A stretch of 64,000 nucleotides of DNA from Thermococcus sp. MV5 (GTDB taxonomy: Archaea; Methanobacteriota_B; Thermococci; Thermococcales; Thermococcaceae): contig NZ_SNUE01000003.1 in NCBI RefSeq assembly GCF_012027425.1, positions 124,001-188,000 on the forward strand. Reading direction: 5' to 3'. The stretch's first letter is position 1, and the number at the start of each line of letters is the position of its first letter. This document shows, one piece after another, positions 1 through 64,000 of the stretch. A program made the translations under genes and the position numbers. The notes under the pieces were generated by a model. The model ran no database searches. It was not told the origin of the DNA and saw only the letters and a program-made list of their open reading frames with translations.

Positions 1-447
1 GGCAAAGCTGTGAATTTAAGTCCTGCTAAGGCAATAGCCAAATACTTTAAAAATAAACTTGGTAACGGTTTAGTTCTTGCACCAGACAAGGGTGCACTAG
101 AAAGAGCAAAGGCTGTTGCGGATATTTTAAGTTTGGACTTCAGTTATTTTGAAAAGAAACGCATATCCCCAACGGAAGTGCAAATGACACCTGTGGATGT
201 AGACGTTAAAGGTAAGAACGTGCTTATAGTAGATGATATTATAAGCACTGGCGGAACCATGATAAAAGCTGCAAATATTCTCAGAAACATGGGAGCAGGT
301 AAAATATTTGTTGTTGCCACACATGGAGTTTTTGCAGAGGGGGCCATTGAAAGAGTAAGCGCTGCTGTTGATGAACTTGCCGTTATAAACACAATTCCTA
401 CACCAGTCTCGAAAATAAGCATTGTTGAAGACATTTTGGGGCTTTAA
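1..447 (+). CDS. prs: Ribose-phosphate diphosphokinase (PRPP synthetase), C-terminal part
   Basis: Makes PRPP from ribose 5-phosphate and ATP for nucleotide, NAD and histidine synthesis in the cytoplasm. The reading frame is open to the first base of the window, so the N-terminal half lies outside; the GTG at position 10 is internal, not a start. The visible 148 or so residues contain the PRPP-binding signature [12 protein letters not shown] near residues 75-86 of the visible part, preceded by a short segment (KRISPTEV) that matches the flexible loop region of the family. The protein ends ILGL with no extra tail. The rRNA operon follows on the same strand after about 600 bases. The family call is firm; full length and start cannot be judged. 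Confidence 0.95.
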
Positions 448-459
448 CTTTTTAATTTT

Positions 460-492
460 GAAGTTTCAACTTTAGATTTCAGGTTGAACTTC
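460..492 (+). terminator. Hairpin after prs
   Basis: GAAGTTTCAAC (460-470) pairs with GTTGAACTTC (483-492), leaving one bulged T and a 12-base loop. It starts 13 bases after the prs stop codon. A role in 3'-end formation or mRNA stability is inference; archaeal termination usually relies on T-runs, and only a short T-rich run (around 449-458) lies just before the stem. Confidence 0.35.
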
Positions 493-766
493 TTATGAGA
501 GCATAATCTAGCTTTAGTATATTTTGTGGTCCAATAGTACTGCTGGTCTGCGCTGATACTTCTCGACACTTCAGATAAGGATTAAGATTTTCCTCACACT
601 GTTAGCGCCAATAACTATGTTCATTCAACCTAAAGTGGCTAATTCTATTAACACCATTTGCATGGTTGCAGTGGCTAAAGTTGCAAAAAATTTTACATTT
701 ATTTGTTGAAAAGTGAAGATTTTTTGGAGTGTCTTTAACAGTCTCTTTTTTAAAGATCTCTCCACT

Positions 767-785
767 GAAAGGTTTTGCAAAAATT
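767..785 (+). promoter_or_regulatory. Candidate rRNA operon promoter (BRE/TATA-like)
   Basis: GAAAGGTTTTGCAAAAATT resembles a BRE (GAAAG) followed by a weak A/T-rich TATA-like element. It lies about 25 bases upstream of the point where the sequence turns GC-rich (around 797-805), which would place the transcription start there. Position and spacing are the only support; no strong canonical TATATA is present. Confidence 0.4.
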
Positions 786-969
786 TTTCATTGTGGGGGT
801 CTCGGACTATAGGGTGGAGCGCCCGAATGAGGGTGCCCAAAGCCCAGGCATAAAACGGCGGCGTCGAGGGGAGTGGGTGCAAAGCACCCAACAATGAACC
901 CCGCCCTCCAGCCTTGGGCACAGCAAAGTGCGCTCCCAAGGAAACCCGAAAGGGGACCCCTTGGGGGTA

Positions 970-1009
970 AGGCAGGCCCAACACCCCGACCAAACCCCGG
1001 ATGGGTTTT
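970..1009 (+). other. Pre-16S processing stem, left arm with BHB half-site
   Basis: Bases 970-987 pair perfectly with 2573-2590, and 995-1008 pair perfectly with 2552-2565. Between the two helices lies a bulge-helix-bulge: AAA bulge at 992-994, a four-position helix 988-991 against 2566-2569 (two G-C pairs, one G·U, one A·C mismatch), and a TAA bulge at 2570-2572. Archaeal splicing endonuclease cuts such bulges after the second base, predicting pre-16S ends near 994 and 2571. The pairing is seen; the cleavage is family knowledge. Confidence 0.85.
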
Positions 1010-1058
1010 ATGGTACTCCCTTCAAAAGGGAGTCCCACCGGCCGTACTCCTAATAGCA

Positions 1059-2543
<1,485 letters not shown>

Positions 2544-2551
2544 ATCGCCGG

Positions 2552-2590
2552 AAACCCATCCGGGGGGCTTAAGGGGTGTTGGGCCTGCCT
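2552..2590 (+). other. Pre-16S processing stem, right arm with BHB half-site
   Basis: Complement of the left arm at 970-1009. It carries the TAA bulge (2570-2572) and GGCT (2566-2569), the other half of the BHB helix. It ends only five bases before the tRNA-Ala, so 16S release and tRNA 5' processing act on neighbouring positions. Confidence 0.85.
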
Positions 2591-2595
2591 GAAGT

Positions 2596-2672
2596 GGGCC
2601 GGTAGCTCAGCCTGGGAGAGCGCCGGCTTTGCAAGCCGGAGGCCCCGGGTTCAAATCCCGGCCGGTCCACCA
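2596..2672 (+). tRNA. tRNA-Ala (anticodon TGC)
   Basis: A 77-base cloverleaf in the 16S-23S spacer with encoded 3' CCA. The acceptor stem GGGCCGG pairs with CCGGTCC and contains the G3·U70 wobble pair that identifies alanine tRNA. The anticodon stem CCGGC/GCCGG encloses TTTGCAA, anticodon TGC at 2630-2632. The T arm holds GGTTCAAATCC. There is no intron. This is the standard spacer tRNA of euryarchaeal rRNA operons. Confidence 0.98.
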
Positions 2673-2742
2673 CGAAGAGGTGCACATCCCGAGCAAAGCT
2701 CGGGGTGGAAGGGTCCTAGGCCCCGAAATAGGGGTCACGATG

Positions 2743-2774
2743 AGGACCGTGCATAGGCAGATTTGGCCCAAAAA

Positions 2775-2784
<10 letters not shown>
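2743..2784 (+). other. Pre-23S processing stem, left arm with BHB half-site
   Basis: Bases 2743-2768 are perfectly complementary to 5848-5873 (26 bp). Directly inside lies a textbook BHB: central helix CAAA 2769-2772 with TTTG 5841-5844, AAA bulge 2773-2775, ATA bulge 5845-5847, then a second helix 2776-2784 with 5832-5840 (one G·U pair). Cutting after the second bulge base predicts pre-23S ends at 2775 and 5846. Confidence 0.9.
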
Positions 2785-5831
<3,047 letters not shown>

Positions 5832-5846
<15 letters not shown>

Positions 5847-5873
5847 AGGCCAAATCTGCCTATGCACGGTCCT
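5832..5873 (+). other. Pre-23S processing stem, right arm with BHB half-site
   Basis: Complement of 2743-2784, carrying the TTTG central-helix strand (5841-5844) and the ATA bulge (5845-5847). The 86 bases that follow, up to the next gene, contain T-rich tracts near 5880 and 5902 but no clear terminator hairpin. Confidence 0.88.
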
Positions 5874-5959
5874 TGTAACTTTAATCTCTTCTGAGTGCGT
5901 GTTTTAGTTTAACGATAATTTCAAAAAATCTAAGTCATGATTATTTCTTGGGTGAAAAA

Positions 5960-6466
5960 ATGAAATTGCTGATTTTAGACCTAGATGGTACTTTGTGGGA
6001 TCACTATGATGCATCCAGGTTGGTTCCTCCATTTGAAGTCAATGGGAATGAATTAATTGATTCTTATGGAAATAAATTGAGACTTTTTGAGGGGGTTGTA
6101 GAGTTTTTAAGATGGGCAAAAGGTAGATTTCTCTTGAGTATTGCAAGCTGGAATGTAGAAGAATTGGTTCGACCTATCCTTGAAGAGTTTGGTATTTGGC
6201 ATTATTTTGTTTTTCCTAAAATTGAAAATCATCCAAATAAAGCCGACATGATGCTTAGGACTCTCGAACAACTTCAAACTATTGGATATAAAATAGATGA
6301 AGTAATCTATGTTGATGATAGAACTCTTCATTTAGAAGAGGTTAAAAAGGCAATTCCAGAGATAAGGTTTGTTCATATGTGGAAAGATGTAAAAAACTTT
6401 GAAGAACTTAAATTTTACCTTATAGAAAGAGGCTGGGGTGAGGAAAGTGGAACTTTTGATAGTTAG
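5960..6466 (+). CDS. MDP-1-type HAD phosphatase
   Basis: A 168-residue protein of the haloacid dehalogenase superfamily, magnesium-dependent phosphatase-1 group. The start is the ATG at 5960, five bases after GGTGA; an upstream in-frame TTG has no support. Motif I is LDLDGTLW at residues 5-12, with Asp nucleophile and acid/base Asp two residues apart, and motif IV is YVDDR near residue 118. A conserved Ser (IASWN, near residue 61) and a Lys near 90 complete the active site. The small cap matches MDP-1, whose physiological substrate (possibly sugar-phosphate adducts on protein) is uncertain. It overlaps the next gene by about 20 bases, implying translational coupling with the DUF366 protein. 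Confidence 0.85.
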   Translation: MKLLILDLDGTLWDHYDASRLVPPFEVNGNELIDSYGNKLRLFEGVVEFLRWAKGRFLLSIASWNVEELVRPILEEFGIWHYFVFPKIENHPNKADMMLRTLEQLQTIGYKIDEVIYVDDRTLHLEEVKKAIPEIRFVHMWKDVKNFEELKFYLIERGWGEESGTFDS

Positions 6467-7013
6467 GGGTAAGAGGATTGATTATGATGGCTCTGCCATA
6501 AAAAGTCACTGGGCATACAGGAACTTTGGAGTTCTAGGGAATTCAATAGTCATTTTCAGAGGAAGATGTAACGTCAAAGTTGAAGAGATGATAGATATTG
6601 AGGATCTCCGTCAGAAAAAGGAGATAAAAAGTGATGACATGGTTCATTATATAATAGAGGTGTTTGAGGTTCCAAATGTTTTCTTAGCGTCAGTCCTCCA
6701 AAAACTCTTTATAGTAAAGCTCTGTGAAGTTTTGGAAGCATACGGAATACGAACTTCCAGACGTGGCGATGACATTTATGTTAATGAGAAAAAACTTAGC
6801 ATCTCCATTGCTACAATCTCTCCGGTGAGTATTAAAGTTCATATAGGGATAAATGTGGAGGCAAAAGGAATACCCGAAGAAGTTAGCGCAATAGGTCTAA
6901 AAGAACTTGGAATAGTTGATGTTGACAGATTTATGGAAGTGAGTGGAAAAGCACTGGTAGAAGAATTCTTAAAGGCTAAAAAGGATAGCCTAAAAGTTAG
7001 ATGGGCTGAATAG
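6447..7013 (+). CDS. DUF366 family protein
   Basis: About 188 residues, matching the archaeal DUF366 family, for which a Pyrococcus crystal structure exists but no function is established; the fold has been likened to biotin/lipoate ligases, which I cannot verify here. I prefer the GTG at 6447 because GGGGTGAGG sits just upstream; an in-frame GTG at 6438 would add three residues. Visible features are an N-terminal segment rich in basic and aromatic residues (KSHWAYRNFG near 25) and a cluster SRRGDDIYV near 105. There is no signal peptide or membrane segment. The reading frame overlaps the MDP-1 phosphatase gene, so the two are probably made together and may act on the same metabolite. Confidence 0.8.
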   Translation: MELLIVRGKRIDYDGSAIKSHWAYRNFGVLGNSIVIFRGRCNVKVEEMIDIEDLRQKKEIKSDDMVHYIIEVFEVPNVFLASVLQKLFIVKLCEVLEAYGIRTSRRGDDIYVNEKKLSISIATISPVSIKVHIGINVEAKGIPEEVSAIGLKELGIVDVDRFMEVSGKALVEEFLKAKKDSLKVRWAE

Positions 7014-7631
7014 CTAAAGGATACTCCCAATTAGTATCCCCACAATTGGTACAGAGAGGTTATCATCTACAAATCGTTGATATTCGGCAAATGTAAGGAT
7101 AATACTCCATAAAAACTTTGAGCACCAAGAAACACTCTGAAGGAAAAAGAAGGCTATTAAAAGGCTTGAGAAAAAGTATCCTACACTACCACTCCAGTGT
7201 TTCTTTAGATTTACATTATACCCTCTTTTTCTGAAATAGTAAAATCTTATGATTCCAGTAACCCCATCACTTATTGCCATAACCAAAAGAAGTGCTGTTG
7301 CATATTGTCTTGGGAGGAAAAATGCAACTATTGCTGCAGAGAATGCAAAAAACACCTCCCCATAATTCTTATCTATTTGATACCACTGGAGCCTTCCATT
7401 TTTTATGTGTAAATACAATTGGGCAATCCCAAAAAGAAGTGCTGCTAAAGAGAATACTTCCTTAGGAATCTCTTCGAAATAGTATAGGAGTGTTGCAGGC
7501 ACAATGCTGAAGTGAATTATTTTTCTGTTTACCCAGGCATACTCTTTGCCTAGGTACTTTGTTATGGATATTGCACTCAAAATGGAGAGGGCTGCGAAAA
7601 ATACTGCCGTTGCCATGTTCATTTCTATCAT
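7014..7631 (-). CDS. SEC59/VTE5-like polyprenol or phytol kinase family membrane protein
   Basis: A 205-residue integral membrane protein with about six or seven hydrophobic helices. It carries the signature of the CTP-dependent dolichol kinase/phosphatidate cytidylyltransferase superfamily: RKIIHF near residue 36, SDGVTGIIRF near 119, KKHWSGSVGYF near 140, and a terminal DNLSVPIVG. The family phosphorylates lipid alcohols or activates lipid phosphates with CTP; the expected role here is isoprenoid recycling for archaeal lipids or glycan carriers, which is inference. The gene is convergent with DUF366 (adjacent stops) and divergent from lysS. No clear ribosome binding site precedes the chosen ATG, so the start may lie at a later Met. 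Confidence 0.7.
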   Translation of the reverse strand: MIEMNMATAVFFAALSILSAISITKYLGKEYAWVNRKIIHFSIVPATLLYYFEEIPKEVFSLAALLFGIAQLYLHIKNGRLQWYQIDKNYGEVFFAFSAAIVAFFLPRQYATALLLVMAISDGVTGIIRFYYFRKRGYNVNLKKHWSGSVGYFFSSLLIAFFFLQSVSWCSKFLWSIILTFAEYQRFVDDNLSVPIVGILIGSIL

Positions 7632-7738
7632 CCGTTAATAGGGGGTCAAGATATTTAAACTTTGTTTGTCCTCCTGTTTGAAAATGCAGAGCCAAAACTT
7701 AAAAATGATTTTTGTGACTCTACCTTGGGGGATGAAAA

Positions 7739-9319
7739 ATGGTTCATTGGGCTGATTATATGGCTGAGAAAATTATTCGAGAAAAGGGGGATAAAGAGTT
7801 CTATGTAGTTGAGAGTGGAATTACTCCCAGTGGTTATGTTCACATAGGGAACTTTAGGGAGCTTTTTACCACTTACATAGTAGGTCACGCTTTAGAAGAC
7901 AGGGGGAAGAAGGTTAGGCATATTCATATGTGGGATGATTATGATAGGTTCAGAAAAGTCCCGAAAAATGTTCCCAAGGAATGGCAAGAGTATCTCACAA
8001 TGCCTGTAAGTGAAGTTCCTGATCCTTGGGGATGCCATGAGAGTTATGCTGATCACTTTAGAGAGCTCTTTGAAGAAGAAGTGGAAAAGTTGGGCATTGC
8101 TGTGGATTTCCTAAGGGCGAGCGAACTTTACAAAAGTGGAGAATATGCTAATGATGTGAGGATAGCCCTTGAAAAGAGGGACAAGATTATGGAAATCCTA
8201 AATAGGTTTAGAGACATGGCAAAACAACCTCATTTGCCTGAAGATTGGCAACCAGTTCAAATCTATTGTCCTAGCTGTCGCAAAGAGGCTCAGTTTGTCG
8301 AATGGAATGGTGAATGGGAGATAAGGTATAGATGCATACACTGTGAAAGCGAGGGCGTTACAGACATCAGAGACGGGAATGTTAAGCTCAGATGGAGAGT
8401 AGACTGGCCTATGAGATGGGCTCACTTTAATGTGGATTTTGAACCAGCTGGAAAAGATCACCTAGCAGCAGGTTCGGGATATGAGACGGGTATTGAAATA
8501 ATAAAGGCAGTTTATGGAAAGGAACCTCCGATGCCGCTCATGTATGAGTTTGTAGGTATAAAAGGCCAAAAAGGTAAGATGAGTGGATCCAAGGGGAACG
8601 TTATATTGCTGAGTGACCTTTATGAAGTTCTCGAACCTGGAGTAATAAGGTTCCTCTATGCGAGACATAGGCCGAACAAGGAGATAAAAATTGATCTCGA
8701 ATTAGGCCTATTAAACCTTTATGATGAATTTGATAAAGTTGAGAGGCTGTATTTTGGAGTGGAAGAGGCTAAAAATCCTGAAGAAGGGGAAGAGCTTAAG
8801 AGGACTTACGAACTTTCAATGCCCTCTATTCCAGAGCGATTAATAGCGCAAGCACCTTTTAGGTTCCTTGTAGTGCTAGTGCAGATGCCTCATTTGGGCG
8901 ATGATAAAATAATAAATGTGCTAAAGGAGCAGGGCCATATTCCAACTGACCTAGAAAAAGAAGATCTAGAGAGAATAAAATTGAGGATAAAGCTTGCTAA
9001 AAACTGGGTAGAGAAATATGCTCCCGAAGGAGTTAAATTTGAACTTCAAGAAAAACTGCCCATAGTAGAGATGAGTGAGGACATCAAAGAAGCTCTGGAA
9101 GAACTAGCAGAGTGGATTGAAAGAAAAGAAAGATTTACAGTCGATGAGTTAAATACAGTTATCTTCGATGCTGCTAAAAAACGAGGAATTCCAAGTAAAA
9201 AATACTTTAAAGTTCTTTATAGTTTGTTTATAGGTAAAGAAAGGGGTCCAAGACTAGCTCCATTCTTGGCCTCATTGGACAGGGAATTTGTCATTAAGAG
9301 GCTTAGACTCGAGTCTTAG
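7739..9319 (+). CDS. lysS: Lysyl-tRNA synthetase, class I
   Basis: Charges tRNA-Lys. At 526 residues it is the archaeal class I enzyme, unrelated to the class II LysRS of most bacteria and eukaryotes. The HIGH-type motif HIGN is at residues 35-38 after GITPSGYV, and KMSGS is near 280. A zinc finger (CPSC ... CIHC) lies near residues 177-202, as in P. horikoshii LysRS. The C-terminal third is the helical anticodon-binding cage. The ATG at 7739 follows GGGGATGA. It diverges from the SEC59-like gene and converges closely with the methyltransferase gene (four bases between stops). Confidence 0.97.
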
Positions 9320-9323
9320 TTTC

Positions 9324-10010
9324 TTATTTTTTCTTATAGATATTTAGATATGAAAGTTCATTAAGTTTAATGGTCTCTATTGGAGTGAAATACATTCTTG
9401 CAAGTAGATCTACAGTTGTACTCCCCCAAATAACAAATCTGACTCGAAAAGTGATTTCATCACTTTTGTATTCTATCAAGGCAGTTTTCTCTTCTTTATC
9501 TATTGTTACTTTATTAATCCAATATTTTTCTCCTATGACAGTTCCCATCCGGATTCTAGGGAGTAGCTCTCTCATATCTATAAAGTTTATTAAAAAGAGA
9601 CCTTCCTTTTTAAGGATCCTCCTTACTTCTTTGAAGACCTTATTTAGTTCTCTTGGTAAAAAATGTGTTGTTGTGTTTCCGAGAAATATTACATAGTCAA
9701 AGGTATTGTCTTTAAAGGGAAGATTCATAGCATCCCCAATAAGGAATTCGACTTTGGAGTTCTTTTCATTCCCATAAGCCCTAGCTTTATCTATCATCTT
9801 TTCACTGATATCTACTCCAATTACATCGAATCCATACTCTTCAAGAAGAAATGAAAATCCTCCAACTCCGCAAGCCAAATCTAAAACTTTTCCTTTCTTT
9901 TTCATGAATTTGAGTAAGTAGGGCTCGAGTTCTTCTATTCTCTTTTGATATTCTTTTGAGTAAATATCAGTATATGCCCTAAATGCCTGATAGTATTCTT
10001 CAAATCCCAT
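9324..10010 (-). CDS. Class I SAM-dependent methyltransferase
   Basis: A 228-residue Rossmann-fold methyltransferase. The SAM-binding motif I VLDLACGVGGFSF lies near residues 42-54, the acidic motif II GVDIS near 64-68, GDAMNLPF near 92-99, and motif IV FDYVIFLGN near 104-112. Substrate is unknown; nothing ties it to a modification pathway. No Shine-Dalgarno precedes the ATG. Instead an A/T-rich TATA-like element (10028-10040, minus strand) is centred about 24 bases upstream of the start codon, so the mRNA may be leaderless. The neighbour upstream, an IorB paralogue, diverges from it. Confidence 0.85.
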   Translation of the reverse strand: MGFEEYYQAFRAYTDIYSKEYQKRIEELEPYLLKFMKKKGKVLDLACGVGGFSFLLEEYGFDVIGVDISEKMIDKARAYGNEKNSKVEFLIGDAMNLPFKDNTFDYVIFLGNTTTHFLPRELNKVFKEVRRILKKEGLFLINFIDMRELLPRIRMGTVIGEKYWINKVTIDKEEKTALIEYKSDEITFRVRFVIWGSTTVDLLARMYFTPIETIKLNELSYLNIYKKK

Positions 10011-10096
10011 GAGAATAGATGGGGTATCTAATAAATAAACCTTCTCTTGAGCGCCAGATTTTTAACCCCTCTCTCTTAATATTCTCGGTGACAGGC

Positions 10097-10678
10097 ATGG
10101 AGTTCAATTTAATCATAACCGGTGTTGGTGGTCAAGGAGGGCTTACACTCTCAAGAATCATTGGAAATGCCGCAATGAAAGAGGGTTATAATGTCAGAAT
10201 TGGTGAAACTCTTGGAATGAGCCAGCGGTATGGAAGCGTGCTTAGCTATCTTCGTTTTGGAGAAGAGGTTTATTCTCCTCTAATTGAAGAAGGAGATGCT
10301 GATTTAATGCTGGCTCTCGAACCTGCGGAGGCCTTAAGAAATGCTCGCTTTTTGAGTGGAAAAAGCTATGCAATAGTTAATGCATATCCTATTCACACAG
10401 CCACCACGTTGGTCGGGAAAGAGGAATATCCAGATCTGGATGACATCCAGAAGGCCTTAAAAAGAATATGTGCTGTTGAAATGATGAATTTCCAAAAGGA
10501 GGCGGATAAAATTAATCCACGAACCCTTGGGGTTTTAATGCTTGGTTATGCTTACGGTAGAGGTCTGGTACCACTAAGGAAAGAGAGCATTATAGAGGGT
10601 ATTAAAGAAACATTAAAGTCTAAGCTGTGGGGGACCAACATTCTAGCCTTAGAAAGGGGTATTGAACTGGCCAGATAA
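10097..10678 (+). CDS. Indolepyruvate:ferredoxin oxidoreductase beta subunit-like protein (stand-alone paralogue)
   Basis: A 193-residue protein of the IorB/pyruvate oxidoreductase gamma-type family. The ATG at 10097 follows GGTGACAGG; the longer frame upstream is not supported. The N terminus [17 protein letters not shown] and the GMSQRYGSVLSYLRFG segment near residue 46 match the IorB encoded at 26563-27171 almost position by position. Unlike that copy, no iorA gene is adjacent; the next gene is a DtxR-type regulator on the same strand. It may partner with an IorA or another 2-oxoacid oxidoreductase alpha chain elsewhere. The central part (residues 95-150) diverges more, suggesting a different substrate or partner. 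Confidence 0.85.
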   Translation: MEFNLIITGVGGQGGLTLSRIIGNAAMKEGYNVRIGETLGMSQRYGSVLSYLRFGEEVYSPLIEEGDADLMLALEPAEALRNARFLSGKSYAIVNAYPIHTATTLVGKEEYPDLDDIQKALKRICAVEMMNFQKEADKINPRTLGVLMLGYAYGRGLVPLRKESIIEGIKETLKSKLWGTNILALERGIELAR

Positions 10679-10749
10679 TTTTTCCATTATTCTTTGGAAA
10701 ACCAAAAAGCACTTAAATTATTTAGGTTACTCTAACATAGGTGAGGTGC

Positions 10750-11175
10750 GTGGAGATAAGTAAAAGGGAAGAGGAGTACTTGGAGACTATGTATATTCTT
10801 CAAAAGAATAAGGGGATAATTAGAGTAAAAGATATCTCAAAAAAGCTCGGAGTAAGGCCTCCGAGTGTTGTTGATGCACTCAAAAAGCTTAATGAGAAAG
10901 GATTTATTGAGTATGAAAAATATGATAGGATTTTACTAACTGAGAAAGGGGTAGAAATTGCAAAATCTACTTATCAAAAGCATCTGCTTTTAATGAAATT
11001 CTTTACCGAAATCCTTGGGATTCCTCCTGAGATAGCGGAAGAAGATGCATGTCAGTTTGAACATTATGTGCATGAGATAACAGCTGAGAGGATGAAAGAA
11101 TTTGCCAAGTACATACAGGACCACTGTCCTTATGTGCTTAAACAATTTCTAAAAGGGTCCAAAGAAAAAAGTTGA
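10750..11175 (+). CDS. DtxR family metal-dependent transcription regulator
   Basis: About 141 residues. An N-terminal winged helix-turn-helix (residues 8-65, with ISKKLGVRPPSVVDALKKL as the reading helix region) is followed by the DtxR dimerisation and metal-binding domain. Candidate ligands are in EEDACQFEHYVHE near residue 100, which has the Cys-x-x-Glu-His arrangement of iron-type DtxR rather than the Glu of MntR. The C-terminal SH3-like domain is absent, as in most archaeal members. The GTG at 10750 is preferred because GGTGA lies five bases before it; the GTG at 10741 overlaps that site. It likely represses metal uptake genes when metal is plentiful. No target is obvious among its neighbours. 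Confidence 0.88.
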   Translation: MEISKREEEYLETMYILQKNKGIIRVKDISKKLGVRPPSVVDALKKLNEKGFIEYEKYDRILLTEKGVEIAKSTYQKHLLLMKFFTEILGIPPEIAEEDACQFEHYVHEITAERMKEFAKYIQDHCPYVLKQFLKGSKEKS

Positions 11176-11204
11176 GAAAAGTTCTTTTCTCAAATTTTAG
11201 AGGG

Positions 11205-12542
11205 TCAGAAGACCCCTCCCAAGTATGCAAAGTATCCTATGAAGATCAAGGTTAATATGTACATGAGTGGGTGTATTTCTTTTCCACGGCCGCTGAAGAG
11301 CTTAAGTATAGTGTAGCTTATGAAGCCCATTCCTATTCCATCTGCAATTGAGTAAGTGTAAGGTATGGTTATGAGTACTAGGAACGCTGGAATAGCTTCA
11401 CTTGCGTCGTCAAAGTCTACTCCTCGTATTGCACTTAGCATGTAGTAACCCACTATAACAAGAGCTGGTGCTGTTGCGAATGCAGGAATAGCTTGGGCAA
11501 GTGGAGCTATGAACAATCCTACTGCTAGGAACAAAAGACCTGTGACGAGGGCTGTCATTCCTGTTCTTCCACCTTCTTCTATACCAGCCGCACTTTCTAT
11601 ATATGTAGTAACCGTTGAAGTGCCAAGTAACGCTCCAAAAGTTGTACCTATTGCATCAGTTAAGAGGACTTTTTCAGCATCTGGAACCTTCCCTTCCTTT
11701 GTTAGAAAACCCGCTTTGGCACTTAATCCTGTGACTGTTCCAAGCGTGTCGAAGAAATCTACCATAAAGAAGGCAAATACTACTCCAATAGCCCCCACAT
11801 TGAGAAGCCCCTGGAGGTCAAGCTTTAAGAAGGTGTAGCTTATGTTTGGTGTTGAAAAGATATGATCTGGCCAAGGTGCAGCACCAGTTATCCATCCAAG
11901 TATACTAGTGGTGATGATTGAGATCAACAAAGCTCCTTTAATCCTAAGGGTGATAAGGACTCCCGCAAGGAATAGTCCAAAGAAGAATAGTATTATGGGT
12001 TTCGTGGCAAGTGCAGATACGTTAAAGCCGGTGAACTTTAAGACACCACTTTCATCAACAAAGGCCGTTAACAGACCAACATCGTTGAGACCTATAAACG
12101 TCAAGAAAAGACCTATACCTGCTCCAACAGCATACTTCTGACTCAGGGGAATTGCATGTATTATGGCACTTCTTACTTTTGTGACACTTAGTACTATGAA
12201 AAGTATACCTTCAACGAAAACAGCTGCGAGGGCAACTCTCCAATCGTAACCCATCCCAATAACAACGCTGTATGCGAAATAAGCGTTAAGGCCCATTCCT
12301 GGAGCTAATGCAAAAGGCTTCTTTGCATAGAGTCCCATTATTATTGTGGATATTCCTGCTGCTAATGCTGTAACAGCTACAAGTGAGTTAAATGCCTCCT
12401 TACCTATTGCATCACTCAATATAGCTGGGTTTACAAAGAGTATGTATGCCATAGTCATAAACGTTGTAATACCGGCGAGCACTTCGGTTTTCATATTTGT
12501 TCTATGCTCCGTGAACTCAAAATACTCCTCGAACCACGACAT
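11205..12542 (-). CDS. NCS2/AzgA-type purine permease
   Basis: A 445-residue polytopic transporter with 12-14 hydrophobic segments, importing adenine, guanine or hypoxanthine by family knowledge. Diagnostic segments are FEFTEHRTNMKTEVLAG at the N terminus, PGMGLNAYFAY near 90 and ESAAGIEEGGRTGMTAL near 310, typical of the AzgA branch rather than UraA/xanthine permeases. The start is the ATG at 12542, preceded by GAGGTGA; the longer open frame upstream is not used. It diverges from malic enzyme across a 133-base region holding a pair of direct repeats and overlapping promoters. Together with the phosphoribosyltransferase at 56.2 kb and the nucleoside ABC transporter at 60-64 kb it forms a purine salvage set. 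Confidence 0.92.
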   Translation of the reverse strand: MSWFEEYFEFTEHRTNMKTEVLAGITTFMTMAYILFVNPAILSDAIGKEAFNSLVAVTALAAGISTIIMGLYAKKPFALAPGMGLNAYFAYSVVIGMGYDWRVALAAVFVEGILFIVLSVTKVRSAIIHAIPLSQKYAVGAGIGLFLTFIGLNDVGLLTAFVDESGVLKFTGFNVSALATKPIILFFFGLFLAGVLITLRIKGALLISIITTSILGWITGAAPWPDHIFSTPNISYTFLKLDLQGLLNVGAIGVVFAFFMVDFFDTLGTVTGLSAKAGFLTKEGKVPDAEKVLLTDAIGTTFGALLGTSTVTTYIESAAGIEEGGRTGMTALVTGLLFLAVGLFIAPLAQAIPAFATAPALVIVGYYMLSAIRGVDFDDASEAIPAFLVLITIPYTYSIADGIGMGFISYTILKLFSGRGKEIHPLMYILTLIFIGYFAYLGGVF

Positions 12543-12561
12543 TTCGCTCACCTCTATTGAT

Positions 12562-12622
12562 ACAAAAATGTTAAAATAACAAGGATATTTAAATATTTTT
12601 GGACACAAATATGTTAAACTAA
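12562..12622. promoter_or_regulatory. Divergent promoter region with direct repeats (purine permease / malic enzyme)
   Basis: Two 18-base direct repeats that match at 16 positions, ACAAAAATGTTAAAATAA (12562-12579) and ACAAATATGTTAAACTAA (12605-12622), start 43 bases apart, about four helical turns. Between them lies an A/T box GATATTTAAATATTTTT (12584-12600) suited as TATA for the permease on the minus strand. A second A/T box, AATATAAATATTTATAAAG (12626-12644), fits the malic enzyme promoter. The repeats are seen; binding of a regulator is inference. Confidence 0.5.
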
Positions 12623-12675
12623 AGAAATATAAATATTTATAAAGAGCATGCAAGACAAGGAAGGGGTTGTTGTAG

Positions 12676-13971
12676 ATGATTGATGAAGAATTTAGAAAAA
12701 GGCTTGCTGAACATGCTCTTGGATATCATAGGAATAATTTTCCAGGAAATGGTAAAATAGAAATTATCCCAAAGGTGAAAGTTGAGGATCCTTATGATCT
12801 CAGCTTGGCTTATACACCGGGGGTCGCTGAACCATGTAGATCTATTGTTGCTGGAGAGAGTTATGAGGATTATACCATAATTCCAAATACTGTAGCTGTT
12901 ATTTCTGATGGTTCTGCAGTGCTGGGTCTTGGAGATATTGGTGTCTTGGCTGGAATGCCTGTTTTGGAGGGAAAATGTGTTCTTTTTAAAGTGTTAGCTG
13001 GAATAGATGCTTTTCCAATACTAATAGACACTAAAGAAGTCGATGAGATTGTAAATACTGTAAAGTTGATTTCAAAGGGATTTGGAGGTATAAATCTTGA
13101 AGATATTTCTGCCCCTAGATGTTTTGAAATTGAAGAAAAGTTAAAGAAGGAGCTGGATATTCCAGTTTTCCACGATGATCAGCATGGAACAGCAGTTGTT
13201 ACCTTAGCAGGACTTATAAATGCATTAAAAATTGTTGGGAAAAAGTTTGAGGACATAAAAGTTGTCCTAAAAGGAGCTGGTGCAGCAGGAATCGCAATAG
13301 CTAAAATCCTCCATCATAAGGGAGTTAAGGAAATAGTGATGGTAGACAGAAAGGGAGTAATCTATGAGGGCAGAGAATGGTTAAATCCATATAAAAGAGA
13401 AGTGGCCAAATTTAACATATACGGCATAGAGGGGGATTTGATCGATGCCATTGAAGGAGCAGATGTTTTCATAGGAGTCAGTGTAGGAGAGAGTGTAAAT
13501 GAAGAAATGATCCAAAAAATGAGCGATGATGCTATAGTTTTTGCAATGGCAAATCCAATTCCGGAGATCATGCCTGAAAAGGCTAAAAAAGCAGGTGCTA
13601 GGATAGTTGCTACTGGCAGAAGTGATTATCCTAACCAAATAAATAATGTTCTGGGATTTCCAGGGATATTCAGAGGAGCGTTGGACGTGAGAGCAAAGGA
13701 GATAACATTGAACATGAACATAGCAGCGGCGGAGGCAATAGCTAAAGTTGTTTCAGATGAGGAACTTTCTGAGGAATACATAATTCCTACTCCCCTGCAC
13801 CCGGAAGTTTATCCAAGGGAAGCAAGAGCGGTTGCAGAGCAGGCCATGAAAGATGGAGTGGCGAGGAGGAAAATCAGCGGAGAATGGGTAGAAGAGTACA
13901 CAAGAAAGCTGAGAGCCTTTTATCAACACTACATTGCCCCAATAAACAGAAAAAGAAAGAAATTTGGCTAA
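12676..13971 (+). CDS. Malic enzyme (malate dehydrogenase, decarboxylating)
   Basis: Converts malate to pyruvate and CO2 with NAD(P), or the reverse carboxylation. The 431-residue length fits the short bacterial/archaeal form. N-terminal signatures LAYTPGVAEP (near 36-45) and the metal site FHDDQHGTA (near 162-170) are intact, and the nucleotide-binding fold begins at VVLKGAGAAGIAIA (near 196-209). The conserved ANPIPEI and NQINNVLGFPG segments follow. The ATG at 12676 follows an AAGGGG tract. With the PEP carboxykinase at 33.4 kb it links C4 and C3 pools; in Thermococcus the pair is thought to serve anaplerosis and gluconeogenesis. Confidence 0.95.
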   Translation: MIDEEFRKRLAEHALGYHRNNFPGNGKIEIIPKVKVEDPYDLSLAYTPGVAEPCRSIVAGESYEDYTIIPNTVAVISDGSAVLGLGDIGVLAGMPVLEGKCVLFKVLAGIDAFPILIDTKEVDEIVNTVKLISKGFGGINLEDISAPRCFEIEEKLKKELDIPVFHDDQHGTAVVTLAGLINALKIVGKKFEDIKVVLKGAGAAGIAIAKILHHKGVKEIVMVDRKGVIYEGREWLNPYKREVAKFNIYGIEGDLIDAIEGADVFIGVSVGESVNEEMIQKMSDDAIVFAMANPIPEIMPEKAKKAGARIVATGRSDYPNQINNVLGFPGIFRGALDVRAKEITLNMNIAAAEAIAKVVSDEELSEEYIIPTPLHPEVYPREARAVAEQAMKDGVARRKISGEWVEEYTRKLRAFYQHYIAPINRKRKKFG

Positions 13972-14762
13972 ACCTCTTTCAGTATTTCTTTTGGGGCGTT
14001 GGCAAATTCCACAAGATATTCCGCTTCTACTATATGAAGCTTGCCTGGGACTATCAATACATGAGGTTGTTTTCCAAAATCTTCTTTTATCATTTCTTTT
14101 ACGTATCCGGCCTTGAGTGTGGGAGTTAGTGAACCTGCTCTAGCAAGTACGATCGCCAATGTGTTCTCAGTGAAAACTTCCTCTTTCTTCATTTCTTCTA
14201 TTTGTAGAAGGATGTGCATAGCTTCATTTGCGGTCATGTACCTTCCTTGATCTGCCTTTATGTCAAGAAAGAGGAGAGTATGGAGTCCACGTTTTTTGTT
14301 TTCTTTTAGTACATCATAGTGACTTGTTGGGAACCAATTTTTTTCTGGATATGCAACAGTAGCGCTTTTTCCAAATTTATAGATATGGAGGCCTGTTATT
14401 GATATTGCCGAGTATATTGAGGGAGCATGAATAATGTAGCTCTCTATTCCCATCTGTTTTGCTCTTATTCTTAGATCCGCGTGTGTAGTGGCTACCATTG
14501 GATCTCCGGCGGTTAAAAAAGCAACGTTCTTTTCTTTGGCTTCCTTGAGAACTATTTTTTCAAAGTTTAGTTCAACATCTTCTCGATTTAGAACCCTAAT
14601 AGGTTTTCCTATCTGTTGCTCTATTTTTTCTATGGTGGTTCCTGCTAAAAGAGATGTGTAAAACTCTGCGAATAATAATTCACACTTCTTTGCTATTTCT
14701 AGACCTTTAAGAGTGATATCCTTTTCATCATAAAGTCCAAGTCCTATGAAATAAATTGCCAT
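13968..14762 (-). CDS. dphB: Diphthine synthase
   Basis: SAM-dependent methyltransferase that methylates the 3-amino-3-carboxypropyl group on the target histidine of elongation factor 2 during diphthamide synthesis. The 264 residues match the tetrapyrrole-methylase fold of archaeal Dph5/DphB: start MAIYFIGLGL, an FLTAGDPMVATTH motif near 84-96, and HAPSIYSAISITGLHIYKFG near 110. The ATG at 14762 has AGGTGA five bases upstream; a GTG nine bases earlier is in frame but lacks a site. The gene is convergent with malic enzyme, the stops overlapping by four bases, and divergent from bpsA. Confidence 0.96.
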   Translation of the reverse strand: MAIYFIGLGLYDEKDITLKGLEIAKKCELLFAEFYTSLLAGTTIEKIEQQIGKPIRVLNREDVELNFEKIVLKEAKEKNVAFLTAGDPMVATTHADLRIRAKQMGIESYIIHAPSIYSAISITGLHIYKFGKSATVAYPEKNWFPTSHYDVLKENKKRGLHTLLFLDIKADQGRYMTANEAMHILLQIEEMKKEEVFTENTLAIVLARAGSLTPTLKAGYVKEMIKEDFGKQPHVLIVPGKLHIVEAEYLVEFANAPKEILKEV

Positions 14763-14881
14763 TCTATTCACCTATCTTCTTAAGGGAGCACAAGCTAAAA
14801 ATGTATTCCAAAAACTTTAAAATGAGTGTATCTGAACTTCTTCCAACGGTTTTGTTAAAAATTTAATCGGAGGGAGTGAAG

Positions 14882-15934
14882 ATGAGAGATATTATGGAGA
14901 GAGTTAAAGAGAAAACCCCAATTCCGGTTTATGAGAGAAAAATTGAGAATGTATTAAGTGCTATTTTAGCGAGCAATAATCCATGGAAGATCGTTGATCT
15001 AAGTGAGGAACCACTTCCACTTGTAGTTGCAGTTGTTGAAGCACTCCACGACTTAAACTACGTTGAATTCAGAGAGGGCATAATTCTCACTCAAAAGGGC
15101 AAGGAGCTTGTGGAAAAGTATGGGATTGGAAAAAGAGAGGATTATACCTGCAAACATTGTGAAGGAAAGACTGTTGAACTTGATGCATTCAGCGAGCTTC
15201 TTGAGCAATTTAAAGAGATTGTAAAAGAGAGACCTGAACCGAAACATGAGTTTGATCAAGCTTATGTAACTCCCGAAACAACAGTCTCAAGAATTGCTTT
15301 AATGCATACTAGAGGGGACTTAGAGAATAAAGAGGTCTTTGTTTTGGGGGATGATGATCTTACAAGCATTGCTTTAATGCTCTCAGGCCTTCCAAAGAGA
15401 ATTGCAGTTCTTGATATCGATGAACGCCTTACAAACTTTATTGAAAAAACAGCAGAGGAACTAGGATATGATAATGTAGAAATATTCACTTTCGATCTTA
15501 GAAAACCCCTACCCGAGTATGCCTTGAGAAAGTTTGATACGTTCATCACAGATCCCCCTGAAACAGTAGATGCAGTTAGGGCATTTGTAGGAAGGGGAAT
15601 AGCTACACTGAAAGGCCCTGGATGTGCAGGGTATTTTGGTATAACAAGAAGAGAAAGCTCTACTGATAAATGGTACCAGATAGAGAAGCTTCTCATAACC
15701 GAGTTCAACGTTGTTGTCACAGATATAATAAGGAACTTTAATGAATATGTTAACTGGGGTTATGTGGAAGAGACTAGAGCATGGAAACTCCTGCCAATAA
15801 AGGTCATGCCGGAGTATAACTGGTATAAGAGCTATATGTTTAGAATACAAACCATTGAAGGCTCAAAAGGTTACGAAGATGAGATTACTGCTGGACAAGA
15901 ACTTTATGACGATGACGAGAGTTCTACAACTTGA
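14882..15934 (+). CDS. bpsA: N4-bis(aminopropyl)spermidine synthase (branched-chain polyamine synthase)
   Basis: Adds aminopropyl groups from decarboxylated SAM to spermidine to make quaternary branched polyamines that stabilise nucleic acids at high temperature. The 350-residue protein has an N-terminal winged-helix-like region with a CKHC pair near residue 91, then a methyltransferase-like fold with VLGDDDLTSIAL near 155-166, the acidic motif that binds the substrate amines, and FITDPPETVDA near 220. It ends in an acidic, flexible tail (DDDESS), as in the T. kodakarensis enzyme. The ATG at 14882 is preceded by GGAGGGAGTG. A likely TATA element, AACTTTAAAATG, lies near 14812-14823. Confidence 0.95.
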   Translation: MRDIMERVKEKTPIPVYERKIENVLSAILASNNPWKIVDLSEEPLPLVVAVVEALHDLNYVEFREGIILTQKGKELVEKYGIGKREDYTCKHCEGKTVELDAFSELLEQFKEIVKERPEPKHEFDQAYVTPETTVSRIALMHTRGDLENKEVFVLGDDDLTSIALMLSGLPKRIAVLDIDERLTNFIEKTAEELGYDNVEIFTFDLRKPLPEYALRKFDTFITDPPETVDAVRAFVGRGIATLKGPGCAGYFGITRRESSTDKWYQIEKLLITEFNVVVTDIIRNFNEYVNWGYVEETRAWKLLPIKVMPEYNWYKSYMFRIQTIEGSKGYEDEITAGQELYDDDESSTT

Positions 15935-16006
15935 ATTTTTCTTTCCACATTTTTGTTCCATAAGGTTTAAATTTGTTGTTTGAAAATTTTCTTCAGGTGA
16001 GAAAAA

Positions 16007-16342
16007 ATGAGCGAAGAAAAAGCTGTTAATAGGGAAGTTAAACTCACAAGGGAAATTATCATAGAAAAGCTCAAAGAAGTTATTGATCCAGAACTGGGGA
16101 TAGATGTTGTTAACTTGGGCCTCATTTATGAAATTGATATGCGACCCGATAATACTGTGTATGTTAAAATGACTATGACGACTCCAGGATGTCCATTAAC
16201 CATGTGGCTCCTTCAAGCAGTGGAACAAAAGGTTCTTGAGATTCCAGGGGTTAAAGATGCTGAAATAGAGCTAACCTTTGATCCACCTTGGACTCCAGAT
16301 AGAATAAGTGATGAAGTTAGGAAGCGTTTTGGAATGATTTGA
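16007..16342 (+). CDS. MIP18/DUF59 family iron-sulfur assembly protein
   Basis: A 111-residue cytoplasmic protein of the SufT/PaaD/MIP18 family, which helps deliver or mature Fe-S clusters. Signatures are VIDPELGIDVVNLGLIYEI near 26-44, the TTPGCPL motif with the family Cys near 64, and FDPPWTPDRIS near 88. The ATG at 16007 follows AGGTGAGAAAA. A ferredoxin gene lies 136 bases downstream on the same strand, a sensible but not decisive context. No membrane segment or signal peptide is present. Confidence 0.92.
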   Translation: MSEEKAVNREVKLTREIIIEKLKEVIDPELGIDVVNLGLIYEIDMRPDNTVYVKMTMTTPGCPLTMWLLQAVEQKVLEIPGVKDAEIELTFDPPWTPDRISDEVRKRFGMI

Positions 16343-16367
16343 ATTCATTATTCTCCAAAATTTTTAG

Positions 16368-16658
<291 letters not shown>

Positions 16659-16698
16659 ATTTCTTTCCTTTTTTCATTAAATATTGAAAAAGAGTAAA

Positions 16699-17871
16699 CT
16701 ATTCTAATGTGAGTCCAAATTTTTTAGCTTGTTCTAGTACATATTTCCTTATTTCTCTTGCCTTTGGTAAATCTGCTACTATTTCTCCATCTTTGAGTAG
16801 TGGCTTTAGGAGTGGTTCAACTTCTGCTCCACATAAGGGGCATTTTTTAAGTTGTTTATCTGCTGGAACTCTGTGGTAATGTCCCTTTTCACAGCGGTAG
16901 ACTTGTTTCCTTCCACTAAGTTTCCCTCTTTTTGTATGGGCCTTTCCTTCAACTTCTACTATGTCGAGAGAGAAGTCTATTGGTTTTGCACTTGCTATAC
17001 TTCCACCCACACCAAAAGCATCTGCAACCTCTACGAGGTCTTTAAGACTCTCTTCATCAAGTCCCCCACTTAAAAAGATTTTTACATGTTCATAGCCTCT
17101 TAAATCCAGTTCCCATCTTACTTCTTCAATTATTCGTTTGAAATCCCCTCTTCTAGAGCTTGGTGTGTCTAGTCTAACTGCTGCTAGTCTCTTTCCTAGG
17201 GCCTCAGCAGCCATTAATGCCTCTAGCTTTTCGTCACATAGAGTATCCACAAGAGCGACTCTTGGTACTTCTTCAGGCATTACCTCATCAAAATATTTCC
17301 ATGCTTTGACTTGGTCTCCAATAGTTAATATTAGAGCGTGAGGCATCGTTCCAACAGGCTTTTCTCCTATCATTTTCGCTCCAAGAACACCACTGACACC
17401 ATCACATCCACCTATAAAAGCTGAGCGATCTATCATTGGTGCTATAGCTGGATGCATGTGTCTTATCCCAAATGAATATACCGGTTTAAATTTGGCTGCG
17501 ATTTTTGTTCTCAATGCTGCGGTTGCAATTCCACTTGCTTGGCTTAACATTCCGAGTAAAGCAGTCTCAAAAATCCCAAATTCTTTGTAGTACCCTTCAA
17601 TTTGCATTACAGGTTCGTATGGGTGAAAGATTGTGCCTTCTGGCATAGAGTAAACGTTCACCGGGTGGCCTTCCAGAAGTTTTGCCACTTCTTCAACTCC
17701 TGCTAAAACGCCCCATTTCCAATTTTTTGGAAGTGATGTAGTACTTATATCTGCAAAGACTTTTTTGTGAACATTTTTTTCCTCGAGAACTTTTTTTGTT
17801 CTGATAAAATAGACATCAGTAGTTTCACCGCTTTTTATCTCATCTTCATGAGCGATGTAAAAGTCTCTCAT
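16699..17871 (-). CDS. pncB: Nicotinate phosphoribosyltransferase
   Basis: Joins nicotinate and PRPP to nicotinate mononucleotide in NAD salvage. The 390-residue protein shows the class signatures SFGIRHMHPAIAP near 132, GTMPHAL near 174, VRLDTPSSRRGDF near 230 and LSGGLDEESL near 264. Near the C terminus a zinc-ribbon-like pair (CEKGHYH ... CPLCGAE, residues 328-352) is present, typical of the archaeal subgroup. The gene faces the ferredoxin gene (convergent). A GGGGTGTAGAAA site precedes the ATG at 17871. Confidence 0.95.
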   Translation of the reverse strand: MRDFYIAHEDEIKSGETTDVYFIRTKKVLEEKNVHKKVFADISTTSLPKNWKWGVLAGVEEVAKLLEGHPVNVYSMPEGTIFHPYEPVMQIEGYYKEFGIFETALLGMLSQASGIATAALRTKIAAKFKPVYSFGIRHMHPAIAPMIDRSAFIGGCDGVSGVLGAKMIGEKPVGTMPHALILTIGDQVKAWKYFDEVMPEEVPRVALVDTLCDEKLEALMAAEALGKRLAAVRLDTPSSRRGDFKRIIEEVRWELDLRGYEHVKIFLSGGLDEESLKDLVEVADAFGVGGSIASAKPIDFSLDIVEVEGKAHTKRGKLSGRKQVYRCEKGHYHRVPADKQLKKCPLCGAEVEPLLKPLLKDGEIVADLPKAREIRKYVLEQAKKFGLTLE

Positions 17872-17925
17872 TTTCTACACCCCGTTATATCTTTGGTGGT
17901 GTAACTTTTAGCTTTTTGGTAGGCC

Positions 17926-18273
17926 TTAAAACTCGAATTCAACCCCATTTTCGTCTCCTTCCCACAAAACGATTTTGTAAAGTTTGATATTCTCCGGCAA
18001 GTTTGTTTTAATCTGTTCAGCAATCCATAGGGCTATGTTTTCTGTGGTTGGATTTTTAAATATTCTGTTGAGATTTTTATGTTTTAATGGTCCTATTGTC
18101 ATTTCTATTATTTTTCTTAGTTCCAGAAAGTCCATTATATAGCCTTCTTTAACTTCTCCTTCGATGTAAACCTCTCCTTTGAACGTATGGCCATGTATTT
18201 CTTCTGGTTCGCCATTAATTACTACAGCATGTGCGGCATCAAAACTAAACTTTTCTCTGAGCCTTGCCTTCAT
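17926..18273 (-). CDS. 6-pyruvoyl-tetrahydropterin synthase/QueD family protein lacking the catalytic Cys
   Basis: A 115-residue T-fold protein of the PTPS/QueD family. Zinc ligands are His15 (DAAHAV) and His27 and His29 (HGH). The usual catalytic Cys four residues before HGH is missing; the segment is GEPEEIHGH and the protein has no Cys at all. Archaeal PTPS variants with Glu in place of Cys are known to form 6-hydroxymethyl-dihydropterin from dihydroneopterin phosphate-type substrates for folate or methanopterin, so that role is more likely than queuosine/archaeosine synthesis. A TTENIALW segment near 76 matches the family substrate site. It precedes pncB on the same strand by 54 bases. 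Confidence 0.82.
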   Translation of the reverse strand: MKARLREKFSFDAAHAVVINGEPEEIHGHTFKGEVYIEGEVKEGYIMDFLELRKIIEMTIGPLKHKNLNRIFKNPTTENIALWIAEQIKTNLPENIKLYKIVLWEGDENGVEFEF

Positions 18274-18317
18274 ACTTTCACCAGAGAGATTTGATTCAAG
18301 AGTTAAAATACTTTGCT

Positions 18318-18350
18318 GACCTCCTCCCTGCCTTAAAAGACGAGGCTTTC
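18318..18350 (-). mobile_element. Suspected IS200/IS605-type end remnant
   Basis: On the minus strand this reads GAAAGCCTCGTC, then TTTTAAGGCAGGGAGGAGGTC. That pattern resembles the ends of IS200/IS605 (TnpB) elements common in archaea. Its first 11 bases recur exactly at 55663-55673 next to a second remnant. No transposase gene or partner end is nearby; the surrounding 274 bases between the pterin enzyme and metG otherwise hold only an A/T-rich promoter (18490-18515). Confidence 0.4.
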
Positions 18351-18547
18351 AAAAGAAAAATGTAAGTCTCAATGATAAGGCTTTTGGAGGAGAGTGGATA
18401 AGAATTCAAGTGCCAAAAGTCTCTTGGAATAGAGGACCGATATATATTACTAGGCATATTTTCATGAGATGAAAATAACCCACCGTAATATTTAAAATTG
18501 GCGAGAACTTATAAAGGGCAGCGAGTTAGTCTTTGGGGGTGATAGGA

Positions 18548-20731
18548 GTGAGGTTCACGGTAACATCTGCTTTGCCTTATGCTAATGGCCCTATCCATGC
18601 AGGGCATTTGGCCGGAGCTTATCTACCAGCGGATATATTCGTACGTTACTTGAGGTTAAAAGGAGAGGACGTTGTATTTATATGTGGAACGGATGAGCAT
18701 GGTACACCAATAACTTTCAGAGCTCTTAAAGAAGGAAAGAGCCCAAGGGAAATAGTTGATTACTATCATGAGCACATCAAGACAACTTTTGAGAGGGCTA
18801 AAATTAGCTTTGATTACTTTGGTAGAACTGAGCTCCCGGTTCATTATCGTATAAGTCAGGAGTTCTTCCTTAAAGCTCTTGAAAATGGTTACTTAGTTAA
18901 GAAAGTTGAAAAACAAGCTTATTGTGAGCACGATAAAATGTTCTTACCTGACAGGTATGTTATTGGAACATGTCCTTACTGTGGTGCAGAAGAGCAAAGA
19001 GGAGATCAATGTGAAATCTGTGGACATCCATTGACCCCGGAGAAGCTTATAAATCCGAAATGTAATATCTGCGGAAACTCAATTACCTTTAGGGACTCAG
19101 CCCATTACTATATACGAATGCAAGACTTTCAAGAAAAACTTAAGGATTGGGTTCTTAAGCAAGAACACTGGAAATCAAATGTTAGAAACACTGTGTTAGG
19201 ATGGATTAATGAAGGTTTGGAAGAGAGAGCAATAACCAGGGATTTAAGTTGGGGAATTCCGGTTCCGCTAGAAGATGAAGATGTTAAAGGAAAAGTCCTT
19301 TACGTATGGTTTGAAGCTCCAATTGGTTATGTATCAATAACAATAGAACACTTCAAAAAGCTTGGGAGAGAGGATGAGTGGAAAAAATACTGGTTTAACA
19401 TTGATGGTGAGACAAGGGTGATTCATTTCATTGGAAAAGATAACGTTCCATTCCACGCCATATTCTGGCCAGCATTCCTAATGGCTTATGGAGAGTATGA
19501 AGAGAATAATGCTAAGTTTGAATGGAACCTTCCATATGACATCCCAGCAAACGAATACCTAAATCTTGAAGGAAGAAAGTTCTCAACAAGCAGAAATTGG
19601 GCTATATGGGTCCATGAGTTCCTTGATTCATTTCCTGCAGACTATTTGAGATACTACCTAACGGCCATAATGCCTGAAACAAGGGACAGTGACTTCAGCT
19701 TTGAGGACTTCAAAAAGAAAATAAACGAAGAACTTGTGAACAATCTTGGAAATTTTGTACATCGAGCACTGACCTTTGTGAACAGGTATTTTGATGGAAG
19801 GGTTCCAGAAACTGGAGAACTTGATGATCTTGATAGAAAAGCACTTAAAGAAATTGAAAAAACCTTTGAGGAAGTAGGTAGGCTTATTTCGAGATATCAG
19901 TTCAAGGAAGCTCTCAAGAGGGTAATGGCCCTAGCAATCTTTGGAAACCAGTACTTTGACTATCAGAGGCCATGGAAGACTGCTAAGACTGATAAAGTTA
20001 GAACAGGAACTACAGTAAATATTTCTCTCCAGTTAGTTAAGGCTCTTGGGGTCCTTCTTGAGCCGTTTCTTCCAGATGCAAGCGAGAAAATCTGGCATCT
20101 GCTTAACATTGAGGAAGTGAAAAGATGGGAATTCATTCCATTAGAAGCAGGCCACAAAGTTAGAAAGGCTGAAATTCTCTTTAGAAAGGTCAGTGATGAG
20201 GACATTATAACATATGTAGTTAACTACATAGGCAAAGGAAATCCAGAAAGCGCAAGAATTCTCTTAGATAAGTACTACAAAATGGAGGATGTTATTAAGA
20301 TAGCTAGAGAAAGACTTGGAGATGAAAGTGAGACAATTCTTAGGAGGATTTATGGGGAGAAAATGAAAACTATGCCTAAAAGAGAAAAAAAGGAGGGTAG
20401 TAAAGTGAGCTATGTGAAATTTGAGGAATTTGCAAAACTTGACATAAGAATTGGGAAGATAATTGGTGTTGAAGACCATCCAAATGCAGACAAGCTTTAC
20501 CTGATTAAGGTGGATCTTGGAAATAAAATCAGACAACTCGTAGCAGGACTGAAGAGATACTATAAAAAGGAAGAGTTGCTCAATAGGTATGTAGCTGTAA
20601 TAACAAACCTTGAGCCTAAGAAGCTCAGAGGAATCGAGAGTCAGGGGATGATCTTGGCCGCAGATGATGGCAAAAACGTTGCTTTGCTAACTCCAGAAAA
20701 AGAAGTTAAACTTGGGGCAAAGGTGAGGTGA
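18548..20731 (+). CDS. metG: Methionyl-tRNA synthetase
   Basis: Charges initiator and elongator tRNA-Met. The 727-residue protein starts at the GTG at 18548, after GGGGGTGATAG. The HIGH-type motif is HAGH at residues 17-20, and the KMSKS loop is KFSTS near 345. The connective peptide holds zinc knuckles CPYC, CEIC and CNIC between about residues 139 and 177. The C-terminal domain from about residue 620 (FAKLDIRIGKI ... HPNADKLY) is a Trbp111-type tRNA-binding and dimerisation domain, fused here rather than separate. A TATA-like tract lies near 18490-18515. Confidence 0.97.
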   Translation: MRFTVTSALPYANGPIHAGHLAGAYLPADIFVRYLRLKGEDVVFICGTDEHGTPITFRALKEGKSPREIVDYYHEHIKTTFERAKISFDYFGRTELPVHYRISQEFFLKALENGYLVKKVEKQAYCEHDKMFLPDRYVIGTCPYCGAEEQRGDQCEICGHPLTPEKLINPKCNICGNSITFRDSAHYYIRMQDFQEKLKDWVLKQEHWKSNVRNTVLGWINEGLEERAITRDLSWGIPVPLEDEDVKGKVLYVWFEAPIGYVSITIEHFKKLGREDEWKKYWFNIDGETRVIHFIGKDNVPFHAIFWPAFLMAYGEYEENNAKFEWNLPYDIPANEYLNLEGRKFSTSRNWAIWVHEFLDSFPADYLRYYLTAIMPETRDSDFSFEDFKKKINEELVNNLGNFVHRALTFVNRYFDGRVPETGELDDLDRKALKEIEKTFEEVGRLISRYQFKEALKRVMALAIFGNQYFDYQRPWKTAKTDKVRTGTTVNISLQLVKALGVLLEPFLPDASEKIWHLLNIEEVKRWEFIPLEAGHKVRKAEILFRKVSDEDIITYVVNYIGKGNPESARILLDKYYKMEDVIKIARERLGDESETILRRIYGEKMKTMPKREKKEGSKVSYVKFEEFAKLDIRIGKIIGVEDHPNADKLYLIKVDLGNKIRQLVAGLKRYYKKEELLNRYVAVITNLEPKKLRGIESQGMILAADDGKNVALLTPEKEVKLGAKVR

Positions 20732-20789
20732 GTCTTCTCTCCATTTTATGATTGTTGGATAAATTGAGAAAGAATGGTGAGAGAGTAAC

Positions 20790-21635
20790 TCAAAGCTTGA
20801 GTTCCACCCAGTTTTCTTTTCTTCCTTTGATTATTTTCACTAACCCTTGCTTTTCAAGACGTTTGAACATTCTCCAAGCTGTAGTTTTTGGTATCTCCAG
20901 AGCAGTTCTCACTTCTGCTTGGCTGGCTCTTCCACCTTTCTCTAAGATATAAAGTAATGCTCTTCTTTCATCTTCGTTTAGATTAAAGGATTCGAGTTTT
21001 TTCAAGAATTCTTCTTTGTCTATGTGGATTTCTGTTCTTTTGGGCTCTTTTCTCCTATTTCTGGCAAGGACAATAGAAATCAAGAGTATAAGCACCAAAA
21101 TTCCTAATGGTAGGAGATACTTGCCATAACTTTGTCCTTCCTCTGCAGGAGTTTCTTTGAATTCCAAAGTGTACGATATACTTTGATTTCCGGGGGGCAT
21201 TGTTATCACATTGGAGGCTATCTTGAGCGGCACTTCTGAAAGATCCACAACGACGGCATTTTCTGGTAGGATTATATTAAAGGGGGAGTCACTAGAAACA
21301 TTAATCGTCCACACCAGTCCCTCTTTATATGTAATGTCTGGGGTATAATAGGAAACATCAACTATTTGAGCCTCGCCAACGTATATTACTATATATCTGT
21401 CGTAAATCTCGAAATTTAATGGACTGTTATTTTCATCAACGACCGCCAGTCCTTCGTAATTTTCTCCCAAAAATGGCAGAATTATCTGGGAGGAGTATTC
21501 ATCGGGAATTATTTGATAATGAACTTTGACATACCCATCGATGTACACAGTTAGTTCCATCTCAGAGACTGTAAATTGGGCACTGATAAGGGGTAAAATT
21601 GTAAGGATGCTGATTAAAGCTAAGATTTTCTTCAT
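20790..21635 (-). CDS. Membrane-anchored winged-helix transcription regulator
   Basis: 281 residues in three parts. A signal peptide (residues 1-19, ending LISAQ) leads into an extracellular beta-rich domain of about 150 residues. A single membrane helix follows at about 174-192 (LLPLGILVLILLISIVLA), then a basic RNRRKEPKR stop-transfer. The cytoplasmic C-terminal winged helix-turn-helix spans about residues 220-281 (ASQAEVRTALEIPKTTAWRM). This fits the archaeal COG2512-type membrane-associated regulators, thought to sense something outside and act directly on DNA; ligand and targets are unknown. It lies 12 bases after the coiled-coil gene fragment on the same strand, so the two are probably one operon. 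Confidence 0.82.
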   Translation of the reverse strand: MKKILALISILTILPLISAQFTVSEMELTVYIDGYVKVHYQIIPDEYSSQIILPFLGENYEGLAVVDENNSPLNFEIYDRYIVIYVGEAQIVDVSYYTPDITYKEGLVWTINVSSDSPFNIILPENAVVVDLSEVPLKIASNVITMPPGNQSISYTLEFKETPAEEGQSYGKYLLPLGILVLILLISIVLARNRRKEPKRTEIHIDKEEFLKKLESFNLNEDERRALLYILEKGGRASQAEVRTALEIPKTTAWRMFKRLEKQGLVKIIKGRKENWVELKL

Positions 21636-21647
21636 CTCCCACCCTCC

Positions 21648-22376
21648 TTAGGAATTTGCATTTATGAATTCCTCCACCTCTCTGAGAAGCCTGTTTGCTC
21701 GTTGCAAGTGCAGAATTGCACTGTTTACATTGTTTTTCTTAATGAGGTTAATTGCTATAGAAAACTCATTAATTGCACCCCTTAGCTGAATTTCTGCTCT
21801 TGTAGTATTTACCCCCTTCTTCCGTAAGATGGCAAGGGCTGTGGCATCTTTTCTAATCCTTTCCTTCGTCTTCACTAGAAACACTTCTGTGTTCATTTTT
21901 TCTCTTTTCATCTTTTCAATTACCGTGAAGAATCCTATCATATGGGCTGCGTTTTCTCTGATCACTCTAAGGGCCTCTCTCCATTTTCCTTCATTCGCTA
22001 AGTGGGCGACCTGTAGGTATATTTCTCTTATCTCTTCCACGTTTTTTTCTGCTTCTTCAGTATCTCGTCCCATTGATTTTGCGTATTCAATTGCGTTTTC
22101 AGCTATTGTAAGACTTTGATTAGTCTTTATCAGGAAGGATTCCACAATCCTCTCTGCATTTTTTGAAGCAAGCTTAGTTGTAACATCTCTAATCTCTCTA
22201 TCGAGTTCTATTTTCTTTTGTTTTGCCTTTTCTAGGCTTATTTTAGCCTCTTCAAGGTTTCCAGCCTTTAGATATTCAAGAACCTCATTATAAGCAGTTT
22301 TAGCTTCAACATAAGCCTTGATCAAAGTCTCTACATCTATCCCTTTACTTTTTGCTGCTTCTATAAGCTTTTCCAC
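21648..22376 (-). pseudogene. Coiled-coil/helical protein, C-terminal fragment of a frameshifted gene
   Basis: A 242-residue, highly charged alpha-helical frame beginning at GTG 22376 by the longest-ORF rule. The same frame stays open upstream to a TGA near 22430, adding about 17 plausible residues (LRTQIQEESTRIFAYFTYV) with no start codon or ribosome binding site. That extension abuts the stop of the secreted protein at 22427-22801. A one-base change in GTTTAAG would join the two into a single secreted protein of about 380 residues. The fragment is made of long amphipathic helices with Glu/Lys/Arg heptads and two TPR-like repeats. It has no membrane segment of its own. Read as the rear part of one broken gene; a sequencing error would look identical. 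Confidence 0.65.
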
Positions 22377-22426
22377 ATACGTAAAGTATGCGAAGATCCT
22401 GGTGCTCTCTTCTTGAATTTGCGTTC

Positions 22427-22801
22427 TTAAACTTCAGGAGTTTTTTCATCTTCTTCGAGGGCCTTGAGAATCTCTTTGTAGTACCTCATTGCAGCCAGAG
22501 AATATTGGATTGCTTGGGGATAGTTTCCATTTTGGTATTCGGTAAGAGCTTTTTCTTTAAGCTCTTTGGCTTTATCGTAGTCTTTTAGGAGATTCTCAGG
22601 TAATCTACTTTTTACCGGTTTTACTCTTATATCTACTAAAGTGCTAAGTTTTGTCAGCTGATTTATAATCTCTCCAGCGATGCTCTCATTATTTTGTTCG
22701 CCTAAATATTCACTAGTTGATTGATTTTGGGCAAAAGTGGCCCCTATGGGAATTAAACCTCCAATTAAGATAAGCATCAACCAAATGCCACTAAATTTCA
22801 T
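22427..22801 (-). CDS. Secreted helical protein, N-terminal fragment of a frameshifted gene
   Basis: 124 residues. The ATG at 22801 follows GGGTGAGGG. A clear signal peptide (FSGIWLMLILIGGLIPIGATFAQ) is followed by an Asn/Ser-rich linker and a helical hairpin (AKELKEKALTEYQNGNY, TPR-like). It stops at GAAGTTTAA, exactly where the downstream helical frame becomes open. I read this as the front of one protein continued at 21648-22426. No enzymatic motif is present. The operon then continues into the membrane-anchored regulator, suggesting that the secreted or surface helical protein and the regulator share a function. A palindrome lies about 50-75 bases upstream. Confidence 0.7.
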   Translation of the reverse strand: MKFSGIWLMLILIGGLIPIGATFAQNQSTSEYLGEQNNESIAGEIINQLTKLSTLVDIRVKPVKSRLPENLLKDYDKAKELKEKALTEYQNGNYPQAIQYSLAAMRYYKEILKALEEDEKTPEV

Positions 22802-22851
22802 AATCCCTCACCCAAATGTATGTTGAATTGTACATCACTTTAGGAACTCGG

Positions 22852-22877
22852 CGAAACGAAAGTTCCATATCGTTTCG
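22852..22877. promoter_or_regulatory. Palindromic operator candidate upstream of the secreted-protein/regulator operon
   Basis: CGAAACGA (22852-22859) and TCGTTTCG (22870-22877) form an 8-base perfect inverted repeat with a 10-base spacer. On the minus strand an A/T-rich TATA-like tract (22881-22895) lies just upstream of it, so the palindrome would cover the transcription start of the operon. The operon encodes a winged-helix protein, so autoregulation is a natural guess. Repeat seen; function inferred. Confidence 0.5.
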
Positions 22878-22981
22878 TTCTTTTATTTTAATTGTGATTA
22901 GAATCTTTAATAAGTTTGGGCTTAGAATTCCATCTAGTTTGGGAATTTTGATAAGTTTAGAGAGATAGTGTAAAAATAAAA

Positions 22982-23746
22982 TCAAGGGATTGGATATCCA
23001 AGTCCTTTAAGAATCATCCTGACTGCCAATAACGCCATAATAACTGCAAAAGCTTTTGTTAAGCTGCTTGCTTTGGTTCTTTTTGCTATTCTTGCCCCTA
23101 TTTGGGCACCAACTATCAAACCAGGGATGAGCAGAAGGAGCCACTCCACCTCGACATTACCAAGCATATAGTGCTTCAAGGCTCCGCTCGTAGCTGTGAA
23201 CACAATAGCAAAGCTTGATGTAGCAACCGCATAATGAATTGGCAGTCCGATATAGGTTAAAAAAGGCACGTTTATAGCTCCTCCACCGATTCCAAGTAAC
23301 CCACTTGCTATTCCGGCTATGAATCCGCCTATTGGGACAATTTTATAGTCCAGCTTCACTTGGTTTAAGTCAACTTCGTGGGGTTCTCTGCTCTTTTTAC
23401 GATAAAGTTTTATTGCCACTAAGAAGAGGACGACACCGAAGATCACTTTGAGTTGGGTAGCACTTATATAACTAGTCATCCATGCTCCAATATAAGCTCC
23501 TACTACTGCTGTACTGGCTAAAAGGAGGCCTACTTTGTAGTGTATCCTTTTTTGTCGAGAGTAGGCTATAGCAGAGCTTAGAGAAGTGAACACGACAGCA
23601 GCTGAGGATGTTCCAACTGCATGATGGATTTTGACTCCCAAAAGGTTTAGGGTTGGCACTATTAAAAATCCTCCTCCCAGACCAAATAAAGCGGCTAATA
23701 TTCCTATGAATATTCCGACTCCAAAGTATCCTAAAGATTTAAGCAA
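22982..23746 (-). CDS. TSUP/TauE-SafE family anion exporter
   Basis: A 255-residue polytopic membrane protein with about eight helices arranged as two homologous halves, each opening with a glycine-rich signature: FGLGGGFLIVP near residue 19 and GIGGGAINVP near 157. The family moves sulfite, sulfoacetate, taurine or related organosulfur anions; substrate here is unknown. I choose the TTG at 23746 because GGAGGTGATTCC sits directly upstream; the longer frame begins inside the preceding gene. It follows the M42 peptidase on the same strand with a 13-base gap, so they may be cotranscribed. Confidence 0.85.
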   Translation of the reverse strand: MLKSLGYFGVGIFIGILAALFGLGGGFLIVPTLNLLGVKIHHAVGTSSAAVVFTSLSSAIAYSRQKRIHYKVGLLLASTAVVGAYIGAWMTSYISATQLKVIFGVVLFLVAIKLYRKKSREPHEVDLNQVKLDYKIVPIGGFIAGIASGLLGIGGGAINVPFLTYIGLPIHYAVATSSFAIVFTATSGALKHYMLGNVEVEWLLLLIPGLIVGAQIGARIAKRTKASSLTKAFAVIMALLAVRMILKGLGYPIP

Positions 23747-23759
23747 GGAATCACCTCCA

Positions 23760-24758
23760 TTACTCAAGTTCAAACACTAACGCCTCGATTAGTTTTATTA
23801 AAGCTTCTAGATCTTTTATGTGTAGCATTTCAGTTTCACTGTGGAGGTATTTTATGGGGACACTCAATGCTAAGGTTTGGCTTTTAGTTTCGAATACTGA
23901 TGCATCAGTTCCTCCTCCAGTAACACCAATTTGTATAGAAATGTTGTTCTTTCGTGCTATCTCAAGGACCTTTCTTGCTAAAGAAGGGGTGTATATGGCT
24001 GAATTGTCAACGGCTCTTATAACTGCTCCTTTTCCTAATTTTACATCTCCAGTTAGGGATGAGCAGCATGCAAAGGAATCCACGGCTATAGCATATTTGG
24101 GAGAATAAGTATTTGCTAGGAATTTTGCGCCTTTAAGACCAATCTCTTCTTGAACTGTGAATGCGAAGATGTACTTACCATCTAAATCATGATCAACTAA
24201 ATTTTTTATCGCCTCTACAAGAGCAACAGCTCCAAATCTATCATCCAGGGATCTCGTAACTACATATTTCTCATTCAAGACGCTAAAGTGCTTCTTAAAA
24301 ACAGCAAAATCAAGTACTTTGACTCCCATTCTCTCAGCTTCTTCTTTTGATTCCGCTCCAATGTCTATTTCTAAAGCATGCCATGGAAGGGTTTCAAATT
24401 TTCTCTCTAAGTTCAAATGGACTGGAGTAACCCCTATCACTCCGTCAACCTTTCCTTTTTCGGTTATAAGCTCTATATGTCTGCCCAATAAGAGTCTATC
24501 ATCTATTCCACCAATTTTTCTAAACTTGAGCTTTCCATTTTTTGTTATCCCTGTTATTAGAAGTCCTATCTCATCCATGTGTGCCATGAAAATGGCCTTA
24601 TCCTCACCCTCTCCAAGCTCTACGATAAGATTTCCTATTGTGTCTACTCTACAATCAGCATATGGCTCTATCCATTCAATTAACTTTGTCCTTATCTCAT
24701 CTTCATATCCCGATATACCAGGGAGTTGGGTTATTTCTTTGAGCATCTTCACTAGCAT
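23760..24758 (-). CDS. M42 family (TET-type) aminopeptidase
   Basis: A 332-residue metallo-aminopeptidase of the M42 family, whose archaeal members form dodecameric tetrahedral TET particles that trim peptides released by the proteasome. The fold signature is intact: PGISGYEDEIR near 14, metal ligand His in FMAHMDEIG near 61, bridging Asp in SLDDRFGAVA near 176, catalytic Glu pair in QEEIGLKGA near 207, and GGGTDASVF near 286 with the last ligand His in YLHSETEM near 308. The ATG at 24758 follows GGTGA; a GTG three codons earlier overlaps that site. It fits a peptide-fermenting lifestyle. Confidence 0.93.
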   Translation of the reverse strand: MLVKMLKEITQLPGISGYEDEIRTKLIEWIEPYADCRVDTIGNLIVELGEGEDKAIFMAHMDEIGLLITGITKNGKLKFRKIGGIDDRLLLGRHIELITEKGKVDGVIGVTPVHLNLERKFETLPWHALEIDIGAESKEEAERMGVKVLDFAVFKKHFSVLNEKYVVTRSLDDRFGAVALVEAIKNLVDHDLDGKYIFAFTVQEEIGLKGAKFLANTYSPKYAIAVDSFACCSSLTGDVKLGKGAVIRAVDNSAIYTPSLARKVLEIARKNNISIQIGVTGGGTDASVFETKSQTLALSVPIKYLHSETEMLHIKDLEALIKLIEALVFELE

Positions 24759-24875
24759 GGTTTTCACCTAAAAAATAACCTGATTTAAACTACTTAAAGT
24801 TTTTTAATAGCGTTAAGATATAGGTCTTAATGAGGTACTTGAATTTCTTTTAATTTTTGTCAGCTAAACTTTAAA

Positions 24876-24913
24876 AACCCCGGTGGGGTTATTTATAAAG
24901 GGTTTTTAAACCC
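24876..24913 (+). promoter_or_regulatory. tbp promoter flanked by two palindromes
   Basis: TATA element TTATTTATAAAG at 24889-24900. Directly upstream is AACCCC-GGT-GGGGTT (24876-24890) and directly downstream GGGTTT-TT-AAACCC (24900-24913), both perfect inverted repeats. The TATA box is well placed for a start near 24920, giving a very short leader with GGAGGTG at 24921-24927. The palindromes could be operators for control of the general factor TBP; that is inference. Confidence 0.6.
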
Positions 24914-24933
24914 AGCTTAAGGAGGTGCAAAAC

Positions 24934-25503
24934 TTGGTTGACATGAGCAATGTGGAGCTTAGAATAGAGAATATCGTCGCGTCAGTGGATCTTTTTGCTT
25001 CACTAGACCTTGAGAAAGTTATAGAGATATGTCCTCATTCAAAGTATAATCCAGAGGAGTTCCCAGGGATAATATGTCGCTTTGATGAGCCAAAAGTTGC
25101 TCTTCTGGTATTTAGTTCTGGAAAACTTGTTGTAACTGGAGCAAAGAGTGTTGAGGATATCCAGGCAGCGGTTTCAAAGCTCGTTGAAATGCTTTCAAAG
25201 ATTGGGACTAAATTCAGCAGGGCTCCTGAAATAGATATTCAGAATATGGTGTTTAGTGGCGATCTTAAGATGGAGTTTAATCTCGATGCCGTTGCTCTTG
25301 TGTTGCCCAACTGTGAATATGAGCCCGAACAGTTTCCGGGTGTCATATATCGTGTTAAGGACCCCAAGGCGGTTATACTCCTCTTTAGCTCTGGAAAGAT
25401 TGTTTGTAGTGGTGCAAAGAGCGAACATGATGCATGGGAGGCTGTTAGAAAGCTTCTTCACGAGCTTGATAAATATGGGCTTATTGAAGAAGAGGAATTC
25501 TAA
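24934..25503 (+). CDS. tbp: TATA-box-binding protein
   Basis: General archaeal transcription initiation factor. The 189 residues hold two direct repeats of the saddle fold; compare [20 protein letters not shown] in the first half with [20 protein letters not shown] in the second. DNA-kinking Phe residues are conserved in each half. It ends in a short acidic tail (EEEEF), as in Pyrococcus and Thermococcus TBP. The TTG at 24934 (MVDMSNVE) is chosen because GGAGGTG precedes it by six bases and P. furiosus TBP begins the same way; the GTG nine bases earlier overlaps that site. An HDAC-like gene follows on the same strand after 30 bases. Confidence 0.97.
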
Positions 25504-25533
25504 TCTTTTTCCTACTTTTCCAAGGGGGCGGCT

Positions 25534-26517
25534 ATGAAGATTTTGTATTCAGAGGTCTTTAAAGATCATAAACCAGAGGGATATCATCCTGAAAACCCAA
25601 AAAGGCTTGAATTTATGATTGAGGGACTTAAGGAACGTGATCTCTGGATTAATGTTGAGCAGCCTCCGATGGCCGAGATAAATGATATTTTAAAAATTCA
25701 TTCAAATGAATACGTTGAAAAGATAAGAAGGTATTCTGAAAGTGGATTCTCTTTTGTGGATCCAGACACTTACATTTCTCATGGTACCTGGAAAGCTGCT
25801 CTCACAGCTTTTGGGGCATCTATGCAAGTGGCAAAGCTTGCACTCAGAAAGAATGACATTTATTTGGCTTTGGTTAGACCTCCAGGACATCATGCAGGCA
25901 AAGAAGGAAGAGTTCTTAGTGCACCTACTCTTGGTTTTTGCATATTTAATAATGCTGCAGGAGCGGCATTAACGCTGAAAGAAAAAGCTGGAAGGGTCGT
26001 TATAATAGATTTTGATGTTCATCATGGCAATGGTACGCAGGATATATTTTGGAATGATGGAGGTGTTATTCATATAGATCTCCATGAAAGTGGGATCTAT
26101 CCAGGGAGTGGCGACATATATGAAATTGGCGGTAAAAGTGCAGAGGGGAGTAAAATAAACCTTCCAATGCCGCACTATTCAAAAGATGATGATTACATCT
26201 TCGTTTGGCAGGAAATAGTCCTTCCCATTTTAGAGGATATCGGGCCACGGGCCATTGTGGTCTCAGCGGGCTTTGATGCCTTTAAAGGGGATGGCTTAGC
26301 TACAATGGAGCTGAGTGAGAGATTTTATCACTTTGCTGGGGCTTCGCTTTCAAGGTTCAGTTTGGCCGTTATTCTTGAAGGAGGATACGGTGTGGGCTTA
26401 AGAAAAGGTCTTCCTTCTTTTATTGAGGGTTATCTCGAAGGAAAGCCTGAACTTGGAAAGATTTCTCCAAGATATGAAACAATTAAGGTCGTTGAAGAGG
26501 TTAGAAGTCTAGTTTGA
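25534..26517 (+). CDS. Histone-deacetylase superfamily amidohydrolase
   Basis: A 327-residue zinc hydrolase of the arginase/deacetylase fold. All catalytic elements are visible: RPPGHHAG near 113-120 with the catalytic His pair, FDVHHGNGTQD near 157-167 with the zinc Asp and His, HESGIYPGSGD near 183, AGFDAFKGD near 248 with the second zinc Asp, and LEGGYGVG near 285 with the transition-state Tyr. Archaeal members may deacetylate acetylpolyamines, lysines or small molecules; with bpsA in the window polyamine deacetylation is a reasonable idea but unproven. It lies 30 bases after tbp. Confidence 0.88.
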   Translation: MKILYSEVFKDHKPEGYHPENPKRLEFMIEGLKERDLWINVEQPPMAEINDILKIHSNEYVEKIRRYSESGFSFVDPDTYISHGTWKAALTAFGASMQVAKLALRKNDIYLALVRPPGHHAGKEGRVLSAPTLGFCIFNNAAGAALTLKEKAGRVVIIDFDVHHGNGTQDIFWNDGGVIHIDLHESGIYPGSGDIYEIGGKSAEGSKINLPMPHYSKDDDYIFVWQEIVLPILEDIGPRAIVVSAGFDAFKGDGLATMELSERFYHFAGASLSRFSLAVILEGGYGVGLRKGLPSFIEGYLEGKPELGKISPRYETIKVVEEVRSLV

Positions 26518-26562
26518 TTGTTCTGAGAGAGTACAAATAAAATACAAATATAAAGAGAGAGC

Positions 26563-27171
26563 CTAAAGCTCTAATATCTCTTTTGCAGCTTTTATTCCAA
26601 GGTCAAAGGCCTTCATGTTCATGTCCACGGCTTTAGGTGGAACGCTGATCTTTATGACTTCTCTAACATGTTCTGCATCAAGTGGGAACTCAGGTATCTG
26701 AGTTAAAGCTCCTATTAAGACTGTGTTTGTTGTAACAACGTGTCCTGCTTGTTCTGCGAGTTCTTCTGCATTAAATCCAATCCATTTTGCCTTGAAGTCC
26801 TTCTCGAAGACTTTTCTTATCTCTTTAAGGCTTGGATAGCTTGCCATTCCCATCGAAACTTGTACTGGGACTATTGGTTTTGTGTTTACAACGATCATTC
26901 CGCCTTCTTTAAGATAGTTCACGTATCTAAGTGCTTCTACAGGCTCAAAAGAGAGCATAACATCGGCTTTTCCTTCGGGAACCATGGAACCATAAACGTC
27001 TTCACCAAAGCGCACGTAACTTATAACACTTCCGAATCTTTGGCTCATTCCGTGAACTTCACCAAGTCTCACTTTATAACCTGCATGGAGTGCAGCCCAT
27101 CCAAGAATGTTGGCCGCCGTTAATACTCCTTGGCCACCAACTCCTGTGATGACAATGTTATACTCCTTCAT
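26563..27171 (-). CDS. iorB: Indolepyruvate:ferredoxin oxidoreductase, beta subunit
   Basis: A 202-residue subunit of IOR, which oxidises aryl pyruvates (from Trp, Phe, Tyr transamination) to aryl-acetyl-CoA with ferredoxin as acceptor. The N terminus [20 protein letters not shown] and [16 protein letters not shown] near 43 are family signatures. Its start overlaps the iorA stop by four bases (ATGA), implying translational coupling and a fixed subunit ratio. A paralogue that is close in length and motifs is encoded alone at 10097-10678. Confidence 0.96.
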
Positions 27172-29108
27172 TGCTCTCCCTCCTTCATAGGCTCAAAAGC
27201 CCCAAACGGGCACACTTGGGCACAACCTCCACATCCCCAGCACATTGTTGGTTCAACTCTTGCTTGTCTCTTCTCTTCGTCCCAGTAAATTGCTGGGCAT
27301 CCGTAGGCGTTGATACATATCCTACAGCCAGTACACTTGTCCTCGTTTACGTAGTAAATTGGCCATTTCTCGCCTCTTCTTCTCATTTGGCCGATCCTAT
27401 GTAAGGCACAAACTTGTCTTGAAACTATAACACTAACTCCTTCAACTTCAAGGGCCTTCTTCACAGTCTCATAAGTTGCTTTGATGTCGTATGGGTCAAC
27501 GACAGCAACAAAGTCAGCGCCCATAGCCTTTGCGACATCCTCAATTGGTATCCTTTTACCCATGCCGTGTGGAGTTTGTCCCGTACTTGGGTTTGGCTGG
27601 TCACCAGTCATTGCCGTGACAAGGTTGTCAAGGACTACAATAAGCACATTAGAGCGATTGTATATGGCATTTGCTAACGCTGGTAGTCCTGTGTGATAGA
27701 ACGTTGAGTCTCCAATAGTGGCCACTACTACTTGCTTTTCTGGGCTTTGTTGCTCTTCGCTTAAGCTGCCATTTTGTGCTATGCTTAGTCCGTGAGCTAT
27801 TCCAATTGATGCACCCATTGCCACTGTGGTATCAACAGTCTTAAGAGGAGGCAGGAGACCAAGGGTATAACATCCAATATCGCTTGGATATACTGCTTTT
27901 CCTCCTGTTGCTTTTTTTATTGCATAGAAGCTGTTTCTATGTGGACATGCTGGACAGAGTGAGGGTGGCCTCGGTGGGAGTAGTGGTTTAACCTTTTCAT
28001 ATTTTTTATCGAGTTCCTCAAAGTTTATTGGTGTTTTGAGACCAAGGAATTTTGCTATTGCAGTTACGGCCCTTCTTGTGGTCATTTCATAAATTCTAGG
28101 AACAAGCTCTTTACCTTTTATTTCTATGTTAAGCTTTTTATCAAAGGCCCATGTTTTCACTTGTTCTTCTACAACTGGCTCAAGTTCTTCAACGATGAGG
28201 ACTCTCTCTAGTCCGTCAAAGAACTTCTCAAGGAGACCGTAAGGGACGGGGAATGGAGTACCAAGCTTGAGTATCTTAACGTCCTCAATTCCGAGCCATG
28301 CTAAGGCCTCTTTTACATACGCATAGCTCAATCCTGGTGCTATTATACCAACTTTAGCGTCTTCTTTACCCTCTATCCAGTTGAATGGGCAGTTGTTTAA
28401 TTCTTCTCTAATCTTTTCAATTTTTTCGAGTATTTGTGGGTGGAACCTCCTTGCATTTGAGGGGACATCAACAAACCTACTTGAATCTTTCTTAAACTTG
28501 CCGAACTTTTTTTTTCCTTGCTTTATCTCCTCTGGAAGCTCTCCCAAAACTACATCTCCCCTCGCGTGGGAGGTTCTTGTAGTTGTTCTTAAAATCACAA
28601 AGTGTTTGAACTTTTCACTAAGTTCAAAAGCATACTTTGTCATTTCTTTAGCCTCATGGGGGCTTATTGGCTCAAGAACAGGAACATTTGCGAATTTGGC
28701 ATAAACTCTAGTGTCTTGCTCGTTCTGAGAGGACCACATACTTGGATCATCAGCAACCATTATGACGAATCCACCTTCAACGCCCATTCCAACGGCACTC
28801 ATGAAAGTATCGGCAGCTACGTTTAATCCAACGTGTTTCATTGCTGTCATGGCTCTAAGGCCGCTCCATGCTGCAGATAGAGCCGTTTCGAAGGCCACTT
28901 TTTCATTTGTGGAATATTCCATATAAACGCCTGCCTTTTTGCTTACAATTGCCATGGTGTCTGTAAGTTCGGAACTTGGAGTGCCGGGATAAGCAGCATA
29001 AACTGCTATGTTCGCCTCCAAGGCACCTCTGGCTATTGCTTGGTTTCCTAAAAGGAGAACTCTTTCTCCAGGTTTATCCCATAAGACTATATCACTAACC
29101 TTAGCCAT
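27168..29108 (-). CDS. iorA: Indolepyruvate:ferredoxin oxidoreductase, alpha subunit
   Basis: The 646-residue catalytic subunit. It begins with the pyrimidine-binding half (residues 20-200, with [11 protein letters not shown] near 39), followed by the thiamin diphosphate half, recognisable by SDIGCYTLG near 400 and [18 protein letters not shown] near 456. Near the C terminus two ferredoxin-type cluster motifs occur: [14 protein letters not shown] near 584 and [12 protein letters not shown] near 615. The gap CINAYGC is the irregular first motif typical of IorA. The gene is second in the acdA-iorA-iorB operon, four bases after acdA. Confidence 0.97.
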
Positions 29109-29111
29109 TAA

Positions 29112-30473
29112 TTACACCTCCAAATTTCTCTCTGCAAAGGCAGCTAAAGCGTATGCTGCGGAACCAACATCTTCTGGTCTTTCATATGCTGGAATACCCT
29201 CCTTTTCTAGGAGTTCTTTGGCTTTCTCACTAACGTATCCAGCCATAAAGAGTGCTAGAACAGGTTTTCCATTATTGACTTCCTTTACAGCTTTTATTAT
29301 ACCTTCTGCATGTTCTGTGGGGGTCATTCCAGCAAAAGTTGGAACAACACAAATTGCCACGAGCATATCAACATTCTCATCTTCTAAAAGAAGTTTGGCT
29401 GTTTTATAATAATCTTCTCCTCTTGCACTTGCTATCATGTCAACGGGATTTTTAACAGCCGCCATTGGAGGTAAGAATCCCCTAAGCTTTTCCATTGTTT
29501 CCTTGTTCAAATCGGCCAGTTTAAGCCCACGTTTATCGAGCTGATCAGCAGTTAGAACTCCCGGACCACCAGCGTTGGTCATTATTGCCACTTTCTTCCC
29601 CTTTGGCAGGGGTTGAGTAAAGGCTCTTGCCATACTAAGTAGGTCATCTATAGTTTCAGCTACAAGAACTCCACTCTGCGTAAAGGCAGCCTCGTAGATA
29701 GCATAACTTCCTGCAAGTGAACCAGTGTGAGAAGATGCGGCTCTTGCTCCACTTTCACTTTTTCCAGCTTTTAGAGCTATTATTGGTTTCTTTTTACTTA
29801 CTTTCTTTGCTATCTCCATAAACCGTTTTCCATTCTTTATTCCTTCGATATAAAGAGCTATTGCTTTGCTATTATTATCTTCGGCTAAATATTCCATCAA
29901 ATCTGCGAAATCAACGTCGGCCATATTTCCAACGCTTATAAACTTTGAGAACCCAATATCTTCTTTGATAGTCTTATAGACTATTCCAGCTCCTAAAGCA
30001 CCACTCTGTGAAACAAAGGCCACACTTCCTTTTTTTGCATTCACGATAAATGTGGCATTCATGTTGCTGTGAGTGTCCATTACACCGACACAATTGGGTC
30101 CGATTATTCTCATTCCATATCTGTGTGCTATCTCTACAAGTTCCCTTTCTTCTTTTTTACCCTCTTCACCCATCTCTCCAAAACCGGCCGTAATTATGAT
30201 GGCTCCTTTAACACCTTTCTCGCCGCAATCAATGAGTGCTTGCTTGACGAATCTCCTTGGCACAACTATAACTGCTAAATCAACGTCTTCTGAAATGTCT
30301 TTGACATTCTTGTAGGCTTTGACTCCTTGAACAGTTTCTTCTTTTATGTTGATGGGATATACTTTCCCTCCATAGTCCTTAAGGTTCTTGAAGATCTCAT
30401 AACCGAGCTTGAGTGGGTCATTTGATGCTCCAAGCACTGCTATGCTTTTTGGAGTGAAGAAATAATCAAGCAT
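29112..30473 (-). CDS. acdA: ADP-forming acyl-CoA synthetase, alpha subunit
   Basis: Converts acyl-CoA, ADP and phosphate to acid, CoA and ATP together with a beta subunit encoded elsewhere. The 453 residues start at the ATG at 30473, after GGTGATTG. CoA-binding Rossmann domain at the N terminus (SIAVLGASNDP near 9-19), IGPNCVGVMD near 123, and the conserved phosphorylated His in SSHTGSLAGSYA near 248. It precedes iorA and iorB on the same strand; in P. furiosus the equivalent arrangement holds the alpha chain of ACS II, which handles phenylacetyl- and indoleacetyl-CoA. So the operon yields ATP from aromatic amino acids. The link to ACS II is by context and memory. Confidence 0.93.
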   Translation of the reverse strand: MLDYFFTPKSIAVLGASNDPLKLGYEIFKNLKDYGGKVYPINIKEETVQGVKAYKNVKDISEDVDLAVIVVPRRFVKQALIDCGEKGVKGAIIITAGFGEMGEEGKKEERELVEIAHRYGMRIIGPNCVGVMDTHSNMNATFIVNAKKGSVAFVSQSGALGAGIVYKTIKEDIGFSKFISVGNMADVDFADLMEYLAEDNNSKAIALYIEGIKNGKRFMEIAKKVSKKKPIIALKAGKSESGARAASSHTGSLAGSYAIYEAAFTQSGVLVAETIDDLLSMARAFTQPLPKGKKVAIMTNAGGPGVLTADQLDKRGLKLADLNKETMEKLRGFLPPMAAVKNPVDMIASARGEDYYKTAKLLLEDENVDMLVAICVVPTFAGMTPTEHAEGIIKAVKEVNNGKPVLALFMAGYVSEKAKELLEKEGIPAYERPEDVGSAAYALAAFAERNLEV

Positions 30474-30507
30474 TTTTACAATCACCGACTTTCCTATCGG
30501 TAAAAGT

Positions 30508-30522
30508 CTATATAAGCTTTCC
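30508..30522 (-). promoter_or_regulatory. Promoter of the acdA-iorAB operon
   Basis: On the minus strand GGAAAGCTTATATAG gives a near-perfect archaeal BRE (GGAAAGC) plus TATA box (TTATATAG), about 35-45 bases upstream of the acdA ATG. The expected start near 30487 leaves a short leader with GGTGAT as ribosome binding site. This is the clearest core promoter in the window. Confidence 0.8.
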
Positions 30523-30773
30523 GAGAAAGTGCAGTTAAGCAAGTTTGGGCACAAGAAAACATAAATACATCTTTGATGAGCATAAAGAGACATGAATGCA
30601 GCTTACCTTTTTCTTTCTGAAATTTTGTACTTCACAAGAATCGGGAGTTGAATTAGCACAATCTAGAAAGGCCTCAGCTAACCCTCTTTTCTTCATCTCA
30701 TCAGAGTGGCTAACGTTCGTCATCGGCCAATTATTTTAAAGAAAAGGGAGTTAAAAGGTTTGGGATTTTGGAT
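30523..30773. other. Intergenic stretch between acdA and tmk, no recognised gene
   Basis: About 250 bases upstream of the acdA promoter. A 62-codon minus-strand frame (30535-30723) with Cys- and Lys-rich sequence and an internal Met (EMKKRGLAEAF) overlaps the acdA promoter and has no convincing ribosome binding site. TGATGA near 30711 and GCTGAGG near 30686 on the minus strand recall box C and D elements of guide RNAs, but the second half of such an RNA is missing. I assign no gene. Confidence 0.3.
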
Positions 30774-31406
30774 TTACCCTTTTGAGTTTTCAAAGAGTTC
30801 GTGTTCTACAAGCGCGGTGATGTCATTGTGAATGTCTTCTACAGGAGCAAGGGCATTAATTATTCTTATCTCATTAAACTTCTCTGCAAGTTTCAAATAG
30901 TTCTCCCTGACTTTCTTTTGTAATTCTACGATTTTATCAAATTCAGACTTTATGCTTCTTCCATTTATTCTCTTTATACTTTCTTTAACTGGTAAGTCTA
31001 GGAGTATAACGAGATCAGCACGGGGAGCAAACCCATTCAAGTTGATAAGCCAATTTAAGTCTAGGCCTCTCGCCCATTGGTAAGCAAGGGATGAGTAGAA
31101 ATATCTATCCGAAATAACAACTTTCCCGGCATTTAATGCAGGTTCTATGAGTTTTTTAACATGTTCTGCTCTATCAGCAGCAAAAAGCAGAGCCTCAGCT
31201 TCTTTGCTTACTCTAGCACCATCAATTATACCCTCTTTTCCCCCTGTTAATACCAAACGTCGGATCAACTTACCAAAGGCTGTGTCAGTTGGCTCTTTTG
31301 TAAGTACAACCTCATATCCTCTCTCTTCAAACCATTTTGCAAGCATTTTGGCCTGTGTTGATTTTCCAGCACCATCTATGCCTTCTAGGACGATAAATAT
31401 TCCCAT
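30774..31406 (-). CDS. tmk: Thymidylate kinase
   Basis: Phosphorylates dTMP to dTDP. The 210-residue P-loop kinase starts at the ATG at 31406 with GGGGGTGC upstream. Walker [11 protein letters not shown] lies at residues 8-17, the DRY motif [13 protein letters not shown] near 101 binds the nucleotide, and a LID-like segment INGRSIKSE follows near 152. It follows the phosphomannomutase-like gene on the same strand by 26 bases, so the sugar-nucleotide genes and tmk may be cotranscribed; dTDP-sugar formation is a loose thematic link only. Confidence 0.95.
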
Positions 31407-31432
31407 GAGTGCACCCCCGTCTGATTTCCCTA

Positions 31433-32140
31433 TTAAAGGACTTTCTTCATGTGGTCTAGTAGTCTCCACATACTCCCGAATTCTTTTTCTTCCCCATCCT
31501 TATGAAACTCTACATATCCATCAGGACGGAAACGAAGTCCAAAAGCGTAATCTCCTTTTTTAAGTTTTTGTAGATAAACTTCTTTTGGTTTAGGTGGTAA
31601 GTAGCTGGTCATCATATCATTAAGGAGCTCTGTTTCAAATCTTAAGTGTTCACTTAGCTGGGGAAATAAAAGCACTGCGGGAGTATTCATACAATCGATT
31701 AAGGCTTTTCCTTCTACAGTGAAGTTGTAGTGCTTGAAGATGTCTTGGAGAAAATCATCCAAAGCATTTGGGTAATAAACAGTAGCTCCAATATCATTAG
31801 GGTGCGCCTCTATAAACTTCCTTGTCTTCAATAAAGCATTTATTTCGTCGGGGTCGAATCCACTAATTTCAACTCTCACTCCATTGTAATAATAAATATA
31901 TACAAGAGGTAGACCACGTTTATGAGCAAAGTCTTTGAGAACTATGAGGGGGATCAGCCTTACATCCATTGTAGCTGAACCTGTACTTACTATTCCAACT
32001 ACTAAGGCTCTTTTTCCGTATCTCGAAATTGCTCTTCCGTCTCTTCCTACTACTATAGTTCCTTGGGCGACTGTCCCAATGGCCCTTCCGAGCAGGGCAA
32101 GTTCTTCTGGATTGAATTCCTCAGACCTATAAATTTCCAT
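31433..32140 (-). CDS. Truncated phosphomannomutase/phosphoglucomutase-like protein without catalytic serine loop
   Basis: About 235 residues related to the first part of the alpha-phosphohexomutase fold ([21 protein letters not shown] near 24-44, then [17 protein letters not shown]). The catalytic TASHNP loop that should follow is absent; the region reads [16 protein letters not shown]. The metal loop DxDGDR and the C-terminal phosphate-binding domain are also absent, since real mutases are about 450 residues. It is probably non-catalytic. The next gene upstream is a sugar-phosphate nucleotidyltransferase, and related three-domain fusions (nucleotidyltransferase, left-handed beta-helix, mutase) occur in bacteria, so it may be a split-off regulatory part. 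The ATG at 32140 has GAGGTG six bases upstream. Confidence 0.65.
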
Positions 32141-32150
32141 CACAACCACC

Positions 32151-33236
32151 TCAATCAGGGAGTACTATACTTTCTTTTCCAATTCTTGATTCGGCCCAAA
32201 TTTTTACATTGGCTCCAATCTTTGTGAATTCTTCAATCACGGAGTTATCGCCAACAACACTCCCACTTTCAATAATTACACCTTTTCCAATATGAACGTT
32301 TTCTCCTATGATTGCTTCATAAATCTCTGCTCCTTCTTCTATAGTTACATTTGAGAATATAACTGAACGTTCTATTTTAACGTTTCTCCCTATTTTAACA
32401 TTGTCTCCTAAAACTGCAAATCCTCTTACCTCTGGTCGTCTTATTTGACATCTTATTCCGCTGTAGAGCGGCCCACCATATTCTAGATTTCCTTTAAGTG
32501 ATTCTGTTCTTACTTGGGAGAGCTTAAGTCTTCCTAGAAAAACGTCCGCTGTTGCTTGGAGGTAGCTTGATGGCCTCCCTACGTCGTTCCAGTACTCCTC
32601 AAAGGGAAACCCGTAAAGAGGAAGGTTTTCTTCCAGCATCTTTGGAAATAGATTCAGAGAAAAATCGAAGTTTTCTCCTTTGGGGACTAAATCAAAAGTT
32701 TCCGGTTCAAAAACGTAGATACCTGCATTTACCAAATTGCTAAAAGCCTCTTCAGGTTTGGGTTTTTCTTTGAATCTCAGTATTCTGTTCTCGGAATCTA
32801 CAATAGCAATTCCATACTGGCTGGGGTCTTCAACACGGGATAAAGCAATAGTGGCTAGAGCCTTTTTTCTCTTATGATACTTATAGAGGGCATTCATATT
32901 AATGTTGGTTAGTACGTCACTCGAGGCAACAATGAAAGTATCCTCCATTTTGTTTACAACTTTTTTTGTAGCGCCTGCAGTTCCGAGTTTTATATTTTCT
33001 CCATTTGAATAATGTATTTCAACGTTAAAATCGCTGCCATCCCCAAAATAGTTTGTGATTCTTTCTTTGAGATAACCTACGAGTACAAATATTTCTTCCA
33101 CTCCAGCATTTGTTAACGCTTTTACTACGTATTCCATCATGGGTTTATTGAAAAATGGGATCATGGGCTTGGGGCGGTAAACTGTCAAAGGAAGCAGTCT
33201 TGTACCTTTTCCGCCCGCTAAAATCACTGCTTGCAT
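32151..33236 (-). CDS. Sugar-phosphate nucleotidyltransferase (NDP-sugar synthase)
   Basis: A 361-residue two-domain protein. The nucleotidyltransferase domain opens with LAGGKGTRLLPLT at residues 6-18 and RPKPMIPFFNKPM near 21, with the metal Asp in ASSDVLTNIN near 108. The C-terminal domain is a left-handed beta-helix of hexapeptide repeats (INIGRNVKI-, IEEGAEI- and IGENVHI-type turns) from about residue 255. This is the mannose-1-phosphate guanylyltransferase/glucose-1-phosphate thymidylyltransferase family; which sugar and nucleotide are used cannot be told by eye. It is the first gene of a probable three-gene operon with the mutase-like protein (11-base gap) and tmk. Confidence 0.88.
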   Translation of the reverse strand: MQAVILAGGKGTRLLPLTVYRPKPMIPFFNKPMMEYVVKALTNAGVEEIFVLVGYLKERITNYFGDGSDFNVEIHYSNGENIKLGTAGATKKVVNKMEDTFIVASSDVLTNINMNALYKYHKRKKALATIALSRVEDPSQYGIAIVDSENRILRFKEKPKPEEAFSNLVNAGIYVFEPETFDLVPKGENFDFSLNLFPKMLEENLPLYGFPFEEYWNDVGRPSSYLQATADVFLGRLKLSQVRTESLKGNLEYGGPLYSGIRCQIRRPEVRGFAVLGDNVKIGRNVKIERSVIFSNVTIEEGAEIYEAIIGENVHIGKGVIIESGSVVGDNSVIEEFTKIGANVKIWAESRIGKESIVLPD

Positions 33237-33352
33237 ACTTTTTGCACCATAAGAATTGATGAATCCCGGTTAATATAATTTTTGGTACGTTATACCGCGA
33301 TTTTTGAGAAACCTTTTTAATTTTCGAATGTAAAACTTTTACGGTGGTGTAA

Positions 33353-35221
33353 ATGTACCTCATGGATTATCTAAAGAAGAGGCTTGAACCAGATCAGTTT
33401 GAAAAAATTAAAGCAATTGACAATCCTGAGCTCCATGAATTTTTGGCAAAATACATTGATCTCTTAAATCCTGCAAAAGTCTTTGTTTGCACTGATTCAA
33501 AAGAAGACGAAGCATACATAAGGAGAAAGGCCCTTGAATATGGGGAAGAAAAATCCCTTGTTATGGAAGGTCATACCGTTCACTACGATGGTTATTATGA
33601 TCAGGCAAGGGACAAAGCTAAAACTAAAATCTTGGTCCCCAAAGGTGCGAAGATACCTTTTATAAATACCATGGATAGAGAAGAGGGCCTTAGAGAAATA
33701 CATGAGATAATGAAAAACATCGCGAAGGGTAAGGAGCTCTTTGTGTGTTTCTTTGTTCTTGGCCCTAAAAATTCAGTGTTCACCATTCCAGCGGTTCAAC
33801 TTACGGATTCTGCTTATGTTGCTCATAGTGAGTTTATACTTTACAGAAAGGGGTATGAAGAGTTTAAACGCTTGGGAAGGGAAGCCAAATTCTTAAAGTT
33901 TGTCCACTCGGCAGGAGAGCTTGATGAGAGGAAGACCAGTAAGAACATAGATAAAAGAAGGGTTTACATAGATCTTGAGGGCGAGACTGTTTATTCTGCA
34001 AATACACAGTATGGTGGAAATACTATAGGCTTAAAGAAGCTTGCTTTTCGTTTAACAATAAAGAGGGCTGTTGAAGAAGGGTGGTTAAGTGAACACATGT
34101 TCTTAATGCGTGTAAATGGTCCTAATGGGAGAAGGACCTACTTTACTGGAGCATATCCATCAATGTGTGGTAAAACTTCAACGGCTATGATATCATGGGA
34201 GAACATAGTGGGTGATGATCTAGTCTTCATAGTGAACATGAAAGGTGAGGCAAGGGGTGCAAACGTCGAGAAGGGTGTTTTTGGAATAATTCAGGGAGTT
34301 AATCAGGAAGATGATCCAATAATTTGGGAAGTTCTTCACTCACCGAACGAGATAATTTTCTCTAATGTACTTGTTAAAGATGGAAAACCTTACTGGAACG
34401 AGATGGGCATCCCAATTCCTGATGAAGGAGAAAACCATAGTGGTAAATGGTGGAGAGGAAAAAAAGACCCAGAGGGTAATGAGATCCCACCAAGTCACAA
34501 AAACGCTCGCTTTACTGTAAGCTTGGAAGCTTTTCCAAACGTTGATTTAGAGGCTTTGGAAGCTCCATGTGGTGTTAGAGTTGGTGGCATGATCTTTGGA
34601 GGAAGGGATAGGGATACATGGCCTCCGGTAAGGGAGTCCTTTGATTGGGCTCATGGCGTCATAACAATGGGTGCTGCTTTGGAAAGTGAAACAACAGCAG
34701 CAACACTTGGTAAGGAAGGGGTTAGGGCATTTAATCCAATGGCGATCCTTGACTTCTTGAGCGTTCATATCGGAGACTACCTAAAGAACTACCTTGAGTT
34801 CGAGAAAAAGTTGAGGATCAAACCCAAGATATTTGCTGTGAATTATTTCTTAAGGGATGAAAAGGGTAACTGGCTTAATCACAAACTTGACAAGGCAGTG
34901 TGGCTTAAGTGGATGGAACTTAGAGTCCATGGGGATGTGGAGGCAATAAAAACTCCCGTTGGATATATTCCTAAGTATGAAGACTTGAAGAAGCTCTTTA
35001 AAGAAGTTCTTAACAAGGAATATCGGAGAGAAGATTATGAACGTCAGTTTACTATAAGAGTGCCAGAGTTTTTAGCAAAAATCGAGAGAATTGAAAAGAT
35101 TTACAAAGGGATGGGTAATATACCAGAAGACCTCTTTAGAATCCTTGAGGAGGAGAGACAGAGACTGCTTGAGGCGAAAGAAAAATATGGTGATTACATA
35201 TCACCGCTCCAGTTTGAATAA
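33353..35221 (+). CDS. pckG: Phosphoenolpyruvate carboxykinase (GTP)
   Basis: Interconverts oxaloacetate and PEP with GTP/GDP. The 622 residues match the GTP-dependent family: the kinase P-loop is YPSMCGKTSTAM near 268-279, the metal and nucleotide segments include WENIVGDDLVF near 282, and FNPMAILDFLSVHIGDYLKN near 460 (described by position) is conserved. The ATG at 33353 follows GGTGGTG closely; an ATG three codons later is possible. In Thermococcus kodakarensis the enzyme runs mainly in the gluconeogenic direction. A TATA-like ACCTTTTTAATTTTC lies near 33311. No TATCAC-N5-GTGATA glycolytic motif is present. Confidence 0.96.
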   Translation: MYLMDYLKKRLEPDQFEKIKAIDNPELHEFLAKYIDLLNPAKVFVCTDSKEDEAYIRRKALEYGEEKSLVMEGHTVHYDGYYDQARDKAKTKILVPKGAKIPFINTMDREEGLREIHEIMKNIAKGKELFVCFFVLGPKNSVFTIPAVQLTDSAYVAHSEFILYRKGYEEFKRLGREAKFLKFVHSAGELDERKTSKNIDKRRVYIDLEGETVYSANTQYGGNTIGLKKLAFRLTIKRAVEEGWLSEHMFLMRVNGPNGRRTYFTGAYPSMCGKTSTAMISWENIVGDDLVFIVNMKGEARGANVEKGVFGIIQGVNQEDDPIIWEVLHSPNEIIFSNVLVKDGKPYWNEMGIPIPDEGENHSGKWWRGKKDPEGNEIPPSHKNARFTVSLEAFPNVDLEALEAPCGVRVGGMIFGGRDRDTWPPVRESFDWAHGVITMGAALESETTAATLGKEGVRAFNPMAILDFLSVHIGDYLKNYLEFEKKLRIKPKIFAVNYFLRDEKGNWLNHKLDKAVWLKWMELRVHGDVEAIKTPVGYIPKYEDLKKLFKEVLNKEYRREDYERQFTIRVPEFLAKIERIEKIYKGMGNIPEDLFRILEEERQRLLEAKEKYGDYISPLQFE

Positions 35222-35364
35222 TTCTTTTATCTTTTATCCCTTACTTTTCATAGGCCTTTTCTTTGGTTAGAGTTACCAAAACCTTTTTATAGGATTTTTT
35301 GGAGATTTACTTGGCAGAGTAGACATGAATAGCAGGGAGGGAGCAAAGATGAGAGGTGACGAGT

Positions 35365-36552
35365 ATGAGAAACCTCCAAGTAGTCCTTGGGAGAGATCTC
35401 TCAGAAAGGTTCAGAGATGCTTGGATAGGTGCTATTCCGGCTTTGGTAACATGTTTATTTATGGACTTCTTTGCAGGGGCTTTTCTGGGTAAGTTTTTTG
35501 AAAAGATGATGTTGAATTATCCAATAATTTTTGTGATTCTCCCTGGTCTTATGGGATTGAGAGGGAACATTTTTGGTGCAATGGCCTCTCGATTTACTAC
35601 AATGTTGCACCTTGGTGAAATGGGACCTCATTTGAAGGATAAGAATGTTGTAAAAAATATTTTCTTAAGTATATTACTCTCTCTCCTTCCAGTACTTATT
35701 CTATGGTTTGTAGGAGTTCTCAAAGTCCAAGAAACCACCTCTGGGATTATCGTGCTTTTAATAGTGGTAACTTCTACCATTTTCGTGAGTCTGATTATGG
35801 GATATGCTACAGCAGTTGCCACGGTCATACCATTTAAAAAAGGTATTGACCCTGATACAGTTGCAGCTCCTCTGGTAACCTCAGCAGGAGATCTCGTTAC
35901 AATGCCATTTTTGGTATTGTTTATCTTACTTTATGAAGAACTCCCATTAATTTTCGATAGTTTAGTGATAGTGGGAATTGTATTTCTGATTTTCATGTTA
36001 TTTGTCCTTAAACTTGAGAAGGAAGAAAAGAGGATGGTTAGAGAAATTCTGGGTGTAATAGGAGGTTTGGCATTGTTGTCAAGTGTTTCTGGTGGTTTGC
36101 TTGAAGCTTATAGTGAAGTTATATATGCATCGGTTATATTTAGCGTTATGTATCCAGCAATACTTGGAACTGCAGGAAACTATGGATCGATTATTGGGGC
36201 AAAAACGTCTACAAAACTTCATCTTGGCGAGATAGAAGGGGTTTTTAACAAAGATTCATTACTAGATATCTTTGTGTATTTCATTACAAGCTTTTTCATA
36301 GCCTTTCTAATGAATCTTGTAGGGATTTTGGTAGTAAGGCTCAGTTTAGGAAAGGATGTAGGACTCGTATTTCCATTTATAGCTCTCTATCCGTTGTTAG
36401 TTTTGATTAATATGTTTATAGGGTACTTCCTTGCAATAAGTTTTGATAAATTGGGCTTGGATCCCGATAATGCCACTGTTCCTACTATAACTACTCTGGC
36501 GGATATCTTTTCAACACTCTTCACAGTAGGGGTTGCTCATTTAATTGTCTAG
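35365..36552 (+). CDS. MgtE/SLC41-type divalent cation transporter
   Basis: A 395-residue membrane protein with about ten helices in two homologous MgtE-type halves; each has a glycine-rich start and a LHLGE turn (TTMLHLGEMGPHL near 90, TKLHLGEIEGVF near 290) and a DPD motif (DPDTVAAPLVT near 168, DPDNATVPTIT near 372). It lacks the cytoplasmic N and CBS domains that gate bacterial MgtE. The next two genes encode PhoU/TrkA_C proteins, which probably supply regulation instead. The ATG at 35365 follows GAGGTGACGAG. Substrate is likely Mg2+ but other divalent ions are possible. Confidence 0.85.
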   Translation: MRNLQVVLGRDLSERFRDAWIGAIPALVTCLFMDFFAGAFLGKFFEKMMLNYPIIFVILPGLMGLRGNIFGAMASRFTTMLHLGEMGPHLKDKNVVKNIFLSILLSLLPVLILWFVGVLKVQETTSGIIVLLIVVTSTIFVSLIMGYATAVATVIPFKKGIDPDTVAAPLVTSAGDLVTMPFLVLFILLYEELPLIFDSLVIVGIVFLIFMLFVLKLEKEEKRMVREILGVIGGLALLSSVSGGLLEAYSEVIYASVIFSVMYPAILGTAGNYGSIIGAKTSTKLHLGEIEGVFNKDSLLDIFVYFITSFFIAFLMNLVGILVVRLSLGKDVGLVFPFIALYPLLVLINMFIGYFLAISFDKLGLDPDNATVPTITTLADIFSTLFTVGVAHLIV

Positions 36553-36610
36553 AGGGAGGAAAACCTTAAAAGAAAATGGAATATGAGATAAGAACAGGTG
36601 GGATTGGTAG

Positions 36611-37228
36611 ATGGAAGAATTCGAGGAATTTGAATATCAACCCAAAAGTGTTAAAGAAATCTTCATAGAGATGAAAAACATTGTTGAACTCATGGTTGAC
36701 CTTGCTTATACAGCAATTCTCTTTGGAGATAAGGAGATAGCTGAAGAAGTGCTGGACCTCGAGGAAAGAATGGATCTCCTAAATTATCATTTGATGACCC
36801 ATGCAGTTTTAGCTGCAAGAAATCCAAAGGAAGCAGAACAGATAACCTCTGTTTTACAAATGGCCAATTCAATAGAAGATATTTCCAATGCTGCTGGGGA
36901 TTTAGCCAAAATGGTCTTGGAGGGGGTTGCTCTTCATCCCGTTATTACAGAAGCGATTATGGAGAGTGAGGAGGTTATAACTAAGATCGTGGTTTTTTCT
37001 GACTCGATTCTTGTAGGGAAAACTCTAGGAGAACTTGATCTTGCAACTAACACTGGAGTTTGGGTAATAGCTGTTAAAAGAGGAAAAAGGTGGATATTTG
37101 CTCCTGATAAGGAGTTTAAGATAAAACCAAATGATGTGCTCATTGGAAGAGGAACTCACACATCGGTAGAACATCTTAAGGAGATTGCGAGAGGGATTAT
37201 TAGGGTGATTGGCGATGAAAGAACTTGA
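36611..37228 (+). CDS. PhoU-like/TrkA_C domain regulatory protein 1
   Basis: 205 residues: a PhoU-type helical bundle (about residues 10-110, with two acidic/hydrophobic hairpins such as EEVLDLEERMDLL) followed by a TrkA_C/RCK_C ligand-binding domain (about 120-200, with GKTLGELDLATNTGVWVIAVKRG and PNDVLIGRG). RCK_C domains bind nucleotides or ions and gate transporters. It follows the MgtE gene by 58 bases on the same strand and overlaps its paralogue downstream. No membrane helix or signal is present, so it is likely a cytoplasmic subunit of the transporter. Confidence 0.82.
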   Translation: MEEFEEFEYQPKSVKEIFIEMKNIVELMVDLAYTAILFGDKEIAEEVLDLEERMDLLNYHLMTHAVLAARNPKEAEQITSVLQMANSIEDISNAAGDLAKMVLEGVALHPVITEAIMESEEVITKIVVFSDSILVGKTLGELDLATNTGVWVIAVKRGKRWIFAPDKEFKIKPNDVLIGRGTHTSVEHLKEIARGIIRVIGDERT

Positions 37229-37811
37229 AGAGATTAGAGACTGCCTTATAGAGATGAAAAATCTTTCCTCTCTTATGGTCGATCTTGCATTTTCGTCAGT
37301 TATGTATAACAGCGAGGACATTGCTGATGAGGTTTATATTCTTGAGGAGAAAATGGATGAGCTTACGTTGAAGGTTAAAAAGTTGGCTTTAAAAGCTGCT
37401 AAGTATGAAGAGGATCCTGAAAAACTTTTGAGTATAATAGAAATGGCAAATATAAATGAACAGATATCAGACTCTGCCTATGAAATATCAGACCTAGTAC
37501 TTAGGGATGTTGAGCCACATCCAGTAATAAGAAAAATAATGCATGATGTTGACGAAGAGATAGGCAGGGTAAAGGTTAACAGAGGATCGATATTGATTGG
37601 GAAAGCTTTAAAACAGCTTAAACTTCCTACAAAGGTTGGAGTCAAGTTAATTGCCATAAAAAGAGGTAGCCGCTATATTTACAACCCTTCAAAAGACGAA
37701 ACTATTGAAGAGGGGGATATATTAATAGCAGTTGGTTCTGGTATTGACCGTCTGAGAGAACTTTCCAATGAAAAGGGTGAGGAAGGCGAGTTTATAGAAG
37801 AAGAGGAATAA
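37215..37811 (+). CDS. PhoU-like/TrkA_C domain regulatory protein 2
   Basis: A 198-residue paralogue of the preceding protein with the same order: PhoU-like helices (EEIRDCLIEMKNLSSLMVDL) and a TrkA_C domain (GKALKQLKLPTKVGVKLIAIKRG, then EEGDILIAVGSG). It ends in an acidic tail (EEGEFIEEEE). The ATG at 37215 has GGTGAT upstream and overlaps the previous gene by 14 bases, so the pair is translationally coupled. Two non-identical regulators for a two-halved transporter suggest a heteromeric gating complex; that is inference. Confidence 0.82.
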   Translation: MKELEEIRDCLIEMKNLSSLMVDLAFSSVMYNSEDIADEVYILEEKMDELTLKVKKLALKAAKYEEDPEKLLSIIEMANINEQISDSAYEISDLVLRDVEPHPVIRKIMHDVDEEIGRVKVNRGSILIGKALKQLKLPTKVGVKLIAIKRGSRYIYNPSKDETIEEGDILIAVGSGIDRLRELSNEKGEEGEFIEEEE

Positions 37812-37862
37812 TTATAAAGTCTTTTGTTTATTCCGCTTGTAAAGAAAAATGGAGGCTTTGAG

Positions 37863-38333
37863 ATGAAAGTTGAAGGATTTGTTGCAAGTTTGAAAAATGC
37901 TGAGACGATTGAAGAGCTTTTTAACATACTTGAGAAAAAAGGTGCTCCGGTTATAGAATTCGATGGACAAAAAACCCTTGTAGTTGTGGAGGGAGACTTT
38001 GAGGGCACACCTTTTTGGACTGAGATAAATGGCAAAAAGGCAAACTTTGCTCTTGGGGATGCCATGCTCAACTCGGCGAGCTTTCCGTTTAAGTGCAAGA
38101 AGCCCTATACTGGTGGAAACGCAATATTTGTAAGTTTTGAGAACATCGAAACAAATGAGTTCCTAGTTGCTTACAAGTCAGAGACCGGTGCACAAATATT
38201 CTATGTAAAAGAGGGAAAAGCAGAGAAAATTGATGAAGGGAAATATGAAGAGCTCATTGATAAGATGCCAGAATTTAAGGTCAAGGGGTTCAGTGAAGAG
38301 CAAATGGATATGATGGGTGCATTCTTCGGTTAA
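37863..38333 (+). CDS. Conserved hypothetical protein
   Basis: 156 residues, no family recognised. It is soluble, without signal peptide or membrane helix. The first 45 residues are helical (FVASLKNAETIEELFNILEKK), followed by a beta-rich part with a SFPFKCKKPYTGGNAIF segment and one Cys, ending in a Met-rich, amphipathic helix (SEEQMDMMGAFFG). The ATG at 37863 follows GGAGGCTTTGAG. It lies 51 bases after the PhoU/TrkA_C pair on the same strand and converges with the metallophosphoesterase gene, overlapping it by four bases. Coding is credible from the ribosome site, length and composition. Confidence 0.7.
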   Translation: MKVEGFVASLKNAETIEELFNILEKKGAPVIEFDGQKTLVVVEGDFEGTPFWTEINGKKANFALGDAMLNSASFPFKCKKPYTGGNAIFVSFENIETNEFLVAYKSETGAQIFYVKEGKAEKIDEGKYEELIDKMPEFKVKGFSEEQMDMMGAFFG

Positions 38334-39844
38334 TCCCATGGTACTTTTGTTTTTATTTTCCATAATCCTAAGAGTTTTCTTGACCCCCATGTAGCTTGGA
38401 TTTCAAAGGCCGCTACCATGTCTTCATATATGTCTATTATATTGAAAGAGTTACCAAAGGGGTTTCTATGTAACTCCCAGCTTATTGAGCTGGCGTTTAT
38501 TATTGGTGTTTCTTCGACTTTTATCCCTAGACTATTTCCTCCGTGACCTGTGAGGACCAAGTTTGTATTTTCCTCAGTAAGGATCTTCAGGACATTTCCA
38601 CCATCTTCTAAAAACCCTATTTCCCTGCTTTTTGGTATCGGTGTTATGTTGTGATGCATGATAACAACTCTGAACTTTTCTTCGTATTCTCTCAGGTGTT
38701 CTCTAAGGATTTTTTGCCCTATTCTCCCAACGATACCTATAGGCGTCTCGTATTGGGCAGATATAATAGGAATAAAGACAAAATTGTCCTTTTCTAGGAT
38801 TTTTGGTTCTTCAAAGTACTCCCTAAATAACTCGTAACCTAAATGGGTTATGTCATTATGTCCAGGGACTAGGAGTTTCTCAGGTTTTATCTTTTCCCAG
38901 AGCTCGTGAGCTTTTGAATAGTATCTTTCTATGCCAACATCCACCATATCTCCGCAATGAATTACCAAATCTGGTTTATATCTCTCATTAATGGCACGTA
39001 TAGCATTTTTGAAAACCCTCTCTCTAAAGTAGACCCTATCTGAGACATTGCTTTCACTCATCTGAATGATTCTAAATAATCTTTTTCTCTTTGGTATGAA
39101 AATTCGTTGTTTCTTTATCTTAAACTCTCTCTTATGGATGTCCCCAGTCACTCTTTTTATTGCTACGGAAATTTTGCCATCTTCTCTTATTTTGATTATA
39201 TTATAACTGTTTACATCTCCTTTTCTAGTTTTTCTACAGGAGGTACATCCGGAGTTTGCCACTACAAGACCTTCTACCCTATAGATGTTAGGGACATGCT
39301 TGTGTCCACAAATGTAGAGGTTAATCTCGTGTTTAAGGAGCAGATCTAAGACATCACCAGCATTAAAAAGAACGTTTCTTTCTCTCCCAGTGTCTGGAAG
39401 TGGGACAAGATGATGATGGGAAGCGACTATTTTAAACTTCTTGTGTGAGTATTCCTCAAGCTTTTCCTTAAGCCATTGGAATTTGTATCCCCCTATCCTC
39501 CCATTATTCAAATCTGGAATTGTTGAATCTACCCATATTATAACTAAATCTCTCCACTCATACACTCCATTCAATGGACCAATGTACTTTTGGAAGAGTT
39601 CATATCCTACATTTCTAGCATCGTGATTACCAGGTAGCACTATAAGGGGCTTTTGTATCTTTTTTAATTCATAACTTGCTCGTTCATATTCTTCTCTTAA
39701 TCCCTCGTTCGTAACATCGCCCGTGTGAACAACCAGATCATAATCGAGTGTATTTACTTCGTTAACTATTAAGTCATAGGCATATCCTTTGTAAGCTTCC
39801 CCGCTTGTTACGTGAGTGTCGCTTATGTGAGCTATCTTAATCAT
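38330..39844 (-). CDS. Double calcineurin-like metallophosphoesterase, second domain degenerate
   Basis: About 504 residues with two tandem calcineurin-like domains. The first is intact: DTH at residues 9-11, HTGDV near 40, GNHDA near 72, ASHHHLVP near 142 and GHKHVP near 180 provide the dinuclear metal site. In the second (from about 260) the first motif reads QMSESNVSD in place of DxH, GNHD becomes PGHND, and the last GHxH becomes GHGGNS; only CGDMVD and MHHNITP remain. So domain 2 is probably a non-catalytic structural or regulatory copy. Substrate is unknown (nucleotide, phospholipid or nucleic acid). The ATG at 39844 follows AGAGTGAT and nearly abuts the CBS gene. Confidence 0.85.
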   Translation of the reverse strand: MIKIAHISDTHVTSGEAYKGYAYDLIVNEVNTLDYDLVVHTGDVTNEGLREEYERASYELKKIQKPLIVLPGNHDARNVGYELFQKYIGPLNGVYEWRDLVIIWVDSTIPDLNNGRIGGYKFQWLKEKLEEYSHKKFKIVASHHHLVPLPDTGRERNVLFNAGDVLDLLLKHEINLYICGHKHVPNIYRVEGLVVANSGCTSCRKTRKGDVNSYNIIKIREDGKISVAIKRVTGDIHKREFKIKKQRIFIPKRKRLFRIIQMSESNVSDRVYFRERVFKNAIRAINERYKPDLVIHCGDMVDVGIERYYSKAHELWEKIKPEKLLVPGHNDITHLGYELFREYFEEPKILEKDNFVFIPIISAQYETPIGIVGRIGQKILREHLREYEEKFRVVIMHHNITPIPKSREIGFLEDGGNVLKILTEENTNLVLTGHGGNSLGIKVEETPIINASSISWELHRNPFGNSFNIIDIYEDMVAAFEIQATWGSRKLLGLWKIKTKVPWD

Positions 39845-39849
39845 GTTTA

Positions 39850-40260
39850 TCACTCTGCCGAGATTGCTGTTTCAAGTTTTCTTCTACTTGCTTCAAGAAG
39901 ATCACTGAGGGTAAAAATGCCAACAACTTTCCCTTCTTCTTCAATAAGCATGTGTTTTATTCTCTTTGCTGCCATTATTTTCAATACTTCTTTTAGTGGG
40001 GTATTCGCATCTACCGTAATTAAATCCTTTGTCATGATCTCCGTTATGGGGGTTGTATAATCCAACCCTGGAACGATGACTCTTCTTATAATGTCACTCT
40101 TCGTAAAAAATCCTATAACCTTTTCATGTTGGTCTATGACAACTAGAGAGCCAATATCAAATTCCACCATTATCTTGCAGGCCTCTTGAATGGTATTATC
40201 TGGCCTTACCCCTATCAACTTTTTAGTCATGTAAACCTTTATTGGAGCATTTTCATCCAT
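39850..40260 (-). CDS. CBS domain pair protein
   Basis: 136 residues consisting of one Bateman module, two CBS domains: VYMTKKLIGVRPDNTIQEAC ... GFFTKSDIIRRV, then EIMTKDLITVDANTPLKEVL ... GIFTLSDLLEAS. Such modules bind adenosine-type ligands and act as energy or metabolite sensors. The second domain keeps the TLSD nucleotide-binding signature and the first TKSD. The ATG at 40260 follows GGTGATT. It sits between the 2-phosphoglycerate kinase and metallophosphoesterase genes on the same strand, the latter starting six bases after its stop, so the sensor may be cotranscribed with the phosphoesterase. Confidence 0.9.
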   Translation of the reverse strand: MDENAPIKVYMTKKLIGVRPDNTIQEACKIMVEFDIGSLVVIDQHEKVIGFFTKSDIIRRVIVPGLDYTTPITEIMTKDLITVDANTPLKEVLKIMAAKRIKHMLIEEEGKVVGIFTLSDLLEASRRKLETAISAE

Positions 40261-40323
40261 TTGAATCACCATAATATGATCTATGAAAATAATATTATGT
40301 ATGAAGATAAAAGGGTTTTGTTG

Positions 40324-41223
40324 TTAGATTTCTAATTTAATCCCTCTTTCCCTAAGCCGTTTAGGTATCTCTTTCATCAGATGGCTCATTATAGTATTTA
40401 TGGATTCTTCGAGCTCAATATTCTCTATTATGGGAACCCCATGTTCTTTCGCTTTTTTGGCTAAGTAGTCCTGAATGTGAATAATATCTTCGATATTTTT
40501 CACATAGTATTCGGCGGGTCGAAGACTGTAACGTGCCCTTTCGTAAAATCTTGCTTCAAGAGCTTCAAGACTTCTTACGGTTATCATATACATAAAACTT
40601 CTTTCGTTAAGTGTTAGATACCCCGGTACGAGGTGGATTCCCTCTATTATCGTGTTGAACCCCTCCTTATATGAACGCTCTATGACTGCGTTAATTCCAA
40701 CGCTTATGTATCTTACCTGACTTTCAAATCCATAAATAAGGGGGTTTACATCTCTTGGTACATTTCTAAGTTCTCTCCAGGCTAAAAATGAAGAGGTATG
40801 GATTGCAGGAAGGAGGTCTCTGCTGATCATTTTTCTCATAACTTCCCTAACGGTATCCGTGCCTATCACGGTTCTTATTCCCAGTCTAAATGCTAACTCA
40901 GTTGCAAGCGTGGATTTTCCAACTCCCGTTGCTCCACCAAGGAGTATTATCATTGGGTACTTTAGCTTTCTAAGTTCGTGCCAAAAGAGGTATTTTCTTG
41001 CAGCATCCTTTAGACCGTGCTCTAGAAGCTTTTTATACGCTATCTCCCTGATTTCATCTTTTGTTATCAGTTTTACCTTTCTTCTCTCCAGATCCTTTAC
41101 TATCTCAGCGGCTATAGAATAGGCTATACCAACATCAACACCGGTGGAAGTTATAGATCTAGTGAGGATTCCTCTGGAAAAGGGGATTTTTGTCCTTTTT
41201 TCAGGATCGACCACGATTATCAT
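40324..41223 (-). CDS. 2-phosphoglycerate kinase
   Basis: Phosphorylates 2-phosphoglycerate to 2,3-diphosphoglycerate, the first step to cyclic 2,3-diphosphoglycerate (cDPG). 299 residues: an ATP-cone-like N-terminal domain (residues 1-85, KIPFSRGILTRSI) and a P-loop kinase domain with LLGGATGVGKST near 95-106, GTDTVREVMR near 121, and IIEGIHLVPG near 192. It overlaps the stop of the cpgS gene (ATGA), giving the coupled two-step pathway. The architecture matches the archaeal pgk2 family from methanogens. Confidence 0.88.
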   Translation of the reverse strand: MIIVVDPEKRTKIPFSRGILTRSITSTGVDVGIAYSIAAEIVKDLERRKVKLITKDEIREIAYKKLLEHGLKDAARKYLFWHELRKLKYPMIILLGGATGVGKSTLATELAFRLGIRTVIGTDTVREVMRKMISRDLLPAIHTSSFLAWRELRNVPRDVNPLIYGFESQVRYISVGINAVIERSYKEGFNTIIEGIHLVPGYLTLNERSFMYMITVRSLEALEARFYERARYSLRPAEYYVKNIEDIIHIQDYLAKKAKEHGVPIIENIELEESINTIMSHLMKEIPKRLRERGIKLEI

Positions 41224-42524
41224 CTTTGAACCCCCTTGAGGTCTCGCCCTATCTCCAACACAGAGCCTCTCAAATCTTTTCCATCTATATTAACTGGTTC
41301 GTTATCGAGATATATAACATCTTTCCCCTGTTTGAGGGCTTCCCTTGTGACAACGTCCACGGCAGCAGCTTTTAGTTCTACAAGAATAGTATCATAATTA
41401 CTAAAACGTTTCAAATCCTCCTTTAACTTTGGTCTGTTGGCTAAATTATGGCTTTTACCAATAATCTCTATATTATATGATTCTTCCAAGTGTTTAGCTG
41501 CTTTTTCTAGACCTTCTGAAGGTGCTGTCATAATGAGAATTGCCTTTTTTCCTGTTACTTCTCCCAACGGCCGTGGTTTGAATGCGGTTAAATGGATATC
41601 GGCTTCTGAGTTTATTTCACTTAGGAGTTTCTTGAGGACTCTAAGTTTCTCTTCATTTACCATGTCTGCAAGAGTCACTACAATCAAATCCGCCAGTGCA
41701 ACCCGGAATGGGCCAAAGTAGCTCTTAATGAACTCAAGTTTTTGTGGTGCTCCAACAACAGTGATGTATTTATCGGCCTTCACTGCTGGAAAAGTTGCTC
41801 CACTACCTTCAAGTATGACTATGTCCCCTTCGAGTTCTTCGGCTAGCTTTATACCTTTGTCAACTATGTCAAAGAAGCTAAAGCCTGCCATTCCTCCCCC
41901 ACATCTTCTACATCCTATTGTTAGCACTCTTGCTGTTAAAGCATCTTCAAAGTGGTCTGATGCTGCGTGTCTCCCCGATTCAGTTATTTTAATGAGAAAC
42001 TCAGGAGTTATCTCAAGCTTCTCTCCTTCTATTATCTCTGGTTCTTCTGGTCCTCCTCGTCCCATTGTCACGATTATAGGTTTTGCAATCTCCTTAAGGG
42101 TTCTTGCAACAAATCCGCTTACAGCGGTTTTTCCTACTCTTTTTCCAGTTCCAAGGATTGTGAGCGTAGGTTTGTTTATTTTCTTTAATTTCTTGGGGGA
42201 GAACTCAAAGTCTGCACCCTTATACTTAATGCCAAGTTTCAATAAAAGGGCAGCTATCCTAAATCTGTCTTCATAATTTACAACAGGTTCATCGCTCAGG
42301 TCTACGACTTCTTCGATTATATTCTCTCTAATTGCTTTCTTAATTGCTGATAGGTAATTATCCTCATGATAAAGCTTAACGCCTATCTGTTTTTCCAGGG
42401 ATTTAATATCTCCTATCTTCTCAGTACCCCCTAAGAACACTGCACAGGAAACATTTCCAAGCTTTTTAATGGCCCATGCAGTTACATCGGGGTAGTGCTC
42501 CCCATCTATCAGTACCATTCTCAT
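41220..42524 (-). CDS. cpgS: Cyclic 2,3-diphosphoglycerate synthetase
   Basis: Closes 2,3-diphosphoglycerate to cDPG with ATP. The 434 residues begin MRMVLIDGEHYPDVTAWA, have a P-loop-like TILGTGKRVGKTAVSGF near 127-143, and share MGRGGPEEPE near 164 and GCRRCGGGMAGF near 215 with the Methanothermus fervidus enzyme family. The start at 42524 has GGTGG four bases upstream; a second ATG two codons later also fits. cDPG is a thermoprotectant and phosphate store known from hyperthermophilic methanogens; its synthesis genes in a Thermococcales genome are less expected. A GTP-binding-like fold of other function is the only alternative I consider. Confidence 0.88.
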   Translation of the reverse strand: MRMVLIDGEHYPDVTAWAIKKLGNVSCAVFLGGTEKIGDIKSLEKQIGVKLYHEDNYLSAIKKAIRENIIEEVVDLSDEPVVNYEDRFRIAALLLKLGIKYKGADFEFSPKKLKKINKPTLTILGTGKRVGKTAVSGFVARTLKEIAKPIIVTMGRGGPEEPEIIEGEKLEITPEFLIKITESGRHAASDHFEDALTARVLTIGCRRCGGGMAGFSFFDIVDKGIKLAEELEGDIVILEGSGATFPAVKADKYITVVGAPQKLEFIKSYFGPFRVALADLIVVTLADMVNEEKLRVLKKLLSEINSEADIHLTAFKPRPLGEVTGKKAILIMTAPSEGLEKAAKHLEESYNIEIIGKSHNLANRPKLKEDLKRFSNYDTILVELKAAAVDVVTREALKQGKDVIYLDNEPVNIDGKDLRGSVLEIGRDLKGVQR

Positions 42525-42743
42525 TTTTCCACCATAGAGATTTAGTTAGTTTAAGTATAAAATTCTTCTGGAGGAGCCTACATATATCTTCCTCCCTTAA
42601 CCTTTTGAAAGTCTTTAGAACTAAGAGAATTTCGATGATATGGGCTTAAATCACCTTTATTCTGCTTTTATTGTCGAATGTATTTAAGTGTCCTTTGGTG
42701 CATTTATTTGTCTTTTAGAGGACTCTTTTTTACATATAGCAAG

Positions 42744-42757
42744 ACTTTTATATTTGT
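42744..42757 (+). promoter_or_regulatory. Promoter of the aromatic amino-acid permease
   Basis: GACTTTTATATTTG holds a TATA box about 35 bases upstream of the ATG at 42785, leaving room for a short leader with GGTGGTGAG. The 260-base divergent region between cpgS and this gene is otherwise A/T-rich with no gene seen. Confidence 0.55.
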
Positions 42758-42784
42758 GAAACTTTTTTCACCGGTGGTGAGAGC

Positions 42785-43897
42785 ATGAAGAGGCTGACAC
42801 TTGCTGAAGCAAGCGCAATACTAATAGGAACTCAAATTGGAGCTGGTGTTTTGGGTTTGCCATATGCTTTAAGAGAGGCTGGACCGATATTGGGAGTTAT
42901 TGTGATAATTCTTACGGGCCTTTTAACACTTCTAACTGCATTATTTGTTTTGGAAGTTGCCTCTAAGAGTGAGGGAAAAAGTCTTTCAAAGCTTACTGAA
43001 GAGCATCTCGGAAAATTTGGTGGGATTCTAATGTTCATGAGCATCTCAATCTTAGCTTATGGTGCTCTTATAGCATACATAGCAGGGAGTGCAGATATAC
43101 TCTCTTCGTTACTTGGAATTAGGGCAGAAATTGTTGCGATGATATTCTGGCTAGTAATGAGCTTAATTGTATTTATGGGTCTTAAAACTTCTGGGGAGGC
43201 CGAATTAATTCTCAATGGAGTACTTCTTTCTGCAATTATCATTTCAATAGTGCTGGTCTTTGGGAACATTTCTCCAGAATATATAAGGTATGCAAACTCC
43301 TCTGCTGCTCTACGTGGAGTAGGAGTAGCACTATTCGCCTACGTTAGTCATATGGTAATTCCTGAGCTTCTGAAGGGGCTTAAAGATGTCAGAATTACAA
43401 CAAAAGCAGTTTTTGTAGGGTATCTCACTCCAATGATACTCTATGCTCTTTTCATCTTGGCTTTTATTGGTGCATTTGGTCCTGAGACTCCTGAACTGGC
43501 AACAAAAGTACTTGAAGGTCTTTATGGTTCTTTAGGGAGGTGGATTGGTCTATTATTGCCCTTAGCAGCCATATGTACAAGCTATATAGGAATAGCGCTT
43601 TCTCAGATGGATAACATTAGAGAAATGCTTGGGTGCAGTAAGATAAGTTCATGGTTCTTAGCAGTTGTGCCGCCTTTGGCAATATATTTTGCCGGTCTTA
43701 AAAGCTTTGTAAATGCTCTATGGCTTGCAGGAACCTTTGGGGGAGTGATCTATGCTGGGATACTTCCAACCCTCATGTACCTTAAAGTGAAGAAAAAAGA
43801 GGTGAATTTCCATTTGCATATTCCCCATGGGATAGTATATCTCTCTGGCCTGGTATTTCTCATGGTTTTTGTTTATTCTTTGGCCTCTCTTGTTTGA
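42785..43897 (+). CDS. Aromatic amino-acid permease family transporter (HAAAP/TyrP-like)
   Basis: A 370-residue transporter with about 11 hydrophobic helices. The N terminus (LAEASAILIGTQIGAGVLGLP, residues 5-25 approximately) is the substrate and Na+-site motif of the Trp/Tyr permease and related amino-acid/polyamine families. ALFAYVSHMVIPEL near 180 and GIALSQMDNIREML near 275 also fit. It most likely imports aromatic or other amino acids, which would feed the acdA-iorAB pathway at 26.6-30.5 kb. The ATG follows GGTGGTGAGAGC. It is monocistronic by layout. Confidence 0.85.
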   Translation: MKRLTLAEASAILIGTQIGAGVLGLPYALREAGPILGVIVIILTGLLTLLTALFVLEVASKSEGKSLSKLTEEHLGKFGGILMFMSISILAYGALIAYIAGSADILSSLLGIRAEIVAMIFWLVMSLIVFMGLKTSGEAELILNGVLLSAIIISIVLVFGNISPEYIRYANSSAALRGVGVALFAYVSHMVIPELLKGLKDVRITTKAVFVGYLTPMILYALFILAFIGAFGPETPELATKVLEGLYGSLGRWIGLLLPLAAICTSYIGIALSQMDNIREMLGCSKISSWFLAVVPPLAIYFAGLKSFVNALWLAGTFGGVIYAGILPTLMYLKVKKKEVNFHLHIPHGIVYLSGLVFLMVFVYSLASLV

Positions 43898-44057
43898 ATT
43901 TTATATTTTACGAAATATCTTCCTGTTTCAAATAATAGTCTTTATGAGTCTCTCTATGGTTCTCATTTTTTCAATTTGGTTATGAATACTTAAATTATTT
44001 TGTTCGAAAATCGGATGAAAATTTTTAAGGTCTCGTTATGTAGGATGAGTGAAGGGC

Positions 44058-46658
44058 ATGATAAGTTTTGCAGATAGAGAATACTCGGATGAGGAAATAT
44101 ATGCTATACTTGATGAACCGATTAGAGAGTGGTTTAAAGAGAAATTTGGGACGTTCACACCCCCTCAGCGTTATGCCGTGGTAGAAATTCATAAAGGAGA
44201 AAATGTCCTGATTTCATCACCAACAGGTAGTGGGAAAACTCTATCCGCTTTCTTAGCGGCTATAAATGAGCTTGTTCTCCTAGGAAAAAAGGAGGAACTC
44301 GAGGACAAAATTTACGTCCTTTACGTTTCTCCGCTTAGAGCTTTAAATAACGATATACGGAGGAACTTGGAGGAACCTCTCCGGGAAATACGGGAGGTTG
44401 CAAAAACTTTTGGTTATGAGTTGCCGGAGATAAGAGTTGCAGTGAGGACAAGTGATACTTCAAGTTATGAGAAGCAAAAGATGGTGAAAAAACCACCTCA
44501 TATTTTGATCACAACTCCAGAAAGCTTAGCAATAGCCCTAAATGCTCCTAAATTTAGTCAGAGGTTAAAAACAGTTAAATACGTAATTGTGGACGAAGTT
44601 CATGCCCTGGCTGAAAATAAGAGGGGTACTCACTTAGCTCTCAGTCTTGAGAGACTTCAAAATTTGGCCGGTGATTTTGTGAGGATTGGTCTTAGTGCAA
44701 CGATTCACCCTCTTGAGGAAGTTGCCAAGTTCGTTTTTGGCTTTAATGAGGATGGTACACCTCGTTCAGGACTAATTGTGGATGTGAGTTTTGCAAAGCA
44801 AACTGAAATTGTCGTAGAGAGTGTTGTTGAGGATCTCATATATTCTCCTGCGAGTGAACTTAGTGAAGCCCTGTACAAACGTTTGGACGAACTCATAGAA
44901 CAGCACAAAACAACGCTAATATTCACGAATACTAGAAGCGGTGCCGAAAGGGTTGCTTATCACCTCAAGAAAAAATATCCAAAATATGCTGAATTAATTG
45001 AAACTCATCATTCAAGTCTTTCTAGAGATGTTAGGCTTGAGGTAGAGGAGAAACTAAAGAGGGGAGAACTCAAAGCGGTAGTTTCTAGTACCTCCCTGGA
45101 ACTTGGAATTGACATTGGAAGTATTGACTTGGTTATTTTAATAGGATCACCAAAAAGTGTGAATAGAGCTTTGCAAAGAATTGGAAGAGCAGGTCATAGA
45201 TTGCATGAGATTAGTAAGGGAGTAATTCTTGTTTTGGATAGGGATGACTTGGTGGAGTGTACAGTCTTAGCTCACAACGCAAGGAATAGAAGGCTTGATA
45301 GAATTAAAATTCCTCAAAACCCGTTGGATGTTCTCGTCCAACATGTTCTTGGAATGGCTTTGGAGAGGGTCTGGGATATAAAGGAAGCGTACAATCTCGT
45401 GAGAAGGTCTTACCCCTATCGTAACTTGAGTTTTGAAGATTTTATGTCTGTTTTGCACTACTTGGCGGGAGAATACGCGGGGTTAGAAGAGAAAAGGGTC
45501 TATGCGAAAGTATGGCTAGATGAGGAAGAGGGTAAATTCGGTAGACGAGGCAAAATGACGAGGGCTATTTATTATATGAATACCGGTACAATTCCTGATG
45601 AGGCTAAAATTGAGGTCTTTACTCTTGATAGGCACTTTATAGGCACTGTTGAAGAAGAATTTGCTGAAAGACTGATGCCAGGGGATATTTTTGTTTTATC
45701 TGGAAGGACATATGAGTTTAAGAAATCTAGGGCCAATAGAATTTATGTTCAACCCAAAGAGGGTGCAAAGCCTACAATTCCAGCTTGGTTTTCCGAAATG
45801 CTTCCCTTGAGTTTTGACCTTGCATTAGATGTTCAAAGATTTAGGAGAGAGGTTAAAAATCTCTTAGATAACAAAAGAACCAAGAGTTTTCTGATGAAGA
45901 AATACCAGATAGATGAGAAAGCGGCAAAGGCCATTATGGGGTATTTTAGAGAGCAAGCAAGATATTCAACCGTCCCTGATGATGAAATAATTCTTGTTGA
46001 AGAAGTCTTTGACGAAAGAAGGGCAAAATACTTCTTCCATACCTTAATAGGCAGGAGGGCCAATGAAGCCTTAAGCAGGGCCTTTGCTTATTTGATTAGT
46101 AAGAAAAAGAGATGCAATGTAGGGATAGCTATAAGTGATAATGGGTTTATGCTTATCTTGCCTAAAGAAAAAGTTCTGAGTGAAAATGAAGTCAAAGAAC
46201 TTTTCCAAGTAGAAGATTTGAGAGAAACTCTGAAAAGGGCCTTGGATAATACGGAGCTTTTGAAAAGGCGTTTTAGACACGTAGCCAACAGAGGATTACT
46301 AATACTAAGACGTTACATGGGGCGGAAGAAGAGCTTAAGTAGACAACAACTCAATGCACAGACTTTATTGAGACTTTTAAAGAAAAATTATCCAGAGTTT
46401 CCACTTCTCAAAGAGGTCTATCGTGAGATAATGGAGGATAAGATGGATATAGAGAATGCGGAAATTTTCTTGAGATGGGTAAGGGAAGGTAAGATAAAAG
46501 TGGTGGTAGAACATAATGAACTGCCCTCACCTTTTGCCTTTAACCTTGAAGTGATTGGGGCTAGTGACGTTGTGCTGATGGAAGATAGAAGAGAATTAAT
46601 TAAGCAGTTACACAGTAAAATAATGAGACTTATCAAAGAAAAAGCTTTAAGTAATTAG
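44058..46658 (+). CDS. lhr: Lhr-type ATP-dependent helicase
   Basis: An 866-residue superfamily 2 helicase of the large-helicase-related family (aLhr2 type), implicated in archaeal RNA metabolism and DNA repair. Q-like region FTPPQRYAV near 33; Walker A SSPTGSGKTLSAF near 54; motif Ia VSPLRALNND near 93; motif II VDEVHA (DEVH) near 178; SAT in LSATIHP near 213; motif V STSLELGIDIG near 345; motif VI RIGRAGHR near 374. After these comes the winged-helix and Lhr-core domain to residue 866. I use the ATG at 44058; a GTG nine bases upstream is in frame and neither has a textbook ribosome site. Confidence 0.92.
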   Translation: MISFADREYSDEEIYAILDEPIREWFKEKFGTFTPPQRYAVVEIHKGENVLISSPTGSGKTLSAFLAAINELVLLGKKEELEDKIYVLYVSPLRALNNDIRRNLEEPLREIREVAKTFGYELPEIRVAVRTSDTSSYEKQKMVKKPPHILITTPESLAIALNAPKFSQRLKTVKYVIVDEVHALAENKRGTHLALSLERLQNLAGDFVRIGLSATIHPLEEVAKFVFGFNEDGTPRSGLIVDVSFAKQTEIVVESVVEDLIYSPASELSEALYKRLDELIEQHKTTLIFTNTRSGAERVAYHLKKKYPKYAELIETHHSSLSRDVRLEVEEKLKRGELKAVVSSTSLELGIDIGSIDLVILIGSPKSVNRALQRIGRAGHRLHEISKGVILVLDRDDLVECTVLAHNARNRRLDRIKIPQNPLDVLVQHVLGMALERVWDIKEAYNLVRRSYPYRNLSFEDFMSVLHYLAGEYAGLEEKRVYAKVWLDEEEGKFGRRGKMTRAIYYMNTGTIPDEAKIEVFTLDRHFIGTVEEEFAERLMPGDIFVLSGRTYEFKKSRANRIYVQPKEGAKPTIPAWFSEMLPLSFDLALDVQRFRREVKNLLDNKRTKSFLMKKYQIDEKAAKAIMGYFREQARYSTVPDDEIILVEEVFDERRAKYFFHTLIGRRANEALSRAFAYLISKKKRCNVGIAISDNGFMLILPKEKVLSENEVKELFQVEDLRETLKRALDNTELLKRRFRHVANRGLLILRRYMGRKKSLSRQQLNAQTLLRLLKKNYPEFPLLKEVYREIMEDKMDIENAEIFLRWVREGKIKVVVEHNELPSPFAFNLEVIGASDVVLMEDRRELIKQLHSKIMRLIKEKALSN

Positions 46659-46685
46659 TTGGAGTAATCTCTTTAAGGGGTTTAG

Positions 46686-47900
46686 GTGAATAAGAGAGTT
46701 CTAGTGAATATTATCTTTTTCCTGCTTGTTCTCTACACCTACAGCTATTTTGAGGAAGTCTCAGAGGAAGATCCTCTCTTTAGTGTTATTTGGGGACTTG
46801 AGGTCGATGGAAGAGTTGAAAAAGTGTCTTTTATCAGTAATAAAACTCTGGCAGTGGTGGTCTCACAGCCTTATATTCCGGTAAAATGGGATAATTACGT
46901 GGTCAAGAATGGTTCAATTTTTGTAGTGAACTTAGAGGGTGAAATCCTCAAAAATATTTCCCTCCTTCCAATAATTCAAGATGTTGATATTTCAGGGGAG
47001 TTTATTATAGTGGGCGGTTATGGAATTCTTCCTCCTGAAGAGAGTTCTAGTACAGTGACTCTAAAACCTTCTTATCTGGCGTTATATTCCACAAATGGTT
47101 CCCAACTATGGAAAAGGGAAATGGAGCCGCTGCAGGTCAGCGTTGCTGGGGATGTTGTTGTTGCATCAGCATCTGATAAAGATAGAGGTCCGCCTAAAGT
47201 TTATGTTTTTAATTCAAATGGAGATCTGCTCTGGGAAAGTTGTGGGTATAAGGTAGCTACTAATGGAGAAGTCATTGGCATAGCATATGGGAGAAATATA
47301 AGCATTTTCACAAAAGACGGGGATCTTGTGATGAAGCTTGAATTGATTAGTGATCCCGTAAATGGAGTATACTTAACTAAAAACCAAGATATTGCGATAA
47401 CTTCGTATCTAATGGGAAATATGGATAAGCCTAAACTCAGGATGTTTGATAAAGATGGAAGACTCAGGTGGATGAAGGCTTTTGAAGGTCCAATAATTAG
47501 AACAGCGTTTACATCAGATGGGAAATTAATAGCAGTTTTTGATGGAAAATTGAGGATATTTGATAAAAACGGTGGTTTGTTATGGGTTGAACCTTATAAC
47601 TCTAGTATATTTTTGAATACATTTGCCTTTTCCCCGGATGGGAGACTCATAGTCTATGCTGACTACAGTTATATACGGCTCATTGTTAACCCTCTTTTTG
47701 ACATTGATAAGGATAAGATTCTTGATGATGAAGATTTGATTCCAATACACAACGGTCTATTCTGGAGGGTTTTACTCACCATAATTTTTGGAGTCTTTGC
47801 TGCATGGGTCAACTGGAAAGAAAAGAAAAGGGGGCGTGAGAAAGCAAGGAAGGCATATTTGGAGCTTAAGGAGACGTTTGGAAAGACAAAAGAAGATTAG
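46686..47900 (+). CDS. Membrane-anchored beta-propeller protein with calcium-loop-like motif
   Basis: 404 residues. An N-terminal hydrophobic segment (IIFFLLVLYTY, residues 9-20) is followed by an extracellular region with repeated PQQ/WD-like strands such as LALYSTNGSQLWKRE, VYVFNSNGDLLWES, LRMFDKDGRLRWMK and LRIFDKNGGLLWVE, the mark of a beta-propeller. Then FDIDKDKILDDEDLIP resembles a thrombospondin type 3 calcium loop, followed by a membrane helix (RVLLTIIFGVFAAWVNW, about 359-375) and a basic cytoplasmic tail. Function is unknown; a surface sensor or scaffold is plausible. It follows lhr by 27 bases and overlaps the convergent protease stop by four. The GTG start at 46686 is uncertain. 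Confidence 0.75.
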   Translation: MNKRVLVNIIFFLLVLYTYSYFEEVSEEDPLFSVIWGLEVDGRVEKVSFISNKTLAVVVSQPYIPVKWDNYVVKNGSIFVVNLEGEILKNISLLPIIQDVDISGEFIIVGGYGILPPEESSSTVTLKPSYLALYSTNGSQLWKREMEPLQVSVAGDVVVASASDKDRGPPKVYVFNSNGDLLWESCGYKVATNGEVIGIAYGRNISIFTKDGDLVMKLELISDPVNGVYLTKNQDIAITSYLMGNMDKPKLRMFDKDGRLRWMKAFEGPIIRTAFTSDGKLIAVFDGKLRIFDKNGGLLWVEPYNSSIFLNTFAFSPDGRLIVYADYSYIRLIVNPLFDIDKDKILDDEDLIPIHNGLFWRVLLTIIFGVFAAWVNWKEKKRGREKARKAYLELKETFGKTKED

Positions 47901-49753
47901 ATGTAAAGTACTTTAATAACAAAAGCAAGCATGTCCGTGAGCTCTTTAACTCTTGTCTCTGCTGAGGCCCCCATGTGTCCGCTCTTTGTTTCCACTCTTA
48001 AGTAAACGGGTGCACCAACGTCTTTGAGCTTCTTTGCAAACTTTAATGCATGAGCTGGATGGACTCTATCATCGTATAGTCCAGTGTAAATTAGTGTTGG
48101 TGGGTATTTTTTGGTTGGATCGATGTTATGGTATGGAGAATACTTGAGAAGGAACTCTCTGTCCTTTGGGTCGTCTGGATTTCCATATTCTAGAATCCAC
48201 ACACTTCCAATGTAAAGCTTGTGGAAGCGGAGCATGTCTATAACGGGATATCCAATTAAAGCTGCATCCATAACATTGGGCCTTTGAACAAGTGTTGCTG
48301 AGACTAAAAGACCTCCATTGCTTCTTCCCCATGCAGCAACTCTATATCCCTCTCTCTTAAGCTTCTCTAGAACTGCTATAAAATCGTCAAATACATTCTG
48401 TTTGTTTTCTCGCATGCCAGCTCTGTGCCACTCTTCGCCGTATTCGCTTCCTCCTCTTAGGTTTGCCATAACAAAGGTTCCGCCCCTTTTAATGAAGGGA
48501 ACTGCATGGGGGAAGAACCTTGGCAAGAGCGGTATGTTGAAGCCACCATACCCAAAGACCCAAGCTTTTTTCTCATCCTTTTCTCCCTTAACAGTGAAAT
48601 AATGGATTTTAGTCCCATCCCTTGAAGTTGCGAAGCTTTCTTCTACTTTAAAATTGTCTTTCAATTTGATTTCATCTACAAGCTCGAGTCTCTCACTAAA
48701 TCTGTAAACCCTATAGGGTACTGTAAAGCTTTCATATCTAAGGAGAACATTTTTCCCATCGTTGTCAAGTGGATGGACTTGACCAGGCATCTCAAATTTT
48801 ATCTCCTCTATAAGTGTCCCATCTAATGTGAAGGCCCTCAGGAGTGAGGATGCATGAACCATGTAGCCAGTAAGTATCTTATCTTCTACTATAACGGCCC
48901 ATTCAAGGGGAAATTCTTTTTCTGGAATAATCTCTTTTATTTCCTCTCCCTCGAGTACGACTATTTTTCCAACTCCTTTTCCTTCTCTAGTATATATGTA
49001 GAGCTTTTTATCTTTGTAGTCTATTGGATAAGCAGGGGCTTTACTTGAATACACTTTTTTCCATTCTTCTGGCTTATTTATGGGCCCAAAGTATATATCG
49101 GCTTTGTTCCATCCAAAGGTAACTGTTAACATTGCCCATTTTCCATCTGTGCTTTTCTGCAGGTTCATAAAATACCCTGAAGGTAGACCGTCACCAAATA
49201 TCATCCTTTCTTTGTCTCCTTTCTTAAGGAAAACCCTCTCTGCTGGAGGCTCCATTCCATCGGGTGTTTTCTCTTTTCTATAGAACCGAGCAAAATAATA
49301 CCCATCGTCAAGGAAGACAATGTTCCATAGAGATGGCTTTATCTCCTCTAAGATCTCTCTACTTTTTAAGTCGATTATTCTTGTTATTCCTTCATCGGCT
49401 CCACCAATAGAGAAATTGTAGGCTAATCTTTTCCCTTCTTTATCTACAGTAAATCCTTGTAGAAGGACCTCGTCGTTAAGTTCTTTTTCAAGTTCCTTTG
49501 AGTCCACTATTACTTCTCCTGTGTCGAAGAGTTTTATGAGTTGTCTGCCCTTCTCGTTTATCTGCACAAAGATTCCCCTTTCTGTAAGCTGAGCTCTCCA
49601 GATGTTGGGTAGGTAATAGTACTTCCTAACCTCGTCTATAAGTTTGTCTGGAATATCTCCAATGAATTCTCTAAAGCGCGCGTTTTCTTCCTCTATGAAC
49701 TTTAACACTCTCTCATCACTTAGGTTTTCCATCCAGAGGTATGGATCTTCCAT
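47897..49753 (-). CDS. Prolyl oligopeptidase (S9 family)
   Basis: Cleaves short peptides after proline in the cytoplasm. The 618 residues match the P. furiosus prolyl endopeptidase in length. An N-terminal beta-propeller (about 60-340) is followed by the alpha/beta-hydrolase domain with catalytic Ser in AAWGRSNGGLLV near 476, Asp in YDDRVHPAHA near 559 and His in SGHMGA near 593; FGYGGFNIPL near 380 marks the oxyanion region. The ATG at 49753 has GGTGACTTGG upstream; a longer frame from 49765 overlaps it. It adds to the peptide-degrading capacity of the cell. Confidence 0.95.
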   Translation of the reverse strand: MEDPYLWMENLSDERVLKFIEEENARFREFIGDIPDKLIDEVRKYYYLPNIWRAQLTERGIFVQINEKGRQLIKLFDTGEVIVDSKELEKELNDEVLLQGFTVDKEGKRLAYNFSIGGADEGITRIIDLKSREILEEIKPSLWNIVFLDDGYYFARFYRKEKTPDGMEPPAERVFLKKGDKERMIFGDGLPSGYFMNLQKSTDGKWAMLTVTFGWNKADIYFGPINKPEEWKKVYSSKAPAYPIDYKDKKLYIYTREGKGVGKIVVLEGEEIKEIIPEKEFPLEWAVIVEDKILTGYMVHASSLLRAFTLDGTLIEEIKFEMPGQVHPLDNDGKNVLLRYESFTVPYRVYRFSERLELVDEIKLKDNFKVEESFATSRDGTKIHYFTVKGEKDEKKAWVFGYGGFNIPLLPRFFPHAVPFIKRGGTFVMANLRGGSEYGEEWHRAGMRENKQNVFDDFIAVLEKLKREGYRVAAWGRSNGGLLVSATLVQRPNVMDAALIGYPVIDMLRFHKLYIGSVWILEYGNPDDPKDREFLLKYSPYHNIDPTKKYPPTLIYTGLYDDRVHPAHALKFAKKLKDVGAPVYLRVETKSGHMGASAETRVKELTDMLAFVIKVLYI

Positions 49754-49904
49754 CCAAGTCACCATTAAGATATTAAATTTAACGTTAATAAGGATATCGC
49801 TAACCTCTTTTAATTGTTAATAACATATTTAAGTAGAAAGTCGCTAGATAATGTACTCTCGATCATGTTTTGGTTTGAAAATAGATAAAGTAAGAGAAAG
49901 TAAG

Positions 49905-50378
49905 TTAGTTTTTAGTTTTTAATCTCACATCAAATAAACATATTTCATCGCCTTTTAACACGTTTTTGGGCCTTTTAAACTCTACATCGGGGTTATACAC
50001 TTTCATTAATGCAACATCTTGCTCACAGTATATGAGGCCAATTTCCTCTGCATTTTTCTCCTTCCAGACTTTTGCAAAAGGACAAAAGGTTACCTCACTG
50101 TAGTATGTTCTCTCATCCACTTGTCCTTTACTTTTCCAAGCTTCTTTCAATGGCATGTCATAATATTTTGATAGGTTTTCCAATGTTAAAGGCAACCCCT
50201 TGCTTAAAACATACTTTCTAATATTTTCGCCTCTTTCCGATCCAAATTTCTCTATAGCTCGTTCCAAGGCTTTTTTGCCATCTTCTCCAAAAGTGTCTAT
50301 AACTTCTTTTGAAAGGTGGTAGAAGAGGAGGGCCATAATTTCGGCCATCTTTTGAACACTACTCTTTTCTTCATTCAT
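49905..50378 (-). CDS. ATC-hydrolase-like family protein
   Basis: 157 residues resembling the L-2-amino-thiazoline-4-carboxylic acid hydrolase family: GEDGKKALERAIEKFGSERG near 31-50, TFCPFAKVWKE near 97, IYCEQDVALMKVYNP near 115, and GDEICLF near the end. The Cys in CPF and the YCE motif are the conserved pair of the family. In bacteria members hydrolyse thiazoline or act in cysteine-related metabolism, but most archaeal homologues are uncharacterised. The ATG at 50378 follows AAGGGGGT. It diverges from the DUF4097 gene across a region with a direct repeat. Confidence 0.75.
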   Translation of the reverse strand: MNEEKSSVQKMAEIMALLFYHLSKEVIDTFGEDGKKALERAIEKFGSERGENIRKYVLSKGLPLTLENLSKYYDMPLKEAWKSKGQVDERTYYSEVTFCPFAKVWKEKNAEEIGLIYCEQDVALMKVYNPDVEFKRPKNVLKGDEICLFDVRLKTKN

Positions 50379-50513
50379 TAGAATACCCCCTTTTCAGTAG
50401 ATTCCTCATATAAACCATTGTCTAACAACTCTAAAAACCTTCTTGTGAGCTCATATAGTACCCTAAACTTTTAGGTTAGTGTGAGTGTTAGGAGTGCCAA
50501 GACTACTGATCAA

Positions 50514-50545
50514 TTTTGACCACATTTTTATTTTCTTTTGACCAC
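50514..50545. promoter_or_regulatory. Direct repeat TTTTGACCAC flanking a TATA element
   Basis: TTTTGACCAC occurs at 50514-50523 and again at 50536-50545, 22 bases apart (two helical turns). An A/T-rich element, ATTTTTATTTT (50524-50534), lies between and is correctly spaced for a start near 50553 upstream of the DUF4097 gene at 50570. The TATATAT at 50551 is too close to the start codon to serve it. The repeat could be an operator for this gene or for both divergent genes. Confidence 0.5.
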
Positions 50546-50569
50546 TCTATTATATATTAGGTGATAAGT

Positions 50570-51238
50570 ATGATTGAAGTAGTTGAGAGAGAATACAAAA
50601 TGAGGCCCGGGATGAAGTTAAAGCTTGGTAATATAAACGGCTATGTAAAAATGGAAGGTTATGAGGGAGATACATTAAAACTCAGGGCTGAGAAAAAGTG
50701 GGGCCTTTTAGGCGCTGAACCTAAGATAAAAATCAAAAAAGAAGGAGACACACTCGTAATAAAAGTGAAACAGAAAAGAAGCTTTGGCATGAGTATTGGT
50801 GAAAGTGCGGTTAATTTTGAGCTCCTTATTCCGAGGGAAGTCGAAGTTGAGGTCGCAAGTGTTAACGGCTCGATAACTGTTAAAAACATTTCAAAAGCGG
50901 GCAAAATAGCCACGGTGAATGGAAGGATACATGTTGAAAATGTTGAAGCTAAGAAAATTTCGACCGTAAATGGGACAATAAAGGTCTTAATGGCGAAAAT
51001 CAACAATGATGCTGGTATATCTACAGTGAATGGTAGTATTGAAGTCTATGTTTCAAGAAACGCCAATGTGGAAGTTAAAGCAAGTACTGTAAATGGAAAG
51101 ATAAATACTGACATGCCAGGAGAGATTTCAAAGACGCATATTTACGGACCAAAATCATTCACGGGAGTTCTTGGAGAGGGGAGACACAAACTGAAGATAT
51201 CTGCAGTGAATGGGAGTGTTACAATTAAGCTGAGATGA
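50570..51238 (+). CDS. DUF4097-like beta-helix protein with repeated VNG turns
   Basis: 222 residues. The sequence is a run of short beta strands joined by Val-Asn-Gly turns (SVNGSITV, TVNGRIHV, TVNGTIKV, TVNGSIEV, TVNGKINT, AVNGSVTI), the pattern of the DUF4097/adhesin-like right-handed beta-helix. The N-terminal half is a basic and acidic beta-sandwich. No signal peptide, membrane segment or anchor is seen, so it would act in the cytoplasm unless exported by other means. The ATG at 50570 follows AGGTGATAAG. Its stop overlaps the convergent CPBP gene by 14 bases. Confidence 0.75.
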   Translation: MIEVVEREYKMRPGMKLKLGNINGYVKMEGYEGDTLKLRAEKKWGLLGAEPKIKIKKEGDTLVIKVKQKRSFGMSIGESAVNFELLIPREVEVEVASVNGSITVKNISKAGKIATVNGRIHVENVEAKKISTVNGTIKVLMAKINNDAGISTVNGSIEVYVSRNANVEVKASTVNGKINTDMPGEISKTHIYGPKSFTGVLGEGRHKLKISAVNGSVTIKLR

Positions 51239-51821
51239 TGCAGAGGATATCAAACACTATTGCACCTATCCAGTGAAGAAAAAAGCTTGGTAGAAAGCTC
51301 TCACTTTTTAAATCTATTTTTGCAAATGCTATTCCTGCAAAGAATGAATAAGGGACCTCCAGTGCTGGCTTTCCTATATGGACAAAAGTATAGGGGATAT
51401 TCTGGGCGAGTATGCCGACCCATTCATTTTCCTTACTCAGGGGAAAGAGCAATATTCCTCTGTAAAATGCCTCATGGGCGAACATTATAACTCCGATGAG
51501 GAGTTCTTTGAAGAGGAACTCTAACCAGGACGTGTAGGTGAAAATAGGATAATAATCTCTGAAGGCATCTAATCGTGAGGCATACATGCTTATAGGAAGT
51601 GCCATGAAAAAAAGCATAAACGCCCATTTATATCCTTCTTTTTTGCCAAATTTAAATCCCATCTCATTTAGCTTAAACCCAAGGGGATATGCTGCTATAA
51701 TGGGAATTACCACATAAAAGAGGGTATTATAAAAAGCCCATTCATATATGTTAGTTCCTAAATGACGACTAAGAATCACGAGAAAAATTCCGACAAGATA
51801 GAGGGTGAATGAGCTTTTCAA
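51225..51821 (-). CDS. CPBP family intramembrane protease-like protein
   Basis: 198 residues with about six membrane helices. The ABI/CPBP family motifs are partly kept: HEAFYRG at residues 116-122 in place of EExxxR, His148 in TFVHIGKP, and His183 in LHWIGA. The second Glu of the first motif is replaced by Ala, with a His before the remaining Glu, so catalysis may differ. Bacterial CPBP proteins mature or protect peptides, and archaeal ones are unstudied. The TTG at 51821 has GGTGAT five bases upstream. It faces the DUF4097 gene; FKBP lies behind it on the same strand. Confidence 0.75.
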   Translation of the reverse strand: MKSSFTLYLVGIFLVILSRHLGTNIYEWAFYNTLFYVVIPIIAAYPLGFKLNEMGFKFGKKEGYKWAFMLFFMALPISMYASRLDAFRDYYPIFTYTSWLEFLFKELLIGVIMFAHEAFYRGILLFPLSKENEWVGILAQNIPYTFVHIGKPALEVPYSFFAGIAFAKIDLKSESFLPSFFLHWIGAIVFDILCIISA

Positions 51822-51854
51822 AGGTGATCACCAAATAAAAGAGGATGGAGAGGA

Positions 51855-52721
51855 TCATTCTTCTTTGGTTTCATTCTCTACGGTGTTTTCTTCATTGGCT
51901 TCCCCAATTTCTTTGACTTCTTCAGCTTCCTTAGTGATTTCTTCTGGTACTTCTTCAGCTTTCTTCTCTACCTCAGGTTCAGCTTTTTCGGCTTTCTCTT
52001 CTTCAATTTTAACTTCTGGGGGTTTTAGAAGATCTTCAACTGTAGGCTTGAATTTCACTGTTTCGTAACCCAAGAACTTGAGGTCACTTTCTAAAAGTAT
52101 CTCGCCCAGTACAAGGGTTCTTGGATCTAATGTTTGTTCTCCGAAGTCTATCTTTACATCCTTCTCGCCAACTTCAATCTGCACTTTTTCAAAGTCGATT
52201 CTTGGGATTCTAAGGTCTATTAGAGCTTTTACTTTCTCTATTGGGTCTTCGATTTTTTCAAGAATCTCGACTTCGTATACTGCAGTTTTCCCAGCAAATG
52301 GGTGGTTAAAGTCAACTCTTACTCTACCACTTGAAACGCTCATAACTCTTCCTTTGAGTTTCTTTCCACTTTCTGTTTCTATTTCCACATCAAGCCCAGG
52401 GAATGGATAAATGCCTTGTCTTCTGAACTGGCCTATTGTAAATGTTTTTATGAGTTTGGGATCTCTCTTTCCGAAGGCCTTTTCTGGGGGGATCTCAAGA
52501 GTGTACTTCTTCCCAACTTCTAGGCCTTCTAAAGCTTCGTCAAGGCCTTTTATAACATGTCCAGCACCCACTGCTATTGGCACTGGTCCGTAAATGCCTT
52601 TTTCATTGTAAATGCCAGCTTCTTTTGCAACGTCCTCATAAGTTGTATCAAATATCTCTCCAGTCTCTTTGATCTTTCCAATGTAGTGGAGCTTTATTAC
52701 ATCCTTCTTTGCCACTTTCAT
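51855..52721 (-). CDS. FKBP-type peptidyl-prolyl isomerase (long, SlyD-like) with acidic tail
   Basis: About 288 residues. The start is the ATG at 52721; an ATG two codons upstream is too close to AGGAGGTT, and the longer frame is not used. The FKBP domain holds KLHYIGKIKETGEIFDTT near 10-27 and an IF-type insert (residues 80-140) ending VDFNHPFAGKTAVYEV. A second alpha/beta region follows (160-225), and the last 70 residues are an Ala/Glu/Lys/Val-rich charged tail, probably a flexible or coiled arm. Long archaeal FKBPs act as folding helpers and chaperones. It diverges from cysS. Confidence 0.92.
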   Translation of the reverse strand: MKVAKKDVIKLHYIGKIKETGEIFDTTYEDVAKEAGIYNEKGIYGPVPIAVGAGHVIKGLDEALEGLEVGKKYTLEIPPEKAFGKRDPKLIKTFTIGQFRRQGIYPFPGLDVEIETESGKKLKGRVMSVSSGRVRVDFNHPFAGKTAVYEVEILEKIEDPIEKVKALIDLRIPRIDFEKVQIEVGEKDVKIDFGEQTLDPRTLVLGEILLESDLKFLGYETVKFKPTVEDLLKPPEVKIEEEKAEKAEPEVEKKAEEVPEEITKEAEEVKEIGEANEENTVENETKEE

Positions 52722-52852
52722 AATCATAACCTCCTGATTTCCTTTTTTCAAAAGCTGGTTTAGATTATGGAATGGGGTTTTTAAGCTTTGCACTTGCCGA
52801 AAGCGATAATCTAATAAAAACCTTAGAGAACTTTTTCTGGGTGGTAGAAAAA

Positions 52853-54277
52853 ATGAAAGTTTACAACACGATGACAAAGCAGAAAGAGGAATTCAGACCT
52901 TTGAGAGAAGGCGAGGTCAGGATGTACGTTTGTGGGCCCACAGTTTATGATTACACTCATCTTGGACATGCAAGGACCTACATAGCTTTTGATGTGATAA
53001 GACGGTACCTGGAACATAAAGGATATAGTGTCTTAATGGTGATGAATTTCACTGATATAGATGATAAGATCATAAGAAGGGCGCAAGAAACGGGAGAAGA
53101 CCCAAACGAACTTGCAGAGAGGTTTTTAAACTTCTTTTTGGAGGACATGAAGTCGTTGAAGGTTAAACCCGCTGATATTTATCCGAGAGTTACAGAGCAC
53201 ATTCAGGATATAATCGAGTTTGTCAGAAAACTTGAGGAAAGGGGATACGCATATGAAGGTAGTGACGGTGTTTATTTTGAAGTTAGAAAATATGGAGAAT
53301 ATGGCAAGCTAAGTAAAATAAATCTTGAAGACCTCAGAAAAGGAGCAAGAGTCGAGCCAGGAGAAGGGAAGAGAAATCCTGAGGATTTTGCTCTCTGGAA
53401 GAAGGCTAAACCTGGAGAACCAAAATGGGACAGCCCATGGGGAGAAGGAAGGCCTGGGTGGCATATAGAATGTTCTACCATGAGCACAAAATACCTTGGA
53501 GAGAGCTTTGACATCCATGGTGGTGGAAATGACTTGATCTTCCCTCATCATGAAAACGAAATAGCACAGACAGAGGCATGCACGGGAGTAGAATGGGTTC
53601 GCTATTGGCTTCACACAGGCTTTGTGATGGTAAAAGGAGAGAAAATGAGTAAAAGCCTTGGAAACTTTGTCACTATAAGAGAACTTCTTGAAAGATACTC
53701 ACCTGAAGTTATAAGGTTCTTTGTCCTTCAAAAGCACTACCGTTCTCCTCTTGATTATACAGAAGAAGGAATTCAACATGCAAGAAATAACCTTGAACGT
53801 TTGTATAACACTATCGAGAATATAAGAATAGCAATGGAAAAAGCCGAGATACCGTTCAAATGGGAGAAAGAGGAATTTGAGCTCTATGAGGTTATAAGAG
53901 AAGCTAAGAAGAAGTTCTATGAGGCCATGGATGATGACTTCAATACTGCTGAGGCCATGAAGCCTATATTTGAAGTTGCAAATGCTGTAAACGTCTATCT
54001 CACAAAAGTTGAGAAACCAAAAGAAAGTGTACTGAGAAAAGCCATTGAGTTCTTCAGAATAATAAGTGAAGTTTTCGGGATCTTTGAGGAATACTTTAAG
54101 GAAGCTAAAGAGAGCAAAGAAGAAGAACTCATAGAGTTGCTCATTGAGGTAAGAAGTGCACTTAGGAAGCAGAGGAGCTTTGAATTGGCAGATAAGATAA
54201 GGGCAGAACTCAGAGAACTAGGAATTCAGCTTGAAGATACCCCTGAAGGAACAATTTGGAAGAGGATAAATGTTTAA
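52853..54277 (+). CDS. cysS: Cysteinyl-tRNA synthetase
   Basis: 474 residues, class I. The ATG at 52853 follows GGTGGTAGAAAAA. HIGH-type motif HLGH at residues 36-39, zinc ligands including Cys27 (CGPTVYDY), Cys near 206 (IECSTMS), and the HHENE segment near 231; KMSKS near 263 (GEKMSKSLGN). The C-terminal anticodon-binding region is intact. It lies 72 bases before the M20 peptidase on the same strand, which has its own TATA-like element (54308-54317). Confidence 0.97.
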   Translation: MKVYNTMTKQKEEFRPLREGEVRMYVCGPTVYDYTHLGHARTYIAFDVIRRYLEHKGYSVLMVMNFTDIDDKIIRRAQETGEDPNELAERFLNFFLEDMKSLKVKPADIYPRVTEHIQDIIEFVRKLEERGYAYEGSDGVYFEVRKYGEYGKLSKINLEDLRKGARVEPGEGKRNPEDFALWKKAKPGEPKWDSPWGEGRPGWHIECSTMSTKYLGESFDIHGGGNDLIFPHHENEIAQTEACTGVEWVRYWLHTGFVMVKGEKMSKSLGNFVTIRELLERYSPEVIRFFVLQKHYRSPLDYTEEGIQHARNNLERLYNTIENIRIAMEKAEIPFKWEKEEFELYEVIREAKKKFYEAMDDDFNTAEAMKPIFEVANAVNVYLTKVEKPKESVLRKAIEFFRIISEVFGIFEEYFKEAKESKEEELIELLIEVRSALRKQRSFELADKIRAELRELGIQLEDTPEGTIWKRINV

Positions 54278-54349
54278 CTCTTTTCTTTCTTGATTTAGCT
54301 TAGCAATTTTTAAATATCCTTTCGATGAGAATCTTAATGGTGTAATCCT

Positions 54350-55687
54350 ATGGGGGTACTTGAGCTTCTTTCTGAGCTTGTAAAATTTGACACAACAAAT
54401 GACCCGGGGAAGGGAATAAAACCACCAAAAGAATGCCCTCAGTTCATAAGGGATACTTTAGCTTCATGGGGAATTGAAAGTGAATTAATAGAGAGAAATG
54501 GCTACTATGGTGTCTACGGAGAAATTGGAAAAGGAAAACCAAAATTGCTTTTCATGGCCCACTTTGATGTTGTTCCAGTGAATAGGGAAGAATGGGAGAC
54601 AGAACCCTTTGAACTAACGATTAAGGGGGATAAGGCTTATGGTAGAGGAAGTGCTGACGATAAATCAAATGTTGCTGCAGTGATGCTTGCTATTAGGGAA
54701 CTCTCAAAAATGGATCTTAATGGAAAAGTTTTGTTTGCATTTACTGGTGATGAGGAGGTAGGTGGAGCTCTAGCTATGCATATTGCTGAGAGACTCAAAG
54801 AGAGGGAAAACCTCCCAGAATACATGATAAATGCCGATGGAATTGGAATGAGGCCAATAATCCGAAGGAGAAAAGGTTTTGGTGTTTCTATAACTGTTCC
54901 TGCAGAAAAAACCATAATTAAAGGAATTCTAAAGGAGACAACCTTTAAAATAAATACTCCAGTAATTGAAACACGACACGCTGCGTATTTCCTTCCAGGA
55001 GTTGATACTCATCCAATGATATCTCTTTCTCATTTCTTGAGGAATACAAACTTTATTGCAGTAAGTCTCGAAGGTAGATTCCTAAAGTCCAATGTGATTC
55101 CAAGTGAGGTGACTCTAAAATATCTTGAACCAGGAGAGGGAGAAAATGTAGAGGTTGATTTGGGGTTAACTAAACTCTTAAGGGCTATTGTTCCATTAGT
55201 TAGAGCCTCAATAAAATCAGAAAAATACAGTGATTATGGCGTTTCAATAACTCCCAACCTCTATTCCTCTCAAAATGGAAAACACACTCTCAAACTCGAT
55301 ATACGAATGATGGGGCATTCACAGGTAGAAATTGAAAAAGCGCTAAAGGAAATACTGGATTTCAATATCCCAGAGGCGAAACTCATAGTAAAAAGCAATG
55401 AAAAGGCTGGTTACCTCTTTACTCATCCAGAAGAGAGAATAGTAAGATCAATGCTGGAAACGCTCAGAGAATTTGGTGAAAGTGTGGAACCCATTGAAGG
55501 ACCCGGGGCAGCAGATTCTAGGTTCTTCACGCCTTACGGGGTTAAAGCAATAGACTTTGGTCCCAAAGGTGGAAATATCCATGGGCCAAATGAATATGTA
55601 AGTATAGAATCGCTCAAAATATTGCCTGAAGTGTACAAGAGAGTTGCACTTAAGTTACACTCGAAAGCCTCGTTTTTTAGGAAGTAG
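54350..55687 (+). CDS. M20 family metallopeptidase
   Basis: 445 residues of the ArgE/DapE/carboxypeptidase group. Metal-ligand motifs: MAHFDVVPVN near 69, GRGSADDKSNVAA near 98 with bridging Asp, TGDEEVGG near 132 with catalytic Glu pair, NADGIGMRP near 160, and NIHGPNEYVS near 416 with the last His. The dimerisation lid domain spans about 180-300. The ATG at 54350 follows GGTGTAATC. The last residues (SKASFFRK) lie within DNA that matches an IS-like remnant (55663-55756), so the native C terminus may have been replaced. Substrate (N-acyl amino acid or peptide) is unknown. Confidence 0.88.
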   Translation: MGVLELLSELVKFDTTNDPGKGIKPPKECPQFIRDTLASWGIESELIERNGYYGVYGEIGKGKPKLLFMAHFDVVPVNREEWETEPFELTIKGDKAYGRGSADDKSNVAAVMLAIRELSKMDLNGKVLFAFTGDEEVGGALAMHIAERLKERENLPEYMINADGIGMRPIIRRRKGFGVSITVPAEKTIIKGILKETTFKINTPVIETRHAAYFLPGVDTHPMISLSHFLRNTNFIAVSLEGRFLKSNVIPSEVTLKYLEPGEGENVEVDLGLTKLLRAIVPLVRASIKSEKYSDYGVSITPNLYSSQNGKHTLKLDIRMMGHSQVEIEKALKEILDFNIPEAKLIVKSNEKAGYLFTHPEERIVRSMLETLREFGESVEPIEGPGAADSRFFTPYGVKAIDFGPKGGNIHGPNEYVSIESLKILPEVYKRVALKLHSKASFFRK

Positions 55688-55756
55688 TGGCTGTGTGAAT
55701 CGGCCTGTGGGGAGTAAACTCCCCACTAAGCCCCTTGCGTGAGCGAGGAGTAGTTC
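55663..55756 (+). mobile_element. Suspected IS200/IS605-type right-end remnant
   Basis: Begins with GAAAGCCTCGT (55663-55673), identical to the complement of 18340-18350. It continues with GTGAATCGGCC, a strong hairpin GTGGGGAGT/ACTCCCCAC (55707-55726), then AAGCCC and a second hairpin CCTTGC/GCGAGG (55733-55748) and TAGTTCAC. This layout resembles the 3' end of tnpB elements, where the transposon end and the guide-RNA scaffold overlap. No tnpB is adjacent. It overlaps the last 25 bases of the M20 gene. Confidence 0.5.
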
Positions 55757-55765
55757 ACTCTTTTT

Positions 55766-55954
55766 TCATCTCTTCTTTTTCAAATCCAACAATAATTCCC
55801 CATTAATTCCGACATTTTCGGGAGAATTTTCCTTTATGAGTACTGTTATATGCTCTATCCCATAAATCTCTGATGCAACTTCTGTAAACCTTTTCACGAG
55901 CTCTCTCTTTTTCTCAACACTAATTGGGGGACCTTCAATAATTATGGTTGGCAT
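55766..55954 (-). CDS. 4-oxalocrotonate tautomerase family protein
   Basis: 62 residues, the usual size of the smallest tautomerases. After removal of Met the N-terminal Pro (MPTIIIEGPP) would be the catalytic base. The rest (KKRELVKRFTEVASEIYG ... HITVLIKENSPENVGINGELL) follows the 4-OT pattern. It is normally a hexamer; the substrate is unknown. The ATG at 55954 has GGGTGA upstream; an ATG three codons earlier is less well placed and would bury the Pro. It lies just downstream of the IS-like remnant, convergent with the M20 gene. Confidence 0.9.
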   Translation of the reverse strand: MPTIIIEGPPISVEKKRELVKRFTEVASEIYGIEHITVLIKENSPENVGINGELLLDLKKKR

Positions 55955-56112
55955 TCCATTCACCCACTCTTAAATTAAAGTGGAGTATATTAAAAATTCT
56001 ACTCTTTTCCTAGTTGTTTAAGTGGAAATGGTTGCCAAGTTTTAAAAAGATCGAGCATTTTAACTTCCTTTGTTGGCTGGAACTCCCCTCGTTCACGACA
56101 AGAGAAGGTCGG

Positions 56113-56130
56113 TGGGAAAAGCTTAAATAT
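56113..56130 (+). promoter_or_regulatory. Promoter of the purine phosphoribosyltransferase gene
   Basis: GGGAAAAGCTTAAATATC gives a BRE (AAAAGC) and TATA box about 35 bases upstream of the ATG at 56162. A short leader with AAGGGAAATC follows. The 160 bases between it and the tautomerase gene hold no gene I can see. Confidence 0.6.
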
Positions 56131-56161
56131 CTCCTTCTTATTAACGTCAGTAAGGGAAATC

Positions 56162-56809
56162 ATGAAAAAGTTTCCAGCATACTTAGCTTCTTGGGACGAT
56201 ATAGAAAGATGGGCTAAAGAAGGTGCAACAAAGATTCTTGAGAAAGAGTGGAGACCAGACGTTGTTGTAGGTCTTGCAAGGGGAGGTTGGATTGCTGCAA
56301 GGCTCTACTGTGATTATATTGGGGTTAAAGACCTTGTAAGCATTAAGGTAGAGCATTGGGGAGTCACGGCAACTCCAGATGGAAGAGCGAGACTGAAATA
56401 TGGAACTCAGTATGAGTTTGAAGGTAAAAAAGTTTTAATAGTTGATGATATAGCCGACACAGGAGAAAGCCTGACTCTTGCAAAGAACTATGTTGAGAGC
56501 AAAAACCCAGCTGAAATCAAAGTTGCAACGCTCTTGACAATCAAAACCTCGAAGTTCCAGCCAGATTATTTTGGAGAAGAGATTGATTGGGCGTGGATAG
56601 TGTTTCCATGGAATTTTGTTGAGGATATGATAAACCTCGTAAATAACCTCTTTGAGGAGAGGGAAACTCTCACTCTGGATGAAATAGTTGAGTTGTTTAA
56701 AGAATTACATGGTATGGAGGTTCCAAAAGAAAAGCTTGAGGAGGCCTTGAGATTTGCCCAGATGAGAAAGATATTTAAATCAGATGGGCAATCTTGGCGC
56801 AAAGCCTAA
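56162..56809 (+). CDS. Purine phosphoribosyltransferase (xanthine/guanine type)
   Basis: 215 residues of the archaeal COG2236-type phosphoribosyltransferase family. PRPP motif KVLIVDDIADTGESL near 95-109; the PPi loop is GLARGGW near 38, and a hood with aromatic residues follows (DWAWIVFPWN near 140). It joins hypoxanthine, xanthine or guanine to PRPP; which base cannot be told. It is the salvage partner of the purine permease (11.2 kb) and nucleoside ABC transporter (60 kb). It overlaps the next small gene by 26 bases. Confidence 0.85.
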   Translation: MKKFPAYLASWDDIERWAKEGATKILEKEWRPDVVVGLARGGWIAARLYCDYIGVKDLVSIKVEHWGVTATPDGRARLKYGTQYEFEGKKVLIVDDIADTGESLTLAKNYVESKNPAEIKVATLLTIKTSKFQPDYFGEEIDWAWIVFPWNFVEDMINLVNNLFEERETLTLDEIVELFKELHGMEVPKEKLEEALRFAQMRKIFKSDGQSWRKA

Positions 56810-57113
56810 GGTTGTGATACCTTTGGATAAAGAGGATATGATAAAATCAATAAAGGAGCACAGCAACTATTCCAGAGAGATTTACGACATGCACGAAGAA
56901 GTCATCAATGAGGCATTGGAAAACTATGAGCAGCTAAAAGAAGAGTACTTAAATGGACACTCTAGGGCTAGAATCGTGAGGATAGTGATAAACGAGGATA
57001 ACAATCTGCCCTTGGCCATAGAATTCCATCGCAAAGATGACTCATTTAAAGGGTTCAGCATAGCAATTGGAAAGCCTTACATAAAGAATGGAAAAAGCAA
57101 CGATCATGAATAA
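56784..57113 (+). CDS. Conserved hypothetical protein
   Basis: Up to 109 residues, no family recognised. It is acidic and soluble: an N-terminal charged helix rich in Glu and Lys (DKEDMIKSIKEHSNYSREIYD) and a C-terminal beta part (RIVRIVINEDNNLPLAIEF). The longest start (ATG 56784) overlaps the phosphoribosyltransferase gene and has no clear ribosome site; GTG near 56814 or ATG 56838 (with GAGG upstream) are alternatives. Coding is supported by sense composition and overlap with two well-defined genes. Its stop overlaps the convergent DUF4932 protease stop by ten bases. Confidence 0.6.
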   Translation: MGNLGAKPKVVIPLDKEDMIKSIKEHSNYSREIYDMHEEVINEALENYEQLKEEYLNGHSRARIVRIVINEDNNLPLAIEFHRKDDSFKGFSIAIGKPYIKNGKSNDHE

Positions 57114-58888
57114 ACATAGAATCCGTCCTCTATATTCGTTCCGTCGTATATTTGGTAGCTTACTAGGTAGTATGTTGGATTTTTGTATTTTCTTGTTCTA
57201 TACCTGTCTACTCCTGCAATCCACACTATATAGTTGTCCTCTCTATAGGGATTCCTTATACTCATGATAAGGGAAACTGACGAATAATAACTCTTTTGGA
57301 TGAATTTGGTCTCTTTTATACTCTGATTTGTTATCAAAAATGTCCTTACATTTTCAAATTCTGCATTTTTCACCAAAATCCAGCTTCCGTTTGAGAATAC
57401 AAATCTTAGGGGAAATTCTTCATCAAGCTGATCTACAATTTTATTGCTTAAAGGACCTCTTACCAGAATTATATCTTTCTTAAGGTCTTCTTGGGTAAGG
57501 TTTATATCAGCCTTTATTTCAATTTTTATTTCTCCAGGCCACTGAGAATAGAAAGTTTGAAGGTAGTTTCTTATTATCTTTGCAGTCTCCTTGTCGTACT
57601 CCACTCCATTTTTATCTGGGTTTTGGGTACCGTAGACTATCAAAACTTCTCCTTCTCTAACTACATCCTCTAGTGCTCTTAGAGGTGTTACTGGGACTTC
57701 TTTCTCATAAATCTCCTTAGCTTTCTCGTTCGGAACTTTTTCACTCAGTTCAGTTAGTATGTTTAAAATGTACTCATCAAGAGGCTCATTTTCCTCAATG
57801 GCAATCTTTGAATACTTTTCATAGAGGGATATTATTTCTTCGATCCAGAACTCACCCCACGCTTTTTCCATTTGGAGAGAAAGCTCTGCATAATCTTTAT
57901 TTATTTTACTTAAGGCAAAGTATGCCCATGCGTCGGCGAAGCTTTCGTATATCATCCCTGTATCCCCCCAAAAATGAATGTCGTAGATGGCTAGGTATGG
58001 CATATCTTCTTCTATTATGCTTTCTAAATACTGAAGAGGCTTAACTTTGTAGCCATAATATTCATCAAGTTTTTCTGTAGTAATATCGTGCCCAAGTTCA
58101 TGATAAATAAACTCTAAAACCCACAATTTATCGAATTCACTATTGTTTAGATAAACACTGTTCAATGGAAGACCAAATATTGTGTCTTTTGCTCTAAGAA
58201 ATCCCCAGTAAGTCTTTGGCGGATTCCTTCTAACCAACGGCGGTATCCCACCAGAACCATATATTTTTGTTTCATTAACTTCCTCTCTAAAGCTGTGTCC
58301 GTGAATGCAGACTAGATATGGAAAGTGGAATTCAAAACGCACTTTTGTTAGATTCATATAGGGTTTCATGAACTCATCTGGGGGAAGAAAGGTTATCGCA
58401 GAGCTATAGAGTTGCAAATCCTTGCTGTAACAGTCCTCATGTGCTTTAAAGAACTCCATGAAGTTTGTGTCTCGGGAGAAGTTCCTTAAAACATTAACTA
58501 TCTTATCGAGCTCTAGGTCTTGCCAATTGGTATAAATCCTTCTCATTTCGGGAGGTTCTGAAAACTGCAAAAGATAAGCATCAAGAACGAACAGTTTATA
58601 GTCTCTTTCTGGAATAGTCGTTGCATCTTTGAAATAATCTTTGAGCATCTTCACAGCTTCGTGGTCTCTGTATTTTCCAAACCACATTTCCACATCATTA
58701 ACGTACTCTCTTCTATTGATCACAAATTCGTCATGACCAAATGCAAGATAATAAGTTATAGAGAGCAACTCTTCATTTGGATTTATCTTTATTAGAACAT
58801 TATTTTGCTCAAACTGGTATGCATTAGCACTTGGAAGGAATATTAAAAGTAGTAAAATTGCCGTTAATTCCCGTTTCATAGGCATCAT
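57104..58888 (-). CDS. Secreted DUF4932-type zinc metalloprotease
   Basis: 594 residues. A signal peptide (KRELTAILLLLIFLPSANA, about 5-24) precedes a catalytic domain with the zinc helix FIYHELGHD near 263 and a distal Glu in YESFADAWAY near 316 as third ligand, the gluzincin arrangement of DUF4932 proteins. After about residue 380 a second domain with an S-layer-like or unknown fold begins (VLIVYGTQNPDKNG, DIILVRGPLSNKIV) and ends with no anchor. It is probably exported to the surface or medium for peptide breakdown. A TATA element (58908-58917, minus strand) lies about 25 bases before the ATG and no ribosome site is seen, so the mRNA is likely leaderless. Confidence 0.82.
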   Translation of the reverse strand: MMPMKRELTAILLLLIFLPSANAYQFEQNNVLIKINPNEELLSITYYLAFGHDEFVINRREYVNDVEMWFGKYRDHEAVKMLKDYFKDATTIPERDYKLFVLDAYLLQFSEPPEMRRIYTNWQDLELDKIVNVLRNFSRDTNFMEFFKAHEDCYSKDLQLYSSAITFLPPDEFMKPYMNLTKVRFEFHFPYLVCIHGHSFREEVNETKIYGSGGIPPLVRRNPPKTYWGFLRAKDTIFGLPLNSVYLNNSEFDKLWVLEFIYHELGHDITTEKLDEYYGYKVKPLQYLESIIEEDMPYLAIYDIHFWGDTGMIYESFADAWAYFALSKINKDYAELSLQMEKAWGEFWIEEIISLYEKYSKIAIEENEPLDEYILNILTELSEKVPNEKAKEIYEKEVPVTPLRALEDVVREGEVLIVYGTQNPDKNGVEYDKETAKIIRNYLQTFYSQWPGEIKIEIKADINLTQEDLKKDIILVRGPLSNKIVDQLDEEFPLRFVFSNGSWILVKNAEFENVRTFLITNQSIKETKFIQKSYYSSVSLIMSIRNPYREDNYIVWIAGVDRYRTRKYKNPTYYLVSYQIYDGTNIEDGFYVYS

Positions 58889-58976
58889 AAATATTGTCTA
58901 TACTTTGAAATATTTAACCTTAAATCCCGGCAAAACTTTAAAACATCTGAACCCAACATTATTAGGGTGGCCTAAA

Positions 58977-59945
58977 ATGAGAAAGATAATAATATTTTTG
59001 ATGCTCATGCTTTCACTCTCTTCCCCTGTCATAGCTCAAGAAAAACCACTGGTAATCACGAGCATAGCTCCGATAGCAGAGATAATTAAAGAGGCCTTTG
59101 GAGAGAGTCTCCAAGTAGAATACCTTGTCCCTCCAGGGATCGATCCACACCAGTACCAACTTACCCCGGAACAAATTGAAAAAATTCAGAGGGCTGATGT
59201 TATACTCACGATTGGCCACTTGCCAGCTGAAGAAAAAATAGAGGAGATTGAGAAAGAAGGAATCTTGAAGGGAGAGGTTTTGGGCATAGAAGATTATCAA
59301 AAGCATGGTTTTCATTATCTTCCTGAGAGGTGGTACTATAACAAGAATAACCCCCATGGAGTGTGGCTTGATCCATATAATGCTCTTGCAATTGCTGAAG
59401 CAGTTAAAGAAGTTTTGGTAACTCTTTATCCTTATAATGGCTATTTCGAGAACCAGTATTCTATGTTCAAGGCTAAGATAGAGGGCATAATTCTTTCTTA
59501 TCAAGCTCTCAATATAACGGGAAAAAGAGCAATAGTTGAACTTCCTTCTCAACAGTATGCAGTGGAATGGATGGGGATAGAAGCCGTAACTTCAATAAAA
59601 CCTGAAGAAGAAGTTCCAGCTAGGAGTGTGGATGAACTTTTAGAAACAATGAAAACAGTTGATGTAATAATTTACTCTGAGGATTCTCCTGAGTCTTTGA
59701 AAAATGCTGCTTTGGAGCTTTCACGAAGAAGCGGAGTGCCAGTAGTTGAAGTGTCTACGACATGGGTAGGTAAGAAATATTCAGAAGTACTTGCCCAAAA
59801 CTCTGCCAACATTCTCCTAGCCTTTAAGGAGCCTCCATATAAAGAAGTTCCCAAGTCTGCAAGCTTGAACACCACTTATATACTTCTTTCGCTTATAGTG
59901 GGGATAACATTGGGGACAGCTATAGGTGTGATAATAAAGAAATGA
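58977..59945 (+). CDS. Zinc/manganese ABC-type solute-binding protein with C-terminal membrane anchor
   Basis: 323 residues of the ZnuA/TroA cluster A-I family. Signal peptide (residues 2-20); metal ligands His58 in PGIDPHQYQL, His near 127 in NPHGVWLDP, Glu or His in IVELPSQQYAVEWMG near 195, and Asp/Glu in IIYSEDSPE near 235. A C-terminal membrane helix (TYILLSLIVGITLGTAIGVII, about 300-320) anchors it outside the cell. The ATG at 58977 follows AGGGTGGCC. No permease or ATPase gene for metal uptake is adjacent, so the rest of the transporter must lie elsewhere. It diverges from the DUF4932 protease and faces the nucleoside transporter. Confidence 0.88.
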   Translation: MRKIIIFLMLMLSLSSPVIAQEKPLVITSIAPIAEIIKEAFGESLQVEYLVPPGIDPHQYQLTPEQIEKIQRADVILTIGHLPAEEKIEEIEKEGILKGEVLGIEDYQKHGFHYLPERWYYNKNNPHGVWLDPYNALAIAEAVKEVLVTLYPYNGYFENQYSMFKAKIEGIILSYQALNITGKRAIVELPSQQYAVEWMGIEAVTSIKPEEEVPARSVDELLETMKTVDVIIYSEDSPESLKNAALELSRRSGVPVVEVSTTWVGKKYSEVLAQNSANILLAFKEPPYKEVPKSASLNTTYILLSLIVGITLGTAIGVIIKK

Positions 59946-59952
59946 AAAGAGG

Positions 59953-60858
59953 TCACTCTCTCTTGTAAGGCTTTCCATCCCACTTGGGAACTCTCACTTT
60001 TCCTATTATCCCTGCAACTATGATTAGAGTCACCAAATAGGGGAGTGTTGCCACGAACTGCCATGGAATAACTTTCTGGACTGCTGGAGTTGTCCTGACC
60101 CATACTGAGAGGTTGTCAAAGAATCCAAAGATGAATCCCCCTAGAAGGGCCCTTAATGGATTCCATCCGCTGAATACCATGTTTGCTAATGCTATAAAAC
60201 CTCTTCCGGCGGAAAGCTGTTTCGTAACTGTGCCAAGCCAATCAACACTCATAAAAGCTCCTCCAAGACCTGCAAGAGTTGCTCCATAAACTGTGGCCAA
60301 AAACCTATAGCGTTCGACATTAATACCTAACGCATCTGCTGCTTCTGGATTCTCACCTACAGACCGTATCCTAAGCCCTAATGGAGTTTTAAAGAGCACC
60401 CAGTGGGTTAGCACAGTAATCACTATTGTTATGATGACCACTGGACTTAAACTTCCGTAGGCAGTTTTTATTAGGGGTTCTATTCTAAAGTTTGAAGGCA
60501 CTTGGTGCTGACCTGCTGTTCCCCAATATGCAGGGATTCCAAAGGCTACTATACCTAATGCTAGCAGATTGACACCTATACCTGGTATAACGTGATCTCC
60601 TTTTAGATATACTGTTATAAATCCATGGAGCATTCCCAAGAGCATACCTACAAATGCGCCTCCCAAGAGTCCTATCCATGGATTCCCAGTAATTTCAGCA
60701 AAAATAGCTCCAAAAAATGCACTCATGAGAAGTATTCCCTCGTATCCTATATTTACTACACCAGCTCTTTCGCTTACTACTGCTCCCACACTTGTAAGGA
60801 CTAAGGGAACCATTGCTGTTAATGCTCCTATAAGGGTTGAAATTACTGCATCCATCAT
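59953..60858 (-). CDS. BMP/PnrA-type nucleoside ABC transporter permease 2
   Basis: 301 residues, about eight membrane helices, of the simple-sugar/nucleoside permease family (YufQ/NupQ type). Signatures: GAVVSERAGVVNIGYEGILLM near 26-46 and the coupling segment RIRSVGENPEAADALGIN near 180. It pairs with permease 1, its start overlapping that gene's stop by four bases (ATGA). The ATG at 60858 follows GGGTGAGAAA. It is the last gene of the transporter operon. Confidence 0.92.
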   Translation of the reverse strand: MMDAVISTLIGALTAMVPLVLTSVGAVVSERAGVVNIGYEGILLMSAFFGAIFAEITGNPWIGLLGGAFVGMLLGMLHGFITVYLKGDHVIPGIGVNLLALGIVAFGIPAYWGTAGQHQVPSNFRIEPLIKTAYGSLSPVVIITIVITVLTHWVLFKTPLGLRIRSVGENPEAADALGINVERYRFLATVYGATLAGLGGAFMSVDWLGTVTKQLSAGRGFIALANMVFSGWNPLRALLGGFIFGFFDNLSVWVRTTPAVQKVIPWQFVATLPYLVTLIIVAGIIGKVRVPKWDGKPYKRE

Positions 60859-61886
60859 TTTCTCACCCCCCTTTTCAATAGATCCAAAAGTCCTGGTATG
60901 GCAACTGTAACGACTATAATTCCCTGAACCATTCTAACCATCTCCAAAGGGACTCCTGCTTCAATCTGCATAGCTGTAGCTCCAGCTTTAAGCATACCAA
61001 AGAATATTCCACTGAATATTATTCCAATGGGATGGTTTCTGCCCACTAATGAGACTCCAATTCCATCGAATCCATATCCATAAATGTTTGCCATTCCCTG
61101 ACTTATTGCATAGCTTGGTGGTCTTCCCATGACTTCAGTAGCTCCAGCTAGACCGCTCATAATTCCGCCTAGTAAGAATGACCATATCACTGCTTTTTTG
61201 GGGTTTATACCTCCATAACGTGCTGCTCTTTCATTATATCCGCTAACTCTTAGTTCATAGCCTAATGTGGTATGCCAGAGAATGTAATATGCTATGAGGG
61301 CTGCTGCCACAGAAATGACAAAGGCCCATGATAACTCTGTTCCTCTTATTACTATTGGAAATCTCGCACTTACAGGGACGGCTATGGTTTTGTTTGGGTC
61401 ATCTGGATTGGGTATTTTCTGAAGCACTATATACAAGGCAATGAAATATGCCATCCAATTTAACATGATTGTAGAAACAACCTCGTTAACTCCTCTAAAG
61501 ACCTTTAAAAAGGCAGGAATGGACATCCACACAAGTCCCGCAATTATTCCACCAAGAAGGCCTATTAAAACATTTCCCAGAATATTAGTGAAGATAATTG
61601 CAGCTATAGCTCCAAAATACACTGTTCCTTCGGCACCTATGTTGAATAGACCTGTCCTTGCACCAAGTCCAAAGGTTAGTGCGGTTAAAATTATTGGTGT
61701 TGCGGCACTCAGAGTCATAGCCCATCCATATTTGGATCCTAATGCACCATCGAAGAGGGCTACATATGCTTCAGTCGGACTGTATCCAGAGAATGCTAGT
61801 ATAATGGCACCTATTAACATTCCTATTATGATAGCTATTAGACTTTCTACAAGAGGCTTAAAGAACCCTTTAATGTTAGCTTTCAT
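60855..61886 (-). CDS. BMP/PnrA-type nucleoside ABC transporter permease 1
   Basis: 343 residues, about ten membrane helices, YufP/NupP type. Family segments: ARTGLFNIGAEGTVYFGAIAA near 75, and GYNERAARYGGINPKKAVIWS near 218 as coupling helix. It overlaps the ATPase gene by 11 bases at its start and permease 2 at its end, so the three are translated together. In bacteria this pair imports guanosine and other nucleosides; substrate here is by family only. Confidence 0.92.
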   Translation of the reverse strand: MKANIKGFFKPLVESLIAIIIGMLIGAIILAFSGYSPTEAYVALFDGALGSKYGWAMTLSAATPIILTALTFGLGARTGLFNIGAEGTVYFGAIAAIIFTNILGNVLIGLLGGIIAGLVWMSIPAFLKVFRGVNEVVSTIMLNWMAYFIALYIVLQKIPNPDDPNKTIAVPVSARFPIVIRGTELSWAFVISVAAALIAYYILWHTTLGYELRVSGYNERAARYGGINPKKAVIWSFLLGGIMSGLAGATEVMGRPPSYAISQGMANIYGYGFDGIGVSLVGRNHPIGIIFSGIFFGMLKAGATAMQIEAGVPLEMVRMVQGIIVVTVAIPGLLDLLKRGVRK

Positions 61887-63405
61887 GTTTTATACCTCCC
61901 ATCATTAGTCCTATTTGTTCTTCAGTAACCTCTTCAGGCTTTACGATCCCAACGAACTTTCCTTCATACATTATTGCCATTCTATCACTAAGCTGGAGAA
62001 CTTCATCCAAATCTGCAGACACCAAAAGAACAGCCTTATTCTCATTCCTAAGTTTTATCAAGTAATTTCTTATGTACTCTGTCGAAGCAACATCAACACC
62101 CCTTGTAGGCTGAGAGGCTATAATGAATTCTGGTTGTTTGCTCACTTCTCTTGCCACGATAAGCTTTTGTTGATTTCCTCCACTCAAGCTCTTTGCTGGA
62201 GATTCTATACTTGGAACCAAGACCTCAAAGTTCTCTACAAGTTTTGCTGCATGTTCTTTAGCTTTATCCCATCTTAGCATTCCCACGGGACCTCTAAATG
62301 TGTCTCTCCAGTGAAGTCCAAGGATCGAGTTTTCAGCAACACTCATCTCGGTTACCAGCCCCATGTGGATCCTATCCTCTGGAATGTGGGCCACTCCAAG
62401 ATCGTAGAGCTCTTTTGGTGGTCTTCCAGTGATGTCTTTTCCGTTAAGAATGACTTTACCTTTTGCAATTTTTCTTAATCCGCTTATGGCTTCTATGAGT
62501 TCAGTTTGTCCGTTTCCTTCGACTCCTGCTATTCCAAAGATCTCCCCAGCTCTCACTTCAAATGTCAAACCCTTTACAGCATCTTGTCCCCTATCTCCTT
62601 TTACCCACAAATCTTGCACTTGTAGCACTGGCTTACCGGCTTCTTTTGGGGGCTTTTCTATCTTGAGAACCACTTCTCTTCCTACCATCATTTTAGCTAA
62701 TTCTTTGGGGGAGGTTTCGCTTGTATTTACAGTTCCTATTAGTTCTCCTTTTCTAAGGACTGTTACTCTATCTGTTATCTCCATAACTTCTTTGAGTTTG
62801 TGGCTGATAAAGATGATCGTTTTACCTTGAGATTTTAGCTTTTTGAGTACCTCGAAAAGCTCTTTCACTTCTATTGGAGTAAGTACTGCAGTTGGCTCGT
62901 CTAAAATAAGTACATCCACATCTCTGTAGAGAGTTTTTAAAATTTCAATTCTTTGTTGGACACCAACAGGGAGGGTTTCTACAGGAACATCAAGGGAAAC
63001 TTGAAAGTTTAAATCATCCATAAGCTTTTGCAATTTTTTCCTTGCTTTTTCAACATCTATTTTAGAGAAGAGACCATGACCCTCCATTCCCAGGATAATA
63101 TTGTGAAGCCCATCAAAAACATCTACCAGCGTGAAATGCTGGTGAACCATACCAATTCCATTTGCAAGAGCATCAGCGGGACTTTTAAATCTCACTTCTT
63201 TTCCGTTCACAAGTATTTTACCCTCTGTTGGATGAAGCATTCCAGAGAGTATCTTCATTAAAGTTGTTTTTCCAGCTCCATTCTCACCCAATAATCCATG
63301 AATCTCACCTTTTCTTACGGAAAAGTCAACACCTTTAAGAGCTTTTGTGCCATCTGGATATACTTTGACGATCCCTTTCATTTCAATAATTGGTACTTCT
63401 TCCAT
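61876..63405 (-). CDS. BMP/PnrA-type nucleoside ABC transporter, tandem ATP-binding protein
   Basis: 509 residues with two ABC domains. Domain 1: Walker A LLGENGAGKTTLMK near 36, Q-loop MVHQHFTLV near 88, signature LPVGVQQR near 146 (in place of LSGGQ), Walker B VLILDEPTAVLTP near 164. Domain 2: GVEGNGQTELI near 294 (Walker A degenerate, lacking GKT), signature LSGGNQQKL near 408, Walker B FIIASQPTRGVD near 427 with the catalytic Glu replaced. The second site is therefore non-canonical, as usual for YufO/RbsA-like transporters. The ATG at 63405 follows AGGAGGTGCAT. Confidence 0.93.
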   Translation of the reverse strand: MEEVPIIEMKGIVKVYPDGTKALKGVDFSVRKGEIHGLLGENGAGKTTLMKILSGMLHPTEGKILVNGKEVRFKSPADALANGIGMVHQHFTLVDVFDGLHNIILGMEGHGLFSKIDVEKARKKLQKLMDDLNFQVSLDVPVETLPVGVQQRIEILKTLYRDVDVLILDEPTAVLTPIEVKELFEVLKKLKSQGKTIIFISHKLKEVMEITDRVTVLRKGELIGTVNTSETSPKELAKMMVGREVVLKIEKPPKEAGKPVLQVQDLWVKGDRGQDAVKGLTFEVRAGEIFGIAGVEGNGQTELIEAISGLRKIAKGKVILNGKDITGRPPKELYDLGVAHIPEDRIHMGLVTEMSVAENSILGLHWRDTFRGPVGMLRWDKAKEHAAKLVENFEVLVPSIESPAKSLSGGNQQKLIVAREVSKQPEFIIASQPTRGVDVASTEYIRNYLIKLRNENKAVLLVSADLDEVLQLSDRMAIMYEGKFVGIVKPEEVTEEQIGLMMGGIKHES

Positions 63406-63454
63406 AGATGCACCTCCTAAAAGGTTATAAAAGTTAAAAACAAGAAAGGAAAGA

Positions 63455-64000
63455 TCAGCTGCTTTCCCATTGTTTTGCTAAGTCTTCCATTTCTTGCCAT
63501 GTTTTTGCTTCTCTTATAGCTTCGATTTGATCTTTGGTGGTTGCCATTGGGACCTTTATTTCTCCGCTTTTGATCTTCTCTTCAAGCTCTGCAACGGCTT
63601 GCCATATCCAGTCTGGAACTTGTTTTCTTGTCTCCTCAAGTTTAGCAAAGAGCTCGTCTTCACTAGCGAGTCCTAGTTCTTTGAGTTTTTGCTGTTTTGT
63701 GTCTTCTGGTAGTGAGTTAAACATCTCTTTGACTGCATCGATGGTACTTACTCCAACACCTTGCTCATTAAGCCCAAGCTCCATTATTCCACCTTGCCAG
63801 TTGCCTTTAATGGCCATTTCAACAGCCTTGTAGACACCGACGTCCACTCTCTTCATCATTGAGGCGATTATAACGCCTGGTTTAATCCAGTCTTGTGCTG
63901 AATCAACACCAACAGCAAATGGTGGACCCATTTCTTTTCCTTGGCTCTTGAGGTACTCATCAACGGCATCGAAGACACCAAGTCCAACAGCCCCGGCTAT
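63455..64000 (-). CDS. BMP/PnrA family nucleoside-binding protein, C-terminal part
   Basis: At least 181 residues; the frame is open to the window end, so the N terminus and signal peptide lie beyond it. The segment GAVGLGVFDAVDEYLK, then GPPFAVGVDSAQDW and KPGVIIASMMKRVDVGVY, is the PnrA/Bmp fold with the substrate-contacting Asp. The tail from about 63640 downward is Glu/Lys-rich helix. It lies 49 bases before the ATPase gene and completes the nucleoside transporter set (binding protein, ATPase, two permeases). Methionines within the visible frame are internal, not starts. Confidence 0.9.
   Translation of the reverse strand: MAGAVGLGVFDAVDEYLKSQGKEMGPPFAVGVDSAQDWIKPGVIIASMMKRVDVGVYKAVEMAIKGNWQGGIMELGLNEQGVGVSTIDAVKEMFNSLPEDTKQQKLKELGLASEDELFAKLEETRKQVPDWIWQAVAELEEKIKSGEIKVPMATTKDQIEAIREAKTWQEMEDLAKQWESS

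What the first reader, a model, noticed from the sequence alone, without database searches (positions are those of the whole stretch)
20790..22877. Candidate sensing module: secreted helical protein, membrane-spanning winged-helix regulator and palindromic operator
The regulator has signal peptide, outer beta domain, one membrane helix and an inner winged helix, so it could transmit an external signal directly to DNA. It lies 12 bases after the secreted protein, and an 8-base perfect palindrome (CGAAACGA/TCGTTTCG) sits where the operon start should be. Ligand and mechanism (clustering, proteolytic release) are unknown.
Basis: partly seen in the sequence, partly recalled or inferred. Interest (0 to 1): 0.55.

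Follow-up and report, generated by a model that had tools for sequence, protein, structure and literature searches.

The report
Membrane-spanning archaeal gene switch and regulon
A heat-loving archaeon carries a protein that crosses the cell membrane, with a sensor-like part outside and a DNA-binding part inside, and the same short DNA site in front of its own operon also stands in front of a small set of mostly cell-surface genes in related species, which suggests a direct outside-to-DNA switch.

Summary
The finding is real and larger than described. The regulator (REG, 20790-21635, minus) has a signal peptide, an outer beta-sandwich, one membrane helix and an inner winged helix. The "secreted helical protein" is two window ORFs (22427-22801, 21648-22376) that form one secreted all-helical protein (HEL) in 36 of 37 related copies read; the window copy is frame-broken.

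It overlaps one that is: GRAAC-N5-GRAAC-N4-GTTYC-N5-GTTCC directly before a TATA-like box. A sequence model finds it at E<=1e-6 in 65 of 67 Thermococcaceae genomes with a close REG and in 0 of 6 without REG (four of those six are incomplete assemblies). It also precedes genes outside the model's training set, for example all 7 intact LamG-type genes found. It recurs before HEL-REG in family f4 and, by position only, in f2.

Best explanation: an autoregulated transmembrane one-component regulator, probably an activator, that reads a cell-surface state and switches on secreted helical proteins and other envelope genes. DNA binding, ligand and sign of control are inferred. New variant of a known kind (transmembrane transcription regulators).

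The parts
20790..21635 (-). REG: signal peptide, outer beta-sandwich, one membrane helix, inner winged helix (281 aa)
21162..21581 (-). REG outer beta-sandwich domain (residues 19-158)
   Evidence: pLDDT mostly above 90; fold like OST1/ribophorin I and M1/M61 peptidase N-domains
21054..21125 (-). REG membrane helix (residues 171-194), followed by basic residues (inside)
   Evidence: sequence
20793..21017 (-). REG winged helix (residues 207-281), recognition helix around residues 250-262
21648..22376 (-). HEL, downstream piece (helical; out of frame with its signal-peptide piece in the window)
22427..22801 (-). HEL, upstream piece with the signal peptide
22836..22886 (-). conserved operator-promoter element (model R1 match, 46.1 bits, E 1.7e-13; the window sequence is in the model's training set)
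22872..22876 (-). half-site 1, GAAAC
22862..22866 (-). half-site 2, GGAAC (left arm of the core)
22853..22857 (-). half-site 3, GTTTC (right arm of the core)
22843..22847 (-). half-site 4, GTTCC, in the position of the BRE
22836..22842 (-). TATA-like box TAAAGTG (TAAAATA in most sites read)
22806..22812 (-). Shine-Dalgarno-like GGTGAGG before the HEL start codon (ATG, 22801-22799)
   Evidence: spacing

Best explanation
REG is a membrane-anchored one-component transcription regulator. Its outer beta-sandwich reads a state of the cell surface, and its inner winged helix binds a GRAAC-N4-GTTYC palindrome (usually with further half-sites at 10-bp steps) placed at fixed distance just before the TATA box of a small regulon. 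The regulon is its own HEL-REG operon, paralogous HEL operons and, depending on the species, LamG, PMT_2-type, ABC-transporter, DUF257 and small-protein genes. Because these promoters lack the usual A-rich BRE and keep a fixed operator-to-TATA distance, REG most likely acts as an activator that helps recruit TFB/TBP. HEL, the most frequent target, is a secreted helical surface protein that is probably the main output, and possibly a feedback ligand of the REG outer domain. Shown: architecture, conserved element, its positions, co-occurrence. Inferred: that REG is the binder, activation, the signal, the role of HEL.
For: Domain order and fold. HEL-REG pair and gene order conserved. Element conserved before orthologous and paralogous operons. 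Family scan of 94 genomes: E<=1e-6 in 65 of 67 with REG E<1e-60, in 6 of 21 with only weaker REG, and none at E<=1e-3 in 6 of 6 without REG at E<=1e-25. Outside the family: upstream of HEL-REG in f4 (3 of 3 genomes scanned, E<=8e-5) and, by position only, in f2 (2 of 4, E 0.06 and 0.12); none at E<=1e-3 in 5 of 5 f3 genomes, which lack REG. Gene classes absent from training: 7 of 7 intact LamG genes, DUF257, PMT_2, ABC. Geometry in 64 hand-chosen sites: core-to-GTTCC gap 5 in 60; SD-like motif 28-31 nt after the TATA start in 53. Anchored on the core alone (50 of the 64 with at most 1 mismatch), TAAAATA stands in fixed register and the 6 bases before it hold 26 A of 300, against 85 of 180 in 30 other promoters of the window.
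Against: No binding or expression data. Another factor that travels with REG could bind the element. Six genomes with only weaker REG relatives have sites at E<=1e-6, and 3 of the 7 LamG genomes (G022, G036, G115) have only weaker REG. Of the 6 REG-less genomes only G002 and G010 are at least 90% complete (others 69-82%), and G010 keeps a site at E 0.00103 beside a decayed small-protein gene. Geometry counts come from sites mostly found with the model. Several orthologues of genera g1 and g4-g6 also have an A-rich BRE/TATA about 33-36 bp upstream of the operator (by eye), which would put the operator downstream of that start site, as a repressor would sit. PMT_2, ABC and f2 sites miss the usual SD distance (0 of 7). 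Weak small-protein relatives in genus g3 mostly lack the site. Nothing ties HEL physically to REG.
Confidence: 0.7

Rival explanations
1. REG binds the same operator but represses: it blocks TFB/TBP or RNA polymerase until a surface signal releases it.
For: The fourth half-site covers the BRE position; some orthologues have a canonical-looking BRE/TATA upstream, so that the operator would lie over or after the start site (by eye); many TrmB/MarR relatives repress (recalled).
Against: Fixed operator-to-TATA register across different target genes and the non-A-rich BRE (26 A of 300) are what an activator-dependent promoter would need. In the genus g3 sites read, the upstream promoter was not seen (by eye).
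Confidence: 0.25
2. A different, cytoplasmic factor binds the element; REG is only one of its targets.
For: No binding data; 6 of 21 genomes with only weaker REG relatives still have sites at E<=1e-6; L066, whose site was in training, has a diverged recognition helix.
Against: No site at E<=1e-3 in the 6 REG-less family genomes (four incomplete) or the 5 f3 genomes; the site stays with HEL-REG in family f4. The site-bearing paralogues whose ends were printed share TAWRMFxRLE, L066 excepted.
Confidence: 0.13
3. The element acts as RNA: a hairpin in the 5' leader.
For: The core is palindromic, and an upstream promoter would place it in a leader.
Against: No Rfam match in window 18000-26000; G/A swaps in GRAAC against an unchanged GTTCC do not covary (by eye); the distance of the TATA-like box to the SD puts the element upstream of the start site. 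No covariation test was run.
Confidence: 0.04

Closest known systems
Transmembrane transcription regulators (TTRs), survey PMC10269533 (passages)
   Same: One protein with a membrane helix and a DNA-binding domain that could regulate from the membrane; the survey names Thermococci among clades in which TTRs are a high share of signal-transduction genes
   Different: Here operator, regulon and a secreted partner are proposed; outer N-terminal domain and C-terminal winged helix
ArnR/ArnR1 of Sulfolobus (PMC6396743, search listing only; described in a passage of PMC13286277)
   Same: Archaeal membrane-bound one-component regulators
   Different: ArnR/ArnR1 have the helix-turn-helix in the N-terminal region; REG has a signal peptide, an outer beta domain and a C-terminal winged helix
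EarA of Methanococcus and Pyrococcus (passages of PMC13286277)
   Same: Works like: winged-helix positive regulator bound upstream of a promoter; BRE mutations bypass it, so it is thought to recruit TFB
   Different: Not described there as a membrane protein; archaellum genes as targets
TrmB/MarR winged-helix families
   Same: DNA-binding domain (Pfam TrmB 36.9 bits against cut-off 25.6; MarR-type structures at Z about 11)
   Different: NCBIfam TrmBL1 far below cut-off; membrane-anchored, with an outer domain
CpxP/CpxA-type envelope feedback (recalled)
   Same: Works like: a secreted, autoregulated helical protein encoded with a membrane sensor
   Different: No kinase; no relation tested

Membership tests
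Transmembrane transcription regulator (TTR) | Predicted DNA-binding domain and at least one transmembrane region in one protein | tested here: met
Transmembrane transcription regulator (TTR) | Regulates transcription from the membrane | not testable with these tools
   needs binding and expression assays
ArnR/ArnR1 | Helix-turn-helix in the N-terminal region | tested here: not met
   REG winged helix is C-terminal
TrmB | TrmB-type winged helix | tested here: met
   PF01978 36.9 bits, cut-off 25.6
TrmB | Full-length TrmBL1/TrmB equivalog models | tested here: not met
   NF047390 14.6 bits against cut-off 650; NF047392 13.4 against 500
Csa3 (CRISPR-associated CARF) | TIGR01884 above cut-off | tested here: not met
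   21.3 bits against 60.2
OST1/ribophorin I and M1 peptidase N-domain fold (outer domain) | Same beta-sandwich fold over the whole domain | tested here: met
   Z 13.6, rmsd 2.6 over 140 residues to 8agb_E; Z 11.5 to 4fgm. Fold only, 11% identity; no shared function shown
EarA | Activates through a weak BRE | not testable with these tools
   BRE position is A-poor; activation itself needs an experiment

The most novel reading that the evidence does not exclude
An ancient archaeal cell-envelope surveillance regulon: a single transmembrane protein with an OST1/ribophorin-I-like outer domain senses the state of secreted or glycosylated surface proteins (with the helical HEL proteins as readout and feedback ligand) and, without leaving the membrane, pulls BRE-poor promoters to itself through a 10-bp-periodic half-site array. 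HTH-less REG paralogues under the same operator would act as decoy receptors.
Probability: 0.2. Interest if true: 0.75.

Novelty: new variant of a known kind. Interest (0 to 1): 0.58.

Why it matters
Transmembrane one-component regulators are counted by the thousand (50,302 in PMC10269533, passages), yet few archaeal ones have a known operator (my reading, not a search result). Here one family comes with a predicted operator, a fixed promoter geometry, a target list and a co-transcribed secreted partner, so DNA binding from the membrane and control of BRE-poor promoters become directly testable in Thermococcus.

Tried and rejected
Exact palindrome as the conserved unit: rejected (2 of 24 orthologous promoters). 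RNA element: no Rfam hit in 18000-26000. Fold search of HEL: no PDB match at E<=0.001; its Pfam hits in the window are below cut-off. Literature: the searches listed no paper that I could tie to this regulator or operator (locus tags were guessed from recall); the library is open-access only and listings were capped, so this does not show that it is undescribed. PMC3407056 and PMC4463584 were looked at by passages and added nothing on these genes.

My first count of bases at the BRE position (33 A of 434) was anchored on a pattern that itself forces some non-A letters; I replaced it by a count anchored on the core alone.

Small-protein test: 38 of 94 genomes have a hit at E<=0.01; I scanned the 30 loci returned. 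A first scan mis-oriented minus-strand loci and was redone. There a site near the start is found at G000, G008, G009, G003, G006, G016 and G020. G024, G025 and G092 were missed or misplaced by that pattern although R1 finds a site beside the gene. G010 and G061 copies are decayed; G007 is broken and has no site. The weak genus-g3 hits scanned have none beyond chance; G077 and G087, not among the 30, have R1 sites. One small-protein promoter (L066) was in the training set, so this class is not fully independent.

LamG test: the simple pattern finds a site in 5 of 7 intact genes (one, G115, with a wider core spacer); it misses G110, whose locus is cut short so that my start was misplaced, and G036, whose site has a longer spacer. 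R1 finds all 7; I read five of them in sequence, G110 and G115 by coordinates only.

Weak sites (E>0.001) were mostly taken as chance. Of those read, G003:353552, G006:C23 and G004:C115 stand before DUF257-like genes, while G012, G014, G048 and G002 lie inside ORFs on the other strand. In f2, the best matches of G037 (C40) and G043 are not at HEL-REG. Of the sites, those beside REG matches in genomes G061-G117 were mostly not fetched and are placed by coordinates only; G076:C2 and G113:C27 sites were not fetched; the listing was cut at its end. Output was cut in its middle.

Full report
What is in the window. The minus-strand ORF 20790-21635 (REG, 281 aa) starts 12 bases after the ORF 21648-22376. 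Its C-terminus matches winged-helix families above cut-off (TrmB 36.9 bits, HTH_24, MarR_2, DUF7343). AlphaFold2 on a 24-sequence alignment gives mean pLDDT 83, a beta-sandwich at 19-158, a membrane-length helix at 171-194 and a winged helix at 207-281. The basic stretch after the membrane helix places the winged helix inside (inference). The outer domain aligns best with OST1/ribophorin I of oligosaccharyltransferase (Z 13.6, 140 residues, rmsd 2.6) and with M1/M61 peptidase N-domains (Z about 11.5); the winged helix with MarR/ArsR-type regulators (Z about 11). This is a shared fold, not a shared function.

The secreted partner. The ORF next to REG has no signal peptide; the one before it (22427-22801) has. 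In 36 of the 37 HEL copies listed for relatives both are one ORF, mostly 375-430 codons from stop to stop among orthologues. The exception is the fragmentary L038. In the window a one-base length difference breaks the frame. The genome is a draft in 101 contigs, so an assembly error is possible. AlphaFold2 of an intact relative gives an all-helical array (pLDDT 80) with no PDB match at E<=0.001. HEL can change faster than REG: in G009, REG is 97% but HEL 59-63% identical.

The operator. Aligning 25 promoters of orthologues and paralogues shows GRAAC-N5-GRAAC-N4-GTTYC-N5-GTTCC before a TATA-like box. In 64 sites that I picked from those read (the window's own not among them), the gap between core and GTTCC is 5 in 60, the inner spacer is 4 in 50, and an SD-like motif lies 28-31 nt after the TATA start in 53; the misses include all 2 PMT_2, 3 ABC and 2 f2 sites. 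Sites in f4 and f2 keep the core but not half-site 1 (0 of 5). Anchored on the core alone, 50 of 64 sites have at most one mismatch and TAAAATA follows in fixed register.

The regulon. A sequence-only model (R1) was run over 37 genomes and then over 94 Thermococcaceae genomes. With REG scored in the same 94, sites at E<=1e-6 occur in 65 of 67 genomes with REG at E<1e-60 (exceptions G062, with E 9e-5, and G111, with none), in 6 of 21 with weaker REG only (6 more at E<=1e-3, 9 with none), and in 0 of 6 without REG at E<=1e-25. Of those six, four are only 69-82% complete; of the two good ones, G010 shows a site at E 0.00103 in the laxer scan, beside a decayed small-protein gene. Many of the 65 sites are the REG operon itself and some were in training, so sites at gene classes outside training are more telling. 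A LamG-domain protein is present in 8 of 94 genomes; all 7 intact copies (G020, G022, G036, G079, G110, G114, G115) have an R1 site directly upstream (E 2.4e-4 or better), and the eighth, in REG-less G002, is a decayed fragment. Three of the seven (G022, G036, G115) have only weaker REG relatives.

Other genes read behind sites are a small protein of about 100 aa in several genomes, DUF257 proteins (G009, G008; weaker sites in G003, G006, G004), PMT_2-like proteins (G016, G087), an ABC transporter operon (G003, G015, G031), HEL genes followed by no REG (G068, G076, G078, G115) and one 818-aa protein (G109). Pfam was run on one member each of DUF257, PMT_2, LamG and the NEW3-domain protein of the ABC operon; the others were matched by eye. 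In the window's own genome there are three sites at E<=1e-3: this operon, a HEL operon whose REG paralogue lacks the winged helix (C3:196537-196590, L072), and the small protein (C1:339603-339635).

How it probably works. In T. onnurineus the TATA box lies at -30 to -20, an A-rich BRE is found for 85.5% of start sites and the median 5' leader is 12 nt (PMC5316973, passages). The TAAAATA box of the element fits this layout, but the six bases before it hold 26 A of 300 against 85 of 180 in 30 other promoters of the window. A regulator bound at a fixed place just upstream of a BRE-poor promoter fits an activator, as proposed for EarA in Methanococcus, where BRE mutations bypass it (PMC13286277, passages). 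Against this, several orthologues have an upstream A-rich BRE/TATA (by eye), which leaves room for a second promoter or for repression. The 10-bp spacing puts half-sites on one face of the helix, which suits several copies of a membrane-tethered protein (inference). What REG senses is unknown; most targets point to the cell surface (inference from signal peptides and domains).

Comparison. REG meets the definition of a transmembrane transcription regulator (PMC10269533, passages). It differs from ArnR/ArnR1, whose helix-turn-helix is N-terminal (passage in PMC13286277). The searches listed no paper that I could tie to this regulator or its operator; the library is open-access only.

Noticed in passing
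L072 (G000:C3:190000-199000), REG paralogue 4697-5278 minus: A HEL operon under the same operator carries a REG paralogue of 194 aa that ends after the membrane helix, without a winged helix; similar short paralogues are seen in other genomes of the genus. Possible decoy receptor.
   Followed up: partly
L035 (G009): REG is 97% identical to the window's but HEL only 59-63%, while the neighbours TauE, peptidase, MetRS and the TBP-like gene are 89-99%: fast change or exchange inside the operon.
   Followed up: no
L148, L154, L157 (G085, G087, G074): A site stands between similar neighbours (by eye) as the LamG gene of G022, but no LamG gene is found in these genomes at E<=1e-8: promoter left after gene loss.
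   Followed up: partly
L159 (G061) and L122 (G010): The site and the following bases shown are identical in a genome labelled g2 and one labelled g1: possible contamination of the G061 assembly.
   Followed up: no
L038 (G004): Both HEL and REG reading frames are broken in this fragmentary assembly.
   Followed up: no
window 22982-23773: TauE/SafE-family membrane protein upstream of the operon; many relatives have a second TauE-like gene between it and HEL.
   Followed up: no
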